64,000 nt of DNA from Desulfovibrio sp. JC010. Its GTDB lineage: Bacteria > Desulfobacterota > Desulfovibrionia > Desulfovibrionales > Desulfovibrionaceae. This document shows positions 1 through 64,000 of the stretch, in pieces (the first letter of the stretch is position 1; each line of letters begins with the position of its first letter). Where the stretch lies: positions 26,243-90,242 of the forward strand of contig NZ_VOIQ01000008.1 in NCBI RefSeq assembly GCF_010470675.1. The letters are read 5' to 3'. A model generated the notes under the pieces. It saw nothing but the letters and a program-made list of their open reading frames with translations, did not search any database and was not told the origin of the DNA. A program made the position numbers and the translations under genes.

Positions 1-19
1 CCCCAGCCGCCGGAGGCAT
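1..19. repeat. Truncated end of the dispersed intergenic element
   Basis: The window opens inside a copy of the element family found at 24.9, 25.1, 29.8, 30.8, 32.0, 39.8 and 54.3 kb. The visible part is the terminal GCCGCCGGAGGC module. The rest lies outside the window. Its GGAGG is about 22 nt before the first start codon, too far to act as a normal SD. Confidence 0.6.
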
Positions 20-38
20 AACTACCTAAAATAATTAT

Positions 39-320
39 ATGGCCCGTAGAAAAAGAAAACCGCGTCCGCGTCCTTTGCCCCCGCCGCCGGAAAATTCCAG
101 CCGCATGTATATCCAGATTGCGCCATCTGATATCGCAATCTTTCGATTTCTCATGGAGGCCGTGGACAACCTCGCCCTTTTTACTATTGCTGATAGATTC
201 AAAGGAATCCTGCTGCTGCGCTACAGCCCGCATCAGGAGCGGGAATTCCGGGAATTCATGAACGGAATGAAGCAGGAAATAGACATCAAATTCCTGCCCA
301 ATCCTTCCGATTCAGCATAA
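39..320 (+). CDS. Small conserved protein, DUF4911-like
   Basis: A 93-residue protein. The first 20 residues are basic and proline-rich (alternating R/K/P), followed by a compact alpha/beta domain of about 70 residues (MYIQIAP near residue 23 to the C-terminus). This looks like the DUF4911 family of sulfate reducers, from memory and without a search. No catalytic motif, signal peptide or membrane segment is visible. It is followed by a strong terminator, so it ends a transcription unit whose upstream part is outside the window. Function unknown. Confidence 0.6.
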   Translation: MARRKRKPRPRPLPPPPENSSRMYIQIAPSDIAIFRFLMEAVDNLALFTIADRFKGILLLRYSPHQEREFREFMNGMKQEIDIKFLPNPSDSA

Positions 321-345
321 GCAATATACATTATTTCACTACACC

Positions 346-378
346 AGCCCGGTGCGTTATCGCGCCGGGCTTTCATTC
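346..378 (+). terminator. Rho-independent terminator after the DUF4911-like gene
   Basis: An 11-bp stem (346-356 with 361-371, one G-U pair) with a TTAT loop is followed by a T-rich stretch. Confidence 0.8.
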
Positions 379-410
379 TTTCATATCAATATCAACAAAC
401 ATGAAATTAA

Positions 411-451
411 ATTCATATTTATTGACAATATGAATATGAATTTATATTCAT
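411..451. promoter_or_regulatory. Two overlapping-range palindromes, probable TetR auto-operator
   Basis: Two perfect inverted repeats lie directly before the TetR gene: ATTCATATT (411-419) with AATATGAAT (427-435), spacer 7, and ATGAATAT (430-437) with ATATTCAT (444-451), spacer 6. The AT-rich block also contains TTGACA-like and TATTCAT/TAAAAT hexamers, so a bound repressor would cover the promoter. Autoregulation is inferred from the position typical of TetR operators. Confidence 0.6.
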
Positions 452-480
452 AAAATACATTTATAAATAACGGAGAGATC

Positions 481-1089
481 ATGACACGATCACCGGTTCA
501 GAAGAGAAGCAGGGAAAAGAAACGTAAGATCATTGTGGCCGGGATGAAGCTGTTTTCGGAGAAAGGATTCCACGAAACAGGAGTTACAGAGTTGGCCGCT
601 GAAGCAAAGGTTTCAGTGGGGACTTTCTACAGCTATTTCAGAGACAAAAAAGACCTGCTGGATCAGGTTGCTGAAACATATGCGGCCAGTATTACCAAAG
701 GTGTTTACGGAAATTTTGCAACGAACGCCCCCTATGACAAAAGCCCGCAAAAGATTGTTGAATACATTACCCAGACCGCACGGCAGGCCCACTCCCTCTC
801 AACTGAACTGCACCGCGAAATGCTGGCCCTGAAAAACAGGGAAGCATTGATGGCTGAGCTGGATAAATCAATTGTGGAATCACTTCAGCACGGTGTGAGT
901 GAAATATTGAATAATTGCGCTGATAAAATCAGGGTGAAAGACATTGACCTGAGCGCACGGCTGGTTTGTGGTGCCATTGAAGAAACCATGCATCGCTGCC
1001 TGCTTGAAAACGAAGAACCGGACATGGAAAAAGCTTTTGAAGAGCTGACAGAAATGTGTACCGGGTACCTTTTCAAAAGCAGTAAATAG
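481..1089 (+). CDS. TetR/AcrR family transcriptional regulator
   Basis: A 202-residue protein with the TetR N-terminal helix-turn-helix at about residues 14-60 (KIIVAGMKLFSEKGFHETGV, then VSVGTFYSYFRDKKDLL), followed by an all-helical ligand-binding and dimerisation domain of usual length. The ATG follows a CGGAGAG ribosome-binding site at good spacing. The upstream palindromes suggest autorepression. It converges with murI and has no adjacent efflux or enzyme gene, so its ligand and targets cannot be named. Confidence 0.88.
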   Translation: MTRSPVQKRSREKKRKIIVAGMKLFSEKGFHETGVTELAAEAKVSVGTFYSYFRDKKDLLDQVAETYAASITKGVYGNFATNAPYDKSPQKIVEYITQTARQAHSLSTELHREMLALKNREALMAELDKSIVESLQHGVSEILNNCADKIRVKDIDLSARLVCGAIEETMHRCLLENEEPDMEKAFEELTEMCTGYLFKSSK

Positions 1090-1102
1090 CTTGATAAGCA
1101 AG

Positions 1103-1933
1103 CTAAAGATCAACCACGCTAACGTTAGTCGGATCAATATCGATCCCCAGAAAACTCCCGCCCACAGCTGCAAACCGTTCAGCAGAATCCGTTGCCAGAA
1201 AACGGGTCCGCCCTTTACCTCCGGCCTGATTCAACAGACTCAGGCTGCTCAATGTGTTTTTTACTTTCAAAGCTGTTGTTTCAGCTGAATCCACAATGGT
1301 GATACCCGGCCCGGCAACATTGGCGATGGCTTCACGCAGTACCGGAAAATGGGTACAGCCCAGCACAAGGGTATCCGGGCCATTGCTGCCGAATTCAGCA
1401 AAAAGCGGATGCAAATAGCGGGCGGCGATGGCCTCCACCAACTCCCCGTCAGTCCAGCCCTCTTCAGCAAGCCCCACAAATAAAGGACAAGGCCGGGCAA
1501 TAATCTTTGCTTCGGGATGAAGTTCACAGATGGTATTCTGGTAAGCCTTGCCGTTTACCGTGCTCTCGGTGGCGATAACCGCGATATTACCGCTTCCGCT
1601 GGCAGCGCAGGCAGCAGCCGCACCGGGTTCAATCACCCCCACAACAGGGAGCGGCGCATATTCAGCGGCGAGTTTCTCAAGCGATACGGCAGTGGCTGTA
1701 TTGCAGGCAATAACTAGCATTTTAATGGATCTGGAAACAAGAGCGTTCCCGGCCTGAAAAGCATAACGCACAATTGAGTCGGCACTTTTGGAGCCGTAAG
1801 GCACCCGGGCCGTATCTCCCAGATAAAGATAGTTTTCCCCGGGCATCAACTCCCGCAAGGCCCGCAGGACGGTTAATCCTCCCACACCGGAATCAAAAAC
1901 ACCGATGGGCAGGCCGGATTTTTCAATGGACAC
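1103..1933 (-). CDS. murI: Glutamate racemase
   Basis: A 276-residue cytoplasmic cofactor-independent racemase that supplies D-glutamate for peptidoglycan. The family signatures are present: DSGVGG (residues 14-19), the first catalytic cysteine in ACNTATA (Cys77) and the second in GCTHFP (Cys193). Length is normal for the family. The gene is monocistronic and converges with the TetR gene with only about 13 bp between stops. Confidence 0.95.
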   Translation of the reverse strand: MSIEKSGLPIGVFDSGVGGLTVLRALRELMPGENYLYLGDTARVPYGSKSADSIVRYAFQAGNALVSRSIKMLVIACNTATAVSLEKLAAEYAPLPVVGVIEPGAAAACAASGSGNIAVIATESTVNGKAYQNTICELHPEAKIIARPCPLFVGLAEEGWTDGELVEAIAARYLHPLFAEFGSNGPDTLVLGCTHFPVLREAIANVAGPGITIVDSAETTALKVKNTLSSLSLLNQAGGKGRTRFLATDSAERFAAVGGSFLGIDIDPTNVSVVDL

Positions 1934-2084
1934 TCGATTACCCCGCTACATATTCATTTTCAACTGACGGTTTTTGTTGACATTTTTATATGAACTATTC
2001 AATGATATACTCAGTCTAACAATTTATACAATTCCCTCCAGCCTGCAATAATGCTGACTGAACCGGAAAACAGTGGAGCATATT

Positions 2085-2567
2085 ATGGAAGAACGCAAGA
2101 TGACAATCTTTGGAGTCGGACTAAAAATCTTTAAACCAACCATCATCTACGGCCTCGCCGCGTTGATCATCACCCTGATCTTTCCCAGAATATTCCTGAT
2201 GACTTTCCTGCCCAGTGCGGCCTTCAACATTCTGGGCGGAATGCTGCTGGGTATCGGTATCGCATTTCTTTTTATCAGCGGAGTCACCGTAAAAAAAGCC
2301 GTAGCCGAACAGCGGCTGGAAACCACCGGAACTTTCTCTATTGTGCGCAACCCGCTCTATTTTGCATGGATAGCCTTCATCTTCACCGGCAGTGCCATCG
2401 CCACACAGGCATGGCTCCTCTTTGGAATGTGCGGGATAGCTTACTATAAATTCCTGCACCACATCCCGGAAGAGGAAAACATGCTCGAAGAAGCCTTCGG
2501 CAAGGAATATCTTGAATATAAAAAGCAGGTTCCATCCATCGTACCGAACCTTAAAGAGTTTCTCTAG
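2085..2567 (+). CDS. Isoprenylcysteine carboxyl methyltransferase-like membrane protein
   Basis: A 160-residue integral membrane protein with about four hydrophobic segments. The C-terminal half has the pattern of the ICMT/phospholipid methyltransferase superfamily: RNPLYFAW, a Glu-Glu pair (PEEENML), then FGKEYLEYKKQVP. These bind S-adenosylmethionine in known members. I chose ATG 2085, with GGAG 6 nt upstream, over the GTG at 2073. The substrate is not predictable. A strong terminator follows. Confidence 0.75.
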   Translation: MEERKMTIFGVGLKIFKPTIIYGLAALIITLIFPRIFLMTFLPSAAFNILGGMLLGIGIAFLFISGVTVKKAVAEQRLETTGTFSIVRNPLYFAWIAFIFTGSAIATQAWLLFGMCGIAYYKFLHHIPEEENMLEEAFGKEYLEYKKQVPSIVPNLKEFL

Positions 2568-2590
2568 AAAAGATCTAAACTAAATCATGA

Positions 2591-2621
2591 AAAAGTCCGG
2601 ACTTAAATCCGGACTTTTTTT
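2591..2621 (+). terminator. Rho-independent terminator
   Basis: AAAAGTCCGG and CCGGACTTTT pair around an 8-nt loop, followed by a T tract. The T tract is on the plus strand; the A-rich left arm would also allow use from the opposite strand. Confidence 0.85.
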
Positions 2622-2675
2622 GTGGCAATTTATCATGTTCACGATGGGCGCTTCAACTGAAACGCAAGGAACTTA

Positions 2676-3443
2676 TCATGTCCCGCCCGGACAGTGGTAG
2701 CGGGCGCGGTTTCGCGAAAAAGGAACCTTCTCGGCCCTGCTCTCAGGCAAGGCACAGGATTCAAATGTAGGCGCGTAACGGGTGGAGCTTTTTTCCATTA
2801 CAATACAAAACAAGTCTCGCGGCAGAGCACCCTCTTCAATACGCTCGATGGATTTGATTTTGAATCCGCTGGCCAGTCCGCGAAGTTTTTCTTCGCAAAA
2901 AAAATGAACTGCGAACTTGCCGATCTCATAAAGATTCTCACCCAGATGTTCTCCGGCCCGGTAATGGCGATCAAAAATGGATCTCACAGAATAGACCACC
3001 AGTCCGCCCGGCTTAAGTACCCGGTGAACTTCGCTTAAAGCGCAGGAAATTTCTGCCATGGTCAGTTCCATGCACAGCAGCATGTGCGAATAGCAGGCAT
3101 CATAAGATTCGGATTCAAAAGGAAGCGGTTTACGGATATCAAAGCAGCGGGGATCTACATAAGAAGTAAGGGAGGAGGAAGATGCTCTGGCGGCGATTTC
3201 GTCAACCGCCCTGCTGGAATAATCAAGTGCGGTAACAGTGATTCCGTCCTCAGCAAAAAGAAACGTATCCCGTCCCTGACCGCACCCGGTCTCCAGAACG
3301 GTTCGCACGTTATTTTCCTGAAACAGTTCAAGAGATTTTTGCGCAAGCAGACTGGGCTGTTGCCCGAAATAACTTTCAGACTCAGTAAAAACCTGATCCC
3401 AAAGCTCCTGCTGTGCTGTCAAAGCATTCATTACCGGCTTCAT
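2676..3443 (-). CDS. Class I SAM-dependent methyltransferase
   Basis: A 255-residue cytoplasmic protein with the Rossmann methyltransferase core: motif I VLETGCGQGRD (about residues 49-59), an acidic residue after strand 2 (VTALDYS), motif post-II FDIRKPLPF, and HRVLKPGGLVVYS near residue 145. The start has GGGAGGGG just upstream. The last 30 residues are a low-complexity basic tail. The substrate is unknown, and the gene stands alone between terminators and comM. Confidence 0.8.
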   Translation of the reverse strand: MKPVMNALTAQQELWDQVFTESESYFGQQPSLLAQKSLELFQENNVRTVLETGCGQGRDTFLFAEDGITVTALDYSSRAVDEIAARASSSSLTSYVDPRCFDIRKPLPFESESYDACYSHMLLCMELTMAEISCALSEVHRVLKPGGLVVYSVRSIFDRHYRAGEHLGENLYEIGKFAVHFFCEEKLRGLASGFKIKSIERIEEGALPRDLFCIVMEKSSTRYAPTFESCALPESRAEKVPFSRNRARYHCPGGT

Positions 3444-3534
3444 TACCCCTCCCTAGAAATAACCAGTAAGGTAGGTAATATTACAGCAAAGCAGACTTGG
3501 CAACAGCGGATGTGTGTCAATTCTGCCGCAATGG

Positions 3535-5061
3535 CTACCCCTGCCTGTCCATACTCCGGTAATTGATAGCCTCTGCCAGATGCGCAACCTGAATCATCTC
3601 CGCCCCGGCCAGATCGGCAATGGTCCGTGAAATACGCAGGATACGCGTGTAAGCACGGGCGGAAAGGCCAAGGCTACGCACTGCCTGCTCCAGAAAGCTG
3701 TGCTCAGCTTCACTCAGCTTGCAGAACTTTTCCAGCGATGAACCGGAAAGCTCACTGTTGGTCAGGATATCCATATCCTTGAAACGTTCGGCCTGAATCT
3801 CCCGCACCCGCTCAATATTGGCGCGCATGGAAGCTGAATCCAGCCCTGAGGAATCACGCAAATCCTTGTATTCCACAGCCGGGACTTCGATCTGCAGGTC
3901 AATGCGGTCCAGAAGCGGCCCGGAAAGCTTGGAACGGTAGCGGTTCACCGCCTGCGCCGAACAGGTACAGGCATGCCGTTCGTCAGTAAAATATCCGCAG
4001 GGACAGGGATTCATGGCCGCCACGAGCATAAAATCCGCCGGATATGAAAGGGACATGGCCGCACGGGAAATGGTTACCTCCCCGCCTTCAAGCGGCTGGC
4101 GCAGGACTTCGAGCACATTTTTTTTGAATTCCGGAAGTTCATCCAGAAAAAGAACCCCGCGATGGGCAAGGGAGACTTCACCGGGCTTGGGATATGCCCC
4201 GCCGCCGATGAGTCCGGCATCGGAAATGGTATGATGCGGAGCACGGAAAGGACGGGTGACCATGAGCGATTTATCCCGCTCCAGCTGACCGGAAACACTG
4301 TATATTTTGGTAACTTCCAATGCTTCCTCAAAAACCAGCGACGGCAGAACCGTGGGAATGCGCCGGGCCAGCATGGTTTTACCGCTGCCCGGAGGACCGA
4401 TGAACAGCAAATTGTGATTTCCTGCCGCCCCGATCTCGATAGCCCGCTTGGCGTGTTCCTGCCCTTTGACCTCGGAAAAATCCATACCGAAGGACTGCCG
4501 CCCGGACCAGAGCAGTTCCGTATCAACCGTGGCCGGTTCCAGATTTTCTTCACCGATAAGAAAATTCACCAACTGCGAAAGGGTCCCAACGCCGTAAACC
4601 GGAAGACCTTCCACCACTGCGGCTTCATTTACATTATCCGGGCTGACGATCAGCCCCCTGGCTCCCTTGCGCCGGGCTTCGATAGCCAGCGGAAGCACCC
4701 CGTGCACAGATTTTACCCCGCCGGAAAGGGAAAGCTCCCCGGCCAGAAACCAGCCTTCAAGCGCGGACTGATCAATGACGCCCGCCGCACCGAGCAGGGA
4801 CGCAGCCAAAGGCAGATCATATGCAGATCCGGCCTTGCGGATATCAGCCGGAGCAAGGTTCACGGTTATACGTGAAGGCGGGATGCGGTAACCTGAATTC
4901 TTGAGCGCGGAAAAAACACGTTCCTTGCTCTCCTTAACCGCGCCCTCAGCCAGACCGACCATGGTAAAAGCAGGCATGCCCTGCCGGGTCAGGTCCACTT
5001 CCAGATCGACTTTAAAACCGTCAATGCCCATGAGGGCTGCACAGGAAACTTTTGCTATCAT
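3535..5061 (-). CDS. comM: YifB/ComM-family AAA ATPase (Mg-chelatase-like)
   Basis: A 508-residue protein. Residues 1-170 form the S5-like N-terminal domain, followed by an AAA+ module with Walker A GPPGSGKT (near residue 223), a Walker B LFLDELPEF, an arginine-rich sensor region, and the C-terminal Mg-chelatase domain with the zinc-like cluster MNPCPCGYFTD...CTCS. Known ComM proteins are branch-migration helicases in natural transformation. The role in this organism is inferred. Length is full. Confidence 0.9.
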   Translation of the reverse strand: MIAKVSCAALMGIDGFKVDLEVDLTRQGMPAFTMVGLAEGAVKESKERVFSALKNSGYRIPPSRITVNLAPADIRKAGSAYDLPLAASLLGAAGVIDQSALEGWFLAGELSLSGGVKSVHGVLPLAIEARRKGARGLIVSPDNVNEAAVVEGLPVYGVGTLSQLVNFLIGEENLEPATVDTELLWSGRQSFGMDFSEVKGQEHAKRAIEIGAAGNHNLLFIGPPGSGKTMLARRIPTVLPSLVFEEALEVTKIYSVSGQLERDKSLMVTRPFRAPHHTISDAGLIGGGAYPKPGEVSLAHRGVLFLDELPEFKKNVLEVLRQPLEGGEVTISRAAMSLSYPADFMLVAAMNPCPCGYFTDERHACTCSAQAVNRYRSKLSGPLLDRIDLQIEVPAVEYKDLRDSSGLDSASMRANIERVREIQAERFKDMDILTNSELSGSSLEKFCKLSEAEHSFLEQAVRSLGLSARAYTRILRISRTIADLAGAEMIQVAHLAEAINYRSMDRQG

Positions 5062-5280
5062 TGAAATTCCGACCCTGAAAATTAGTATTTGTATTTATAA
5101 TCGGCTTTTTGATATCCGGTTTAAACGCTCAAGGCAAGAGAGACACTCAGAAGATACTCATTAAACATGACCTTTTTCAGCATGATTAATCCCGCCTATG
5201 ATTATTTTTGCCATTATCGCAGCCTACGTTTATATTATGTATGGAAGCAGACAACTTAACTCACTTAAAGGATCTGCAAC
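5062..5280. other. Intergenic region between comM and the radical SAM gene
   Basis: About 220 bp between divergent genes. AT-rich, with possible promoter hexamers for both directions. I see no strong hairpin, riboswitch or sigma-54 element here. Confidence 0.4.
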
Positions 5281-7350
5281 GTGAAAGTATATCTCATAAA
5301 AGCATCGGCTCCCGGCCTGTTTAAAGAATATAAAAAATACATGGGTGCACCCCCACAAAATATTTTTTCCCTTGCCGCTGCCACTCCACGCGGTGTGCAA
5401 GTGGACATGTGCGATGAAACGCAGGACATGAAGCCCAAAATGAACACGGACGCGGATGTCATCGTTATCTGTTTTCATACCCCGGACGCCATCCACGCCT
5501 ACAAACTGGCTGACAAATACCGCGGCAAAGGCAAAACCGTGGTCCTCGGCGGATTGCACGCATCATTCATGCCCGATGAAGCCCGGCAGCATGCTGACTC
5601 CCTGTTGATCGGTGAAGTGGAAGGAATCTGGACCAAGCTGCTCAAGGATTATAAAGCCGGAACACTTCAGAAACGCTACCAGCGCAGCAGCCCGGTGGAT
5701 ATGCCCAAACTGCGCCCCTACCCCACGGACATCATCCCGGTATCACGCTACAAGGGGATCTGGTCGGTGCTGGTCTCACGCGGCTGCGTTCACCGCTGTG
5801 AATTCTGCGTTATTCCGCCGTTCTTTAAAGGTAAATACCGTCTGCGTCCCATTGAAAATATTGTGGCGGAAATCAAGGCCGCCCCGGCAAAATGGTTCGA
5901 ACTGCACTCCGACAACCTTACTGCGGACCGCGACTATGCCATTAAGCTTTTCAAGGCCCTCAAGCCGTTGAACATCAAATGGGTGGGTGAATCGACCATC
6001 AAAATGGCGCAGGACGAAGAACTGCTCCGCCTTGCAGCGGAATCCGGCTGCGAACTGCTGCTGTTGGGTATTGAGACTCCCTCGGCAGATGCCCTGTCCA
6101 GTTCCGGAAAGAAATTTGTTTCCCCGGCGGAAGTCCGCACGGCAATCGATAAATTCCATGAATACGGGATCAAAATCACCTCTTCCATGATCTTCGGATT
6201 CGATTCCCACACCCCGGAAATTTTTCAGCAAAGCCTCGATTTCGTGAATGAGATCGGCATTGATGAAGTGGAATCGGTCATTCTCTGCCCCTTTGCCGGA
6301 ACTCCCCTCTATCACCGTCTGGAATCAGAAGACAGACTGCTGACCAAAGACTGGTCCAAGTATGATTGCAGTCAGGCCGTCTTCAAACCCAAAAACATGA
6401 CTGCGCAGGAACTTGATGAAGGAGCCACATGGTTCTGGAAACAGGTAAAAAAAAAGTCGCCGCTTTCCGGTGGTGGAGTTACCTCTGCAACTGGTAGCCG
6501 CTCAGGCAGAAACAACTCCGGGAGAAAGCCCAAAATGAATACAGGCTCAAACATCAAATGGAAGTCCATGCTGGCTCTGCTGCTGATCGGCGCAGCCCTG
6601 ATCATGGATATGCCGTGGCTCTGGGGGATACTTTTCCTGCTCTGGGTCATCATGGACCTTAAGAACAGGCAGACCTATCTGCTGGAAGATATTTCACGGG
6701 ACAGCAATCCGGTACTGTACTGGATAATCGTAACCATGTGGTTTGGATTCACATTGACTGCATTGAGCTGGCACCCGGCTGTATACGGGTATATTTACCA
6801 GTATTTACCGGAAAAAAGCTATAAAACCGGAAGCCTGCCGGAATCTCTCATACCTGCTATGCCACAGGGCATAAGGCTAACAGGTGTAAAGACCGCCCAT
6901 GCCTCGACTGAATTTCAGGAAATCAATTTCGGCATGAAGCTCAACATCCCGGAAAAGTGGGAGGTTTCACAGATAAAAACCGACAACGGCCCGGAAATCA
7001 GTGCTCGCGATCCGCAACATAGAGCGGACCTCACAGCCCTGCGCATCGACATGGGCGAGGAGCTTTCCGTGGCGGAAATAATGGGGATCATGGAAAACGA
7101 AATCAGCGCGGAAATTCCTTTTGTAAAACCGGAAAAGGGGACCGCTGTTTCCGGTTTCAACCCGCAGCATAAAAATTTTGAAATAAGTTTCAAAGAATAT
7201 AAGGGTGAACTGCACAAAGAAAAACTGAATGTGATCATCGGCTACGGAAAGCTGAACAATGATGCCTACGTGATTATCGGCATCTGCGGGTCCGATGATC
7301 CGCCCACGCGAAAAATTCTGCTCGCGATCATGGAATCATTCAGACCGTAG
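5281..7350 (+). CDS. B12-binding-type radical SAM protein fused to a membrane/periplasmic domain
   Basis: A 689-residue reading frame from a GTG codon with AAAGGA upstream. Residues 1-140 resemble a cobalamin-binding Rossmann domain (VVLGGLHASFMPDEA). Residues 160-380 are a radical SAM/Elp3 barrel with CVHRCEFC (Cys169, Cys173, Cys176). After residue 390 comes a low-complexity linker, then about three membrane helices (residues 424-505), then a probable extracytoplasmic alpha/beta domain. Soluble radical SAM enzymes do not normally carry such a tail. The junction is an A9 tract with a dnaX-type slippery heptamer, and an internal ATG (6535) with its own SD begins the membrane part, so this may be two genes joined in one frame. 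Substrate unknown. Confidence 0.75.
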   Translation: MKVYLIKASAPGLFKEYKKYMGAPPQNIFSLAAATPRGVQVDMCDETQDMKPKMNTDADVIVICFHTPDAIHAYKLADKYRGKGKTVVLGGLHASFMPDEARQHADSLLIGEVEGIWTKLLKDYKAGTLQKRYQRSSPVDMPKLRPYPTDIIPVSRYKGIWSVLVSRGCVHRCEFCVIPPFFKGKYRLRPIENIVAEIKAAPAKWFELHSDNLTADRDYAIKLFKALKPLNIKWVGESTIKMAQDEELLRLAAESGCELLLLGIETPSADALSSSGKKFVSPAEVRTAIDKFHEYGIKITSSMIFGFDSHTPEIFQQSLDFVNEIGIDEVESVILCPFAGTPLYHRLESEDRLLTKDWSKYDCSQAVFKPKNMTAQELDEGATWFWKQVKKKSPLSGGGVTSATGSRSGRNNSGRKPKMNTGSNIKWKSMLALLLIGAALIMDMPWLWGILFLLWVIMDLKNRQTYLLEDISRDSNPVLYWIIVTMWFGFTLTALSWHPAVYGYIYQYLPEKSYKTGSLPESLIPAMPQGIRLTGVKTAHASTEFQEINFGMKLNIPEKWEVSQIKTDNGPEISARDPQHRADLTALRIDMGEELSVAEIMGIMENEISAEIPFVKPEKGTAVSGFNPQHKNFEISFKEYKGELHKEKLNVIIGYGKLNNDAYVIIGICGSDDPPTRKILLAIMESFRP
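6447..6499 (+). other. A9 slippery tract, candidate -1 frameshift site
   Basis: In frame 0 the codons are GTA AAA AAA AAG, so the heptamer A AAA AAG sits in the same phase as the dnaX frameshift site. A -1 shift would read 13 more codons (ending CNW) and stop at TAG 6495-6497, giving a 405-residue soluble radical SAM protein. A weak 6-bp hairpin (GTTACC with GGTAGC) lies about 20 nt downstream. Programmed frameshifting, phase variation by A-tract length, and simple gene fusion are all possible. Confidence 0.4.
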
Positions 7351-7351
7351 A

Positions 7352-7387
7352 CCAAGCCCCTGCAGTTATTCAACAGCAGGGGCTTGG
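7352..7387. terminator. Hairpin between convergent genes
   Basis: A perfect 12-bp stem (CCAAGCCCCTGC at 7352-7363 with its complement at 7376-7387) separates the convergent radical SAM and flavin reductase genes. There is no clear T tract on either strand, so it may act as a bidirectional but weak terminator. Confidence 0.55.
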
Positions 7388-7409
7388 CTATTCACACAAA
7401 TCAACCAGC

Positions 7410-7985
7410 CTACTTCTTCAGCCGGTCCTTAAGCTCTTTACCGTCATGCCATGCCTTGCCGATCTTACGCCCGATAGCCCAGTAATGGTTATCAGGCATG
7501 GAAAGAGTCATGGGCTTGACCTTTTCAATATCGATGTAACCATCAGTCATGTACTTTTCTTCGGTCCATGTACCCATCAGTTCGCCGATGAACATAATAT
7601 TGGTGTCCAACTCAACAGTTTTTACCAGCTTGCATTCCATGGCAATGGGGCACTCCCTGATCAGCGGTGCTTTTTTGAGTTCACCGTAATGAAGATCAAA
7701 GAACTGTGATTTATCGACCCGCTTACCGGAAAGCAGTCCCATCACGTCGGTTTCGCGATGCATTCCTTCATGGGGGATGTTGATGGAAAACTCACCGCTT
7801 TCAACAATACCCAAGCCGGTTGCGTGATTCTTATTCACGGTAATGGCGAAAAGGCATGGCTGGTAGTTAACCCGTGTCAGCCATGCCAGAGCCATGAAAT
7901 TGGCCTTGCCGTTGTAATGGGTTCCGACAATAGACTGCGGTTCCGGTAAAATAAATGCGTTGTTTCCAATGTTGATTCGGCTCAT
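7410..7985 (-). CDS. Flavin reductase-like / FMN-binding split-barrel protein
   Basis: A 191-residue protein of the flavin reductase-like split-barrel family. The core reads IVGTHYNGKANFMALAWLTRVNYQPCLFAITVNKNHATG, typical of FMN-binding members related to flavoredoxin. The start ATG 7985 is chosen because AAGGAGA lies 6 nt upstream. It is downstream of and on the same strand as a MarR gene, with a palindromic operator in the 62-bp gap. It probably moves electrons via FMN or acts as a redox stress enzyme under MarR control. The physiological partner is unknown. Confidence 0.82.
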   Translation of the reverse strand: MSRINIGNNAFILPEPQSIVGTHYNGKANFMALAWLTRVNYQPCLFAITVNKNHATGLGIVESGEFSINIPHEGMHRETDVMGLLSGKRVDKSQFFDLHYGELKKAPLIRECPIAMECKLVKTVELDTNIMFIGELMGTWTEEKYMTDGYIDIEKVKPMTLSMPDNHYWAIGRKIGKAWHDGKELKDRLKK

Positions 7986-8000
7986 GACCTTCTCCTTTTG

Positions 8001-8026
8001 TTTGCACATACACGTGTATATACAAA
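8001..8026. promoter_or_regulatory. Palindromic MarR-type operator before the flavin reductase gene
   Basis: An imperfect 26-bp palindrome centred on ACACGTGT, running from TTTGCACATAC to GTATATACAAA, lies directly before the SD of the flavin reductase gene. Its outer TTTG...CAAA half-sites match the shorter palindrome at the MarR start, so the adjacent MarR protein is the likely ligand. Confidence 0.6.
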
Positions 8027-8047
8027 TGAAGTTTTAAAAAAATATGC

Positions 8048-8488
8048 CTATGCGTCTTCCAGCTTGCGCCCGGCCTCAAAAATAGCGGAGGTAAGCAGCT
8101 TGCCTTCCTCTTCACCCAGAATTTCACTGTAGCGGTGATAAAGTTCCTTCCAGCCGGCAGCGATGGGCTCCTGCAAGGCCATCCCCGCTTCAGTGGGATA
8201 AACCTTGGAAAGTTTGCCTTCTGTCCTGCGCTCCACAAATCCCTTCTTAGCCAGACTATCCACAAAACGGGTCACCGTGGACGGAGCAAGATGCAGGGCT
8301 GCGGTCAACTCCTTCTGGATAATCCCGGGATTCTCGTTAACCAGCATCATCAAAAAAGCATGGGCCGGAGAAATCCCGGTCTCGGCAAATGCTTCATCAG
8401 CAAGCCTGCCCACTACCCGGGACAAGGTATTCACCGAGAAGAAAAGGCAGCATTTAAGATAATCTGATACTTTGGGCTGGTCACTCAT
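8048..8488 (-). CDS. MarR family transcriptional regulator
   Basis: A 146-residue winged-helix regulator. The recognition region is IIQKELTAALHLAPSTVTRFVDSLAKKGFVERR (about residues 55-87), followed by the beta wing and C-terminal dimerisation helix. Two adjacent cysteines in LKCCLFFS (residues 12-13) could be a redox switch, but this is speculation. The start overlaps a palindrome ATTTG-N6-CAAAT (8487-8502), consistent with autorepression. No clear SD is present. It is likely co-regulated with the flavin reductase gene downstream. Confidence 0.85.
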   Translation of the reverse strand: MSDQPKVSDYLKCCLFFSVNTLSRVVGRLADEAFAETGISPAHAFLMMLVNENPGIIQKELTAALHLAPSTVTRFVDSLAKKGFVERRTEGKLSKVYPTEAGMALQEPIAAGWKELYHRYSEILGEEEGKLLTSAIFEAGRKLEDA

Positions 8489-8502
8489 TTGCACATACAA
8501 AT
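8487..8502. promoter_or_regulatory. MarR auto-operator
   Basis: ATTTG-N6-CAAAT overlaps the start codon of the MarR gene and shares its half-sites with the 8001-8026 palindrome. Confidence 0.5.
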
Positions 8503-8542
8503 ATCAACAGAGTCAGACATGGTCAAGCACTTTCCTGGCCCA

Positions 8543-8959
8543 TCAAGGCACAAATTCTCCCTTATTATCCTTGGCGAATTGAGCGATTTTATAATCCTCC
8601 TGTAAAAGATGTTCCACCAGCCAGTCAGCCAAAAGCTCTTTAACATCTTTGGGCGTAACTTCCTCGCGATGAAAACGGGCGGCCTGCAAGGCTTTAACAC
8701 GATTTTTCAACTCTTCATGAAGCTGATGATGCTCAGCAAGCTGCGGATACTCAATTTCCTCCATATACTTTTCCTCGGTATTAAAATGGAGGACAGCATA
8801 CTCCTTCAACTTGCTCAGAAGATCATCAATGGCCGCATCTTTCTCACCTTTTCCAAAGGCATCCAGAACATCGTTAACCATCCCGATCAGAGACTTATGC
8901 TGATCATCGATTTCCTCAACCCCGATCCCCAAACCATCATGCCATTCTATTTTAGCCAT
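8543..8959 (-). CDS. Bacteriohemerythrin
   Basis: A 138-residue four-helix di-iron oxygen-binding protein. The hemerythrin ligand pattern is complete: WHDGLGIGVEEIDDQHK, HFNTEEKYM, HHQLHEEL, then LVEHLLQEDYKIA. ATG 8959 is preceded by an AGGGGG purine block; the upstream in-frame codon at 8989 has no better signal. Such proteins store or deliver oxygen, or protect against it, in anaerobes. The gene is monocistronic. Confidence 0.9.
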   Translation of the reverse strand: MAKIEWHDGLGIGVEEIDDQHKSLIGMVNDVLDAFGKGEKDAAIDDLLSKLKEYAVLHFNTEEKYMEEIEYPQLAEHHQLHEELKNRVKALQAARFHREEVTPKDVKELLADWLVEHLLQEDYKIAQFAKDNKGEFVP

Positions 8960-9040
8960 GAAAGCCCCCTGAGCTTGAACATTATTCAAGTGAGATCATC
9001 ATACACCAAATTCCGCATCATGGGCAATTGCAACAAGACC

Positions 9041-11698
9041 TCACCGCAGCCCCAAAGCAGCATAAACAGCAACCATGTCCACGTTCTCACGGACCACACT
9101 TGCAAGGCGGTCCAGAGCTTCTTCCATATTAAATACCGACTGCACTTTGCCCAGCTTAGGCAAACCTTTACGCGCCCGCAGGGAATCCACAAACCAGCGC
9201 CGGAACTCGTCAGCATCAAAAATACCGTGCAGGTATGTCCCCCAGATCAAGCCGGACTTGGAACCGAAACCAAGGGCCTTGGAAACCGGGACTCCCCCGG
9301 TAATGCCCTGCGGGACAATAGCCGCACGCACCGTGGGCAGCAGAGGTTCGGTCTTACCGTGGTGGATTTCATAGCCCACAACCTCCAGCTTGCTCTGGGA
9401 ATGCATCGCCAGTGTACGGGTCAGGGTCTTTTCCGGGGCAAGGGTGGTCTGCAGGGGCAGCAGTCCCAGCCCTTCGGCAGAACCGCCGGATTCAATATCA
9501 TCCGGGTCGCTGATATACTGGCCCAGCATCTGGAATCCGCCACATATGCCGACAATCACCGCCTTGTCACGCAACCCGGCCACAGCCTCGGCCAGACCGC
9601 TCTCGCGCAAGTGGGCAAGGTCGGCAAGAGTGGATTTACTCCCCGGCAGAATGACTGCGTCAGGATTGCCGAGATCCTCCGGCTTATCCACTACCCGCAG
9701 GTTCACATCCGGCTCACCTTTCAGGGAATCAAGGTCCGTAAAATTGGAGATACGCGGCAGGTCGATGCAGACGATATCCACTGAGTCCTTGCGCTTGCCC
9801 TCAGAACCGGACTTCCTCAGATCTTCCTTGAACGAAACAGAATCCTCGTCCGGCAACCCGAGGTTATTGATAAAAGGTATAGTCCCCAGCACAGGCTTCC
9901 CGGTATGGCTGAGAGTAAAGTCAAAGGCCGGGGTCAGCAAAGAGGCATCCCCGCGAAATTTATTGAGCAGAAAACCGCAGACCAGTTTACGCTCTTTGGG
10001 TTCCAGCAGGTCCATGGTCCCGGCAAGGGAGGCAAAAACCCCGCCCCGGTCAATATCCCCGGTGATGAGCACCTTGGCCCCGGCATAATCAGCCATGGCC
10101 ATATTCACGATATCATGCTGCTTAAGGTTGATCTCAGCCGGACTGCCCGCGCCCTCGATGACCATAACGTCAACATCAGAACTCAGGGATTCGTACGCAT
10201 CTTTGACCGCCTCAAAAGCCGTGGGCTTGTACTCCACATACTTCTGAACTTTCATGTTACCCACGGGCTTGCCCATGACAATGACCTGCGAACCGATATC
10301 GCTGCCCGGTTTGAGCAGAATCGGATTCATGCGCACATCCGGGGAGAGCTTGCAGGCAGCGGCCTGTGTGACCTGCGCCCGGCCCATTTCCAAACCGTCG
10401 TCAGTAACAAAAGAATTAAGCGACATATTCTGGGCCTTGAACGGGGCGACCTTGAATCCGTCCTGCAGCAAAATACGGCAGAACGCTGCGGCCAGAATAG
10501 ACTTGCCGGCGTTGGAGCAGGTTCCCTGAATCATCAGGGCCGGAGTCTTTTTGGCCTTGGGTGCGGAGACCTCCATGCCGGAGAAAGAACGCAACCCGTC
10601 CAGCAGGACCTGATTTTCCTCAGCAGTGCGCACGGCGATGCGGAAATAAGTGGAATCCAGCCCGTCAAAATTATCACAATGGCGCACCGCTACCTTGTTT
10701 TTAATCAGATGCTCGATGAGTCCGGCAGCGTCCATGCCCACCCTCTGCACCTGGCAGAGCATGAAGTTTGCCTGCGAAGGAAGTGCCCGGATACCGGGAA
10801 CTTCCAGAATTCCCTGAACCAGTTCATCACGCAAACGGGTGGTGGTCTCAATTGTTCTGCGTTCGTAATCTTCATCACGCAGGCAGCGCAGTCCCACCTT
10901 CTGGGCCAGAATATTCACCGACCAGCAGGGCAGCTCATTCTTGATCTCCATGATCACGTCAGGAGCGGCAAAGGCCAGCCCCAGCCGCAGACCGGGGATG
11001 GCGTAAAATTTGGTCATGGAAACAACAGTGACTACGTTGGGCGGACGCTGCCCGGCCAACCTTTCCAATCCCGGAACAAAGTCGGCAAAGGATTCATCAA
11101 TCACAAAGCGGGAATCAGGATGTTTACGGGCAAGTGCTTTCAGCTCCGCAGGATCGAAAGCGGTCCCGGTGGGATTATTGGGCTGGGCCAGAAAAACCAA
11201 AGCGGGAGATGCGGCCAGAAAAGATGAAAGCGTCTCAAAATCCGGGGCAAAACCGCGTTGCGGGTCAAGGGGGATATGCTCAGTCTTTAAACCTGCAAGC
11301 TTGCAGGAACGTTCGTAATCCACGTAGCAGGGCACCGGAATAACCGCCCGCTTGAAGTTTCCGATACGGGCAATGGCCGCAATCAGTTCCGAGGCCCCGT
11401 TGCCGGCCACGCATTCAGTGGGCCAGACCGAAAACTTCTCGCAGGCGGCAAGAGTAAGCTCCGAACTTTCCGGATCAGGATAGCGGTCAACCTCCGCAAG
11501 TGCCCGGACCACTTCCTGCTGCAACCACGAGGGAGGTCCCAGCGGATTGATATTGGCTGAAAAATCCACAATCTCGGAAGAAGGGCACCCGGCCCGCTCC
11601 GCCAACCGGCGCAGGTTGCCGCCGTGGGTGTATTTCCGTTTTTCAGCTTCTATTTCAGCAAGTTGTTCTTTTAAGGACTGCTCGTTAAAAGACTTCAT
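9041..11698 (-). CDS. cobDQ: Fused threonine-phosphate decarboxylase (CobD) and cobyric acid synthase (CobQ)
   Basis: An 885-residue two-enzyme protein of late cobalamin synthesis. Residues 1-375 are a fold-type I PLP aminotransferase-like decarboxylase ([22 protein letters not shown], and [14 protein letters not shown] containing the PLP lysine) that makes the aminopropanol linker. Residues about 390-885 are CobQ: an ATP-binding domain beginning [14 protein letters not shown], then a class I glutamine amidotransferase with nucleophile Cys in [11 protein letters not shown] and the catalytic His in YEIHHG and GTYLHGIF. Fusing the two steps is unusual outside this bacterial group. No riboswitch was seen directly upstream. 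Confidence 0.9.
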
Positions 11699-11856
11699 AC
11701 ACTCTCTCCGTTGGGTGAAGGAAATTTGTATTCAAGGTATAACCGGAAATGGAACAGGGTTCAAATGGGAGATTGAATTTCAGACTGGCGAAACAAAGAG
11801 AAGCTGTATACCATCAGGAAAACTCCAAATTATCTACCCGAACCGGGGGAGACACC

Positions 11857-12225
11857 ATGGATTATCAAGCCATCAATTTCAAGGACAAACTTTCGAAATT
11901 CCACGAACATTGGTCCCCGCGCGTAATCGCGGAGATGAACAACTACCAGTTCAAGCTTGCCAAACTCAAAGGAGAGTTCGTCTGGCATGACCATAAGGAC
12001 ACAGACGAAACTTTCATGGTCATTGAAGGGGAACTGGACATCCTCTTCCGGGACGGAAAAGTAACCCTTAATGCAGGCGAAATGTACGTGATTCCCAAAG
12101 GGGTGGAGCACAAGCCTGTTGCAGCGCAGGAATGCAAGGTCATGCTCATAGAGCCGCGCGGGGTGGTCAACACCGGGGACGCGGACGGCGGAGAATATAC
12201 TGCGGAGAATGATGTATGGATTTAA
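11857..12225 (+). CDS. Cupin-domain protein
   Basis: A 122-residue single-domain cupin. The metal-binding motifs are visible: [19 protein letters not shown] (motif 1, with HDH and Glu) and [14 protein letters not shown] (motif 2, with His). ATG 11857 is preceded by GGGGGAG, which decides the start against an in-frame ATG at 11749. No fused domain. It converges with the histidine kinase gene. Substrate unknown. Confidence 0.85.
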
Positions 12226-12250
12226 GGGGACTTCAGCTGGACTGCTGCGA

Positions 12251-14533
12251 TTAATCCACCCCCGAATACTTAACCAATATCCGCTTCACATCATCGATCC
12301 GGGTCGGCTTGGAGAGGTAATCGTCCATGCCTGCGGAAAGGAACTCCTCCTTATCCCCGGCCATGGCGTGGGCTGTGCAGGCGATAATCGGAACATCACT
12401 GTTTTGCGCACCGGCTTCACCTGCGCGAATACGTACGGTTGCTTCAAGCCCGCCCATATTCGGCATCTGAATGTCCATAAAAATCAAATCAAACGGCTCA
12501 CTCTCTACACTCAGTGCTTCAATTACCCCGTGACCATCCACGGCAACCGATACAGTGCAGCCTAGTTTTTCCAGAAAACTTTTGAGCGTAAGCAGGTTTA
12601 CTTTCTCGTCTTCAGCCACAAGGACATTAAATTCTTTTATGGAATGACCTTCATCGTCCTGATCACACCCGGCAATTCCCGACTCTGGCCGGGCCTCATC
12701 GAACTCCAGACTGAAATGGACCGACGTTCCGACTTCGAGTTCACTGGATATGGAAAGATTCCCGCCCATCAACCCAAGCAGCTTTTTCACAATGGCCAGT
12801 CCCAGCCCGGCCCCTTCATAATCGCGGGTCCGGCTGGCATCAGCCTGAGTAAACGAATTAAAAACAGACTCCAATTGGCTGTCTTCTATACCGATCCCTG
12901 AATCAGTCACTGAGAACAAAATTTTATGTTTGCCGGGCTGTGTACTTTTCAGCGGATAAACTTCAACTAGAACACTGCCGTCTTCAGTGAATTTCAAGGC
13001 ATTACCGATCAAATTGTTAAAGATCTGGTGCAAGCGATTGCTGTCCCCCAGCAATTTCTCCGGCAGGCTTCCCGCCACATCAAAACGTAAATCAACATTC
13101 TTCTGGACCGCAACCGGTCTGAACAGGGCATAAGCCGACCCCAAAACATCCGCCAGATCAAATTCCGCATCAACTATCTGCAAATGACCGGACTCAATCA
13201 TGGAAATATCAAGCACATCGCTGAGCAGTTGGGTCAGCCGTTTGCAGGACTGCATGGCAAAATGATAATGCTCATCCTGCTGCGGACTAAGCCCGTCCAT
13301 ATGCATTAATTGCAGCATGCCCATTATACCGTTAAGGGGGGTCCGTATTTCATGAGACATATTGGCCAGAAAATCCGATTTCGCAATATTTGCGGTTTCA
13401 GCCCCCAGCTTTGCTCCGATCAACTCTTCTTCGGTCTTTTTCCGTTCCAGCACCAACGCAACGTTTTTGCCGAACAAAGACAGGATATCGATATCCTCTT
13501 CCGACCACTGCCGAAGTGAAATCACAGAATCAAAACCTGCAAAACCCACAAGCCGGTCATTAAGATACATGGGTTCAATCAGCACAGAACGTATGCTTTG
13601 CGCTTCAAGCACCTCTTTATCCGGCAGGTCCTCCGGCAAAACGGATACATCCGGGATATAATACGGTTCTCTTCTGTTGAGCTTATCCCAGAGCAGGGTT
13701 CCGAAATCCTGTAAGTCCAGACTCTGCAACAGGTGAATCTGCGGTTCTATGTTTTCCGCACACCACTCATGGGTGTTGTCGCAAATGGAGGTATTACCGC
13801 GCATGAGAAAAATATAAGCCCGGTCGACTCCTGTGAACCGACTGACAGACATGAGGGCTTCATTCAGCCCTTCGTCAATTTTATCCACTGACAGGTCAAG
13901 AAAGTCAGAAGCAACTTTACTGACCAGATTTTCAAATACAATACGTCGGGCAAGCGAATTCTCCGCTTCTTTCCTTTTAGTAATATTAAGAGCGGTAAAT
14001 GAAACACCCTGCGACCAGTCATCAGGATTAAGCGGCTTTGAACTCAGGATGACATGTATGATGCTGCCGTTCTTGTGCTGCAGCCGGGTTTCAACAGTAC
14101 CGACACCCTTTTCCTTAATCTGGTCATATTTATATTTTGTTACGTAATCAAAATCATCATCACTGGGATATACAATACGGGAAGACTGACCGATCAGCTC
14201 CTCTCTGGAGTATCCGGTCATCTCACAAAAAAAATCATTCACTTCAAGCAGAACACGATCCACCACCATTCCTATACCTATGGGAGCGGCGGTCAACACA
14301 GTATTCAGCTGATTCTCTCTCGCCTCAAGCAGTTCCTCTGTCTTTCTCTGCCGTTTTACAAACAACGTATATAAATTAAAAACCGCACCGGTAATCATAC
14401 CGAACACAAAAGGAACCGCAAACGCCTGCGGCATCAAAGGCCAGCCCATCAGGTACTTCTGTAAAGCGGAAAGCAAAGATAAAAGGATTGCACCGCAAAT
14501 GGCTGAAAATATGAAGCGAAAGGCTGAAAGCAT
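12251..14533 (-). CDS. Membrane hybrid sensor histidine kinase (PAS-GAF-HisKA-HATPase-REC)
   Basis: A 760-residue protein starting at ATG 14533, 5 nt after a perfect AGGAGG. Two N-terminal membrane helices (about residues 1-50) are followed by a PAS domain (70-195), a GAF domain (205-370), the phospho-accepting HisKA motif [11 protein letters not shown] (His394), an HATPase domain (N and G boxes: [22 protein letters not shown]) and a C-terminal receiver with [14 protein letters not shown]. It lacks an output domain, so it likely signals by phosphorelay to an unlinked partner. Signal unknown. Confidence 0.9.
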
Positions 14534-14620
14534 TCGTTCCTCCTGAATTAGCTCTATCATCTAACAGCAAGGGAACTCAATAATAAGGTTATTTCTTTTT
14601 CTTTCGACACTTCTCACAAA

Positions 14621-14656
14621 AAAACTAAAGCCCCGGTACAAACGTACCGGGGCTTT
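14621..14656 (-). terminator. Rho-independent terminator of lepA-lepB
   Basis: On the minus strand a 13-bp GC-rich stem (AAAGCCCCGGTAC with its complement, 4-nt loop) is followed by a T run, 70 bp after the lepB stop. Confidence 0.85.
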
Positions 14657-14728
14657 CATATAACCAGATTTCAACTATGCGCTAAAATCGCTATGGATTA
14701 GCACCACCCTTGATGCTTTAGACAAATG

Positions 14729-15331
14729 CTAGTGCAGGATGTCACCAATACGATCCCAGCGAACGGTCTTGGGACCGCCCCAAGACCAGTAGATAATCCA
14801 CGCCTTTCCTAAGATGTTCTCTCTGGGAACATTGCCCCAGAATCTGGAATCGTTGGATCCATCGCGGTTGTCGCCCATGACGAAGTATTCCCCTTCGGGA
14901 ATTACGCGGGGCGGCATGTTGTCGCGCAGTGTTGAAACGTGGGTGGTATCGGTATACTGAACGTAAGGCTCAACAAGCTCCTTGCCGTTAACGAAGACCT
15001 TCTTATTCTTGATCTCCACAGTATCACCGGGTACGCCGATAACCCTTTTAATGTAGTCCTTGCTGGGGTCGCCGGGGTATTTGAAGACAATGATGTCCTG
15101 ATACTCGGGGTCGCCCACCGGCACGATCACCTTCCCGGTGAAGGGAACTTTCACGCCGTAGGAAAATTTACTTACCAGCAGATGGTCTCCGATCTGGAGG
15201 GTCTGCAACATGGAACCGGACGGAATCTTGAAGGCCTGCACAATAAAGGTTCGGATGAAGAGAGCCAGTATGAGTGCGATAAAAAGAGCTTCAATATATT
15301 CTTTCACAGTGCTCTGCCATCTGGGATTCAT
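14729..15331 (-). CDS. lepB: Signal peptidase I
   Basis: A 200-residue inner-membrane serine/lysine protease that removes signal peptides. One N-terminal membrane helix (about residues 12-32) precedes box B IPSGSM with catalytic Ser40, box C, box D KRVIGVPGD with catalytic Lys95, and box E GDNRDGSNDSRFWG. Full length. It follows lepA by 46 bp on the same strand, the classic lepA-lepB operon. Confidence 0.96.
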   Translation of the reverse strand: MNPRWQSTVKEYIEALFIALILALFIRTFIVQAFKIPSGSMLQTLQIGDHLLVSKFSYGVKVPFTGKVIVPVGDPEYQDIIVFKYPGDPSKDYIKRVIGVPGDTVEIKNKKVFVNGKELVEPYVQYTDTTHVSTLRDNMPPRVIPEGEYFVMGDNRDGSNDSRFWGNVPRENILGKAWIIYWSWGGPKTVRWDRIGDILH

Positions 15332-15377
15332 AATTAATATCCTTATAGTTTCCTGCGTGTTACACAGGGCGGGTCGT

Positions 15378-17183
15378 TTAGTCTTCGCCAGCTTTCAATA
15401 CTGCCATGAAAGCTTCCTGCGGAATTTCGACATTACCCATCTTCTTCATGCGCTTCTTACCTTCCTTCTGTTTTTCCAGAAGCTTGCGCTTACGGGTAAT
15501 ATCCCCGCCGTAACATTTGGCGGTAACGTTTTTCCTGAACGGGGCCACTCGTTCTTTGGCGATGATCTTGCGACCGATCGCGGCCTGAATAACAATTTCG
15601 AACATCTGGCGCGGGATGGCCCGTTTCAGCTTGAGGGCAAGTGAGCGTCCGAAAGGATATGCGGAATCCTTATGGACAATGGCTGAAAAGGCATCCACCG
15701 GATCAGTGTTGATCAGGATGTCGAGCTTAACCAGATTCGATTCGCGGTAATCAATAATTTCGTAATCAAGGGAAGCATAGCCCTTGGTGTGCGACTTAAG
15801 CTTGTCAAAGAAGTCGTACATAATTTCCGCAAAGGGAACTTCATAAGTAATGATAACCCTTGAAGATGTCAGGTAACGCATATCCTGCTGAATACCGCGT
15901 TTTTCCTCACAGAGCTTGAGAACCGCACCAACGTACTCGTTAGGCACATGAATTTCAAGACGGCAGAAAGGTTCGGCCAGAGATTCGAGATCACCGCCGT
16001 CCGGCATCTTGCTGGGGTTATCAATTTCAAGCACTTCGCCGTTGTTCAGTCTTGCCTGATAGACAACTGAAGGCGCGGTAGCGATGAGTTTGGCCTGAAA
16101 CTCGCGCTCCAGACGCTCCTGAATAATTTCCATATGCAGCAGGCCGAGGAAACCGCAGCGGAAACCGAAACCGAGAGCGGTCGATGTTTCCGGCTCAAAG
16201 GAGAATGCGGTGTCGTTGAGCTGCAATTTTTCCAGCGCGGCCTTGAGCGGCTCGTACTCGGCGGGTTCCACCGGATAGAGTCCGCAAAAAACCATGGGCT
16301 TTACTTCCTGAAAACCGGGAAACGGATCTTCCACCGGATCAGCGGCAAGGGTGACGGTATCACCCACGGGCGCGTCATTGAGTTCCTTCATGCTGGCGCA
16401 GAGGAAACCAACTTCACCGGCAGCCAGTTCCTTGGTCTTCTGCGGTTCAGGAGTGTAAACACCGAGAGTGGTCACATCAAAGGTACGTCCGGTGGAGTGG
16501 ATCTGGATCTTGTCACCCTTCTTGAGGGTACCGTCCAGAATCCTGAACAGAACCACAACACCCTGATAGGAATCGTACCATGAATCAAAAATCAAAGCCT
16601 TGAGCGGCGCGTCCGGATCACCTTCCGGCGGCGGCAGATCCTTGACTATGGACTCCAGCACATCTTCCACATTCAGCCCGGTCTTGGCACTGATCATGAT
16701 CGGATCAGAGCAGTCCAGTCCGATGACTTCCTCGATTTCCTGCCCAACGCGTTCACAATCGGAACTGGGCAGGTCCACCTTGTTGAGCACGGGTACGATT
16801 TCAAGGTCGTGGTCCAGTGCCAGAAATACATTGGCAAGGGTCTGCGCTTCAACGCCCTGAGTGGAATCAACCACCAAAAGCGCACCCTCGGACGCGGCAA
16901 GACTACGGGACACTTCGTAACTGAAGTCCACGTGGCCGGGGGTATCGATCAGGTTGAGTATATACTCCTCACCGTCCTTGGCTTTGTACGGGATACGCAC
17001 GGTCTGAGCCTTGATAGTAATTCCGCGTTCCTGCTCCAGTTCCATCTTATCAAGGTACTGGTCCTTTTTCTCACGTTCGGAAACCATTCCGGTGATTTCA
17101 AGGATACGGTCCGCAAGAGTGGACTTGCCGTGGTCGATATGCGCAATGATACTGAAATTTCTTATTTTATCTAATTTAGCCAT
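15378..17183 (-). CDS. lepA: Elongation factor 4 (LepA)
   Basis: A 601-residue translational GTPase that back-translocates ribosomes. The G domain begins with AHIDHGKST (residues 14-22), continues with the switch [10 protein letters not shown] and NKVDLP, and the LepA-specific C-terminal domain is complete ([36 protein letters not shown]). First gene of the lepA-lepB operon. Confidence 0.97.
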
Positions 17184-17543
17184 ATGAAAAAAGTCGGCGG
17201 CCTCCAGGGGTCGTCGCCTTATAATATTTTATTCGGTCTTCCTTTTTTCCCCTTGGATCAAGGGTAAAGGGACTCCTTATTACGGTATTTGTGAGCCGCT
17301 GTCTAATATGTAATTGCGGTCCCGGCAAGCCTAATCTGTGGGGGACGGCCCGGAAACTGAATCTTAACGCCTGAAATTATTTTTATGCAAAAAGAAATGT
17401 TGCTATTTTCCTCTGGGCGGACCTGAATCCCCTGATTCAGGTCCGCCCTGCCCGCTATCCTTGATTCTGTAGGAGGACAAAAGCCCTTGATGAACAGGTC
17501 GTTACGGGCTTTTTCCATAAATTATAATCAAGGAAATTTTGTA
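17184..17543. other. Long intergenic region with leader hairpins before the RHS gene
   Basis: About 360 bp between the divergent lepA and rhs genes. It holds a 15-bp perfect hairpin with a 4-nt loop (17415-17429 with 17434-17448) that has no T tract, then an AGGAGG (17471-17476), then a terminator-like hairpin AAAAGCCC (17479-17486) with GGGCTTTT (17506-17513), all before the rhs start. This looks like an attenuated leader. The near side presumably carries the lepA promoter. Confidence 0.5.
17479..17514 (+). terminator. Terminator-like hairpin in the rhs leader
   Basis: An 8-bp stem (AAAAGCCC / GGGCTTTT) with a 19-nt loop and a T5 run, ending 30 nt before the rhs ATG. It follows an orphan AGGAGG, so it could be an attenuator or the terminator of a small upstream transcript. 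Confidence 0.5.
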
Positions 17544-19061
17544 ATGCATGCAGCAATCACCCCCCAACAGCCGCAGACCGGAACAGGCCCGGACCTGCAT
17601 GACGAGTTCGAACATGACGGCGTGGAGTTCAATCCTGATGATGCCATCCGGGTCACTCCCTTCGCAGTGCCGAACGCTCAAGAGCTGTTTTCCGTGCTGG
17701 GCACCGAAAGAAATGAGGACGGACGCATCATCCAAAAACTGCAATCCCTTGAGCCTTTGGACCACCACCTGCATTACGAATATGATGCAGGGGGCAGGCT
17801 GCACAAGGTCTGGAAAGGCAAGCAGATCATCGAGGAATACTTGTACGGCAAATACGGTGAACGCTACTTTGGTGCCACCCCGCAGACCGGACAACGCCGC
17901 TTCCTCTACGGTTCCGGCCTTCGTCTGGAAAAGGTCGGGAATGTAAAATATTCCTACGACGATCAGGGCCGTCTGATCAGAAAACAGGACGGCTGCGTTG
18001 TGACCAGCTACGAATATCACCATTCAGGCCAGTTGCAGCAGGTTAAACTGCCGGATGGCCGCCGCATTTCCTACACCATCGATCCTGACGGCAAGCGCAC
18101 TTCCAAGTCCGTCAACGGCAAAGTCGTAGAAACATACCTCTGGCACAATTTAACCACGCTGACAGCCTTCACAGACGAGTACGGCAAGCGCACGGATTTC
18201 GCCTACGATAACGAAGGCGATCCCATCGCCATGCGTTGCGGTGATGAAGTCTACTACCTCGCTTCTGATCAGGTCGGCACAATTTATATGGTTGCTGATG
18301 ATCATGGAAATGAGATAAGACGAATTATACGTGATTCGTTCGGAAACATGACTGTCGATACCAATGAACGTATATACATCCCCCTCGGCTTCGCAGCCGG
18401 ACTGCATGACCGCGACACCGGGCTGGTCCATTTCGGACACCGTGAATACGATCCTTCCATCGGTCGTTTCATCCAGCCCGACCCGCTTGGCCTTGCTGGC
18501 GGAGATGTGGATGTTTATGGCTATTGTCATGATGATCCGGTTAACTTTATTGATCGGGTTGGGTTGGCTAAGGTGAGTGAAGAGGGAGCACCTGCTGATC
18601 CGCCAGATGAAGAGACTGATCCTGATAAGGAAAAGGAAAACGAAAATTTCTATTGGACGGTAACTCCCAAAAAGAATGCCTGCGAAAAGTGTCAGGCACT
18701 TAAAGGAAAGACCTTTGAGAAAGAACCTGAAAGACCGCACCCCAACTGTAAGTGCGAGATCGAGAGACATTTCAAGGGCTTCTACGTTAGTGGCATACTT
18801 CAAGGACAAGGTGACAGCGATAGCCATGAATTCGGTGCCAGCCAGAAAATAGTTGTTGAAGTGACGAATCTCGGTCCCTTTCTTGCCGGGGCAAGAATTC
18901 AGGTTGACGGCAGTGTATGGGAAAACACCGGGTGGATGGCTCCGGGCCAGTCCGATTCTTTTGAATTTACGAAATTCGGCGAGATACCGGTGCCATGGGA
19001 AGTGGCGATAACGTGCGATGGAGCCGACAACTGCACCATTACTTATTCCATAAGGGGTTAA
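17544..19061 (+). CDS. Short RHS-repeat polymorphic toxin with variable C-terminal domain
   Basis: A 505-residue protein starting at ATG 17544, 6 nt after AAGGAAA. Residues 75-340 carry several YD/RHS repeats (YEYDAGGRLHKVWKG, YSYDDQGRLIRKQDG, YTIDPDGKRTSKS) and end in the RHS core motif YDPSIGRFIQPDPLGLAGG. After about residue 341 the sequence changes character: an acidic linker, a cysteine motif Cys380-x2-Cys383 with HPNCKC (399-404) that resembles the MuF-type zinc motif, then a beta-rich domain of about 95 residues. Codon use shifts to T-ending codons near the core/CT junction (about 18500), a sign of C-terminal exchange. No delivery genes (VgrG, Tc subunits) or signal peptide are present, so it may be an orphan module. 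Toxic activity is not recognised. Confidence 0.8.
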   Translation: MHAAITPQQPQTGTGPDLHDEFEHDGVEFNPDDAIRVTPFAVPNAQELFSVLGTERNEDGRIIQKLQSLEPLDHHLHYEYDAGGRLHKVWKGKQIIEEYLYGKYGERYFGATPQTGQRRFLYGSGLRLEKVGNVKYSYDDQGRLIRKQDGCVVTSYEYHHSGQLQQVKLPDGRRISYTIDPDGKRTSKSVNGKVVETYLWHNLTTLTAFTDEYGKRTDFAYDNEGDPIAMRCGDEVYYLASDQVGTIYMVADDHGNEIRRIIRDSFGNMTVDTNERIYIPLGFAAGLHDRDTGLVHFGHREYDPSIGRFIQPDPLGLAGGDVDVYGYCHDDPVNFIDRVGLAKVSEEGAPADPPDEETDPDKEKENENFYWTVTPKKNACEKCQALKGKTFEKEPERPHPNCKCEIERHFKGFYVSGILQGQGDSDSHEFGASQKIVVEVTNLGPFLAGARIQVDGSVWENTGWMAPGQSDSFEFTKFGEIPVPWEVAITCDGADNCTITYSIRG

Positions 19062-19064
19062 ATG
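19026..19064 (+). repeat. Direct repeat at the rhs/immunity junction, copy 1
   Basis: A 39-bp stretch spanning the last 12 codons of rhs and the immunity ATG is repeated exactly at 19583-19621. The second copy precedes immunity copy 2. This marks a duplication that carried the 3' end of an rhs gene along with its immunity gene. Confidence 0.85.
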
Positions 19065-19508
19065 AAATTCGCAACATTTATTCTACTCGTCGCACTGTTC
19101 ATACCAACGAATAGCTCGGCGCAATCTATATTGCCGCTCTCTTGCGATGATGTAATCAAAACCGAGATATGGCGTCTTCGTGGAGAAGTTTGGCACTGTC
19201 CAACCAAAGAAGGTTATAACTATGTAGTCATGGCTTACCTGACGAAGGAAGCCCTGACACGCTCGGCTCAAGTATATGAGGCCACTGAAAAAATTATCGT
19301 TATGGTCGATAATTGCAAAATTTACACTAGACCTGTGCAAATTAAGGCTCAAGGTAGGCTCATACAAAGTGATGCTCCCACTTGGGACAACTTCCGTGGT
19401 GACGAAGCAGTCATTATAACCAAGAAAACCAAGGAAGCGGCCTTTGAAGCCGCCCGGATGATCTGTCCAAACAAAGTACCAACGGAGATGCTTACAGACG
19501 GAAGCTGA
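19062..19508 (+). CDS. Secreted putative immunity protein, copy 1
   Basis: A 148-residue protein whose ATG directly abuts the rhs stop codon. It begins with a clear signal peptide (MKFATFILLVALFIPTNSSA-Q), so it should be periplasmic. The mature part contains four cysteines (two pairs likely disulfide-bonded: LSCDD, WHCPT, DNCKI, MICPN). By position it is the immunity partner of the RHS C-terminal domain. A periplasmic immunity protein would imply a toxin acting in the periplasm or at the membrane. No family recognised. Confidence 0.72.
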   Translation: MKFATFILLVALFIPTNSSAQSILPLSCDDVIKTEIWRLRGEVWHCPTKEGYNYVVMAYLTKEALTRSAQVYEATEKIIVMVDNCKIYTRPVQIKAQGRLIQSDAPTWDNFRGDEAVIITKKTKEAAFEAARMICPNKVPTEMLTDGS

Positions 19509-19530
19509 CGGCTAGCCCAATAGAAATAAG

Positions 19531-19560
19531 CCCCCCGCAGCAAGTGCTGTCGGGGGAATT
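19531..19560 (+). terminator. Hairpin after immunity copy 1
   Basis: A GC-rich stem (CCCCCGCAGCA with TGCTGTCGGGGG, small loop) follows copy 1. The T tract is poor. Confidence 0.5.
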
Positions 19561-19582
19561 AACCCGTTCTGTCCCGACTGCA

Positions 19583-19621
19583 GACAACTGCACCATTACT
19601 TATTCCATAAGGGGTTAAATG
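19583..19621 (+). repeat. Direct repeat carrying an rhs 3' remnant, copy 2
   Basis: Identical to 19026-19064 and in the same orientation, directly before immunity copy 2. It encodes the last residues of an RHS C-terminal domain without the rest of the gene. Confidence 0.85.
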
Positions 19622-20062
19622 AGATTCGCAACATTCATTCTACTCATCGCACTGTTCATACCAACGAATAGCTGGGCGCAATCTATATTGCCACTATCTT
19701 GCGATGATGTAACCAAAATCGAGGTATGGCGCTTCCGTGGAAAAGTTTGGTACAGGCCCAAAGAGGGCTATCACTATCCAATCATAATTTACCTGACGGA
19801 GAAGGCCCAGAAACGCACGGCTCAAGTATATAAAGCTACTGAAAAAACTCTCTTTATGACCAATAATTGCAGATTTTTCATTAGAAATGTGCAGATCAAG
19901 GCTCAGGGGAAGCTCATACAGAGTGCTGACCCCACTCGGGACAACTTCCGTGGTGACGTAGCAGTCATTATAACCAAAAAAACCAAGGAGGCGGCCTTTG
20001 AAGCCGCCCGGCTGATCTGCCCAAGCAAAGTACCAACGGAGATGCTTACAGACGGAAGCTGA
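19619..20062 (+). CDS. Secreted putative immunity protein, copy 2
   Basis: A 147-residue paralogue of the preceding gene with the same signal peptide and length. The N-terminal 35 and C-terminal 40 residues are almost identical, whereas the middle (residues 35-90) has diverged substantially and the WHCPT cysteine is lost (WYRPK). Divergence concentrated in the middle suggests altered toxin specificity, as seen for orphan immunity arrays. No toxin gene follows. A 10-bp TTCG-loop terminator ends the unit. Confidence 0.7.
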   Translation: MRFATFILLIALFIPTNSWAQSILPLSCDDVTKIEVWRFRGKVWYRPKEGYHYPIIIYLTEKAQKRTAQVYKATEKTLFMTNNCRFFIRNVQIKAQGKLIQSADPTRDNFRGDVAVIITKKTKEAAFEAARLICPSKVPTEMLTDGS

Positions 20063-20070
20063 TTAACTAA

Positions 20071-20098
20071 GCCCCCGGACTTCGGTCCGGGGGCATTC
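20071..20098 (+). terminator. Rho-independent terminator of the rhs-immunity unit
   Basis: GCCCCCGGAC and GTCCGGGGGC pair around a TTCG tetraloop, followed by a short T-rich tail. Confidence 0.8.
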
Positions 20099-20368
20099 AT
20101 TATCAAACTACCTCACCACCAAAACAATCCCGCCCACTACAAATCACCCCCCCCAAAACAAAATGTTGCAATTTTATTACGAAAGCGATTGATTGACCCA
20201 TCAATTTATATTAAAGAGATAATCAGGTCTTTTTAAAATTGATACTGCTACTGCATTACTTTCCACGGTCAGGTGTTAATAATTCCTCAGGGTTATAGGG
20301 AAAGAGGAATTATGCCGTGCAGCAAAAAAACGTTGTTTTGGGCCGTTGGTATGTGGATACTACTGGAA
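20099..20368. other. Intergenic region after the rhs module
   Basis: About 270 bp. It contains a 10-bp inverted repeat (ATAATTCCTC at 20279-20288 with GAGGAATTAT at 20304-20313) that may end the minus-strand gene at 20369. I see no gene in it. Confidence 0.45.
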
Positions 20369-20788
20369 TCAGACTTTGCCGAGAGCGCTGCCCGGAAGCG
20401 TATACTCAAGAGCACCGGACTGTCGGGAATAGGCATTAAGTGCCCTGGTCCTCATGTAACCGGAGCTCCCGGGATTGAACATGGCGGAATCCTCGGAAAA
20501 AGCCGTTTGGGTAAGAGCAAGCTGCTGATACATATTCTGTACGTGCCGCTCTTCGCTTTGAGTACGGGGGTAGGTTTTTGATCGGAATTCGCGCGAGGCT
20601 TTTTGCGTCTCGTCCGGTTCAAATTCGAGGTCCTTTGCAGTGAAATTTACACCGAGCTTGCCGATATTGAAGCCGAATTTACGCGTGGTCACGCGTGCTT
20701 TCACCTTTTCCACTTCAGCGGCAGTCTCTCCGGACCATCTCTTCGCATTATCAACATATTGGTTGATGCCCTGCGCTGCTATTCTCAC
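20369..20788 (-). CDS. Uncharacterised small protein
   Basis: A predicted soluble protein of about 139 residues. I favour the GTG at 20788 (reads MRIAAQGINQYV), which has GGAG 6 nt upstream; a GTG at 20800 would add four residues. Basic N-terminal helix, then a stretch with alternating hydrophobics (FGFNIGKLGVNFTAKDLEFEPD), then a Gln/Ser-rich C-terminus. No cysteine, signal peptide or membrane helix. No family recognised. Divergent from the RNA/nfn unit. Confidence 0.5.
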   Translation of the reverse strand: MRIAAQGINQYVDNAKRWSGETAAEVEKVKARVTTRKFGFNIGKLGVNFTAKDLEFEPDETQKASREFRSKTYPRTQSEERHVQNMYQQLALTQTAFSEDSAMFNPGSSGYMRTRALNAYSRQSGALEYTLPGSALGKV

Positions 20789-20938
20789 TACTTTCTCCAC
20801 CAGAAAACCGTTTCCGCGTACACAAAAAAAGGCCGACTGCCATCACTGGCAATCCGCCGTATCTGCGAGACTTTCGCAATCATCCTTGAAGGATACGCGG
20901 TATTTCCGGCTTCCGTCCGTGGAAGCTGATGAAAATAA

Positions 20939-20967
20939 ACTTCTGCTAAGTTGTATTAATATATAAT
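20939..20967 (+). promoter_or_regulatory. Probable sigma-70 promoter of the structured RNA / nfnAB
   Basis: A perfect TATAAT (20962-20967) in an AT-rich stretch, with only a weak -35 region about 15-17 bp upstream. Transcription from about 20974 would begin just before the structured RNA. Confidence 0.5.
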
Positions 20968-20980
20968 ACGTAGCGGAAGA

Positions 20981-21148
20981 ATTGGCAAGAGGGGCGAGCA
21001 ATAGAATCACACTGAACATAAGGCTTTACCCGGCAGACACGGAAAAAATTTAAAAGACTGAAATAAAGCATAGCGAGGGAAGCGTAAATTTCAGTTTTTA
21101 ACAGAAAGGGAAAAGCCAAAGCCTTATAATCAGTCTGAAACTTGCAAT
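20981..21148 (+). ncRNA. Structured RNA candidate (leader or small RNA) upstream of nfnAB
   Basis: A nested rod can be drawn by eye: outer stem 20981-20989 with 21141-21148 (8 bp, one bulge), then 21011-21015 with 21130-21134 (5 bp), a 2x2 internal loop, 21018-21027 with 21118-21127 (10 bp perfect), and an inner hairpin 21053-21064 with 21088-21099 (12 bp) ending in TTTTT. The tandem AAAGCC AAAGCC at 21112-21123 allows an alternative pairing with GGCTTT. It could be a 6S-like rod, an attenuator or a cis-regulatory leader. No known family is recognised. Confidence 0.5.
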
Positions 21149-21199
21149 CTATTAGGGAAAAACTTAACTTCCCCTGAAACTTAAGCAGTGTAGGAGATT

Positions 21200-22045
21200 A
21201 TGAGCAACAAAATTCTGATTAAAAAAGCACTTATCCCCGGCCAGACATCCATGCTGGTCATTGACTGTCCTCAAATTGCCAAGAAGGCTAAACCGGGAAA
21301 TTTCGTAATTCTACGCATCCATGAAAAAGGGGAACGCATCCCCCTGACCATTGCTGACACAGACAAAGAAGCAGGCACCATCACCATCGTCTACCTCGTT
21401 GTAGGTAAAAGCTCCGCCCTGCTTGAAACACTGAATGAAGGGGACACCATCCTTGATGTCTGCGGTCCTCTGGGTAAACCGACCCACATTGAAAAGTCAG
21501 GAACCGTCATCTGTGTGGGCGGCGGTACCGGAATCGCGGCCATGCACCACATTGCCAAAGGCCACCACCTTGCCGGAAACCACGTAGTCGCCATTGTCGG
21601 CGCACGCAGCGAAAACATGCTCCTTTTCTGTACCGAACTGGGCTACTTCTGCCCCGAACTGCTCATCGCCACCGATGACGGCAGTACCGGACACAAGGGA
21701 TTTGTCACCGACCTCCTGCGCGAACGCCTTGAACAGGACAAGGACGTCGCAGAAGTCGTCGCCATCGGCCCGGTTCCCATGATGGAAGCGGTAGCCAAGG
21801 TCACCGAACCCTTCGGCGTTAAAACCACAGTCAGCCTGAACTCCATCATGGTTGACGGCGTGGGCATGTGCGGAGCCTGCCGTTGCAGCGTCGGCGGCGA
21901 AACAAAATTCGCCTGTGTGGACGGCCCTGAATTTGACGGCCACGAAGTCGATTTCAATGAGCTGAGAATGCGGTTGACCCAGTACAAGGAACAGGAAGAC
22001 CTTTCAATGCAAATGTTCAGGAGTTGTAACTGCCATGGTGAATAA
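21200..22045 (+). CDS. nfnA: NADH-dependent ferredoxin:NADP oxidoreductase, small subunit (NfnA-type)
   Basis: A 281-residue flavoprotein subunit of the electron-bifurcating NfnAB/sulfide dehydrogenase family. An FAD-binding barrel (residues 1-95, with GERIPLTIAD and CGPLGKP) precedes the NAD-binding domain (VICVGGGTGIAAMHH) and a C-terminal [2Fe-2S] motif (MCGACRCSVGGETKFACVDGP). TAGGAG precedes the ATG. Its last 11 bp overlap nfnB, so translation is coupled. The complex couples NADH and reduced ferredoxin oxidation to NADP reduction in the cytoplasm. Confidence 0.92.
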   Translation: MSNKILIKKALIPGQTSMLVIDCPQIAKKAKPGNFVILRIHEKGERIPLTIADTDKEAGTITIVYLVVGKSSALLETLNEGDTILDVCGPLGKPTHIEKSGTVICVGGGTGIAAMHHIAKGHHLAGNHVVAIVGARSENMLLFCTELGYFCPELLIATDDGSTGHKGFVTDLLRERLEQDKDVAEVVAIGPVPMMEAVAKVTEPFGVKTTVSLNSIMVDGVGMCGACRCSVGGETKFACVDGPEFDGHEVDFNELRMRLTQYKEQEDLSMQMFRSCNCHGE

Positions 22046-23450
22046 ACAGAATTTTACCCCGACCCGTACCCCCATGCCGGAACAGCCGGCTGACGTCCGC
22101 AACAAAAACTTCAGCGAAGTAGCCCTCGGCTACTCCAAAGAAGATGCCATGGCCGAAGCAGCCCGCTGCCTGCAGTGTAAAAAGCCGCTCTGCCAGAAAG
22201 GCTGCCCTGTTGAAATCGACATCAAGGGTTTCATCAAGCATCTGGCTGACGGCGATATTCCTTCCGCCTACCGGGTTATCAAGGAAACCAACGCCCTGCC
22301 CGCAGTCTGCGGCCGGGTCTGTCCGCAGGAATCCCAGTGTGAGGGAGCCTGTATTCTCGGCAAGAAGTACGAGCCGGTAGCCATCGGCCGTCTCGAAAGA
22401 TTCGTTGCAGACACCTTCGACAGCGACTCCGCCTGTGAAATGATCACCGGGCACACAGCATGTTCCCTGCCCAATGACCAGTTCAAGGTCGCCTGCATCG
22501 GCTCCGGGCCTTCCAGCCTGACCGTGGCCGGATACCTTGCCGCGCGCGGTGTACCCGTAACCGTTTACGAAGCCCTGCACGAAGTGGGCGGCGTACTGGT
22601 CTACGGCATCCCGGAATTTCGTCTGCCCAAGAACATTGTTGCCCGTGAAGTGGGCGCGCTCTGGTCCAAGGGTGTGACCTTCCAGCCCAACTACGTGGGC
22701 GGCAAGACCGTCACTGTGGAAGACCTTTTTGAGGACGGCTACAATGCGGTCTTCATCGGCGTCGGCGCAGGTCTGCCCTGGTTCCTGAATATTCCCGGCG
22801 AAAACCTTGTGGGCGTTTATTCCGCCAACGAATACCTGACCCGCATCAACCTCGGCCGGGCCTACGATTTCCCCAACCACGACACCCCCGCACCCAAGGC
22901 CAAAAACGTGGCTGTAATCGGCGGTGGTAACGTGGCCATGGATGCTGCCCGTACCGCCCTGCGTCTGGGGGCCGAGAACGTCTACATCACCTATCGCCGT
23001 ACTCAGGAAGAAATGCCCGCCCGCCTCGAAGAGCTGCACCATGCCATCGAGGAAGGCGTACAGCTTGAGCTGCTGACCTCACCCATCGCCATCAACGGCG
23101 ACGAGAACTCGCATGTTAAATCCATGACCCTGCAGGTGATGGAACTGGGCGAGCCTGATGATTCCGGTCGCCGCCGTCCCGTTGCTGTGGAAGGCAAGAC
23201 CAGAGAGCTGGAAGTGGATATGGTTGTCCTCGCAGTAGGAACCGGAGCCAACCCCATCCTGCTGGAAGCCACCCCCGGCCTTGATCTCAACAAGTGGGGC
23301 TACATCGTTACCGACGGCGAAACCGGCGAGACCTCCATTCCCAATGTCTACGCAGGCGGAGACATCGCAGGCGGGTCCGCAACAGTAATCTCAGCCATGG
23401 GCGCAGGTCGCCGCGCGGCTAAGACTATCGCGGAGAAATTGGGAGTATAG
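22035..23450 (+). CDS. nfnB: NADH-dependent ferredoxin:NADP oxidoreductase, large subunit (NfnB/GltD-like)
   Basis: A 471-residue protein related to the small subunit of glutamate synthase. The N-terminal region binds two [4Fe-4S] clusters (CLQCKKPLCQKGCPVEID and CGRVCPQESQCEGAC), followed by an FAD domain (CIGSGPSSLTVAGYLAARG) and an NADPH domain (VAVIGGGNVAMDAARTALRLGA). GDIAGGSATVISAMGAGRRAA near the end is typical. No GltB large subunit is present, and the partner nfnA overlaps its start, so NfnB is preferred over glutamate synthase. Confidence 0.92.
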   Translation: MVNKQNFTPTRTPMPEQPADVRNKNFSEVALGYSKEDAMAEAARCLQCKKPLCQKGCPVEIDIKGFIKHLADGDIPSAYRVIKETNALPAVCGRVCPQESQCEGACILGKKYEPVAIGRLERFVADTFDSDSACEMITGHTACSLPNDQFKVACIGSGPSSLTVAGYLAARGVPVTVYEALHEVGGVLVYGIPEFRLPKNIVAREVGALWSKGVTFQPNYVGGKTVTVEDLFEDGYNAVFIGVGAGLPWFLNIPGENLVGVYSANEYLTRINLGRAYDFPNHDTPAPKAKNVAVIGGGNVAMDAARTALRLGAENVYITYRRTQEEMPARLEELHHAIEEGVQLELLTSPIAINGDENSHVKSMTLQVMELGEPDDSGRRRPVAVEGKTRELEVDMVVLAVGTGANPILLEATPGLDLNKWGYIVTDGETGETSIPNVYAGGDIAGGSATVISAMGAGRRAAKTIAEKLGV

Positions 23451-23491
23451 TTGGCTTCGCCGCTGCGCGAGCTTAATTATCCTAAAACTAC

Positions 23492-23528
23492 AAAAGCCCC
23501 CCTGATGCTGGTCAGGGGGGCTTTTTTC
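23492..23528 (+). terminator. Rho-independent terminator of nfnAB
   Basis: A 14-bp stem (AAAAGCCCCCCTGA with TCAGGGGGGCTTTT) followed by T's. Confidence 0.92.
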
Positions 23529-23565
23529 GTCAGGTGACGAATTCAAAGGGGTGAGACAAATATAT

Positions 23566-24861
23566 TTATGCTGCCGGGGCAGTGGTGTGTTTTCCGGTCA
23601 TGATATCAAGGATGACCTTATCGGTCTGGACCATGCCAACGGAACCGAGCTGGCCCACGTTGCGGATGCAGGCTTCAATATCATCATCAAGGATGCCGTC
23701 CTTGCCGGGAATGGAGATGCCTTTCATGGACAGCAGTGCGGAGTTGATTGCCGCTTCCACAGCCGAAGCAACCTTCAAGGCGCAGGAGGTCTTTGCGCCG
23801 TCGCAGATCATTCCGGTAATGTCGCCCAGAGAGTTCTTCATGGCTCCTTCCACTTCTTTCAAACCGCCGCCGAGCAGAAGCACAATGCCGCAGCCGGAAG
23901 CGGTTGCCGCAAGAGCGGCTCCGCACAGGGCGGAAAGCTTGCCGAGGTGGCTCTTCATATGCACAGCGGAAAGATGGCTCAGGATCAAAGCCCGGACCAG
24001 CTCTTCTTCACTGGAATTACGGCGTCTGGCAAAGGCCAGCACAGGCAGAGTAGCGGTCAAGCCCTGATTACCGCTGCCGGAGTTGCTCATGACCGGCATC
24101 TGGATACCTTCCATGCGGGCATCGGAAGCAGCGGCAGTCATCTTGATGGCGTAGGAAACAATATCATCTGAGCGGATGCCGTCTTCAATGTCCTTGGCAA
24201 TAGATCTGCCTACTTTCAAACCCCAGTCGGCAGTAAGACCTTCAGCCGCAACTTTCTCATTAAGTTCTACTGCTTCAAGGATAAAACGCAGATCTTCCAG
24301 CGGGGCCTGAGTAGCGTATTCAAAAATTTCTTTCATGGTCATGGAACAGCCGGACTCTGTCTTGTCCTCGCTAAGAAGCGGTGCGGAGAATATCTCTTCA
24401 CCGTTCTTTTCTACCAGCACAATGGCTGCATGGGCACGGGCAATCACGCAGCGCGCGGAATCATCACCGTTTTCAACAATGGCTTCTACGTAGAGAAGTT
24501 CTTCGGTCTCAGCCAGTTCCACGTGCAAACGACCATCAGCCATAAGCTTTTTACCGGCTGCCAGCTGCTCTGCATCAAGGTCGCGCAGCACTTCCAGTGC
24601 AAGTTCGGATTTACCGCCGGTAACACCAACGGCGGCAGCAATATCCAGCCCGGTCATGCCGGTACCGGGAACGCCTACGCCCATACCGTTTTTGAGCAGA
24701 TTGCCGCTTATTTTGACCACTACTTTCTCGGGCTCTTTGCCGAGGGTTTCAGCTGCCTTGGCAGCAGCAAGGGCAATGGCGACAGGTTCTGTGCAACCCA
24801 GAGCGGGAACAACTTCACGTTTCAAAATTTCTGCGAATTCAGACCATTTATTATTTATCAT
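23566..24861 (-). CDS. cyuA: L-cysteine desulfidase family protein (CyuA/UPF0597)
   Basis: A 431-residue cytoplasmic [4Fe-4S] lyase, related to the alpha part of anaerobic L-serine dehydratase. Landmarks are ALGCTEPVAIA (Cys23), the glycine-rich MGVGVPGTGMTG, SNSGSGNQGLTATLPV and the later SGCGIVLLLGGG and CDGAKTSCALK cysteines. Known CyuA converts cysteine to sulfide, ammonia and pyruvate. Its linkage with a symporter, RidA (which handles enamine/imine products) and a YheO regulator supports an amino-acid lyase role. Serine could also be the substrate. The SD is the GGAGG inside the upstream repeat element. Confidence 0.83.
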   Translation of the reverse strand: MINNKWSEFAEILKREVVPALGCTEPVAIALAAAKAAETLGKEPEKVVVKISGNLLKNGMGVGVPGTGMTGLDIAAAVGVTGGKSELALEVLRDLDAEQLAAGKKLMADGRLHVELAETEELLYVEAIVENGDDSARCVIARAHAAIVLVEKNGEEIFSAPLLSEDKTESGCSMTMKEIFEYATQAPLEDLRFILEAVELNEKVAAEGLTADWGLKVGRSIAKDIEDGIRSDDIVSYAIKMTAAASDARMEGIQMPVMSNSGSGNQGLTATLPVLAFARRRNSSEEELVRALILSHLSAVHMKSHLGKLSALCGAALAATASGCGIVLLLGGGLKEVEGAMKNSLGDITGMICDGAKTSCALKVASAVEAAINSALLSMKGISIPGKDGILDDDIEACIRNVGQLGSVGMVQTDKVILDIMTGKHTTAPAA

Positions 24862-24868
24862 GATGATA

Positions 24869-25126
24869 TGCCTCCGGCGGCTCTCCGAGGGCCAAAGAAA
24901 CTTTTTAAAAAAGTTTCTCTGGACTCTTCAAAAACTTTTATTAGGGCTTCGCCAAGTTGGGTGGTCGATTTTGCTAGGAATTAATTCGACCTTACGTGGG
25001 AAAACGGATTGATATTTTTGTTTAAATCTTCGCCTCCGGCGGCAAAGCCCTACTGAAAAGTTTTGGGATTCTTAAACCCTTTTCCCAAAAGGGTTTAAGG
25101 CTCCCGGCAGGGCCGCCGGAGGCGAA
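24869..25126. repeat. Dispersed intergenic element, composite copy (A)
   Basis: Left half 24869-24953 (CCTCCGGCGG, an AAGAAACTTTTT/AAAAAGTTTCTC hairpin, GGACTCTTCAAAAACTTTT, GGGCTTCGCC) and an inverted right half 25029-25126 (AAAGTTTTGGGATTC, a CCCTTTT/AAAAGGG hairpin, GCCGCCGGAGGC). Together they form a large imperfect palindrome between the symporter and cyuA genes. The left end supplies GGAGG to cyuA. Confidence 0.85.
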
Positions 25127-25135
25127 ATCATTTCA

Positions 25136-26332
25136 TTAAGAAGTGCGGGCTTTGTCGAGTTCACCGTTACGGTTGAAGATACCTTCCATCATGAGAGCGA
25201 GTGCACCGTCACCGGTAACGTTACATGCAGTACCGAAGCTGTCCTGCAGGGCGAATACTGCCAGCAGCAGTGCAACACCTGCGGGATCGAAGCCGAGTAC
25301 ACCTACTACGATACCAAGGGAAGCCATAACGGTTCCGCCGGGAACACCGGGTGCGCCGATGGCGAAGATACCAAAAAGCAGGATGAACATGGCCATGGTT
25401 CCTACGGAAGGCAGAGTGCCGTAGAGCATCATGGAGATGGTCATGGCAAAGAAAGTCTCAGTAAGAACGGAACCGCAGAGATGGATGGTTGCTCCGAGAG
25501 GCACCATGAATTCAACGGTATCCTTACCCAGAGCCTTGGATTTACCTGCGCATTCGAGGGAAACAGGCAGGGTTGCTGCACTGGACATGGTTCCAACCGC
25601 AGTGAGGTATGCGGGCGGATAATGCTTGAATACTTCGAGGGGGTTACGTTTGGAAATGATTCCTGCAAGGGTGTAGAGGAAAGTCAGCCAGATGAAATGA
25701 CCGATGAGAACGATGACAATAACTTCAAGGAATACGGGAAGCTGTTTGGTCAGGCTGCCTTCGTAAGCAAGACCGGCAAAGGTGGTTGCGATAAAGAAAG
25801 GCAGGATGGGGATAATGATGCGGCTGACAACCTGCATCATGATGTTCTCGAATTCACCGAGCATATTTTCAAAGGTCTTGGCCTTAACCCAGATGGTGGC
25901 GATGCCGAGTACAACTGCGGTAACCAGAGCGGTCATGACGGACATGATCGGCGGAATGGAAAGCTGGAACACAACTTCGGGCAGTTCGCGCAAACCTTCA
26001 ACCTGTGTGGCAATGGAAAGATGCGGAATGAGAGCATATCCGGCAACAGCGGCCATGGTGGCGGCACCTGCTGCGGAAAGGTAAGCGAGACTTACGCCCA
26101 CACCCAGCATCTTGGATGCATTCTGGCCCAGACGAGTAATTGCGGGGGCGATGAATGCGAGGATTACGAGGGGTACAGTATAGAAAATAAACTGACCCAT
26201 TACATATTTAGCAGTAACCACAACTTCCATTACCGCATGGTTGGCAAAGAGGCCGATTCCGACACCGGCGGCAATACCGATGAGCAGTTTGATAATCAGC
26301 CCGAACTCTTTGAACTTGGATTCATTTGACAT
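25136..26332 (-). CDS. Dicarboxylate/amino acid:cation symporter (DAACS family)
   Basis: A 398-residue membrane transporter with 8-10 hydrophobic segments and the family hairpin motifs (AAATLPVSLEC in the serine-rich re-entrant loop, and ALQDSFGTACNVTGDGALAL near the C-terminus containing the cation and substrate site). ATG 26332 follows AAAGGAG. It sits between ridA and cyuA on the same strand, so the substrate is probably the amino acid degraded by CyuA (cysteine, serine or a related one). This is inference from context. Confidence 0.86.
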   Translation of the reverse strand: MSNESKFKEFGLIIKLLIGIAAGVGIGLFANHAVMEVVVTAKYVMGQFIFYTVPLVILAFIAPAITRLGQNASKMLGVGVSLAYLSAAGAATMAAVAGYALIPHLSIATQVEGLRELPEVVFQLSIPPIMSVMTALVTAVVLGIATIWVKAKTFENMLGEFENIMMQVVSRIIIPILPFFIATTFAGLAYEGSLTKQLPVFLEVIVIVLIGHFIWLTFLYTLAGIISKRNPLEVFKHYPPAYLTAVGTMSSAATLPVSLECAGKSKALGKDTVEFMVPLGATIHLCGSVLTETFFAMTISMMLYGTLPSVGTMAMFILLFGIFAIGAPGVPGGTVMASLGIVVGVLGFDPAGVALLLAVFALQDSFGTACNVTGDGALALMMEGIFNRNGELDKARTS

Positions 26333-26412
26333 TTTTTCCACTCCTTTCCTTTAACAGGACCATAGCCGGACCCCTGAAAAATCACCCGGCAGCACCACGG
26401 TCCGAATTTAAT

Positions 26413-26787
26413 TTATTTTACCGCAATAGCCTCGATCTCAACCAGAGCGCCGAGGGGAACATTAGCCACTTCAAAGCAGCTGCGTGCGGGGTAAGGCTCA
26501 GAGAAGTAAGTAGCATATACTTCGTTGATAGCTGCGAAATCTTCGATGTTCTGGATCAGCACGGTGGTTTTGACCACGTTGTCCATAGTGGTGCCTGCTG
26601 CTTCAAGAACGTACTTGAGGTTATCAAGGGCCTGTTTGGCCTGTGCACCGGGACCTTCAGGCATTTTTCCGGTTTCTTTATTGATGGGCAGCTGGCCGGA
26701 AGTGAAAACCATATTTCCGGATTCAATTGCGTGAGAGTAGCAGCCTACTGCTGCGGGGGCTTTCTCACTTACAACTACTTTTTTCAT
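26413..26787 (-). CDS. ridA: RidA family reactive-intermediate deaminase
   Basis: A 124-residue YjgF/YER057c/UK114 protein. The conserved arginine is in YPARSCFEV, with GQLPINKETG, and the C-terminal signature LGALVEIEAIAVK. It hydrolyses 2-aminoacrylate and similar enamines made by PLP or Fe-S serine/cysteine lyases, which fits the linked cyuA. ATG 26787 is chosen because AGGAGAG is 6 nt upstream. It is the first gene of a probable ridA-symporter-cyuA operon. Confidence 0.92.
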   Translation of the reverse strand: MKKVVVSEKAPAAVGCYSHAIESGNMVFTSGQLPINKETGKMPEGPGAQAKQALDNLKYVLEAAGTTMDNVVKTTVLIQNIEDFAAINEVYATYFSEPYPARSCFEVANVPLGALVEIEAIAVK

Positions 26788-27097
26788 TGTTCTCTCCTGT
26801 ATGGATATTTTTTCTTTGAGTTCAGAAACAACCTTCACGTTGTGTTGAAATCCGGTATAGCGATAAGATTTTTACGCGTCAATAAAAAATTATTCAAACG
26901 AGAAAAATTTATTAAAGTCAAATTAAAAATTTATTACAAATCCATTTAGAATTTATTTTAATAAATATGACCAATTTAAATTTCGAAAAAATGATTATTC
27001 ACTCACATTTTTATCGATAAACAAAAAACCGGACCAAACCCCAAAAGGGTTCGATCCGGTTTTTCCGGTTGTGTCAAGTACTGCCGTGCGGCAAAAA
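26788..27097. other. Promoter region of the ridA-cyuA operon with upstream terminator
   Basis: Very AT-rich, about 300 bp. It contains a strong terminator (27024-27064) for the regulator gene and several TTTATT/AATTTAT-type repeats that may hold the operon promoter and regulator sites. No gene was seen. Confidence 0.5.
27024..27064 (-). terminator. Terminator of the YheO-type regulator gene
   Basis: AAAAACCGGA and TCCGGTTTTT pair around an inner CCCC/GGGG element, with T tracts on both strands. Confidence 0.8.
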
Positions 27098-27811
27098 TTA
27101 TTTATCGTTGATCTTCTGCAAATACCGGTAGACGGTTGCTTCCGAGACTACCAGATGTTTGGCGACATCTTTGATAGCCCCCTTGAGCATAAAAACACCG
27201 CGTTCGTTCAGAGTGGAGACCACATCCATTTTTTCTTCGGAAGTCATGCGCTCCGGCAGGATGTTAGTGTCTGCGATCACACGTACAATCAGGGATTCAG
27301 TCAGGTCTTCCATGGATTTGGGAAAGGTTTCGCTGTGCTCCTCTTCTTCAGGAACATTGCCGAACTCTTCTTTCTTAACTGAGCGGTCAAACCCGGCACT
27401 GTGGATGACTTTATTGATCAGTTCCCGGGCGGCCAGCATGTCCGAAGTATCCATGTTCAGACAAAGCATACCCAGCAGTTCGCCCTCAGAATCCTTGATG
27501 AAATATGTTGCTGAATGAAGGATGTGTCCGTTGCGCCCCTCGGTGGTGTAGCCCATCATCCAGTCCTTTTCGCGGTAGACCTCATCCACCAGAAACTTCA
27601 GGGCCAGATCGGTCAGCGGAGCGCCCACACCGCGCCCGGAAATATGCTCATTGGCAATGGCCAGCACGGACTTTTCCTTGCTGGTGGTATCGTGCAGGAC
27701 CACTTCGCAATTATCCCCCAGAAATGTTCCCAGAAACTCCACAAAAGGGACATAATGATCGATCTTACATGATATAATTTTGGATTTGGCAGGCAAAGGA
27801 CTCTCCCTCAT
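27098..27811 (-). CDS. YheO/DauR-type transcriptional regulator (PAS-like plus HTH)
   Basis: A 237-residue protein. Residues 18-130 match the YheO-like PAS domain (FLGTFLGDNCEVVLHDTTS, SIANEHISGRGVGAPLTD-like region, DSEGELLGMLCLNMDTS), and residues 200-237 the C-terminal helix-turn-helix ending in VAKHLVVSEATVYRYLQKI. It lies upstream of, and is transcribed like, the ridA-symporter-cyuA genes but has its own terminator. It probably senses the amino acid substrate and controls that operon. Confidence 0.85.
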   Translation of the reverse strand: MRESPLPAKSKIISCKIDHYVPFVEFLGTFLGDNCEVVLHDTTSKEKSVLAIANEHISGRGVGAPLTDLALKFLVDEVYREKDWMMGYTTEGRNGHILHSATYFIKDSEGELLGMLCLNMDTSDMLAARELINKVIHSAGFDRSVKKEEFGNVPEEEEHSETFPKSMEDLTESLIVRVIADTNILPERMTSEEKMDVVSTLNERGVFMLKGAIKDVAKHLVVSEATVYRYLQKINDK

Positions 27812-27993
27812 AATAATTTTTTATCAGCTCCAGAATTTTTTGTACTCATGATAAAAATTTTGTCAATCATCCAATTCAACTTTAAAAACGATCCCGGATT
27901 TACAGGAAAATCTAATACTGTATTTTTGCTTAAAGCCGGGGTATGTACCTAATCACCCACCAACTAAAACCTCAAAGACACGACAGACAGACC

Positions 27994-28995
27994 ATGACCA
28001 TTGATAAATTCGACTTTGACGCAACCCTGCTGACCGTAAATTTCGCCACCCGTTTGCTGGCCATGGAAGTGGACCCCGACATTCTTACTGACCGGGTTCT
28101 GGAAGCTTTCTGCGATCTCGGCAACTGTCAGGATGCGACCCTGATGATGTATGACGAGTACCGCCAGCTCAAAGGCGTTGCTGCCTCCCTCAATCAGCGC
28201 AGATTCATCATCGATGAGCAGATTCCGCTGAACAAGGCCATGGAAGAGGCCGCACAATCCCTGAAGCCGGTAGTTCGCCCGGTCTGCGATGATTCAATCT
28301 ATCCCCTGCCTTCGGAATGCTGCGATTCGGAAAAGACCTGCCTGTGTATCCCGCTGGTTGGTTCGCGGGACCGCATCCGGGGATTTGTAACCCTCTACCG
28401 CCCTAAAGATCAGCAGTGGGATATTTCAGAACTTTTCCAGCTGGGCATCATATCTACAGTTGCCGCAATTTCCATTGAAAACTCGCGCCTCTTCCGCCAG
28501 ACCATCGAAGACAGCCTGACCGGACTGTACATGCGCCGCTACCTGTTCATCCGGCTGCGCGAGGAAGTTCAGCGTTTCAAACGCCGCGGCGGTCCGCTCT
28601 CAGCAATCATGCTTGATATCGATCACTTCAAATCCGTAAATGACACCTACGGCCATGCCACCGGAGACGTGGTCCTGCGTACAGTTGGACACATCCTGCA
28701 CGACAGCAGCCGTCAGGGGGTAGACCTGCCCTGCCGTTACGGCGGCGAGGAATTTGTCATCCTCATGCCCGGTTCAGAAAAAAAAGAAGCGGAAATAGTA
28801 GCGGAAAGAATCAGGGCTGCCTGCGAGGCAAAAGAAATTCACGCCCCGGAAGGCAAGGTCAAAGTAACCATCAGCTGCGGAATCTCATCAATTGAAGAAT
28901 GTCAGGAACCTTCCGCAGAAGAACTGCTGAAAATCGCGGACCAGCGGCTGTACTGCGCCAAGGAGACAGGCCGTAACAGAGTGGTGAGCAGGTAG
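27994..28995 (+). CDS. Diguanylate cyclase with N-terminal GAF-like domain
   Basis: A 333-residue cytoplasmic protein starting at ATG 27994. Residues 20-160 form a GAF-like sensor with several cysteines (ECCDSEKTCLC). Residues 165-333 are a GGDEF domain with an intact active-site loop RYGGEEF, the metal-binding DIDHFKSVND and TYGHATGD. It should make cyclic di-GMP from GTP. No RxxD inhibitory site is obvious before GGEEF (CRYGGEEF). It converges with the glycosyltransferase gene with 1 bp between stops. Confidence 0.9.
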   Translation: MTIDKFDFDATLLTVNFATRLLAMEVDPDILTDRVLEAFCDLGNCQDATLMMYDEYRQLKGVAASLNQRRFIIDEQIPLNKAMEEAAQSLKPVVRPVCDDSIYPLPSECCDSEKTCLCIPLVGSRDRIRGFVTLYRPKDQQWDISELFQLGIISTVAAISIENSRLFRQTIEDSLTGLYMRRYLFIRLREEVQRFKRRGGPLSAIMLDIDHFKSVNDTYGHATGDVVLRTVGHILHDSSRQGVDLPCRYGGEEFVILMPGSEKKEAEIVAERIRAACEAKEIHAPEGKVKVTISCGISSIEECQEPSAEELLKIADQRLYCAKETGRNRVVSR

Positions 28996-28996
28996 G

Positions 28997-29737
28997 TTAC
29001 CTAAAAAACTTTTCCCGCAACAGCTTCAGCGCAAAAACCGTATTGGTCACCAGATAACGTTTCCACATGCGCCGAGGCTCCTGCACCAGACGATAAAACC
29101 ATTCCAACCCGTATTTCTGCATGAACTCAGGCGCACGCTTGGTCTTTCCGGCCAGAATATCGAAGGTTCCGCCCACGCCCATCACAAAACCCACACCGAG
29201 CTGTTCTTTCCAGCGGTTGATAAAATTCTCTTTTTTAGGGGAAGTTATGGCCACAAAAAGCATTTTCGCCCCGGACCCGGCAATGTCCCGCACAACAGAC
29301 TCTTCATCGTCCCAGAAATAGCCGTGGTGATATCCGGCGATTTTCAGCCGGGGATATTTCTGCTCAATCGCAACAACAGCTTTGTCCAGCACTTCCGCTT
29401 TTGCGCCCAGCAGATAAACAGGATCGCCTCCCTCCGCCGCCCTTTCAAGCAGCGCGTGAAACAGATCAATCCCGGCAACCCGTTCCTGCACATCATGGCC
29501 CGCAAACTGTGCGCCCCAAAGCACACCCATGCCGTCGATGTTAACGATATCGCAGCTCTGCACCGAAGCACAAAGCTGTGCGTCCCGGCCCATATTGACC
29601 AGCTTGGCAACATTGACCACCACATGCTGGGTGAACAGGCCGTACTTCAAACGGCTGAAAATCTCGTCAACCGTCTCAGCCATGGTCCACGCATGCATGC
29701 GCGCATTCATGAAATTTATGATTTTATGATTGATCAT
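28997..29737 (-). CDS. WecG/TagA/CpsF family glycosyltransferase
   Basis: A 246-residue enzyme with family motifs VVVNVAKLV, NIDGMGVLWGA (about residues 60-70), VYLLGAKAEVLDKA and the C-terminal PEFMQKYGLEWFYRLVQEPRRMWKR. Members transfer N-acetylmannosamine(uronate) or similar to a lipid-linked acceptor in envelope polysaccharide synthesis. The start ATG 29737 is preceded, 8 nt away, by a GGAGG that belongs to the neighbouring repeat element. The usual polysaccharide genes are not adjacent except the glycosyltransferase at 30.9 kb. Confidence 0.88.
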   Translation of the reverse strand: MINHKIINFMNARMHAWTMAETVDEIFSRLKYGLFTQHVVVNVAKLVNMGRDAQLCASVQSCDIVNIDGMGVLWGAQFAGHDVQERVAGIDLFHALLERAAEGGDPVYLLGAKAEVLDKAVVAIEQKYPRLKIAGYHHGYFWDDEESVVRDIAGSGAKMLFVAITSPKKENFINRWKEQLGVGFVMGVGGTFDILAGKTKRAPEFMQKYGLEWFYRLVQEPRRMWKRYLVTNTVFALKLLREKFFR

Positions 29738-29743
29738 TTTAGA

Positions 29744-29943
29744 TGCCTCCGGCGGCCCTCCGGGGGCCAAAGAAACTTTTTGAAAAAAGTTTCTCTGGAC
29801 TCTTCAAAAACTTTTAATAAGCTTCGCGAGTAGCGTACTAAGACGACTTCCATTTGAACAAACAGCGAAACCCTAATAAAACGTTTTGGGATTCTTAAAC
29901 CCTTTTGGAAAAGGGTTTAAGCCCCCGGAGGGTCGCCGAAGGC
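29744..29943. repeat. Dispersed intergenic element, composite copy (B)
   Basis: Same architecture as copy A: a left half with CCTCCGGCGG and the AGAAACTTTTT hairpin, about 60 bp of unique sequence, then an inverted right half with ACGTTTTGGGATTC and the CCCTTTT/AAAAGGG hairpin, ending in CCCGGAGGGTCGCCGAAGGC. It fills the whole gap between tatD and the WecG-type gene and supplies an SD to the latter. Confidence 0.85.
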
Positions 29944-30768
29944 TTAAAGACTGAAAAAACGGTGAGCGTTCTCTGAACAAATCCGCCACAGCTCATTCAC
30001 TTCCATTTCTTTCAGCTCCGCCACTTTTGCGGCAGTAAATACCACGAACGCGGGTTCGTTGCGCTTGCCGCGCCACGGCTCCGGGGTCAGGAACGGGCAG
30101 TCCGTTTCCAGCACCAGCCGATCCAGCGGAATGGACTTCACTGCTTGCTGCGCAATTTCGTTCTTCTTATATGTAACAGGTCCGGGCACAGAAATATACC
30201 AACCGTGATTGATAATGCGTTGCGCGGTCTCAGCATCCCCGCCGAAACAGTGCCAAAGCAGCGGTTTACCGGACCAGCCGAAATCCTCCAGCACTTCAAT
30301 GGTCCGCTCATGGGAATCGCGGCTGTGGATGACCACCGGAAGGTCCAGTTCATCGGCCAGCTGAAGCTGCTTGCGGAAAACATCTTCCTGCACATCATAC
30401 GGCACGCGGTCCCAATAGAAATCAAGACCGATCTCACCCACTGCTTTCAGCCGCGGGTCAGCCTTAAAAGCTTCGCGCATGGCAGCGATGTCTTCTTCCA
30501 CAAACTTACCGGAATCATTGGGATGCACGCCGAGCAGAAAGAACACTTCCGGGTAATCCGCGAAGAGTTCTTTATTTTCATTGTACGCCCGCGGTCCCAG
30601 AAAGACGTTACCGATACGGCCCACGCCGCTTTCTTTGGCCCGGGCCATTACTTCCGGCAGATCGTCACGGAAATCATCCAGATCCAGATGGGCATGGGTC
30701 TCCACGCCCGGAATATCAATGCCCACGCTCTGGGGCAATGCTCTGTTTTTCTTTTTTTTCTTAGCCAT
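29944..30768 (-). CDS. tatD: TatD family metal-dependent hydrolase/DNase
   Basis: A 274-residue TIM-barrel hydrolase. Metal ligands: HAHLDLDDF near residue 24, GEIGLDF, VIHSRDSHERT, LLWHCFGGD, and LETDCPFLTP. The first 12 residues are strongly basic (KKKKKNRALP), an extra compared with typical TatD. Members show 3'-5' exonuclease activity. Stop lies against element B, and element C is upstream. Confidence 0.9.
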   Translation of the reverse strand: MAKKKKKNRALPQSVGIDIPGVETHAHLDLDDFRDDLPEVMARAKESGVGRIGNVFLGPRAYNENKELFADYPEVFFLLGVHPNDSGKFVEEDIAAMREAFKADPRLKAVGEIGLDFYWDRVPYDVQEDVFRKQLQLADELDLPVVIHSRDSHERTIEVLEDFGWSGKPLLWHCFGGDAETAQRIINHGWYISVPGPVTYKKNEIAQQAVKSIPLDRLVLETDCPFLTPEPWRGKRNEPAFVVFTAAKVAELKEMEVNELWRICSENAHRFFSL

Positions 30769-30779
30769 AAGAGTATATT

Positions 30780-30877
30780 GATGCGCTTCGCGCTATTTGA
30801 TGAAAGGATTTCGCCTCCGGCGGCCAGAGAAACTTTTGCAAAAGTTTCTCTGGACTCTTCAAAACCTTTTATTAGGG
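30780..30877. repeat. Dispersed intergenic element, single copy (C)
   Basis: Full single unit: GATGCGCTTCGCGC module, TTCGCCTCCGGCGGCC, a perfect AGAGAAACTTT/AAAGTTTCTCT hairpin, GGACTCTTCAAAACCTTTTATTAGGG. Located upstream of tatD. Confidence 0.85.
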
Positions 30878-30935
30878 AATTTGAACTTGCACGGTAAGCT
30901 GTGCCTCAGGGGCGTCAATTTTAAATAAAAATTTC

Positions 30936-31919
30936 TTAAAAATTATTCCAAATACTCAAAACCGTCCTTTCCTGCTCTTTCATTGTATAGGAACGGATGG
31001 TCTGTTGCCCGGCTTCCAGCGCGCTGTCAAGGACGGGACCGCCATCGCGCCAGAGGATGATGGCTTTTTCGAGATTGAAGGCTGCGTCGAGCACGTCGGC
31101 GTCTGCGGACCAGAAACCGTTGCCGGACCACGGGACTTCGCGCAGCGGCCACCACGGCTTGAAAGTCGCACCTTCAATCTGGCGCATATAATCCCAGCCG
31201 CCAAAGCCGGAAAAGCCGACCGGGATGCAGCCGGAAGCAAGGGATTCCAGCGGCGGCAGCGGGCAGCCTTCCGGGAACCCGGAAACAAGAAAAATATGGC
31301 AGGAACGCAAGGTCTCGGCCACGCCCTGCGCATCCATCCCGGCAATCTCCACCCAGCGGACCTCGGCCCCCTGATTGCGCGATTCAAAAATAGATTTAAT
31401 CTGGCTTACAAGGGCCTTGTTCTTACGCGGCATGTAAGCGATGCGAATCTTACCGGACGGTTTCTTGTCCGGGGCATGAAATAACCCCGTATCAATGCCC
31501 GGTCTCAGGATCGGCGAGACCTTGCCTACGGTCTGTTGCATGAACCACTCCACCGGATGGGAAACCGCCAGAAAGGAAACAGGCAGACTGGCCCACGAAA
31601 CCCCTTCCGGCAGGGACGAAAACAAATAAGCCCAGTTCTGGCAGTAAACCACACAGCGCGCTCCCGCGTTCAAACCCGGCGCAAGGCTGTTTACCCAGCC
31701 TTCGGGAACCAGCCATAGATCATCCGGTGTAAGCTGCACATCATCCCAATGAATAGGTTCAGGGTAACCCTCGGCCAACTGCGGCATCCAGCTCCCCTTC
31801 TCACGCATGACAAGCTGCACATCATGTCCATGCCGGGCGAGAATAGAAGCTATCTGGCAAAAAACAGTAATCCCCCCGGTAGCTTTGCGAACCGGAGGTA
31901 TAAATATATATGTTTTCAT
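30936..31919 (-). CDS. Glycosyltransferase of the GT4 type
   Basis: A 327-residue cytoplasmic enzyme. Its N-terminal domain begins IFIPPVRKATGGITVFCQIASILARHGHDV. The C-terminal donor-binding domain contains ILRPGIDTGLF, RIAYMPRKNK and the E-x7-E-type signature region FLVSGFPEGCPLPPLESLASGCIPVGF. I chose ATG 31919 (AAGGG upstream); the longer frame only adds repeat-element sequence. Acceptor unknown. Confidence 0.82.
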   Translation of the reverse strand: MKTYIFIPPVRKATGGITVFCQIASILARHGHDVQLVMREKGSWMPQLAEGYPEPIHWDDVQLTPDDLWLVPEGWVNSLAPGLNAGARCVVYCQNWAYLFSSLPEGVSWASLPVSFLAVSHPVEWFMQQTVGKVSPILRPGIDTGLFHAPDKKPSGKIRIAYMPRKNKALVSQIKSIFESRNQGAEVRWVEIAGMDAQGVAETLRSCHIFLVSGFPEGCPLPPLESLASGCIPVGFSGFGGWDYMRQIEGATFKPWWPLREVPWSGNGFWSADADVLDAAFNLEKAIILWRDGGPVLDSALEAGQQTIRSYTMKEQERTVLSIWNNF

Positions 31920-31985
31920 AATTTGTTCCCTTGGGCGAAACATACAATTGTTTAAACAGATTGAAAAGCATTCCCCCAAACGAAG

Positions 31986-32095
31986 CGGCGAAGCCCCGAT
32001 AAAAGGTTTTGGGAGAGTCCAGAGAACCCTTTTGCAAAAGGGTTCTCTGGCCGCCGGAGGCAAAATCTTTCCATAAAAAAGCGCGATAGCGCATC
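31986..32095. repeat. Dispersed intergenic element, inverted single copy (D)
   Basis: Reverse complement of the element unit: GGCGAAGCCCC, AAAAGGTTTTGGGAGAGTCC, AGAGAACCCTTTT/AAAAGGGTTCTCT hairpin, GGCCGCCGGAGGC, then AGCGCGATAGCGCATC. It separates the glycosyltransferase gene from the sigma-54 activator. Confidence 0.88.
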
Positions 32096-32121
32096 ATACC
32101 TATCCATGTTACTGAAACAAT

Positions 32122-33522
32122 GTGACACATGAATCCCCATATATAATCAACGGCCTGATGGACCAGCAGTTCTTGTTGCCGGACCTTTTGAACGAGGTCC
32201 CTATCGGCATTGCGGTTCTGGACATTGAAGGCCGCATCAAGCTTGCAAACCGCGCATGGCAGACCATCACCGGTGCCGACCCTGAATCCATGCAAGGCCT
32301 TAAATGCTATCTGGGGTTGCGTTGCGACTACTGCTTCAAGGGCTGCCCGGTCATGGCCGATAAGGCTGATTTTCAAACTGTCTCCGTTGATGCGGATATT
32401 ATTGACCGCACCCGCACCAAAGTTCCCATCCGGCTGAATATCTCGCCCATTGTTAATAATAAAAATGTGATTTCGGGATATGTGGAGACCATTCAGGACA
32501 TCCGGCAGGTTGCGGAACTGAGCAGCTCGGCCAGCAAGGCTTACTCGCTGGGCGGACTCATCGGCACCAGCCCGGAGATGGTTAAAATTTTCAGCATGGT
32601 TCCATCCATTGCGGCCACAGATTCATCGGTCCTGATCACCGGGGAAACCGGGACCGGTAAAGATGTTCTGGCCGAGGCCATCCACAATGCCTCGGACCGG
32701 GCAGGCGCACCTTTCATCAAGGTCAACTGCGGTGCCCTGCCGGAGACTTTGCTGGAATCGGAACTTTTCGGTCATGTAAAAGGCGCATTTACCGGGGCCA
32801 ATGAAGACCGGCCCGGACGCATCAAACTGGCCCACAACGGCTCTTTCTTTTTGACCGAGATCGGGGACTTACCCCTGCCCTTGCAGGTCAAACTGCTTTC
32901 ATTTCTGGATGACAAAGTAATCCATCCACTGGGCAGCTCGCGGGGCTTCAATGCTGATGTGCGGGTTATTGTTGCCACCCACCGGGACTTGAAACGCATG
33001 GTGCAGGAAAAGACCTTCCGCGCCGACCTGCTCTTCAGGCTGAATGTTGTGCATCTGCACCTGCCGCCGCTAAGGGAACGCGGAGATGACATTCTGCTGC
33101 TCAAAAATCATTTCCTGATGGAATATTGCAACAAATTTAACAAGAAAATAAAAGGCTTCACAAAAAAATCAGCCAAAATTCTATCCGCATACCGCTACCC
33201 CGGCAACGTGCGTGAACTGAGCAATATTGTGGAATACGCGGTCAACTTCTGCGACCGGGACATCATCGGCTCCAGCCACCTGCCCGCCTACCTTACCGAG
33301 CAGGACATCCTGCGCCCGGTAACGGAAACAACTCATGCCGCACAGGAACGGGGAGTTCCTGTTGAATATTCCTCAGCCCAGAGCTGGGATGATGCGGAGA
33401 AACAGATGATCATGGATACGCTGGTCAAATGCGGAGGCCGTAAAGGTGAAGCAGCCAATATGCTCGGCTGGTCCCGCTCCACCTTCTGGCGCAAGATGAA
33501 AAAACACTCCATCAGCGGATAA
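32122..33522 (+). CDS. Sigma-54-dependent activator with cysteine-rich PAS domain
   Basis: A 466-residue enhancer-binding protein from GTG 32122 (ATG 32158 is an alternative). A PAS domain (about 20-130) contains four cysteines at 62, 68, 71 and 75, possibly a redox or Fe-S site. The AAA+ domain has Walker A GETGTGKD (174-181), GAFTGA (221-226) that contacts sigma-54, and an arginine finger region. The Walker B reads SFFLTEIG, so the usual Asp is Thr245 while the Glu is kept. A Fis-type helix-turn-helix ends the protein (GGRKGEAANMLGWSRSTFWRKM). Four bp before a NifX-like gene. The sigma-54 promoter 520 bp downstream is a likely target. Confidence 0.9.
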   Translation: MTHESPYIINGLMDQQFLLPDLLNEVPIGIAVLDIEGRIKLANRAWQTITGADPESMQGLKCYLGLRCDYCFKGCPVMADKADFQTVSVDADIIDRTRTKVPIRLNISPIVNNKNVISGYVETIQDIRQVAELSSSASKAYSLGGLIGTSPEMVKIFSMVPSIAATDSSVLITGETGTGKDVLAEAIHNASDRAGAPFIKVNCGALPETLLESELFGHVKGAFTGANEDRPGRIKLAHNGSFFLTEIGDLPLPLQVKLLSFLDDKVIHPLGSSRGFNADVRVIVATHRDLKRMVQEKTFRADLLFRLNVVHLHLPPLRERGDDILLLKNHFLMEYCNKFNKKIKGFTKKSAKILSAYRYPGNVRELSNIVEYAVNFCDRDIIGSSHLPAYLTEQDILRPVTETTHAAQERGVPVEYSSAQSWDDAEKQMIMDTLVKCGGRKGEAANMLGWSRSTFWRKMKKHSISG

Positions 33523-33525
33523 CAC

Positions 33526-33861
33526 ATGTCACATAAAATCATGATCCCCCTTCACAACGATGAGGTTGCCCCCCGCTTCGACCTTGCTACCGACGTACTG
33601 CTGGCAAAATTCCGCTCCGACGGCGAAACCAGTGAACGTATCATCGTCCTGCCGCAGGCTTCCGCCGATGACCTCTGCGCCCTGGCCACCTCGGACAACA
33701 CCGATGCCGTGGTCTGCGGCGGCATTGATGACGAGCATTACCAGTACCTCAAATGGAAAGGCATCGAGGTCCTCGACGATGTCATCGGTCCGGTTAAAAA
33801 AGTCATGCAGGCATATAAGGACAACAAGCTCGCCCGTGGTGACAATTTTTACATGGTTTAG
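33526..33861 (+). CDS. NifX/NafY-family dinitrogenase iron-molybdenum cofactor-like protein
   Basis: A 111-residue single-domain protein of the NifX/NifB-C-terminal family: KIMIPLHNDEVAPRFDLATDVLLA, then NTDAVVCGGIDDEHYQYLKWKGIEVLDDVIGPV. Family members bind Fe-S or metal cofactor clusters. One conserved cysteine (VVCGG) is present. It is cotranscribed with the preceding sigma-54 activator (3-bp gap), so it may modulate or sense metal or cluster status for it. This is inference. No nif genes are in the window. Confidence 0.83.
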   Translation: MSHKIMIPLHNDEVAPRFDLATDVLLAKFRSDGETSERIIVLPQASADDLCALATSDNTDAVVCGGIDDEHYQYLKWKGIEVLDDVIGPVKKVMQAYKDNKLARGDNFYMV

Positions 33862-34120
33862 CCCTCTTTTCTAACCCCCCGAAAATCAACTATCATTTGT
33901 AACCACTCTCTGTTTTTGTTTCTTTTTGTTTCATAATGTTTCTTGAGAAAGTTTTCACAATGATTCACTTTGTTTCAACAAAAAGAAACAAAAAACTTCC
34001 CTGCAAGGATAAAAGTCTGGTATAAATGGAATTATTTTATCTGGCACACCGAGTGCTTTTAGAGAACGGGTGCTGCAGAGGCCGAATTCCCGGCCAGTAG
34101 CCAAGACAACGTTTTAAAAC
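33862..34120. promoter_or_regulatory. Enhancer-like region with TGTTTC repeats upstream of a sigma-54 promoter
   Basis: About 260 bp. TGTTTC/GAAACA motifs recur about six times between 33915 and 33995. They include an 18-bp perfect inverted repeat (33913-33930 with 33977-33994, 46 bp apart). This lies 50-130 bp before the sigma-54 promoter at 34042, the right place for an upstream activating sequence. The nearby activator at 32122 is the obvious candidate ligand. The long inverted repeat could also end the activator-NifX transcript. Confidence 0.6.
34042..34057 (+). promoter_or_regulatory. Sigma-54 (-24/-12) promoter
   Basis: TGGCAC-ACCGA-GTGCT: the -24 GG and -12 GC have the correct spacing, with one mismatch from the TTGC consensus. 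It lies 64 bp upstream of the first gene of the transporter operon. Confidence 0.75.
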
Positions 34121-34483
34121 ATGAAAATAATGATTGTTGAAAAGGACTCGGAATTCCGTGAACACCTCGTACTGCGACTAAGGGGTGAAGGCCTGACTGT
34201 CGCAGAATCCGGAAACCTTGATGAAGCTGAAGAGTTCATACGCGAGAATGAACTTCACGGCATTGTCCTCGGTCTTTCCGGATTCGGACGCAGTTCCTTG
34301 AAATTCATGGAGGATATTTCACCAGTCGTTCCTGATTTGAAAGTTGTTTTAATAAACCGGCACAATAAGATTCCGCTTTCCATAGAAGCTATGAATCTGG
34401 GGGCATGTGCTGAAATTTCAGTTCCGGTGGATATTGCCGCTCTGGTAAAGACATTGCGCAGGTTCTGCGCCCAGGCAAACTGA
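34121..34483 (+). CDS. Pseudo-receiver domain protein
   Basis: A 120-residue protein with the length and secondary-structure pattern of a CheY-like receiver (KIMIVEKDSEF..., LRGEGLTVAES). The phospho-acceptor position reads IVLGLSGFG instead of a D-containing strand, and the usual Lys-Pro after strand 5 reads ISVPVD. So the phosphorylation Asp and Lys both appear lost. It is the first gene after the sigma-54 promoter and CBS and transporter genes follow, suggesting a phosphorylation-independent regulatory or scaffold role. Confidence 0.7.
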   Translation: MKIMIVEKDSEFREHLVLRLRGEGLTVAESGNLDEAEEFIRENELHGIVLGLSGFGRSSLKFMEDISPVVPDLKVVLINRHNKIPLSIEAMNLGACAEISVPVDIAALVKTLRRFCAQAN

Positions 34484-34524
34484 GCGGAAAAATCCCATAC
34501 GGACAACCTACACAGGGGGAAAAC

Positions 34525-35070
34525 GTGAACAGTATTAAAGTTAAAGAACTTATGATCCCGGTTGAAGAATACAACCGGGTCACAAAGGAAACCACACTTG
34601 TTGAATCCATGCAGTGTCTCATCCAGCAGGGAGAAGACAAAAACCTTCCTCATCCCCACCGAGATCTGCTGGTGGAAGACGAGAACGGCAAGGTTATCGG
34701 CAAGGTAACCATGCTCGACATCTTTAAACACATGGAACCTTCCTACTTTAAAATGGACGACCAGCGTCATCCTAACGCACTGAATATGGATTTCGTCCAG
34801 AAAGTATACCGCGATTTCAATCTCTGGTCCGAACCGCTCAGCGAACTCTGCCGCAAAAGTGCCGGAGCCACTGCGGGTGAAATCATGCACGTACCTGCAA
34901 ACACCGAACTGCTGGACGAAAACGACAGCGTCGATAAGGCCCTGCATGCTTTCATGCTCGGGGTACACCAGCCCCTGTTGGTCCAGAAGGATGGACTGGT
35001 CACCGGGGTACTGCGTCTCGGTGATGTTTTTGAAAAAGTAAGATCCGCAATCCTCGCTTGCGAGATATAA
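34525..35070 (+). CDS. Tandem CBS-domain protein
   Basis: A 181-residue protein from GTG 34525 with AGGGGGAAAA upstream. Two CBS motifs can be read: VKELMIPVEEYNRVTKETTLVESMQCL...DLLVEDENGKVIGKVTMLDI, and TAGEIMHVPANTELLDEN...QPLLVQKDGLVTGVLRLGDVF. CBS pairs bind adenine nucleotides and often gate transporters. Here it lies 28 bp before a DASS transporter gene, so nucleotide control of that transporter is a fair inference. Confidence 0.85.
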   Translation: MNSIKVKELMIPVEEYNRVTKETTLVESMQCLIQQGEDKNLPHPHRDLLVEDENGKVIGKVTMLDIFKHMEPSYFKMDDQRHPNALNMDFVQKVYRDFNLWSEPLSELCRKSAGATAGEIMHVPANTELLDENDSVDKALHAFMLGVHQPLLVQKDGLVTGVLRLGDVFEKVRSAILACEI

Positions 35071-35098
35071 ACAGCCTAATTGCAAGGAGCTTAAAAAA

Positions 35099-36568
35099 AT
35101 GACTGCTGAAGTTGCAACCAAGCCCGGATTTGATTTCAAGAGGCTGTTCTTTATGCTGCTGGGCGTCGGCCTTTTCGCCCTCGTCTACTACTGCCCGGCG
35201 TGGCCCGATGCCGTTGATCCCGGCGGAGAACATTTTGTACTGACTAAAGAAGCCAAGGGCGCCATCGGAGTATTCCTGCTGGCCGGAACCTGGTGGGTAT
35301 TTGAAGTTGTACCCATCGGCGTAACCTCTCTGGCCATCGGCGTACTGCAGGCCATGTTTTTTATCCGCCCGGCCAAGGTGGCCTTCAAGGATTTTATGGA
35401 CCCCTCGGTTCTGTTTATATTTGCTTCCATCATGATCGGACTCGTCTTCACCAAGACCGGACTGACCAAGCGTCTGGCCTACAAGATGCTCATGGTTGTG
35501 GGTGAAAAAACCAGCCGCATCTATCTGGGTGTATTCGTTGTAACCGCGCTGCTGACCCATATCATGGCTCACACCGCTGTTGCGGCGACTGTTTACCCGC
35601 TGCTGCTGGCTATCTACTCCCTGTACGGAGAAGGCGACAAGCCCACCAAGTTCGGTAAGGGTCTGTTCATCGGTATGGCTTACGTGGCCGGTGCCGGTTC
35701 TATCGTAACCCTGCTCGGTGCTGCACGTGGTGCGGTTGCTCTCGGTTTCTACAACGAGATTCTGGGCAAAGACGTAACCTTCTTCGAACTTACCTACTAC
35801 ATGGCACCCATCGGCTGGGCCATGGTCTTCATCCTCTGGGGCTTCTTCATGGTCTTCCTGAAGCCTGAAAAGGACGTCATTCCCGGCCTGCGCGAAAAAG
35901 CCAGAGAGCTTAACTCCCAGATGGGTCCGCTTTCACGTGATGAAAAAATGGCGGCAATTCTGGTTGGTGGCGTTATCCTGATCATGAGCCTGCGCTCCTT
36001 TATCCCTGAACTGAAGGCCATCGACAAGACCTCCATCATTCTGGTCTCGTCCATCTCCTTCTTTGTATTCAAAATTCTGGACATCAATGACCTTGAAGAT
36101 ATTCCCTGGAACATCATTCTGCTCTTCGCAGGTGCCATGTCCATCGGTTTCTGCCTCTGGGATACCGGCGCGGCCAAGTGGATGGCGGTGAACTGGCTGG
36201 TCCTCTTCCAGGAGTCAAGCGGATTCATCTTCATCATGTCCATCGCCTTCTTCGTAATGATGATGACCAACTTCATCATGAACGTGGCGGCAATTGCGAT
36301 CTCGCTCCCGGTAGCACTGGTTATCGCGCCTTACCTCGGCGTTGCACCGGAAGTAATCCTCTTCGCAGCACTGGTTGTTGCCGGTATGCCCTTCCTCCTG
36401 CTGGTGGGTGCGGCTCCCAACGCCATTGCTTACGATTCCAAGCAGTTCACCACCGGGGAATTCTTCATGTACGGTATCCCCGCAAGTGTAATTCTGATGA
36501 TCGTAACCGGTATCTTCGTCAAGTTTATCTGGCCCATCATGGGAATGCCTGTAAGCTTGCCGGGTTAG
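35099..36568 (+). CDS. SLC13/DASS family sodium:anion symporter
   Basis: A 489-residue membrane protein with about 11-12 hydrophobic segments. Characteristic stretches include ILLAGTWWVFEVVPIGVTSLA near the start and NFIMNVAAIAISLPVALVIAPYLG plus GAAPNAIAYDSKQFTTGEFF near the end, where DASS members bind sodium and a dicarboxylate, sulfate or sulfonate. The exact anion cannot be read. Preceded by GCAAGGAG. Part of the sigma-54 operon 34121-39688 together with NhaB, which would return the sodium. Confidence 0.87.
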   Translation: MTAEVATKPGFDFKRLFFMLLGVGLFALVYYCPAWPDAVDPGGEHFVLTKEAKGAIGVFLLAGTWWVFEVVPIGVTSLAIGVLQAMFFIRPAKVAFKDFMDPSVLFIFASIMIGLVFTKTGLTKRLAYKMLMVVGEKTSRIYLGVFVVTALLTHIMAHTAVAATVYPLLLAIYSLYGEGDKPTKFGKGLFIGMAYVAGAGSIVTLLGAARGAVALGFYNEILGKDVTFFELTYYMAPIGWAMVFILWGFFMVFLKPEKDVIPGLREKARELNSQMGPLSRDEKMAAILVGGVILIMSLRSFIPELKAIDKTSIILVSSISFFVFKILDINDLEDIPWNIILLFAGAMSIGFCLWDTGAAKWMAVNWLVLFQESSGFIFIMSIAFFVMMMTNFIMNVAAIAISLPVALVIAPYLGVAPEVILFAALVVAGMPFLLLVGAAPNAIAYDSKQFTTGEFFMYGIPASVILMIVTGIFVKFIWPIMGMPVSLPG

Positions 36569-36605
36569 CCGTATAGGGTTATAAGGAAATATTAAACATA
36601 GGGCA

Positions 36606-36642
36606 GGACGGTCCCGGCAAGGCGTGCCGGGACCGTCCGATT
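36606..36642 (+). terminator. Intra-operon hairpin after the DASS gene
   Basis: A perfect 14-bp GC-rich stem (GGACGGTCCCGGCA with its complement, 5-nt loop) with only a weak T tract. It may terminate partially or protect the upstream mRNA. Confidence 0.65.
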
Positions 36643-36709
36643 TGTACAAACCCTGCTTCCGGTTTCCGCCTACGACTTCCGGTACTCAACCAAAAAGCGA
36701 GAAGGATTT

Positions 36710-38149
36710 ATGAAACAGCTGAATAAGCTTATTGACCATATCGTCAGCCGTGTGAACGTCAACCTGCGTGAGCCTCTTGTGGACGTGGGCCCTTATATTA
36801 AAGGACTCATCCCCGAAGACAGCTTCGCCCTCTACTACGCGTTCTATTCCCTGACCAACAGCCATCCGCTCATGTTCAACTTCCGCCACTCCAGCCTTGG
36901 GGGAACCTACTTCCTCGGCAAGTGCAAAGTAAACCATTCCATCCTCTATAAGAGTGATATCCGTGGTGACGAACTGAAAAGACAGGGCAGTGAGGTTGAG
37001 GTCAACGGCCAGAAGATCAAGCTCCGTGACGATGAAGTCATTAAGATCCGCGACAGTTTTCTGATGAAAACCCTCGTCCACAACAACTCCCACGACCCTG
37101 AAAACCTTGAGTGTTTCAAAATTTCAAACACCGTATCTCTGCATTACGCAAACATTCACGGCACTTCCGTGGAAGGCTGTTTCCTTGAGCCTTTCTCCTC
37201 TGTTGACCTCTCCATCATGCATGACTGCGCTGTCGGCGCATACTCCTACGTACAGGCGGGAGAACTTTCCCATAAGCGCATCAAGCCCGGACGGATCTGG
37301 GTCAAAGCGGACGGTGCTTTTGAGTTCAACTACCAGTACCCCGAAGAAGTCCTCGAAAAATACATCCGTATGGAAGACAACAGACCCAAGGGTATCCTCA
37401 TGGACTTCTTTGATGACCGCAAAGAAGACTTCGTACCCATCTATTCTTCTGTTAAGCCCGAGCTGCCCATCGACGTTCCCGAGGGAGCATCGGTCAGCCC
37501 CTATGCGGTTATCAAAGGTGACTGCAAGGTTGAGAAAAACGTTCTCGTGGCCCAGAGGTCATACATTGAGAACTCAACTCTCGGCCCCGGTGCCAACGCG
37601 CAGGAAAACTGCTACATCATCAATTCCGTCTACGAAGGTGAAGTTGTCACCCCGCACGGCGGCAAGGTAATCCACACCCACATGGGCAAACGCTCCTTCG
37701 CAGGGTTCAACTCTTTCCTCAACGGTAAAGAAGGTGCCAAGATCGAAGTGGGTGCAGGAACCATATTGATGCCGCATACTATTATCGATGCGAAAGAACC
37801 GATTAAAATACCTGACAACTATCTCGTTTGGGGCTATATCAGCAAGCAGGAAGATCTCGAAATGCACTCGATTCCTCTCTCGGACTTCGCTGCACTCAAA
37901 GGCCAGTTCCGTCTCGGTAACATGACCTTTGAAGGTATCGGAGCCAAATTTGTTGATGGCTTCAGGCACCGTATCGAACATATTCTCGAAGCAAACGGCG
38001 CTTTCTGGGACGGTACCGAAGAAACCGCGGGCCATTCCCAGCAGACTCAGGACATATCCTTCAATATCCTTCAGCCCTATCCTGAAGGAGAGTTGCAGGG
38101 ACTTTATCCGGAACTGACAATCGACCCGCTGGTACCCAGCGATCTGTAG
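36710..38149 (+). CDS. Left-handed beta-helix (hexapeptide-repeat) protein
   Basis: A 479-residue cytoplasmic protein. Residues about 125-380 carry imperfect hexapeptide repeats typical of left-handed beta-helix acyl/nucleotidyltransferase-like proteins (SIMHDCAVGAYSYVQAGE, ASVSPYAVIKGDCKVEKNVL, ENSTLGPGANAQENC, GAGTILMPHTIIDAK). No acyltransferase active-site His is certain. AAGCGAGAAGGA precedes the ATG. It lies between two transporters and is conserved in such company in sulfate reducers as far as I recall. Function unknown. Confidence 0.72.
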   Translation: MKQLNKLIDHIVSRVNVNLREPLVDVGPYIKGLIPEDSFALYYAFYSLTNSHPLMFNFRHSSLGGTYFLGKCKVNHSILYKSDIRGDELKRQGSEVEVNGQKIKLRDDEVIKIRDSFLMKTLVHNNSHDPENLECFKISNTVSLHYANIHGTSVEGCFLEPFSSVDLSIMHDCAVGAYSYVQAGELSHKRIKPGRIWVKADGAFEFNYQYPEEVLEKYIRMEDNRPKGILMDFFDDRKEDFVPIYSSVKPELPIDVPEGASVSPYAVIKGDCKVEKNVLVAQRSYIENSTLGPGANAQENCYIINSVYEGEVVTPHGGKVIHTHMGKRSFAGFNSFLNGKEGAKIEVGAGTILMPHTIIDAKEPIKIPDNYLVWGYISKQEDLEMHSIPLSDFAALKGQFRLGNMTFEGIGAKFVDGFRHRIEHILEANGAFWDGTEETAGHSQQTQDISFNILQPYPEGELQGLYPELTIDPLVPSDL

Positions 38150-38197
38150 AAAGCACTGATCACTTGGTCCCAACACAAAAGGCAAAAGGAGTAACCC

Positions 38198-39688
38198 GTG
38201 CCCAAAACAATGTCACAGGCATTGCAGAAGAACCTTCTAGGTAATTCTCCCGACTGGTACAAACTTACCATTATCGGTTTTCTCGTGCTCAACCCCGTTC
38301 TTATGGCTGTAGCCGGTCCTTTCATCACCGGCTGGGTGTTGATCGGACAGTTTATCTTCACTCTTGCAATGGCCCTTAAATGCTATCCTCTCCCCGCAGG
38401 CGGACTGCTCGCGGTTGAAGCAATAGCGATCGGGCTGGCCTCACCTGAAACTGTTTATAACGAAACAGTACTGAACTTCCCGGTAATTCTGCTGCTGATG
38501 TTCATGGTCGCCGGTATTCATTTTATGAAAGACATGCTCCAGTATGTTTTCACCAAAATCATTACCCGCATCAAATCAAAAATCGTTATTTCACTGCTCT
38601 TTTCTCTCTCCGGCGCAGTGCTTTCCGCATTCCTTGATGCGCTGACAGTTACTGCTGTAATCATCGCGGTTGCCTACGGATTCTACGGAATCTACCACCG
38701 CTTTGCATCCACCGGTAAATGTTCACTGACCGACGACTCCCTGCTCAAAGGCGAGTGCGTCAACCACCTTGCTGAATTCCGCGGTTTCCTCAGAAACCTG
38801 ATGATGCACGGTGCTGTAGGTACCGCTCTCGGTGGTGTGTGCACCATCGTAGGTGAGCCCCAGAACCTGCTCATCGGTAAGACCATGGGTTGGGAATTCA
38901 TTGAATTCTTCATCAGGGTTGCTCCGGTATCCATGCCTGTTCTCGCGGTAGGTCTTGTGACCTGCATTATGCTGGAAGTGACCGGCATCTTCGGTTACGG
39001 CTACCAGCTGCCCCAGAACGTGCGTGAAATCCTCGAAGAGGAAGACCGCAAAAACGACGAAGAAATGAGCCTGAAGAAAAAAGCAGCCCTGTTCACTCAG
39101 GCCTGCGCAGCTCTCTTCCTCGTTCTCGCTCTGGCCTTCCACATTGCTGAAGTAGGTCTCATCGGTCTGACCGTTATCGTCCTGCTTACCGCCCTTAACG
39201 GCATCACCGAAGAACACCAGATCGGCCACGCGTTTGAAGAGGCCCTGCCCTTTACCGCGCTGCTGGTTGTCTTTTTCGCAATTGTAGGCGTCATCCACGA
39301 ACAGCATCTCTTCGCACCGATCATTCACTACGTGCTCGGCCTTGAAGGTAAAATTCAGCTGGCTGCCTACTACCTTGCCAACGGTATCCTTTCCATGATT
39401 TCAGATAACGTATTTGTTGCGACAGTATACGTTTCCGAAACCCTGAAAGCATTCCAGAACGGCGTTATCGGCCGTGAACAGTTCGACCTGCTCGCAGTTG
39501 CAATCAACACCGGAACCAACATTCCCAGTGTTGCAACTCCTAACGGACAGGCAGCATTCCTGTTCCTGCTGACCTCCGCCATTGCTCCGCTCATCAGGCT
39601 CTCCTACGGCCAGATGGTCAAGATGGCTTTCCCCTACACCATCACCATGTCTATCACCGGCCTCGCCGCGACCTGGTACTTCCTGTAG
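38198..39688 (+). CDS. nhaB: Na+/H+ antiporter NhaB
   Basis: A 496-residue membrane antiporter. Its N-terminus closely follows E. coli NhaB as I recall it ([11 protein letters not shown]-type start, [64 protein letters not shown]). It exports sodium in exchange for protons, consistent with a marine habitat and the sodium-driven DASS transporter in the same operon. Full length. A terminator follows. Confidence 0.93.
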
Positions 39689-39712
39689 GAATCAGCAGTA
39701 TAGCTTAAACGC

Positions 39713-39751
39713 AAAAGCCCCCGCTGTGGATTCACAGCGGGGGCTTTATTT
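39713..39751 (+). terminator. Terminator of the sigma-54 transporter operon
   Basis: AAAAGCCCCCGCTGTG and its complement form a 16-bp stem followed by a T-rich stretch. Confidence 0.92.
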
Positions 39752-39862
39752 TGATGCGCTATCACGCTTTAAATTAATCGCATTTCGCCTCCGGCGGCCA
39801 GAGAAACTTTTTGGAAAAAGTTTCTCTGGACTCTTCAAAAACTTTCAATAGGGCTTCGCCGG
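39752..39862. repeat. Dispersed intergenic element, single copy (E)
   Basis: GATGCGCTATCACGC module, TTTCGCCTCCGGCGGCC, AGAGAAACTTTTT/AAAAAGTTTCTCT hairpin, GGACTCTTCAAAAACTTTC, GGGCTTCGCC. It sits directly after the terminator of nhaB, between convergent genes. Confidence 0.88.
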
Positions 39863-39870
39863 GATTGTTA

Positions 39871-40752
39871 TCAATTCCCGATAGCAGCCTTACGTTTCAA
39901 AAGCTGTAAATTAGGCAGGATAATCCCCAGCAGAATAAATCCCATCCCCGCAATCTGGACCGGGGCTATATGCTCTCCGAGCACAAAGGCTGCCAGCAGT
40001 ACAGTTGTAACGGGTTCAATGGTGGAAAAAATAGCAACATTGGCACTGCCGATGGCGTCCACCGCCCGGTAGAGCTGGCTGATTGCCAACGCGGTGGGAA
40101 TCAGCCCCAGCCCGACGGCAATAAACCAGCCCTGCATATTAAGATCAAATATTTTCAGCGGGGAAGAAAGCGAACTGAAGACTAGGGCCATACATAGAAT
40201 CACATAAGGCACAATGGTCTTGGCTTCATCATTACGGGTAAAAATCTGGATCACGGTCAGGTAAACGGAAAAGCAGAGCATGCAGCCGAGGGCATACATA
40301 ATCCCCTGAGTATCAAGCTGTTGCGCAAAGGCATTATAAAAGACCAGCCCGCTGCCCACAATAATCAGGCCCAGCGCAGCAAATACCGACCTTCCGGGCC
40401 GCAGCTTCAGGAAAACAACCGCGATAAGAGTCGTCATCAGGGGATAGAAATAGTAAATGAGCGAAGTGGTCGAGGCCGGGATGTGTTTCAGGGCCATGAT
40501 AAAAAGCCATGATTGCAAAGGATAAATACCTATACCCAAAACAGCAGCCTTCAAAAGAACTCTTGGACGGACTTTCAGCAGCTTGGGACTCGTCACTCCC
40601 AGCCAGACAAAAAGAGCAATTGCCCCCACGGTGAATCGGTATTGCACCAGTTCCAGCGGCTCCAGCCCCATTCCAAGGCCGATCTTAAAAAAAATTGCCA
40701 GCGTTCCAAGCCCCAAAGCGGAAAGAATAGAATAAATCAGCCCTTTAACCAT
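39871..40752 (-). CDS. EamA/DMT-family transporter
   Basis: A 293-residue inner-membrane protein with ten hydrophobic segments in two EamA halves (each ending in a VLLAAFVLGEHI or TTLIAVVFLKLRPGR motif). ATG 40752 has GGAG 7 nt upstream. Known relatives export amino acids or other metabolites; the substrate is not predictable. Monocistronic. Confidence 0.86.
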   Translation of the reverse strand: MVKGLIYSILSALGLGTLAIFFKIGLGMGLEPLELVQYRFTVGAIALFVWLGVTSPKLLKVRPRVLLKAAVLGIGIYPLQSWLFIMALKHIPASTTSLIYYFYPLMTTLIAVVFLKLRPGRSVFAALGLIIVGSGLVFYNAFAQQLDTQGIMYALGCMLCFSVYLTVIQIFTRNDEAKTIVPYVILCMALVFSSLSSPLKIFDLNMQGWFIAVGLGLIPTALAISQLYRAVDAIGSANVAIFSTIEPVTTVLLAAFVLGEHIAPVQIAGMGFILLGIILPNLQLLKRKAAIGN

Positions 40753-40810
40753 CGCAGTCTCCACAAATAAACATCAATTATTCAGGAGCCTACACCCGGC
40801 ACTTATAAAA

Positions 40811-40851
40811 AACAACAAGGGCTGCCCGCGCACGGACAGCCCTTTGTTGTT
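40811..40851 (-). terminator. Terminator of the chemoreceptor gene at 40920
   Basis: A long stem (AACAACAAGGGCTG with CAGCCCTTTGTTGTT, loop 12) with a T-run on the minus strand. It lies between the end of the chemoreceptor gene and the EamA gene. Confidence 0.75.
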
Positions 40852-40869
40852 ATGATTTATTAAAACCAA

Positions 40870-40911
40870 CGAAAAGGTTTTGGGATTCTTAAAAAGCGCG
40901 AAGCGCATCAT
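40870..40911. repeat. Remnant of the dispersed element (G), core deleted
   Basis: Contains the flanking AAAAGGTTTTGGGATTCTT and the AAGCGCGAAGCGCATCA modules of the element joined directly. The CTCCGGCGG and main hairpin are missing, as in an internal-deletion derivative. Confidence 0.7.
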
Positions 40912-40919
40912 CTCTATCT

Positions 40920-43232
40920 TTATCCCTGCATACGCCCGATAATCCCATCCAGCTCTTTGGCCAGTTCAGACATACGGCTGACCGCTTCGGCAGATTCATT
41001 CATAGCCTGCGCAGTCTCACTGGCAATGGTGTTGATCTGCCCGGTAGAGCGGCTGATCTGTTCACTGGCAGCGGATTGCTCCTCAGAAGCAGTGGCGATG
41101 GAACGGACCTGATCCGCAGTCTCGGAAACCTTTTCCACGATTTCCTTCAAAATGTCCCCGGACTCATTAATCAATCCGGTGACGTCCCCGATTGCTTTGG
41201 TGGATTTTTCGGTATTGGCAATGTTGGTCTTGGCACTGTCCTGAATGCGACTGATGTACTCACCTACCTCGCTGGTGGCATTCATTGTGGATTCAGCAAG
41301 CTTGCGCACTTCATCGGCGACCACAGCGAATCCGCGTCCGGCATCACCCGCACGGGCGGCCTCGATGGCGGCGTTAAGGGCCAGCAGGTTGGTCTGGTCC
41401 GCAATATCACTGATCACACCCATGATATTGCCGATACCGTCGGCCTGCTTACCGAGATCAGCCATATCCTTCTGCATCTGGTCGGACTGCTTCCTGATCA
41501 GGGAAATGGTTTCAACGGCCTGCACCACCCTCTGCTCACCTTCACCGGCCTTCTGCTGTGAAACATCGGCCAGCTCGGCGGCGGTAGAGGCATTACGGGC
41601 CACTTCAAATACAGTGGAATTCATCTCATCCATAGCAGTAGCAGCCTCACTGGCCATAACTGACTGTTCTTCTGCACCACGGCTGGATTGTTCCACCTGA
41701 GCGGCCAAGGCTTCGGAAAAACTGGAAACCTGATCAGACACCTCGGTAGCACTGGCTGCAGCCTCGGAAATCATAATACTGTTTTCTTCAATTTGTCGCT
41801 GCTGCTCACGGATTTCAGTCATATCGATCCAGATGGTGACCGAACCGAGCATCTTGTGGTCCATATCATAAAACGGAGTAGTAGAGACCATAATATTTTT
41901 ATGTTTCCCGCTCATAGTCGTGTATTCGACTTCCTGTTGAATCTGATGTTCTTCCTCAATGGCTTTCTGGGAAAGGGTCTTGCGGCCTCTTTCATTATAA
42001 AAGAACTCGCCCGGATCCATACCCACAGCCTTTTCAGGACCGATCTTACTTTCAATAAGTTCACAAATCTGGGAGTTGGCCCAGAGGATATTATTTTCAG
42101 GGCCGACAATGGAACACGGCAGAACCAGACCGTTAAGAACGCCTTCGGAAAAACCGAGCTTGTTTTTCAGCTCCGCCACCATGAAGTCTATATTTTCGGA
42201 AAGATCTTTGAGTTCGCAAACAAATTTTCCTTCAAGCTCAGCCTTAAAATTGCCGTGGGCAATCTCGCTGGTAAAATCACGGATGACAGCCATGGGACCG
42301 GTAACCTGCTTGCGGATGGTCAACACAATAGCCCCCACAAGAATCAGGATCATTACAGCACCCATGCCGATAAGTACATTACGCTGTTCATGGGCAGTAC
42401 GGCTCAAGTCAGAAACATAAGCGGACATGCAGACCACCCATCCGGTGGAAGGTACAACCTGAAAAGACTGGACTTTGGCCCGTCCTTCCCATTCATATTC
42501 GGTTTTGCCTTTGGAAGTTGCAAGACTGTCTTTAACAAACTGGTACTTGGATATATCTTTCAGGACAAGATCCTGACTTACCTTATGGGCAATGATACGA
42601 CCTTTTTGATCCAGAATATAGGCATAGCCGTCTTCACCGATGGTAATATCGCCGATCATGGCCTGCGCATACTGCTGCCAGTCCACAGACATAAGGAAAC
42701 CGCCAAGGAGTTTGCCCTGTGCGTCATGCACCGGAACAGCCATAACCACGATAAAACGATCATCAAGCACCGATTTCAACACATCGGATACCGCAAACTG
42801 TTTACCGTTCAAAACCTCGCGCACATACTGGCGGGAACTTAAATCCGCCCCTGCCGCACTCTGTCCATTGGATTTAACCCCGAAGACAATCTTCGCGCTG
42901 CGGTCAAACGCGGCGAGGGTTGCCAGCTTTTTATTATTTTTGATCCGGTTAAGCAGCTGTTTCTGTGCCCGTTCAGCGGCTGCACTATCGACAAACCCGT
43001 CCCGCACATCCTTGTTGCCGGCAAAGGCAAGCAGACTGCTGCGCGACTGTTTTAAAAAATTTTCTACATCATTTGTCAGCTTATTATTCAGAACATTCAT
43101 ATTCTGTTCCTGAATATGCATCACCGCAGAGTTGGTCATGGAACTGACCACAACCACAAACGCAGCGACAGAGACAAAAACGACAGCCGTAATCAAAACA
43201 GCAAGCCCAGTATTTATACTCTTAAATTTCAT
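40920..43232 (-). CDS. Methyl-accepting chemotaxis protein with dCache and PAS domains
   Basis: A 770-residue chemoreceptor. N-terminal membrane helix (8-30), periplasmic double Cache domain (about 40-285; [36 protein letters not shown]), second helix (287-310), HAMP (310-362), a PAS domain (365-480) and the signalling domain with the tip [36 protein letters not shown]. Ligand unknown; dCache domains often bind amino acids or organic acids. Followed by its own terminator. Confidence 0.93.
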
Positions 43233-43386
43233 CCTAAACCCCTTATTATTAACAATTGAACACGCGCCATTGATGCATGAACGAGAACATTAATAATAAA
43301 TTTTCTTTAAATCCTATTATTTTCGGGCCATAGCGATAAATTTATAATTGCCCAATTTAATTACTCAATCTGGATTAAACCACACC

Positions 43387-43425
43387 AAAAAAGCCCACTC
43401 TACAAAATGCAGAGTGGGCTTTTCA
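43387..43425 (-). terminator. Terminator of the small coiled-coil gene
   Basis: AGCCCACTCT and AGAGTGGGCT stem; T6 tract on the minus strand. Confidence 0.85.
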
Positions 43426-43444
43426 TTAATACTAATCGTCTATC

Positions 43445-43681
43445 TTATTTGGACTTATTGTAATCTTCCAACAGCCCGTTCATTTTATTAAGCAGTTCAC
43501 CACGCTCCTGAGCGACTTTTTTCCACTTCTTCTTTTCACTTTTCAGGGCCTCCACAGTGTGCAGCAGGTCCTGAATGGTGTTGGCAGGGTAGCCGTGCTT
43601 GGCATAGCTTCCCTTGCGAAGCTCTTCATCATTTCTCTGGCGCAGGGCGCGTAACTGGCTGGCTGATAATATCATACTCAT
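43445..43681 (-). CDS. Small helical/coiled-coil protein of unknown function
   Basis: A 78-residue protein, mostly helical, with a heptad-like region in its second half (TVEALKSEKKKWKKVAQERGELLNKMNGLLEDY). No SD is clear before ATG 43681 (Met3 is an alternative). It has its own terminator and lies between a chemoreceptor and nrdD. No family recognised. Confidence 0.6.
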   Translation of the reverse strand: MSMILSASQLRALRQRNDEELRKGSYAKHGYPANTIQDLLHTVEALKSEKKKWKKVAQERGELLNKMNGLLEDYNKSK

Positions 43682-43772
43682 ATACTGTTAATGGTTCGGG
43701 TCAGTACACAAATTACATCCTGAAAACCGCCAACGCAAGCAATTACAAAATTTTATAAATACTACGCAGCAG

Positions 43773-43801
43773 AAGGTCCGGGAAAAATTCCCCGGACCTT
43801 G
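43773..43801 (-). terminator. Hairpin after nrdD
   Basis: AAGGTCCGGG with CCCCGGACCTT, 8-nt loop, 33 bp after the nrdD stop. Moderate T content only. Confidence 0.65.
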
Positions 43802-43833
43802 ATTTTAATCTGTGCAGCTGAAAAGAACCAGTC

Positions 43834-45891
43834 CTAGCATGCGCATGAAGTCTGGCTGTATTCAGTCCTTTCGCGATACTCTTCCTTTTTACCCTTGTTC
43901 CAGCGGTTGACCGGACGGTAGTAACCCACAATGCGGGTGTATACCTCGGCATCCTTGCCGCAATCGGGGCATTCGAAGTGCTCGCCGTAAATGTAGCCGT
44001 GATCCTCGCAGACCGAAAAGGTCGGGGTCACCGAGATGTAAGGAATCTTGGTGTTGGTCATGGCCTTGATAATGAAGTTCTTCAGAGCGGTGGTGTCGGG
44101 CACAGCTTCACCGAGGAAGGTGTGGAACACGGTGCCGCCGTTATAAAGGGTCTGCAGCTCGTTCTGGTGCTCAAGGGCGTAGACAACGTCCTCGGTGGAA
44201 CCTACGGGCAGCAGGGTGGAGTTGGTGTAGTACGGGGTATCACCACCGGAAGTGAAGATGTCGGCGTAGAGATTCTTATCGATCTTGGCCAGACGGTAGC
44301 AGGTACCTTCACCCGGAGTCGCTTCAAGATTGAAGAGGTTTCCGGTCTCTTCCTGAAACTCAACAGTCAAATCACGCAGGTGGTGCAGAACCCTCTGCAT
44401 GAGGCGTGAGCCGGAGGGGGTGTCGATGCCTTTGCCCAGCAGGTTGTGGCAGGCTTCGTTACCGCCGATCAGACCGATGGTGGAGAAGTGGCCCTTGAAG
44501 CCGTTCTTCAGGTAACGCTGGGAGAAGGGAAACATGCCGTTCTCAAAATTGGCGGTAACCAGCTTGCGCTTGTACTCAAGGGAATCCTTGGCCTGAGAGG
44601 CGTACTCGGTGATAAGGTCGAGAAAATCTTCCTCACCCTGTGCGAGGTAGGCCAGCTTGGGCAGGTTCAGGGTGACAACACCGATGGAACCGGTCAGGTC
44701 TCCGGCACCGAACAGGCCGCCGGTCTTCTTGCGGATCTCGCGCAGGTCCATCTGCAGCCGGCAGCACATGGAACGCACGTCCTCAGGATTGAGGTCGGAG
44801 TTGATGAAGTTCTGGAAGTAAGGCGCGCCGTATTTGGCGGTCATCTGCAGGAGCAGCTCGCCCACTTCGCTTTCCCACGGAAAGTCCGGGGTGACGTTGT
44901 ATGTAGGAATGGGGAATGAAAAAATGCGGCCGTCGGAGTCACCTTCGAGCATGACTTCAACGAAAGCACGGTTGATCATCTCCATTTCCGCTTCGTATTC
45001 ACCGTAAGTAGTATCCTGAAATTCACCGCCGATAATGACCGGTTCGCTGGCAATGTGCTTGGGCGGAACAAGGTCAAAAGTGAAGTTGGTGAACGGGCTC
45101 TGGCCGCCCCAGCGGGAGGTGGTGTTCAGGTTGAAGATCAGCTTCTGCACGATCTGTTTCACACGGTCATAGTCCAGACCGTCGTGACGGATGAAGGGAG
45201 CGAGGTAGGTATCAACGTTGTTGAAAGCCTGCGCACCGGCCCATTCGTTCTGCAGGGTGCCGAGGAAATTGACCATCTGTCCGGTTACGGAATCAAAATG
45301 GCGTGCCGGACCGGAGGAGCAGCGGCCCTTGAGGCCGAAGCCGTCCAGCAGCAGGTCACGCAGAGACCAGCCCGCGCAGTATCCGGCAAGACCGAAAGAA
45401 AGGTCATGGATGTGGAAATAACCGTGCTCGTGGGCCAGCCTGATTTCCTCAGGATATTTTTCAAGGCAGTAACGGGCCTGAACCGCTCCGGACATGTGCA
45501 GCATCAGTCCCTGAAAGGAGTGGCCCATGTTGGAGTTTTCATTTACGCGCCAGTCGGAACGGTCGAGGTAGCTTTCGATGGTTCCGGCGATATCGAGGTA
45601 GGTTTCATCCTGACGGCGCAGTTCGCGGCGTTTTTCACGGTAGATGATGTAGCGTTCGGCAACAGAGTAGAGACGGTTCTCCATGAGTACCAGCTGGACC
45701 ATATCCTGAACCATTTCCTGTTCGGGAACATCCACTTCGGCAAGCTTATGCTCAACCTTGCGGCCGAGACGTTTACTCAGCAGGGGATCTTTGATGCCGC
45801 TGGCTTTGAGGGCTTTAAAAATCGCTTCAGAAATACGGTCTGTAGACCAGGATTCGAGACATCCGTCACGTTTGAGAATTTGTTTGGGCAT
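43834..45891 (-). CDS. nrdD: Anaerobic (class III) ribonucleoside-triphosphate reductase
   Basis: A 685-residue glycyl radical enzyme that makes deoxynucleotides. An N-terminal ATP-cone (residues 1-95; KQILKRDGCLESWSTDRIS) precedes the barrel. The glycyl radical motif is RIVGYYRPVNRW with Gly656, preceded by the zinc-type motif HFECPDCG. ATG 45891 (reading MPKQIL) is chosen over 45963. No nrdG activase gene is adjacent, so the activator must be encoded elsewhere. A cobalamin riboswitch precedes the gene, meaning NrdD is probably switched off when B12 is available for a class II enzyme. Confidence 0.94.
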   Translation of the reverse strand: MPKQILKRDGCLESWSTDRISEAIFKALKASGIKDPLLSKRLGRKVEHKLAEVDVPEQEMVQDMVQLVLMENRLYSVAERYIIYREKRRELRRQDETYLDIAGTIESYLDRSDWRVNENSNMGHSFQGLMLHMSGAVQARYCLEKYPEEIRLAHEHGYFHIHDLSFGLAGYCAGWSLRDLLLDGFGLKGRCSSGPARHFDSVTGQMVNFLGTLQNEWAGAQAFNNVDTYLAPFIRHDGLDYDRVKQIVQKLIFNLNTTSRWGGQSPFTNFTFDLVPPKHIASEPVIIGGEFQDTTYGEYEAEMEMINRAFVEVMLEGDSDGRIFSFPIPTYNVTPDFPWESEVGELLLQMTAKYGAPYFQNFINSDLNPEDVRSMCCRLQMDLREIRKKTGGLFGAGDLTGSIGVVTLNLPKLAYLAQGEEDFLDLITEYASQAKDSLEYKRKLVTANFENGMFPFSQRYLKNGFKGHFSTIGLIGGNEACHNLLGKGIDTPSGSRLMQRVLHHLRDLTVEFQEETGNLFNLEATPGEGTCYRLAKIDKNLYADIFTSGGDTPYYTNSTLLPVGSTEDVVYALEHQNELQTLYNGGTVFHTFLGEAVPDTTALKNFIIKAMTNTKIPYISVTPTFSVCEDHGYIYGEHFECPDCGKDAEVYTRIVGYYRPVNRWNKGKKEEYRERTEYSQTSCAC

Positions 45892-46059
45892 TAAACTACC
45901 TGTTAAAATTTTGTCCGCACACATCACCGCCACGCCGGAAAAAGGACGCAGAAAAGGATGCAACCTCCCCAGATTGCAAGCCCACGGCCCAGCCGTGTCT
46001 CATGGTGGTGTGGCAATTGGCGCAGGAGGCCCGGTAGGCGCATCCCGCAGGACTTTTGA

Positions 46060-46240
46060 AACCGGAAAAATGTCAGAAACAAGGTTTCCGGTCAGTTTGA
46101 TTCTACCTCAGGCCGGGTTGCTGGCTCGGGGATAATGCACAGAATGCTTCCCTCACAGCGGCAGGACCGCCCCGGATTCAAACCGGGTTCCCGTCGTGTC
46201 CGTTCACAAATTGCTCAGAAAGCAGCAACGGACTCCTGAA
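46060..46240 (-). promoter_or_regulatory. Cobalamin (B12) riboswitch of nrdD
   Basis: On the minus strand the core GGGAACCCGGTTTGAATCCG, continuing GGGCGGTCCTGCCGCTGTGA (46153-46192), matches the B12 aptamer centre, and GCCAGCAACCCGGCC (46111-46125) matches its second conserved box. A hairpin ACCGGAAA/TTTCCGGT (46060-46092) may form part of the expression platform. A sigma-70-like promoter on the minus strand (TTGACC 46281-46286, TAGACT 46259-46264, spacing 16) starts transcription just upstream, giving a leader of about 360 nt. Confidence 0.88.
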
Positions 46241-46519
46241 GTGCTGACGACTGAGAACAGTCTACCAGACTTAAGACTGCGGTCAAGACTCTCTAGACTT
46301 TTTCTTAATGGACACCCTCTCAGCCCTTGGGGGGCTTGGCATAATCAGTGTAGAACAATAGTTTTCCACAGTTGTTCTTTACATGTTCAAAACCATTTAA
46401 GAGGTTGATTTAGAGGGAAAATATCCTGACCTTTTTCACAAAAATTCAGCCGGACAAAATTGCCCGGCTGAAATATTTTTTCGCATGGCTGTAACAGCAA
46501 CTAAAACCTGATTGCGAGC
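46241..46519. other. Intergenic region upstream of the riboswitch
   Basis: Contains the nrdD promoter (46259-46286, minus), a short GC hairpin near 46331-46341 (CCCTTGGGGGG) and the terminator of the next chemoreceptor (46445-46472). I see no gene in it. Confidence 0.5.
46445..46482 (-). terminator. Terminator of the chemoreceptor gene at 46520
   Basis: TTCAGCCGG and CCGGCTGAA pair around a 10-nt loop. T runs flank it on both strands, so it can also act in the plus direction. Confidence 0.78.
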
Positions 46520-48754
46520 CTAAACCGTTCGGCATTCCTCCCGCAATCCATCAATCAATGAACGCAATTCCATTGCCAGAATGGAAAGATCCTTTGCCGA
46601 ATCATTGGACTTTTCCATGGACTGGGTAGTCAGCTCCGCCATTTGATTAATATTTTTGGACGACGAGTTAATTTGGTCCGAAGATACGGACTGTTCTTCA
46701 GCTGCAGCAGAAATATTCTGGACCTGTCCTGTAACACCGTTCACAAGGCTGACTATCTCCTCCAGAGCCTCCCCGGCCTGTTCAGCCAGACGGGTACTGT
46801 CCAATACGGATTTGGCTGCTTGCTCCATGGACTGCACATTGGCATGGGAACTTTCCTGAATGGCTTCAACAACAAGGCTCACATCCTTGGTGGCGTCCAT
46901 GGTCTTCTCGGCCAGCTTGCGAACTTCATCAGCCACCACGGCAAAACCGCGTCCGGCATCCCCGGCTCGCGCAGCCTCAATTGCCGCGTTCAGGGCCAGC
47001 AGATTGGTCTGGTCTGCAATATCGCTGACCACGGACATGATCCGTCCGATATCCTCGACCCGGACATTCATCTGGTTAAGACTATCCTTGAGCTGCTCAC
47101 TCTGTTCCTTGACACTGAATATGGAACTGATGGCTTCCCCGGTCATTTCCGCGCCCCGGTTGGCGGTGTCCATTGCTTCCCCGGCCCCGACCACAGCGTC
47201 TGAACAACTGCGGGCCACGCCCTGAATGGAGCAGGTCATCTGATCAAGGGCGGAAGTGGATTCGGAAAGGCTGGATTGCTGTTCCCGCGCCCTTCTGCTG
47301 GAATCAGCAACATGATTGCTGATTTCATCCGACGCCACAGAAAGACCGCTGACAATCTGCTCCAGATTGCGGACCACATCCAGCACGCCCTGCCTGCGAG
47401 CATTCTCCGCTTCCTTCTGGGCTTCGCTCAAGCCTTGCAAGGCTTCCCGGGCCGCCTCCGCCTCACGCTCGGCAGCAGCAGTGGCCCTCTCCACCTTTTC
47501 CCGGTCTATCTCAATCACATGCATCAGACTGTTGAATGAATCAGCCAGATCCCCCAATTCACCATTACCCTCCTGCTTAACCCGGAAGGACAAGTCGGCA
47601 GTACCCTGGCCTATCTCGCGGCTGGTGCGGGCCATATCACCGATAATTCTGCGCAGAGGAAGAATGATGACCCTGCGGCTGACAAGAATCAAACCGATTC
47701 CGATCAACGCAGCCAGCGCACTCAAACCGCTGACTAAATATACGGCCCGCTGCTGCATGTCATTGTAGCTTTCCACCTGCGCCGAACGGATGGAGTGCTC
47801 AAGTCCGATCAATGCCGCACGAGCCGTATCCATGGCCTGCATGGATTTATTCATTTTCAGGCTGAGGCTGTAATAGGACTTGAAGACTTCAAGATATTCC
47901 CCGGTCAAATCCACAATCTTATTAAACAATTTTGCCTCACGCCCCTTTGTGAACAAGGGGGCGAACTGCGGATAGGATGCACCCATGGATGAATCCGGAT
48001 CAATCCCCATGAGTTTCTCAATATCAACAATAAGCCCGGACCCGCTGGCCGCATCTTTATAAAGGATGAAATCCTTGGCCATTTCCTGAAAACCGAGAGG
48101 CTTGTTTAGCAGGATGGCTGAAACCTGACGTTTGGCTGCCAGTTCATTCAGTCCGTCAATAGAGCCGGACATATCCTGAAGAAGAGTGCCAAGATCACGT
48201 CCCTGCAGGGCTTGGGCCTGTTCCTGAAGTGCCGCATTCTTCCCGGCCTGTTTTCTGGCACTGCGCTCTATACTCTTCTGCAGGGAAAGTGCCTGCCCAA
48301 GAATATCTACGGAAATTTCGCGCAGCCGCTTAACCTGCCCCACCCCTTCATTGAACTGCACCTGAAACAGGCTGAAACTGCGATCAAATGAATTAAAAGA
48401 CTCTTTGAGATCTACAAGCGAAACACGTGCACGCTTATCAGCAATAGAAGTCATAGCCGCATCAAGATCAGCGTTCATAGAACGTACTTTATCATTATAT
48501 GTGTCAAGCAACGCTGCTCCGCCATTCCCTTCTTTACTCATGGAAAGTTCTTCGCGGTGGACCAGCCAGTCCATGGCCACAGCTTGCGCCTCAGCACCCA
48601 TGCTTATTATTTCATCCAGACTATTACGAATTTCCATCTGTCCGGTCAGCCTTTGCAGAGTGAATATGGAAAGAGCTCCCAGACACAGTGCACACAAGAG
48701 AAACAGCAGCATCCCGACTACAATTTTATGCGATAATTTATATGTATATTTCAT
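46520..48754 (-). CDS. Methyl-accepting chemotaxis protein with long helical periplasmic domain
   Basis: About 744 residues from ATG 48754. N-terminal membrane helix (residues 8-32), an all-helical periplasmic domain of about 290 residues (double four-helix-bundle style), a second helix ([21 protein letters not shown]), a HAMP domain, and the signalling domain with the [36 protein letters not shown] tip. The stop is followed by a terminator. No SD is strong at 48754; an upstream start (48814) cannot be excluded. Ligand unknown. Confidence 0.9.
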
Positions 48755-48936
48755 AGCTCGTTTCGTTTTTTGAAAATGATTCCTGTTTTCATGTAAAAAA
48801 TACAATTGACGCACCTATTGCGACTTCATGTGAAGTAATGAAAATGAGAATTCTTTTCAATCAAAAAACAGCATTAAAATAATTATACGGGTATTTTTTA
48901 ATTCAGGCATATTTATCGCCACCTTCAAAAAGACAA

Positions 48937-48982
48937 AACTCCCTGTAATTTTGGAAAATTACAGGGAGCTTTGTTTTTGAAC
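48937..48982 (-). terminator. Terminator of the metal transporter-MarR operon
   Basis: CTCCCTGTAATTTT and its complement form a 14-bp stem with a minus-strand T tract, 40 bp after the MarR stop. Confidence 0.82.
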
Positions 48983-49019
48983 AAAAGTTTTCCACAGATG
49001 TTCTAAAAATGTTCGTAAA

Positions 49020-49436
49020 TTAAAACATCCCATTCATCTTTTCAAAAAAGGACAGTAAGGCAGCACGTTCCTCATCTGAAAATTCTGCGGTCAACTCTTC
49101 AGTTAAGCGCAGGTGCAGACGATCATGCTCTTGGTACATTTCCTGCCCGGTTTCAGTGAGCTCCACGAGGATGGAACGGCGGTCGGTCTGGTGCGGCTTG
49201 CGGCAGACGAATCCTTTGTCTTCAAGACGGTCCACCAGCACGGTCAGGGTTCCGGTGGTGATGCCCATGCACTGGGCCAACTCTTTCATACGCATATCGC
49301 TATGAATGCCCAAGACTTCAAGAGTATGCATCTGAGGTAGAGTTAGTCCCTTTTCACGCACAACATCATGCTCCCACGAAGAAAGCTTTTCATAAAATTC
49401 AATCACCGCATGATTGAGCTTATTGAGCACATCCAC
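49020..49436 (-). CDS. MarR family transcriptional regulator
   Basis: A 138-residue winged-helix regulator (MRMKELAQCMGITTGTLTVLVDRLEDKGFVCRKPHQTDRRSI, about residues 48-90). It is the second gene of an operon with the metal transporter (9-bp gap). The TAGTTTGA-N3-TCAAACTA sites upstream of the operon are its likely operator, giving feedback control, probably by metal status. Confidence 0.86.
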   Translation of the reverse strand: MDVLNKLNHAVIEFYEKLSSWEHDVVREKGLTLPQMHTLEVLGIHSDMRMKELAQCMGITTGTLTVLVDRLEDKGFVCRKPHQTDRRSILVELTETGQEMYQEHDRLHLRLTEELTAEFSDEERAALLSFFEKMNGMF

Positions 49437-49445
49437 CTCGTATAT

Positions 49446-50180
49446 TTATATAGTTGTATAACTGTAGAACGCAAAACCGATGGTCATCAGCCCGGCGGTA
49501 CGCATAACCAGCGGCTCCACCCAATCCTGTTCAAGGGTGCGCACAAAAGATGCCGCCCGGTAAATGGCATAGATCACTGCCGCAAGGGCAATGGCCGTAC
49601 CCAGCGCATAGCTGGCGAAAACAGCAGTTCCCTTGAAGACGCTGCCGGAATCAAGGGCATATTTATACATGATCGCCACTGTGGGGCAAGGCACAATCAT
49701 GTTCACAAATCCAATGGAAAACAAGCCCCATGCTGTCACACTGCCCAATGCGCTCACCCCATGGCCGGAGCACGAACACCCGTGGCCGTGGTGGTGATCA
49801 TGATGCTGGTGGTCGTGAACATGATCATGGTCGTGGTCGTGGTCGTGGTCGTGGTCATGACTGTGCAGGATTTCTGGCTTAATCAATAGAATGCCGCCCA
49901 GCAAGACCAAAATACCGATTGTCACCAGATCCACAATATGGGTCAAAGATTCGGGAATGGTCAGGGAAATGGACCCGAGAGTCAATCCGAGAATCAGACA
50001 GGCCAGTGCTGTGCCGGAAGCAAAGGCAGCAGTAAGGGAGAAAACCCGCTTTCCGTCTTTTTCACCATAAACAAAGGGTGCCAGCACCAGCCACGAATGC
50101 CCGCAGGGATTGATCCCGTGAATAAGGCCCAGAAACAGGCTGGATTGCATTGCCACCAGAAATATTGAATCAAAATCCAT
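49446..50180 (-). CDS. NicO/RcnA-like metal transporter with His-Asp repeat loop
   Basis: A 244-residue membrane protein with about six hydrophobic segments and conserved GLIHGINPCGHSW near residue 18 and SIGFVNMIVPCPTVAIM near 165. Between helices is a cytoplasm- or periplasm-facing loop of seven or more His-Asp pairs, then HHDHHHGHGCSCSGHG. Such loops bind Ni, Co or Zn. The family is NicO/HisD-rich exporters, or a related sulfite-exporter-like fold. The exact metal and direction are inferred. MarR-controlled. Confidence 0.75.
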   Translation of the reverse strand: MDFDSIFLVAMQSSLFLGLIHGINPCGHSWLVLAPFVYGEKDGKRVFSLTAAFASGTALACLILGLTLGSISLTIPESLTHIVDLVTIGILVLLGGILLIKPEILHSHDHDHDHDHDHDHVHDHQHHDHHHGHGCSCSGHGVSALGSVTAWGLFSIGFVNMIVPCPTVAIMYKYALDSGSVFKGTAVFASYALGTAIALAAVIYAIYRAASFVRTLEQDWVEPLVMRTAGLMTIGFAFYSYTTI

Positions 50181-50193
50181 TTTGAACTCCGTA

Positions 50194-50260
50194 TAGTTTG
50201 AATATCAAATTAAACTTGTTTCAAACTACATATCTTCAGATTAGTTTGAATGTCAAACTA
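50194..50260. promoter_or_regulatory. MarR-type operators upstream of the metal transporter
   Basis: TAGTTTGA-ATG-TCAAACTA (50242-50260) is a perfect 8-bp inverted repeat. TAGTTTGA-ATA-TCAAATTA (50194-50212) is a near copy and a partial third copy ends at about 50228. The sites span the expected promoter of the minus-strand operon. Confidence 0.75.
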
Positions 50261-50298
50261 TCTGTCAGACGAAATACATCTCACCGCTGCACAAAAGA

Positions 50299-50327
50299 AA
50301 AACCCGCTCGACATCAATCGAACGGGC
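50299..50327 (-). terminator. Terminator of the ybaK-like gene
   Basis: CCCGTTCGA and TCGAGCGGG pairing on the minus strand followed by T5CT4. Confidence 0.7.
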
Positions 50328-50357
50328 CAGTTTCTCAATAGATTCAAACTAAGACTT

Positions 50358-50822
50358 TTATCGTGCTATCCCGGCAAAACTCCCATGCAGCAATCCCGCT
50401 AAATCCTGCGGGCTGAGCTCAATATCCAGCCCGCGCTTGCCGCCGCTGACATAGATAGTCTCGAATTCTTCTGCGGAAATATCAATGACCGTGGGCAAAA
50501 GCTTCTTCTGCCCCAGCGGGCTGACCCCGCCGACCACGTATCCGGTGGTACGTTCCACGAGCTTTACGTCAGCCATAGCGATCTTTTTGACCTTCACGGC
50601 CTTGGCGAGAGCCTTGAGGTCCAGCATTTTCATGACCGGAACCACGACTACGAACAGGTCTTTTCCGCTTCCGGCGACCAGAGTCTTGAAAACGCGCTCC
50701 GGGGCAACGCCCAGTTTTTCCGCTGCTTCCTTGCCGTAAGCCTCGGCGGACGGATCATGCTCGTATTCATGGACCTTGAACTGTATCTTCTTTTTCTTGG
50801 CTATATTTATTGCAGGTGTCAT
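50358..50822 (-). CDS. ybaK: Cys-tRNA(Pro)/Cys-tRNA(Cys) deacylase, YbaK/EbsC type
   Basis: A 154-residue cytoplasmic editing enzyme. Family motifs are YEHDPSAEAYGKEAAEKLGVAPERVFKTLV, the catalytic lysine region KTLVAGSGKDLFVVVVPV, and TTGYVVGGVSPLGQKK. ATG 50822 (MTPAIN) is chosen because the rest of the longer frame overlaps the neighbouring terminator. Full length. Confidence 0.9.
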   Translation of the reverse strand: MTPAINIAKKKKIQFKVHEYEHDPSAEAYGKEAAEKLGVAPERVFKTLVAGSGKDLFVVVVPVMKMLDLKALAKAVKVKKIAMADVKLVERTTGYVVGGVSPLGQKKLLPTVIDISAEEFETIYVSGGKRGLDIELSPQDLAGLLHGSFAGIAR

Positions 50823-50840
50823 GGGGAGCTTTTTACACAA

Positions 50841-50876
50841 AACAACAAATCCCCGCCAGCATTGCTGACGGGGATA
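50841..50876 (-). terminator. Terminator of the permease gene
   Basis: ATCCCCGTCAGCA and its complement pair; T-rich tail (TTGTTGTTTT) on the minus strand. Confidence 0.85.
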
Positions 50877-50920
50877 TATGTTCATTTGGCAGAAAGCGAT
50901 TCCTGCCGGGAATTTATTAA

Positions 50921-52426
50921 CTACTCGGAAGCAGTCTGGGGCTGTGCCTGAGCTTCTTTGCTCTTGAAGAAAACAGGAATATCTTCACGGCCCAGAATAC
51001 TCTTGCGCACGACAGCTTCAGGAAGGTTCGCCCATTCACCCCTGCTGGAGAAATAGAAGAACACACCCATGACTACCCAGGTAACCATGCACCAGCGGGA
51101 AGCCTCACTGATGTATGCCGGGGAGCCGGGAATAAGCAGCAGCACGATGGAAAGCACGGAAGCCAGAATACCCATCACGCAGCAGAACTGCTTGACCAGA
51201 CGGTCGGAAACGCCCTCGGACCCCATCAGAACACGGCGTGCTGCAAGGCAGGAGAATAGATACCCGATACCGGTACCCACGGAACTCATGTCCACAATCC
51301 AGACCACAACGGAACGTCCGGCAAAGGGGGTCAGCAGGACGATAGCCATGGTGAAGAGCAGGGCTTTGTGAGGTGTGCGGTATTTGGGATGGATATCACC
51401 GAACCATGCAGGCAGAATGCGACCGCGAGCCATGCTCAGCAGCAGACGGGAGGTGGCGATGTAAAAACCGTTGATCCCGGTGCAGACCGCGCCCATAACC
51501 GCGCAGGCCAGAACAACTGCGCCCAGCTTACCGAAAGCCATGGCCGCTACTTCGCCTGTGGCCCATGCGGTTCCGCCGGTGGCGCGCATGGCGTCCATTT
51601 TAGCCAGCATTTCAGGAACGGGGATAGCAATACCTACGGCCAGAGTAACCAGAGAATAAAGAACAACACCGCACAGAATGGCGATGATCATGATGTTGCG
51701 TGCACGGGCCGGCTCAAAGGTGAATTCCTCTGCGGCCTGCGGCACAGTATCAAAGCCCACAAAGAGAAAGGGGGAGATAGCGAAAATGATCAGTACGCAG
51801 GAAAGCTCGGAACGGTGCTCTGCAAACAGGGGTGCGAGGTTGCCGAGTTGCGCGGTTTCAAGGGAAGCGGAACCGGTGAACAGAGCCACGATACCGATAG
51901 TCAGCAGGAAGGCCAGCATAACCTGCAATTTACCTGCAAAGCTATTGCCGCGATAGTTCATCCAGCCGAAAAGCAGGGTTGCCGCGGTCATGAGAATTAC
52001 TTCACCTGTATAAACCTGCCACCCGGCTATGGAGTACAGCGGTCCGAATTCAAAGACCCCCGGAAAAAGGAAACGGAATATCAACGCCAGTGCGGCAACG
52101 TCGATGCCGATGATGGCTATGTACCCAAGCACGAGTGCCCACCCGCAGACAAAAGCCGCAGTGGGTCCAAAGCCGACATAAGCATATGCAAACGCGCCGC
52201 CTGCAACAGGGGCGTACTTGATCATATAGCTGTAGCAGACCGCTACAAAGCAAATCAGAAATGCGCCGACACCGAAGCCGATCAGGGTACCCATGATACC
52301 GGCCTGCGGAAGAAACATATCACCGGGGAGAACAAAGCACCCCCAGCCTACAATTGACCCCAGCGCCAGTGCCCAGACCTGCGCGGGCGACATTGATTTT
52401 TCTAATTCCAGTTTTTCTTGTGACAT
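50921..52426 (-). CDS. APC superfamily amino acid permease
   Basis: A 501-residue inner-membrane permease with about 12 hydrophobic segments. The first helix carries the unwound glycine motif ALGSIVGWGCFVLPG; PQAAEEFTFEPARARN is a conserved intracellular loop. The substrate is not readable. Expression starts from a minus-strand sigma-54 promoter and a leader of about 240 nt with two strong hairpins. Divergent from the DUF4125-TauE unit, which also has a sigma-54 promoter. Confidence 0.87.
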   Translation of the reverse strand: MSQEKLELEKSMSPAQVWALALGSIVGWGCFVLPGDMFLPQAGIMGTLIGFGVGAFLICFVAVCYSYMIKYAPVAGGAFAYAYVGFGPTAAFVCGWALVLGYIAIIGIDVAALALIFRFLFPGVFEFGPLYSIAGWQVYTGEVILMTAATLLFGWMNYRGNSFAGKLQVMLAFLLTIGIVALFTGSASLETAQLGNLAPLFAEHRSELSCVLIIFAISPFLFVGFDTVPQAAEEFTFEPARARNIMIIAILCGVVLYSLVTLAVGIAIPVPEMLAKMDAMRATGGTAWATGEVAAMAFGKLGAVVLACAVMGAVCTGINGFYIATSRLLLSMARGRILPAWFGDIHPKYRTPHKALLFTMAIVLLTPFAGRSVVVWIVDMSSVGTGIGYLFSCLAARRVLMGSEGVSDRLVKQFCCVMGILASVLSIVLLLIPGSPAYISEASRWCMVTWVVMGVFFYFSSRGEWANLPEAVVRKSILGREDIPVFFKSKEAQAQPQTASE

Positions 52427-52525
52427 CAGATTATCTCTTTGTTTTTATGAGTTCGCGGCAGACACCCCGAAAAGTGCCCAACCCCGGCAGCTGCTCCTCC
52501 TCTAACCTAAAGCAACCGCCTGCTG

Positions 52526-52587
52526 TGTGTGCGGATTGCGAACCTGCCGCACACATAGCGCCATGCTCCCGCTTTATGCGGCATGGC
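52526..52587 (-). other. Two strong hairpins in the permease leader RNA
   Basis: On the minus strand the leader folds as GCCATG-(CCGC...GCGG)-CATGGC (52560-52587) and TGTGTGCGG with CCGCACACA (52526-52555). Both precede a purine-rich AGAGGAGGAG. No terminator T tract is present. It could be a cis-regulatory RNA or an mRNA stabiliser. No known riboswitch family is recognised. Confidence 0.5.
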
Positions 52588-52678
52588 CCTCCTCTCCTTT
52601 GCAAAGAGCGAACAAACATTCATAAACTTTCAATCCTACCTGAATCAGCGGCTCTACCACCAGCCGCCGCCTGTTTTA

Positions 52679-52694
52679 AGCAAACAGAGTGCCA
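52679..52694 (-). promoter_or_regulatory. Sigma-54 promoter of the permease gene (minus strand)
   Basis: Reads TGGCAC-TCTGT-TTGCT on the minus strand, a perfect match to the -24/-12 consensus. Confidence 0.8.
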
Positions 52695-52842
52695 ATTCGT
52701 GAATTTCTTCACCATCAATATAATAGCCAGAAATAACTGGTAAAATTTTTAAAACCATCAACAACGTCAATAAATGTGTTTTAAAATATTTTTCTTTTTC
52801 GAAAGTTTTTTATCTTTTTAAAAAATTTTCTTTGTTTTGCAT

Positions 52843-52873
52843 TTACTCACTCCCAAAGCGGCCGATTACTCAC
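52843..52873. promoter_or_regulatory. Direct repeats between two divergent sigma-54 promoters
   Basis: TTACTCAC occurs at 52843-52850 and 52866-52873, 23 bp apart. This lies about 85-150 bp from each of the promoters at 52694 (minus) and 52959 (plus), suitable for a shared activator site. Confidence 0.45.
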
Positions 52874-52958
52874 CCGCCGGACCTAAAACCTTGACTTCAG
52901 CAATCAATTCAAGATGATACTGAAAAACATACAATTTCAGCAGCTGAATTCCCTGAAA

Positions 52959-52974
52959 AGGCACCCCCTTTGCA
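52959..52974 (+). promoter_or_regulatory. Sigma-54 promoter of the DUF4125-TauE unit
   Basis: AGGCAC-CCCCT-TTGCA: all -24/-12 core bases match with only the first T changed. 39 bp before the ATG. Confidence 0.75.
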
Positions 52975-53013
52975 AACCGAAAGCATGTTACTTTTTTCAT
53001 AAAGGAGCCCCCA

Positions 53014-53574
53014 ATGGCCGAAGATAAACGTATACAAATCATAGAAAATATCATCGCACTGGAACTGGACATGTTCCTTGCAGTGAAGAACCGCGGCGGC
53101 ACCGCTGCCTGTCAGGAGCACCCGGATTCTTTCCGCATCATGCGCAACATGACCCACGGAGTAATGCCGGACGATTACCTTGAATCCTACCTCGCCGACC
53201 TTGAAAAAGCAGTGGCCGACAAGCGCAATCTCATGACCGAAAAATACGCGCTCATGGAAGGACTCATCCCGGTACAGAACGATTCCCCGGCCATTGCCGC
53301 CATCGTCCAGCTGGAAAGCGAATGGCGCAAGGAAGTAGCCGCCCAGTTCCCCCGCGCCGTGCATCCTGACGGACACCAGTCCTTCTGCATCTACCTTGGC
53401 AGTGAATTACAAACCTACTCCTCCGGAACTCTGGACATCTATCTGAATTACGCCCGCTCCGTGCAGCAAAAACACGGCAACCTCGTGCGTGAAAGATACG
53501 AAATCCTCATGCGCAAGCTGGGTTACGAGTCCCTCACCCATTGCGAAGAATCACTATCCAAACCAACAAAGTAA
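53014..53574 (+). CDS. DUF4125-like protein
   Basis: A 186-residue soluble, helical protein (ENIIALELDMFLAVKNRGG, QEHPDSFRIMRNMTHGVMP, RNLMTEKYALMEGL). I recognise it as DUF4125-like, from memory. AAAGGAG precedes the ATG. It is 6 bp before the tauE-type gene under a sigma-54 promoter. No catalytic function is known to me. Conserved Glu, His and Arg residues are present but not diagnostic. Confidence 0.68.
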   Translation: MAEDKRIQIIENIIALELDMFLAVKNRGGTAACQEHPDSFRIMRNMTHGVMPDDYLESYLADLEKAVADKRNLMTEKYALMEGLIPVQNDSPAIAAIVQLESEWRKEVAAQFPRAVHPDGHQSFCIYLGSELQTYSSGTLDIYLNYARSVQQKHGNLVRERYEILMRKLGYESLTHCEESLSKPTK

Positions 53575-53580
53575 AATTTC

Positions 53581-54315
53581 ATGTTCGATTCACCACACAC
53601 CCTTGTTTTCCTGCTCTGGCTGATCGGCGGATTTGTATCCGGGGTCAGCGGTATCGGCGGGGCCATGGTCGCTGTTCCGGCAGCGGCAATGTTCATTCCC
53701 ATGCAGGAGTTGGTTCCCCTTGCCTGCCTGCTTAACGTCATCATGGACGGCAGCATCGCGGCCATGCATTTCCGGCACTGCCGCTGGTCCGCACTTAAGC
53801 CGCTGCTGGTCGGCTCCGTACCCGGAGCTTTTGCCGGGCTGTACATCCTGACCTTTGTTTCCAGCACCATCCTACAGGGAGCGGTCGGTGCGCTGCTCAT
53901 CTATTACGTGTACTGGCAGCTCACCTTCAAAGTCAAAAAAACTCACCCGGAATCATGGTCACGGGGCAGTGCCGCCGGATTCGGAGCCAGCCTGCTCGGC
54001 ACGGCTATCTCATTCGACGGACCGCCCATCGGGGCCTACGGTCTCTATGTAGGCTGGGCACCGCGCGTATTCCTCGGCACCCTCGGGGTCTTTTTTGTTA
54101 TCCGGGCCACTTTCACCTGCATCCTGCAGGGCAGTGCCGGGCTGATCACCCCCACGGTAATCGACTACGCCATCTACGGAGCACCGGCTACACTCATCGG
54201 GACCCTGCTATCCTTTCCGGTAATCAAGCACATCAATCAGGATTTATTCCGCAAAGTGCTCATGACCGTAATCGCACTGGCTGGAGTCGTCTGTCTGGTC
54301 AGATCATTCCTTTAA
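53581..54315 (+). CDS. TauE/SafE-type sulfite/organosulfonate exporter
   Basis: A 244-residue membrane protein of seven to eight helices with the TauE signatures SGVSGIGGAMVAVPAAAMFIPM and GASLLGTAISFDGPPIGAYGLYVGW. Family members export sulfite, sulfoacetate or related anions. A role near islA (which releases sulfite) and the sigma-54 regulated genes here is plausible but not proven. Second gene after a sigma-54 promoter. Confidence 0.85.
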   Translation: MFDSPHTLVFLLWLIGGFVSGVSGIGGAMVAVPAAAMFIPMQELVPLACLLNVIMDGSIAAMHFRHCRWSALKPLLVGSVPGAFAGLYILTFVSSTILQGAVGALLIYYVYWQLTFKVKKTHPESWSRGSAAGFGASLLGTAISFDGPPIGAYGLYVGWAPRVFLGTLGVFFVIRATFTCILQGSAGLITPTVIDYAIYGAPATLIGTLLSFPVIKHINQDLFRKVLMTVIALAGVVCLVRSFL

Positions 54316-54318
54316 TTT

Positions 54319-54427
54319 GATGCGCTATCGCGCTTTTTATTAAGAGATTCTCCCTCCGGGGGCCAGAGAACCCTTTTGCAAAAGGGTTCTCTGGACTCTC
54401 CCAAAACCTTTTATTAAGGCTTCGCCG
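54319..54427. repeat. Dispersed intergenic element, single copy (F)
   Basis: GATGCGCTATCGCGC module, TTCTCCCTCCGGGGGCC, a perfect AGAGAACCCTTTT/AAAAGGGTTCTCT hairpin, GGACTCTCCCAAAACC and AAGGCTTCGCC. It directly follows the tauE-type stop and lies between convergent genes. Confidence 0.88.
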
Positions 54428-54472
54428 TCTTTTTATTCGAAGACCGTCTTAAGAAGCTAAATGCGAAGCTTG

Positions 54473-55969
54473 TTAAAAATCTTCTCCAATTCCTAATTGC
54501 TGAATTTTATAGCGCAAACCGGCCCCGGTAATCTGCATAATACGGGCGGCCTTGGCCACATTGCCGCCCGTTACTTTGAGTACGTTCTTGATGCATTCAA
54601 TTTCGTACTGCTGCACGCAGCTTTTAAGCGGAACCACGCTGTTGCGCTTGATCAGGCTGTAATCAAAGAAATTCTTGCCGAGCATGGACTCTTCAGCCTG
54701 CGGCGCGGCCGTTTCAGCACTTAGAGGTGTAGGCATGTAAGAATTTTCGCAGGCTTCGCGGAAATGACGGGGCAGATTCTCCACCCCGATAGAATACCGT
54801 TCGCCAAGCAGGGCAAGGCTGCCCTCGATAACGTGGAGCAACTCGCGCACGTTACCCGGCCAATCGTAATCGAGGAACATCTGAAGAACATCCGGTTCCA
54901 CCCCGATGAGTCCGGGTGAACTGGTCTGTTCCGAACAGGCAATGAATGAACGAATGAGCACGGTCAGGTCTTTCTTGCGCTCACGCAGCGGCGGAATGGC
55001 TAAGCCCACCACCGCCAGACGGTAAAACAGGTCACTGCGCAGGATGCCATAACTTACGGCATTAAGCGGAGCTTCGTTGAGGATGCTGATCACCCGTACG
55101 TCCACGGGAATTTCCTTTTGCGAACCGAGCCTGCGGACCCGCTTCTCCTGCAACACGCGTAGCAGCTTGGCCTGCAAACCAAGCGGCATGGAGTTAAGTT
55201 CATCCAGCAGCAGGGTTCCGCCGTCCGCTTCCTCAAACAGACCGGGCTTATCCGGGGCATCGGTGTAGGCCCCTTTGGAGGTACCGAAAAGAATGGCTTC
55301 AAGCAGGTTCTCCGGGATAGCCGCGCAGTTCTCGGCAATAAAAGGCTTTTCCCTGCGCTCGCTTTCCATATGGATGGCCTGCGCGAATACTTCCTTACCG
55401 GTACCGCTCTCGCCCCAGATCATGACGTGCGAAGAAGACCTGGCCGCAGTGCGGGCCTCGGCCAGCACCTCGCGCAGGGAATCATCCTCGCCCACGAGGG
55501 AATCAAAGGTGTAATATGAATAGTTTTTATCGCGGGCTGCGGACTTGCGGGACCGCTTCTTGGAATCACCAAGAGGCACTGATCCGGTCCAGAGGGTGAA
55601 GGTGATTACCCCATCCTTACGACCCTGATCGTAAAGCGGGAAAAAGTCGGAAACAGTCCCGGCAAGATAGTTGTTGGTGGTCTTGTAAAGGTAGCTTTTC
55701 TTCAGAATCGGCTCATTTTTACGCAGACATTCGACTGTGGGAATGCAATCCAGCTCGTGAGGCACGTAGAGCTTGGTGATGTGCTGCCCTTCCACATGGA
55801 TGCGTGAAAACCCGTCCGCCTTGCGCTGGATGGGGTTCATGTACTCGCAATACCCTTCACTATCCACCACCGCCACTCCCAGTCCCAGATCATCCCAGAT
55901 GGCAAGCATCTCCGGGGTCAGCACACTGCGGCGGCTGACATTACGAAACTTTTCCCTGCTAAAATACAT
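54473..55969 (-). CDS. Sigma-54-dependent activator with PAS domain, divergent from the GRE operon
   Basis: A 498-residue enhancer-binding protein. N-terminal PAS domain (about 18-135; GLGVAVVDSEGYCEYMNPI), AAA+ domain with Walker A GESGTGKE (186-193), Walker B TLLLDELNS, and a Fis-type helix-turn-helix at the end (GGNVAKAARIMQITGAGLRYKIQQLGI). The sigma-54 contact loop reads GAYTDA (233-238) instead of GAFTGA. It is divergent from the GRE operon and probably activates its sigma-54 promoter, and perhaps the neighbouring ones. Confidence 0.9.
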   Translation of the reverse strand: MYFSREKFRNVSRRSVLTPEMLAIWDDLGLGVAVVDSEGYCEYMNPIQRKADGFSRIHVEGQHITKLYVPHELDCIPTVECLRKNEPILKKSYLYKTTNNYLAGTVSDFFPLYDQGRKDGVITFTLWTGSVPLGDSKKRSRKSAARDKNYSYYTFDSLVGEDDSLREVLAEARTAARSSSHVMIWGESGTGKEVFAQAIHMESERREKPFIAENCAAIPENLLEAILFGTSKGAYTDAPDKPGLFEEADGGTLLLDELNSMPLGLQAKLLRVLQEKRVRRLGSQKEIPVDVRVISILNEAPLNAVSYGILRSDLFYRLAVVGLAIPPLRERKKDLTVLIRSFIACSEQTSSPGLIGVEPDVLQMFLDYDWPGNVRELLHVIEGSLALLGERYSIGVENLPRHFREACENSYMPTPLSAETAAPQAEESMLGKNFFDYSLIKRNSVVPLKSCVQQYEIECIKNVLKVTGGNVAKAARIMQITGAGLRYKIQQLGIGEDF

Positions 55970-56303
55970 TTTTCACAACCTCTCTCTTTCCCCGGAACGG
56001 CTCAAAACCGGTTTGAACCTCCGGTTGCTGATGGGGTCGATAAATAAAAAAATATTTTTTGGCAAATAAAAATTTTAATCAAAAAAGAAAAATTTCTTTC
56101 TTTTTGCTTTTCCACCCCCTTCACACTATCAACGCCGCTTGTGCGCTTTTAAACACTTCTATTTCAAAAGCTTATAGTAATTTTTTGCCCACAAAACCGT
56201 CTCTGGCACAGCCCGTGCTAGTGACGGATTTAACAAGCGAACGAATCAAACTTTCAATCTACCTAAAAGACCAAAAACAATAGCACAATCACAGGAGATG
56301 GAA
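55970..56303. promoter_or_regulatory. Regulatory region between the activator and the GRE operon
   Basis: About 330 bp, very AT-rich. It contains an inverted repeat TCAAA-N5-TTTGA (56002-56016) about 190 bp before the sigma-54 promoter at 56204, the right position for an activator site, and a CCGGTTGC that recurs upstream of islA. Confidence 0.5.
56204..56219 (+). promoter_or_regulatory. Sigma-54 promoter of the GRE operon
   Basis: TGGCAC-AGCCC-GTGCT: correct -24/-12 spacing, one mismatch from TTGC, 84 bp before the GRE start. Confidence 0.78.
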
Positions 56304-58757
56304 ATGAATACTACCCTGTCTGCAAAAGAAGAAACCAGAACTGCCGAAGGATACGGCATCAACTGGGATACAGCTGAAGACCGCGTCAAGGAACTCAAGG
56401 ATTACCTCATGAACGCTCCGCAGGTCATGGACCCCGAGCGTCTGAAGTTCCTGAACGAAGTATATGAAAAACATCAGGGTGAACCTGTAGTATATGTCCG
56501 CGCCAAAGTTCTGGAACGTGTACTAACCCAGAAAAAAATCTTTCTCGACGGCAACCCCATTGTAGGTACCCTTACAGGTGTGCGTGCCGGTGTTTACGCC
56601 TACCCCGAATGGAACGTCTCCTGGATCAAAGAAGAAATGCAGATGGCCAAAATGGCCTCCCTCGGCGAAATGAAAATCCCCGCCGAGACTCAGGAACTGC
56701 TCGAAAAGACCTACAAGCTCTGGAAAGGCCGCACCGCCATCGACCAGAACAACAAGATGTACAAGGAAAAGTACGGTGAAAGCGCGAAGAAGTACGCCAA
56801 AGCAGGCATGTACTACGAAAACGTTTCCGTTGCTTCCGGTTCCGGTATCGCTGATTACGGCATGGTGCTGAACAAAGGTATCCGCCACCTTATGGAAGAA
56901 GTGCGCACCCGCCTCACCGAAACCCAGAACACCCTTGCCAACCGCGACAAGATCGACCTTTACCGCTCCATGCTGATCACCTTTGACGCGGTAATCAAGC
57001 ACTCCCACCGCTACGCTGATCTGGCTGAAAAGACCGCGGCTGAAGAATCCGATCCTAAAGTAAAAGCGGAACTGCTGGAAATCGCAGAAATCTGCCGCCG
57101 CGTTCCCGAACACCCGGCCCGCAACTTCCGCGAAGCTATCCAGTCTTTCTGGTTCACCCACCTCTGCGTGGCAACCGAGCAGATGGCCTGCGCAGTTTCC
57201 CCCGGTCGCTACGGCCAGTACATGTACCCCTTCTTCAAAAAAGACATTGACGAAGGCAACCTGACCCGCGAGCAGGTTCTGACCATGCTCAAGTTCCAGT
57301 GGATTCGTCACCTCGAACTGGGCGAATATCAGGGCAACTCCTACGCGCTGACCCTTTCCGGACACACCGGGCAGTCCATGACCATCGGCGGTGTGGATAA
57401 AGACGGCCGTGATGCTTCCACCGAACTGGAAGAGCTCATGCTCGAAACCCAGATTCAGATGAAGAGCATCCAGCCCACCCTGACCCTGCTTTACCATCCG
57501 AAGCTCAAAGAATCCTACATGCAGAAAGTTGTTGAGTGCATCCGCGGCGGTTCCGGCCAGCCCCAGATTTTGAACAACAACGCAGTTATCCAGCGCACCC
57601 TCGCCCGTTTTGCGCAGTACCCCGACGGCATCACCCTTGAAGATGCCCGTAACTGCGGTAACTACGGCTGCGTATCCACCGGTGTCTGCGGCAAAGGAAG
57701 TTTCATCACTCAGGAAGACCAGCCCTGCCTCGCAAAAGTTGTGGAACTGGTGCTTAACAACGGTAAATGCCCGGTAACCAAGAAAAAGGTCGGCGCAGAA
57801 ACCGGAGATCCCATCACTTTCGAAACCTTCGAAGACCTTTACGAAGCAGTAAAAGGACAGCTGGACAACCTGTTCCGCATTTCCCGCGCCCACTCCGATC
57901 TCAGCCAGATGGCCCGCCTGCAGGTTGTACCGAGCGTATTCCGCTCCGCCATGTACGACGGCTGCATTGAAAAGGGCATGTGCGAGGAAGCAGGCGGAAC
58001 CCGCTACCCGCAGGTCAACCCGATCATGACTGCAGGTATCGATGCCGCCAACTCCATCCTCGCCATCAAGCACCTTGTATACGATACCAAGGCTGTAACC
58101 ATGGAAGAGCTGCTTGAAGCACTCAAGGCCAACTTCGAAGGTTACGAAGAACTGCGCCAGATGTGCTTTGACGCACCCAAGCACGGCAACGATGTGGAAG
58201 AAGTTCAGGAAATCGTTCAGCGTTTCTACCGCGATGTGGATGAAATCCACCACTCTCAGGGTCCGGACTGCTTCGGACAGCGTACCCCGCTTGATGCATA
58301 CTCCCTTTCCTACCACAACTACTTCGGCGGCATGATGGGCGCACTGCCCAACGGTCGTAAAGCAGGCGTGGCCCTCACCGACGGCAGTGTTTCCGCAATG
58401 CCCGGTACCGACAAGGAAGGCATCACCGCACTGATCAAATCCGGTGCTGAAGCAATCGATACCGTCCGTTACGGCGCGAACCACTTCAACGTGAAGTTCT
58501 CCCCCTCCGTACTGGAAGGTCCGCAGGGCGCGAAAACCCTGATCTCCCTGATCAAGACCTACTGCGATTTCGGCGGATCTCACATCCAGTTCAACTGCGT
58601 AAGCTCCGATACCCTCAAGGATGCGCAGCAGAACCCGCAGGATTACTCCGACCTTATCGTACGCGTGGCAGGCTTCAGTGCCTACTTCACCCGCCTCGAC
58701 TGCGGCGTGCAGAACGAAATCATCAAACGCACCGAATACGACGCAGGTCGTTGCTAA
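56304..58757 (+). CDS. Glycyl radical enzyme of unknown substrate, lacking the usual active-site Glu
   Basis: An 817-residue enzyme of the PFL-like GRE superfamily. ATG 56304 is used because the AGGAG at 56293 is spaced 6 nt from it, while ATG 56298 touches it. The thiyl cysteine is in NYGCVSTG (Cys456) and the glycyl radical in RVAGFSAYF (Gly790). Dehydratase, C-S and C-N lyase and arylacetate decarboxylase GREs normally have Glu two residues after the Cys (GCVE or GCAE); here it is Ser458, with a further Cys in STGVCGKG. Fumarate-adding GREs also lack this Glu, but their small subunits are absent. Substrate unknown. First gene of a sigma-54 operon with an activase. Confidence 0.85.
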   Translation: MNTTLSAKEETRTAEGYGINWDTAEDRVKELKDYLMNAPQVMDPERLKFLNEVYEKHQGEPVVYVRAKVLERVLTQKKIFLDGNPIVGTLTGVRAGVYAYPEWNVSWIKEEMQMAKMASLGEMKIPAETQELLEKTYKLWKGRTAIDQNNKMYKEKYGESAKKYAKAGMYYENVSVASGSGIADYGMVLNKGIRHLMEEVRTRLTETQNTLANRDKIDLYRSMLITFDAVIKHSHRYADLAEKTAAEESDPKVKAELLEIAEICRRVPEHPARNFREAIQSFWFTHLCVATEQMACAVSPGRYGQYMYPFFKKDIDEGNLTREQVLTMLKFQWIRHLELGEYQGNSYALTLSGHTGQSMTIGGVDKDGRDASTELEELMLETQIQMKSIQPTLTLLYHPKLKESYMQKVVECIRGGSGQPQILNNNAVIQRTLARFAQYPDGITLEDARNCGNYGCVSTGVCGKGSFITQEDQPCLAKVVELVLNNGKCPVTKKKVGAETGDPITFETFEDLYEAVKGQLDNLFRISRAHSDLSQMARLQVVPSVFRSAMYDGCIEKGMCEEAGGTRYPQVNPIMTAGIDAANSILAIKHLVYDTKAVTMEELLEALKANFEGYEELRQMCFDAPKHGNDVEEVQEIVQRFYRDVDEIHHSQGPDCFGQRTPLDAYSLSYHNYFGGMMGALPNGRKAGVALTDGSVSAMPGTDKEGITALIKSGAEAIDTVRYGANHFNVKFSPSVLEGPQGAKTLISLIKTYCDFGGSHIQFNCVSSDTLKDAQQNPQDYSDLIVRVAGFSAYFTRLDCGVQNEIIKRTEYDAGRC

Positions 58758-58770
58758 TTAAATAATAAAA

Positions 58771-58795
58771 GGGGAGAGCGCTTCGCGCTCTCCCC
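58771..58795 (+). other. Hairpin between GRE and activase genes
   Basis: A perfect 11-bp stem (GGGGAGAGCGC with GCGCTCTCCCC, TTC loop) without a T tract, in the 53-bp gap. It may stabilise the GRE mRNA 3' end or reduce readthrough, keeping GRE in excess of activase. Confidence 0.6.
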
Positions 58796-58810
58796 TCTCT
58801 CGGAGCTACT

Positions 58811-59704
58811 ATGTCACAAGGCATGATTTATAATATTCAGCGTATGTCGCTCCATGACGGTCCGGGCCTGCGTACAACTGTATTTTTAAAAGGCTGCCCG
58901 CTAACCTGCTTGTGGTGCAGCAACCCGGAATCGCAGCAGGTCAAACCGCAGCTGATGTGCTTTACTGAGCTGTGCACCGCATGCGGAACCTGCTCCGAAG
59001 TCTGTCCCAGCGATGCCGTTATCGAGATTGACGGCAAGTTCGGCTGCGACAGCGACAAATGCACCAGCTGCGGAACATGTACTGAAAAATGCGCAGGTAA
59101 AGCCCGTGAAATTTCCGGCAGGACCATGACCGTTGAGGAAGTCATGAAAGAAGTGCGCAAGGATTCGCTCTTCTACGATAACTCCGGCGGCGGGGTGACC
59201 TTCGGCGGCGGCGAACCTACCTCCGGCGGGCAGTTCTTCCTTGATATGGTCGAGGCTGCGGTGAATGAAGGCATCCACGTAACAGTTGATACCTGCGGCT
59301 ACTGCCCGGAAGAACGTTTCGACAGGACCATCGAACTTGCGGACCTGTTCCTCTTTGACTGTAAACACATGAACCCGGAAGAGCATAAAAAACTGACCGG
59401 GGTGGATAACAAAATCATCCTGCGCAACTTGGGCGCGGCCCTTTCTTCCAACAAGGAAGTACGGGTGCGCATGCCGCTCATGCCGGATATGAACGATTCC
59501 GAAGAAAACATCGCGGCCATGGCAAAGTTCCTGAAGGGATACGGACACGACAAGGTGGAAGTCATGCCCTGCCATGCTTTCGGACGCAACAAATACGCCG
59601 CCCTTGGCTGGGAATACAAAATGGACCGCGAATACACCCCACAGCAGCTGGATGAAGTTTTCAAACGTTTCGCTGACCACGGCCTGAAAACCGAGATCAT
59701 CTAA
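58811..59704 (+). CDS. GRE-activating enzyme (radical SAM, with two extra Fe-S clusters)
   Basis: A 297-residue activase that installs the glycyl radical. The radical SAM motif is Cys29-x3-Cys33-x2-Cys36 (CPLTCLWC). A ferredoxin-like insert (residues 50-98) has cysteines 50, 55, 58, 61, 65, 79, 84, 87, 90 and 94, enough for two [4Fe-4S] clusters, as in activases of the dehydratase/lyase type GREs. Next come GGGVTFGGGEPTSGG and DCKHMNPEEHKKLTG. CGGAG lies 6 nt before the ATG. It acts on the preceding GRE. Confidence 0.92.
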   Translation: MSQGMIYNIQRMSLHDGPGLRTTVFLKGCPLTCLWCSNPESQQVKPQLMCFTELCTACGTCSEVCPSDAVIEIDGKFGCDSDKCTSCGTCTEKCAGKAREISGRTMTVEEVMKEVRKDSLFYDNSGGGVTFGGGEPTSGGQFFLDMVEAAVNEGIHVTVDTCGYCPEERFDRTIELADLFLFDCKHMNPEEHKKLTGVDNKIILRNLGAALSSNKEVRVRMPLMPDMNDSEENIAAMAKFLKGYGHDKVEVMPCHAFGRNKYAALGWEYKMDREYTPQQLDEVFKRFADHGLKTEII

Positions 59705-59727
59705 ATATTTTTTAACGGCGCAATAAA

Positions 59728-60255
59728 ATGAACTGCTCACTGACTGAAAAGCTGATCTGCGAAGCCGGCGGACGCGAAGCAAAGGAACTATACGGCAGCG
59801 ATGCCATGTGCTGCTCCGAAGCTGTGCTCTGGGTCATCAACCGCCAGTTCCATGGCGGCTTGAGCAAAGAAACGGCTGTTGCGCTGAGTAAAGGTTTCTG
59901 CGGCGGCATCGGTGACGCGGGCTGTGTCTGCGGCGCGCTGTCCGGCGCGGTCATGGGTTTGTCCCTGATCCTCGGCAAAAGACCACTCCCCGCTGACGAG
60001 GATCAGGTGCGCTCCCTTTGCAAAGAACTGCACGACCGCTTTCTTGCAGAACACGGCAGTGTCTGCTGCCGGACCTTGAGCCGGGACCGGGACCCCGATT
60101 CAGAATCAAAAGGCGTCTGCCTGACTTATGTGCAGTCCGCAGCTGCGATCTGCACCGGACTGCTCCTTAATCCGGCATCTGCTGGACTTTCTGATGAGCA
60201 AAAGACCGGACCATATATAAATGAATCAACAGCGGAACAGACCGCTTTGATATAA
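59728..60255 (+). CDS. C_GCAxxG_C_C family redox protein
   Basis: A 175-residue protein with the family cysteine pattern: Cys28-Cys29 (MCCSEAVL), Cys58 (GFCGGIG), Cys66 and Cys68 (GCVCGALSGAVMGL) and Cys-Cys in VCCRTLS. Function in the family is unknown; it is often near redox or Fe-S genes. It is 23 bp after the activase and before the selenoprotein gene, so a role in Fe-S or radical maintenance of the GRE system is possible, but this is inference. Confidence 0.82.
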   Translation: MNCSLTEKLICEAGGREAKELYGSDAMCCSEAVLWVINRQFHGGLSKETAVALSKGFCGGIGDAGCVCGALSGAVMGLSLILGKRPLPADEDQVRSLCKELHDRFLAEHGSVCCRTLSRDRDPDSESKGVCLTYVQSAAAICTGLLLNPASAGLSDEQKTGPYINESTAEQTALI

Positions 60256-60280
60256 CCGAAACCATTAATGGAGAGAGAAT

Positions 60281-60574
60281 ATGTTTAACGTTACCGTTCC
60301 CGAAGAGATGCTTGAAAAGCTCCGGGACATGCTTGAAGACGAAGATGAAGAGTCCTGTGTACGCCTCCGTGAATATAAGGTAGGCGGCGGCTGACACGCT
60401 AAAATAGTGCTCGGTCTGGGCATTGACGAAGCGGATGAAGACGAAGACGTGCAGGTTGAAGTAAGTGATGTTCCTTTCATCGCCGAAGAAGACTTCCTCA
60501 CCAAATACGGCAAAGATTTTTCCCTTGTTTTCAATGAAAACAAGGAAGTTGTACTCACTGCGCTCAGTGCGTAA
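60281..60574 (+). CDS. Selenocysteine-containing IscA/HesB-like protein (in-frame UGA)
   Basis: A 97-residue reading frame with TGA at codon 38 (60392-60394). ATG 60281 has GGAGAGAG upstream. The product begins MFNVTVPEEMLEKLRDMLED, has VRLREYKVGGG before Sec38 and continues AKIVLGLGIDEADE, then DVPFIAEEDFL. This matches the A-type carrier fold, with Sec where E. coli IscA has its first conserved Cys (Cys35); the C-terminal CGCG is absent. Exactly 18 nt after the UGA is the hairpin TGCTC-GGTCT-GGGCA, the same loop and spacing as I recall for the fdhF SECIS. Codon use and protein character are continuous across the UGA. It belongs to the GRE operon. A normal gene caller would miss or truncate it. 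Confidence 0.88.
60405..60425 (+). other. SECIS element of the HesB-like selenoprotein gene
   Basis: Stem 60405-60412 with 60418-60425 (8 bp, with three G-U pairs) and loop GGTCT at 60413-60417. The loop begins 18 nt after the UGA codon. The GGU apical bases are those needed for SelB binding in known bacterial SECIS elements. Confidence 0.85.
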
Positions 60575-60620
60575 AGAGCTCCATCACCATACCCTTTAGC
60601 GAAGTACCCCTTTCGCTGCG

Positions 60621-60655
60621 AATCCCCCTGCAAACTCCCTTGCGGGGGGATTTTT
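60621..60655 (+). terminator. Terminator of the GRE operon
   Basis: AATCCCCCTGCAA pairs with TTGCGGGGGGATT (13 bp, 6-nt loop) followed by T's. It lies 47 bp after the selenoprotein stop, confirming that the transcript extends through the region after the UGA. Confidence 0.88.
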
Positions 60656-60917
60656 AATGTCCACCGTATATATTACGCCGGTGTCCGGCTTCAACAACAA
60701 GAACAAGCAACTTTTCGTCTTCAAGTTTTGTCAACACCCGGTAATTTCCAACCCGGTAACGCCAATATCCTGCAAGGTTACCGACCAGCCCTTTCCCCTG
60801 ATCTCTAGGATTCTCCGGCAGGTTGTCCATGTAATCAACAATGCGCAGGGCTGTTTGTTTATCCAGCTTACGTAAGCTCTTCTTGGCCCGTGCGGTATAT
60901 TCAACCTTCCAAGCCAA
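60654..60917 (-). CDS. RelE/ParE-type toxin
   Basis: An 87-residue basic protein with the RelE fold signature: WKVEYTARAKKSLRKLDKQ, GNLAGYWRYRVGNYRVL and a C-terminal VEAGHRRNIY. It is probably a ribosome-dependent mRNA endonuclease. The start overlaps the antitoxin gene by 17 bp. Located between the two GRE loci, which suggests an acquired module. Confidence 0.9.
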   Translation of the reverse strand: MAWKVEYTARAKKSLRKLDKQTALRIVDYMDNLPENPRDQGKGLVGNLAGYWRYRVGNYRVLTKLEDEKLLVLVVEAGHRRNIYGGH

Positions 60918-61125
60918 GGTCTTTTCTCACTTCTGCGCTGGTAAATGTTTTCTTGCCGCTCTCCAGATGTTCTTCATATGCCTGAACTGCAAGCAGGTGA
61001 TCTTCTTTATCTTCAAGAAAACTTATAATCGCTTTCTTAGCGTAATAAGACTTGGTGCGCCCGGTCTTTTCAGCAAGCTGAGTCAACTTCTGTTCAATTT
61101 CTTCAGGTAATCTTACGGATAACAT
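60901..61125 (-). CDS. RelB/StbD-type or ribbon-helix-helix antitoxin
   Basis: A 74-residue acidic protein whose N-terminus is a ribbon-helix-helix DNA-binding motif (LSVRLPEEIEQKLTQLAEKTGRTKSYYAKKAI), the rest being a toxin-binding tail. ATG 61125 has AGGAGG 8 nt upstream, so the 61149 start is rejected. First gene of the toxin-antitoxin operon. It likely autoregulates through the palindrome at 61140-61166. Confidence 0.88.
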   Translation of the reverse strand: MLSVRLPEEIEQKLTQLAEKTGRTKSYYAKKAIISFLEDKEDHLLAVQAYEEHLESGKKTFTSAEVRKDLGLEG

Positions 61126-61139
61126 TTGAGTATCCTCCT

Positions 61140-61166
61140 TGTCATACATGTAAGTCTTGTATGACA
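61140..61166. promoter_or_regulatory. Antitoxin operator
   Basis: TGTCATAC (61140-61147) and GTATGACA (61159-61166) form a perfect 8-bp inverted repeat with 11-bp spacer at the toxin-antitoxin promoter. Confidence 0.65.
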
Positions 61167-61427
61167 GATGGTCAAGATTTCATAATTCAATAGGGATTAA
61201 TTCCGACAATTTCACAACGGGCATGCCCCGGTTGCAAAACAACAACCACCCAAATGCCGTTGCAAAACTGCACAAAGTAATTACTCCCCGTTTTACTTGA
61301 ATAAACCGGGTTTGACTCCATTCTGTTTCCGAATTGCAACGCAACCCATTTTCCCCTCAGATCGACCTCAAAAACACGCCTCCATAAAAATACAATATTT
61401 ACAAACACTTACCTAGGGTGTCGATTT
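61167..61427. promoter_or_regulatory. islA upstream region with GTTGCAAAAC repeats
   Basis: About 260 bp. GTTGCAAAAC occurs at 61231-61240 and 61259-61268 (28 bp apart), with an inverted CGTTGCAA at 61334-61341. These sit 85-200 bp before the sigma-54 promoter and may be activator binding sites. No gene seen. Confidence 0.45.
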
Positions 61428-61443
61428 TGGCACACTCCATGCT
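61428..61443 (+). promoter_or_regulatory. Sigma-54 promoter of islA
   Basis: TGGCAC-ACTCC-ATGCT: correct -24/-12 spacing, one mismatch; 70 bp before the islA ATG. Confidence 0.75.
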
Positions 61444-61513
61444 CAAGGGAAAAGTAATTCGCCCACAATTGTGGTCAAAATTTTTCCACAGTAAACATAG
61501 AAGGAGAATCCAA

Positions 61514-63994
61514 ATGGAATGTTGTCGTTCACCTCATGAGCAGATGCTCGAAGATAAAATCGCAGGTAAAACCAACCCTTACCGCGAGACACACAAGCGT
61601 GTTTTCAAAATCCTCGACACCATCGAGAACCAGAAGCCCGCAATTGATGTAGAGCGTGCTCTTTACTTCACCAAGTCCATGGAACAGACCGAAGGCCAGC
61701 CCCTGATCCTGCGCTGGGCTAAAGCAATGAAGAACGTTGCTGAAAACATCACTGTATACATTGATGATGACAACCTCCTCTGCGGCCGCGCCGGCTACCC
61801 CGGTCGTTACGGTATCCTCTACCCCGAACTGGACGGTGACTTCCTCGACATGGCTGTTGAAGAACTGCCCAAGCGTTCCGGTTCTCCCTTCTCCATTACT
61901 GAAGAAGACGCTAAGACCGTTATCGAAGAAATCGCTCCTTTCTGGAAAGGCAAGACCTACCACGAAGCTCTGAACCAGGCTCTGCCCGAAGAAGTACACA
62001 CCCTGACCTACGATGATCCTGAAGGTCTGATCTCCCGCTTCATCGTCAACGAAACTTCTTCCTTCCGCTCCTCCCTGCAATGGGTTCACGATTTCGAAAA
62101 GATCCTCAAGCGTGGTTTCGGCGGCATCCGTGCTGAAGCACAGGAAAGACTCGACAACATCGATACTTTCTCCCCCAAAGCCAACACCAAGGAAATTCCT
62201 TTCCTCGAAGCTATCGTAATGATCTGCGACGCTGTTGTCCTCTGGGCCAACCGCCACGCTGATCTCGCTGAAGCAAAAGCTAAAGAAGAGAAAGATCCTA
62301 CCCGCAAAGCTGAACTGGAAACCATGGCTGCTGTTTGCCGCAAGGTTCCCGAACAGCCTGCTACCAACTTTCACGAAGCAGTACAGTCCCAGTGGTTCAC
62401 CCAGATGTTCTCCCGTCTTGAGCAGAAGACCGGTACCATCATCTCCAACGGCCGCATGGACCAGTACCTCTACCCCTACTACGAGCAGGACGTTGAAGCA
62501 GGTATCCTTGACGAAGACAAGGCTATCGAATTCATCGAGTGCATGTACGTAGGCATGGCTCAGTTCATCGACCTCTACATCTCCCCTCAGGGCGGCGCAT
62601 TCAACGAAGGCTACGCACACTGGGAAGCTGTTACCGTCGGTGGTCAGACCAAGGACGGCGTTGATGCTACTAACGATCTCACCTACCTGTTCCTGCGTTC
62701 CAAGCGTGAGTTCCCGCATCACTACCCCGACCTCGCTGCACGTATCCATGCACGTTCCCCCGAGCGTTTCCTCGCTGAAGTTGCTGAAACCATCAAAGAA
62801 GGTTCCGGTTTCCCGAAACTGATCAACGATGAAGAAGTAATTCCCCTGCACCTCTCCAAAGGCGCAAAATTCGAGGAAATCTACGACTACGCTGTATCCG
62901 GCTGCGCAGAAATCAGAATGCCCAACCGCGACACCTACACTTCCGGTAACCCCTACATCAACTTCGCAGCAGCGGTTGAGATGGTTCTTTACAACGGAAA
63001 GATGCAGAAATACGGCGACAAGCAGCTCTCCATCGCAACCGGCGATCCCTGCTCCTTCAAGACCTGGGATGAGTTCTACGATGCTTACAAAGCACAGCAC
63101 AATAACTTCCTGAAGAACGCTTTCGTTCAGCAGGCCAACGTTATCCGTCTGCGTAAGAACCACTTCGCAACACCTTTCGGCTCCGCAATGCATGACCTGT
63201 GCATGGAAAGCTGCACCGACCTGCACCAGCCCGACGTACCCGGCGGAATCGACCTCGGTTACTTCGAATTCATGGGCCTCGGTACTGTTGTTGACTCCCT
63301 CGTTGCCATCAAGAAACTCGTCTTCGAAGACAAGGTTCTGACCATGGAACAGGTTATCGAAGCTTGTAAAGCAAACTTCGAAGGCCACGAAGACGTTCGC
63401 GCAATGCTCCAGAACATCCCCTGCTACGGCAACAACGATCCTTACCCGGATTCCATTGCCAAGGAACTGGACGAACTCTGCGTATCTTTCGCACAGAAAT
63501 ACCAGATGGAACTCGGCGTACACCTCGACGTTCGTTACGTGCCCTTCACTTCCCACGTACCTTTCGGCAAGGTTGTATCCGCTACTCCTAACGGCCGCTA
63601 CGCATTCACCCCGCTTTCCGACGGTTCCTCCGCATCCCACGGTGCAGACAGAAACGGTCCCACCGCGGTTATGCTCTCCAACTACACCACCAAGAACTTC
63701 AACTACCGTGAACGTGCAGCACGTCTGGTAAACATCAAGTTCACCCCCAAGTGCGTGGAAGGAGAAGAAGGCACCAAGAAGCTGGTAGACTTCATCCGCA
63801 CCTACTGCGACCTGCGCCTCTGGCACATCCAGTTCAACGTAGTTAACGCGGACACTCTGAAGAAAGCTCAGGAAAACCCCGAGCAGTACCGCAACCTGAT
63901 CGTTCGTATCGCCGGTTACTCCGCATACTTCTGCGACCTCTCCAAGGATCTGCAGGACGACCTGATCAGAAGAACCGCACACGAAACCATCTAG
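61514..63994 (+). CDS. islA: Isethionate sulfite-lyase (glycyl radical C-S lyase)
   Basis: An 826-residue GRE that splits isethionate into acetaldehyde and sulfite, feeding dissimilatory sulfite reduction. ATG 61514 follows AAGGAGA; an upstream in-frame start (61418) lies inside the promoter and is rejected. Catalytic residues: thiyl Cys464 and Glu466 in SGCAEIRMP, glycyl Gly801 in RIAGYSAYF, and substrate-binding Arg185, Gln189 and Arg674. As I recall the Bilophila enzyme (Arg189, Gln193, Cys468, Glu470, Arg678, Gly805), every position is offset by exactly 4, strong evidence for the assignment. The activase (islB) and transporter genes must lie beyond the window end. Driven by a sigma-54 promoter. 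Confidence 0.9.
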
Positions 63995-64000
63995 TAGCTT

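Follow-up and report, generated by a model that had tools for sequence, protein, structure and literature searches.

The window, a stretch of 64,000 nucleotides from Desulfovibrio sp. JC010 (genome G000; 4.39 Mb, 99.96% complete), contains a series of genes on the same strand that ends with a small gene for a Sec-containing, ErpA-related protein with an IscA fold (60281..60574, +). The series starts with a gene for a glycyl radical enzyme (GRE) of an uncharacterized clade (56298..58757, +), which has the PFL-like and Gly_radical domains (PF02901, PF01228) and both radical sites, Cys458 in the loop GCVSTG and Gly792 in the motif RVAGFSAYF. The following genes encode a radical SAM activase of GREs that has additional Fer4 clusters (58811..59704, +; TIGR02494, 356.5 bits; Pfam) and the Cys form of a C_GCAxxG_C_C putative redox protein (59728..60255, +; TIGR01909, 80.1 bits; PF09719, 98.9 bits), which is separated from the Sec gene by a gap of 25 bp. 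An operon of these four genes had been proposed in an earlier note on this DNA, and it is borne out by the same-strand order and by the NCBIfam and Pfam assignments.

The sequence TGGCACAGCCCGTGCT (56204..56219, +), about 80 bp upstream of the GRE start, may be a sigma-54 promoter for the operon; sigma-54-type matches are no more numerous in the window than expected by chance, and only the position of this one is suggestive. The divergently oriented gene upstream encodes a PrdR-like sigma-54-dependent regulator (54473..55969, -; PF00158; NF041552, 315.7 bits, below the cut-off), which is conserved beside this GRE clade. Further upstream, genes for a TauE/SafE-type exporter (53581..54315, +; PF01925), a DUF4125 protein (53014..53574, +; PF13526, 181.9 bits), and an amino acid permease of the APC type (50921..52426, -; PF00324/PF13520) are found, which recur in 7, 7, and 9 loci of the clade, respectively. 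A possible intrinsic terminator follows the Sec gene (60635..60649, +), with the number of such structures in the region not clearly exceeding that in shuffled sequences. Between this unit and a second GRE unit lies a RelE/ParE-type toxin and RelB-type antitoxin pair (60654-61149, -), which was not seen at the same place in other loci of the clade. The second GRE (61514-63994) is a (2S)-3-sulfopropanediol dehydratase, HpsG (NF048011, 1538 bits), with a sigma-54-like site at 61428-61443 and its own activase just beyond the edge of the window.

The Sec gene is preceded by a leader with the Shine-Dalgarno-like sequence GGAGAGAG (60264..60280, +), has an in-frame UGA as codon 38 (60392..60394, +), and ends with TAA, all as described in the earlier note. 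Translation with TGA as U gives a product of 97 amino acids, MFNVTVPEEMLEKLRDMLEDEDEESCVRLREYKVGGGUHAKIVLGLGIDEADEDEDVQVEVSDVPFIAEEDFLTKYGKDFSLVFNENKEVVLTALSA, which is the sole match to this protein in its own genome. Homologs were found in 16 of 197 related genomes; together with those on four further contigs, they align end to end, codon 38 being either UGA or a codon for Cys. The proposal that there is coding sequence on both sides of the UGA is thus supported by a reading frame and a Sec/Cys position that are conserved across genomes. UGA serves as a stop in most genes, and with a true stop at this place the gene would encode a 37-residue peptide or be a pseudogene. The earlier note had named homologs ending at residue 37 as a sign of this, but the homologs run past this residue with conservation to the C-terminus in all of them, Cys replaces the UGA elsewhere, and the Sec machinery is present; a true stop is thus rejected by homology and can practically be dismissed. 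The 122-codon antisense reading frame that had also been pointed out does exist, but it was rejected as a real gene, as conservation tracks the sense frame and the antisense frame merely mirrors it.

Of the genes for Sec insertion to which the earlier note had drawn attention, selA (612 bits), selB (392 bits), and selD (332 bits, with a TGA inside selD as well) are encoded in the same genome as the Sec gene, and selC is represented by a tRNA-Sec (82.5 bits; anticodon tca according to ARAGORN). In G070, which has a Cys copy only, selB is matched much less well (best hit 2e-57) than in the other genomes.

Downstream of the UGA, a bacterial SECIS-like hairpin is formed by the arms 60405-60412 and 60418-60425 (+) with the G-bearing apical loop GGUCU at 60413-60417. 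The spacing of exactly 18 nt between the UGA and the GGTCT loop agrees with the earlier description, whereas the stem, given there as 5 bp, actually comprises 8 bp (TAGTGCTC/GGGCATTG). An Rfam search found nothing, and the folding energy of the hairpin is unexceptional (z -0.55). When synonymous codons were shuffled, the 8-bp stem was reached in 0.05% of trials for the window copy, whereas for many other homologs the same stem arose in about 14% of trials. Single copies are thus weak evidence, and the contrast between Sec and Cys copies is the real test. A stem of 5 bp or more with a five-base loop starting exactly 18 nt past the UGA is kept in 16 of 17 different Sec copies, 14 of which have the loop GGTCT; such a stem occurs at this place in none of 12 Cys copies. 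GGTCT is retained in four Cys copies because the peptide is identical there. The argument for a SECIS element is carried by this positional conservation in the presumed Sec copies and its loss in the Cys copies. Comparative analysis confirms 60281-60574 (+) as a predicted selenoprotein gene, with UGA38 expected to be decoded as Sec with the aid of a SelB-type hairpin. The UGA readily leads automatic annotation and ordinary gene finders to truncate such a gene.

The tree of the homologs, which requires 8 changes between the Sec and Cys states, at least 5 of them on well supported branches, shows a repeated exchange of the two residues within the family, as read from the codon at position 38. 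Sec and Cys copies also occur in tandem, namely in G055, G074, G079, G105, G191, G504, and one Mailhella genome. Two short and divergent copies from multi-copy arrays have neither Cys nor Sec at the active position; these are the extra family members L026 (880) and L033 in the arrays of G105 and G019. Another divergent copy, L029 (G027:C149:95553-95789), has its Sec shifted by one residue (GCGVUSSK) and is located 3 kb away from the Cys copy of the same genome, which lies beside the GRE.

The product belongs to the same family as the NCBIfam model NF033940 (ErpA-related), which it matches over its full length with 141.7 bits against a curated cut-off of 65 (residues 1-94). The name of this model mentions neither Sec nor a GRE partner, and no paper naming the family was found among the open-license papers searched. 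The models for ErpA and IscA_HesB_Se gave about 24-26 bits; for ErpA itself (NF010147), the score of 23.7 bits is below the cut-off of 117. There was no Pfam match at E<=0.001, the A-type family included. The predicted structure has an A-type (IscA/ErpA) fold: the AlphaFold2 model (pLDDT 93.5) resembles IscA, SufA, HI1723, and DsrR, with IscA and SufA as the best solved relatives and with structural Z-scores of 10.9 for DsrR and 10.8 for IscA, which amounts to a tie; the scores span 10.5-10.8 for IscA and 10.3-10.8 for the IscA/SufA/ErpA carriers. Sec38 aligns with the Cys of the GGGC motif in HI1723 and ErpA-type proteins, in agreement with the earlier suggestion that Sec stands opposite the first ligand Cys of IscA. 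The absence of the C-terminal Cys pair, which had been noticed as well, is evident from the translation, with no Cys near the C-terminus, and from the alignment, in which a C-terminal CxC is missing across the family; Cys26 is not conserved among divergent members. The protein shares with IscA, SufA, and ErpA the fold and the position of the first Cys, but it differs from them in having Sec at this position, in lacking the C-terminal CxC, and in being bound to the operon of one enzyme.

Every homolog was found at a locus with a GRE, which nearly always belongs to the clade of 56298-58757 and is usually accompanied by its activase. Among the 197 genomes, 16 encode both the small protein and a GRE of the clade, none encodes the small protein alone, 3 encode the clade GRE alone, and 178 encode neither (Fisher 7e-21, a P value that overstates independence because the genomes are related). 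No homologs occur in the 59 genomes whose GREs all lie outside the clade. In a phylum sample of 395 genomes, five genomes exceeded the NF033940 cut-off, and the GRE was adjacent in all five. With a profile, partners of two GREs that are more divergent (46-49% identity) were added; a Cys-type partner accompanies the more divergent GRE of G074 (49%). The exceptions comprise G042, in which the contig ends inside the GRE, G178, in which a divergent Sec copy (GGUACTAS) directly follows the activase, and G107, in which no partner was found near a clade GRE (48%). These data support the assignment of the Sec/Cys protein to the GRE of its own operon (56298-58757) and that enzyme's clade, and not to the neighboring HpsG, as far as can be judged from gene distribution. 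A partnership with HpsG was rejected because the family is absent from genomes with HpsG-like and other GREs, because a relBE-type pair intervenes, and because HpsG is equipped with a sigma-54-like site and an activase of its own. A Cys copy in G051 (L048, contig C2) is located beside a GRE with a CVEP-type, choline-lyase-like loop on the opposite strand, together with a C_GCAxxG_C_C gene and about 9 kb from a GRE of the clade.

No cut-off of an NCBIfam equivalog was reached by the GRE 56298-58757, HypD being the best match with 510 of 1100. Across the clade, the catalytic loop has the form CV[SGAT][TS]. The Glu two residues past the catalytic Cys, which is present in HypD, choline lyase (CutC), glycerol dehydratase, and the window's own HpsG, is absent in the clade, and the GRE of the window has CVST in place of CVE; this suggests a chemistry that differs from Glu-assisted elimination. 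The recurrent genes for the DUF4125 protein, the TauE/SafE exporter, and the amino acid permease may point to the substrate of the GRE. Taken with the PrdR-like regulator, these neighbors gave no single answer, and the TRAP or EamA transporters found elsewhere likewise failed to single out a substrate. A TGA flag hinted at a Sec codon in the G105 GRE, but the aligned region contained none.

With a probability of roughly 0.5, the product of 60281-60574 is a Sec/Cys A-type protein that is dedicated to the GRE and serves in the assembly or protection of Fe-S or radical cofactors in the GRE and its activase. Radical SAM enzymes receive [4Fe-4S] clusters from A-type proteins such as IscA and ErpA. 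The activase encoded at 58811..59704 has, according to Pfam, ferredoxin-type clusters in addition to its radical SAM cluster, and, as it needs several Fe-S clusters, it is a natural customer of such a protein; given the IscA fold and the tie to one GRE/activase pair, a dedicated maturation or protection factor is the simplest explanation. The Sec protein would serve only one GRE clade and would make or protect oxygen- and redox-sensitive parts, chiefly the [4Fe-4S] clusters in the activase, with Sec38 replacing the first Cys of IscA as the group that reacts or serves as a ligand. After the loss of the C-terminal Cys pair, a cluster could be bound only across a dimer or with a partner, or the selenol might serve as a redox group. 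Classical cluster transfer is thus doubtful, and cluster binding, the target, and the step performed by the protein are what we infer here. To our knowledge, no dedicated carrier is needed for the maturation of most GRE activases, that of the HpsG system included, which counts against a maturation role. The clade GRE without partner in G107 and the two divergent copies without Cys or Sec likewise argue against it. A more specific and more tentative proposal is that the GRE clade without the usual Glu relies on a dedicated Sec/Cys A-type protein in which the C-terminal pair has been lost; this would represent an undescribed selenium-dependent step in the maturation of the glycyl radical or the activase.

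Linkage alone does not tell which protein is the partner, and the loss of the C-terminal ligands leaves room for other roles. The protein could be an accessory subunit of the GRE, comparable to BSS beta: like BSS beta and gamma, it is small, is encoded alongside a GRE, and is specific to it, and it is strictly tied to one clade, whose missing catalytic Glu makes its chemistry unlike that of the usual dehydratases. BSS accessory subunits are known to control thiyl radical formation, as BSS beta does (PMC12590467). However, the BSS subunits have a HiPIP-like fold and no homology to the Sec protein with its IscA fold, and one would not normally expect tandem copies or an alternation of Cys and Sec in a structural subunit, which makes this role a rather unlikely one, though it deserves consideration. 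A selenol/thiol redox protein that acts with the C_GCAxxG_C_C protein to repair or reduce oxidized Cys or quenched radicals, with the IscA fold as a mere scaffold, would fit a single conserved Sec/Cys without a second ligand pair, the adjacency of this putative redox family in several loci, and the view that most uncharacterized selenoproteins are redox-active (PMC13188914). It is improbable, as many loci have no C_GCAxxG_C_C gene and a resolving pair of the type CxxU or UxxC is missing, with Cys26 not being conserved in divergent members. Less probable still is a cluster-free regulator or scaffold with an IscA fold that is bound to its operon, a role suggested for DsrR, which is encoded in the dsr operon. 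Among the structural matches, DsrR of Allochromatium vinosum ranks first (Z 10.9), level with IscA, and it also belongs to a single operon, but its ligand Cys residues are reportedly absent, whereas Sec/Cys38 is kept in nearly all members of the present family.

HesB-like selenoproteins are already known (PMC1794560, PMC13188914) and have the UxGP motif of TIGR01911 (PMC13188914); the function of the one from Methanococcus has been described as unclear (PMC11097638). The earlier reference to this class was correct in that the class exists, but the protein of the window belongs to a separate family, NF033940, and was absent from the TIGR01911 matches at E<=0.001 (cut-off 66.35 bits). Both belong to an A-type fold family, have Sec in place of the first ligand, are encoded with a SECIS, and occur in anaerobes, whereas the window protein has GGGUHxK instead of UxGP, lacks the C-terminal Cys cluster, and is tied to a GRE. 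While the family has already been modeled by NCBI, the linkage of a Sec/Cys A-type protein to a GRE clade is new: no paper joining HesB/IscA-type selenoproteins to GREs was found in the open-license literature, and in the literature searched, known GRE systems have an activase and sometimes Fe-S accessory subunits, but none has a dedicated selenoprotein or A-type protein. Through this linkage, unexplained HesB/IscA-type selenoproteins gain a concrete candidate for a partner enzyme, and an uncharacterized GRE clade with a different catalytic loop is flagged.

A genome-wide search with TIGR01911 did not recover the Sec gene but two other loci, which encode further HesB-like proteins (L078, G000:C6:40660-40887, and L079, G000:C5:85171-85386), both below the cut-off of this family. 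One of them has a Cys at the corresponding place, and the other, the copy at G000:C6:40660, is TIGR01911-like with a TGA (GGUAGPRL) and a Cys-rich C-terminus. As these separate HesB-like proteins of the genome keep the C-terminal Cys cluster, the window copy looks specialized.
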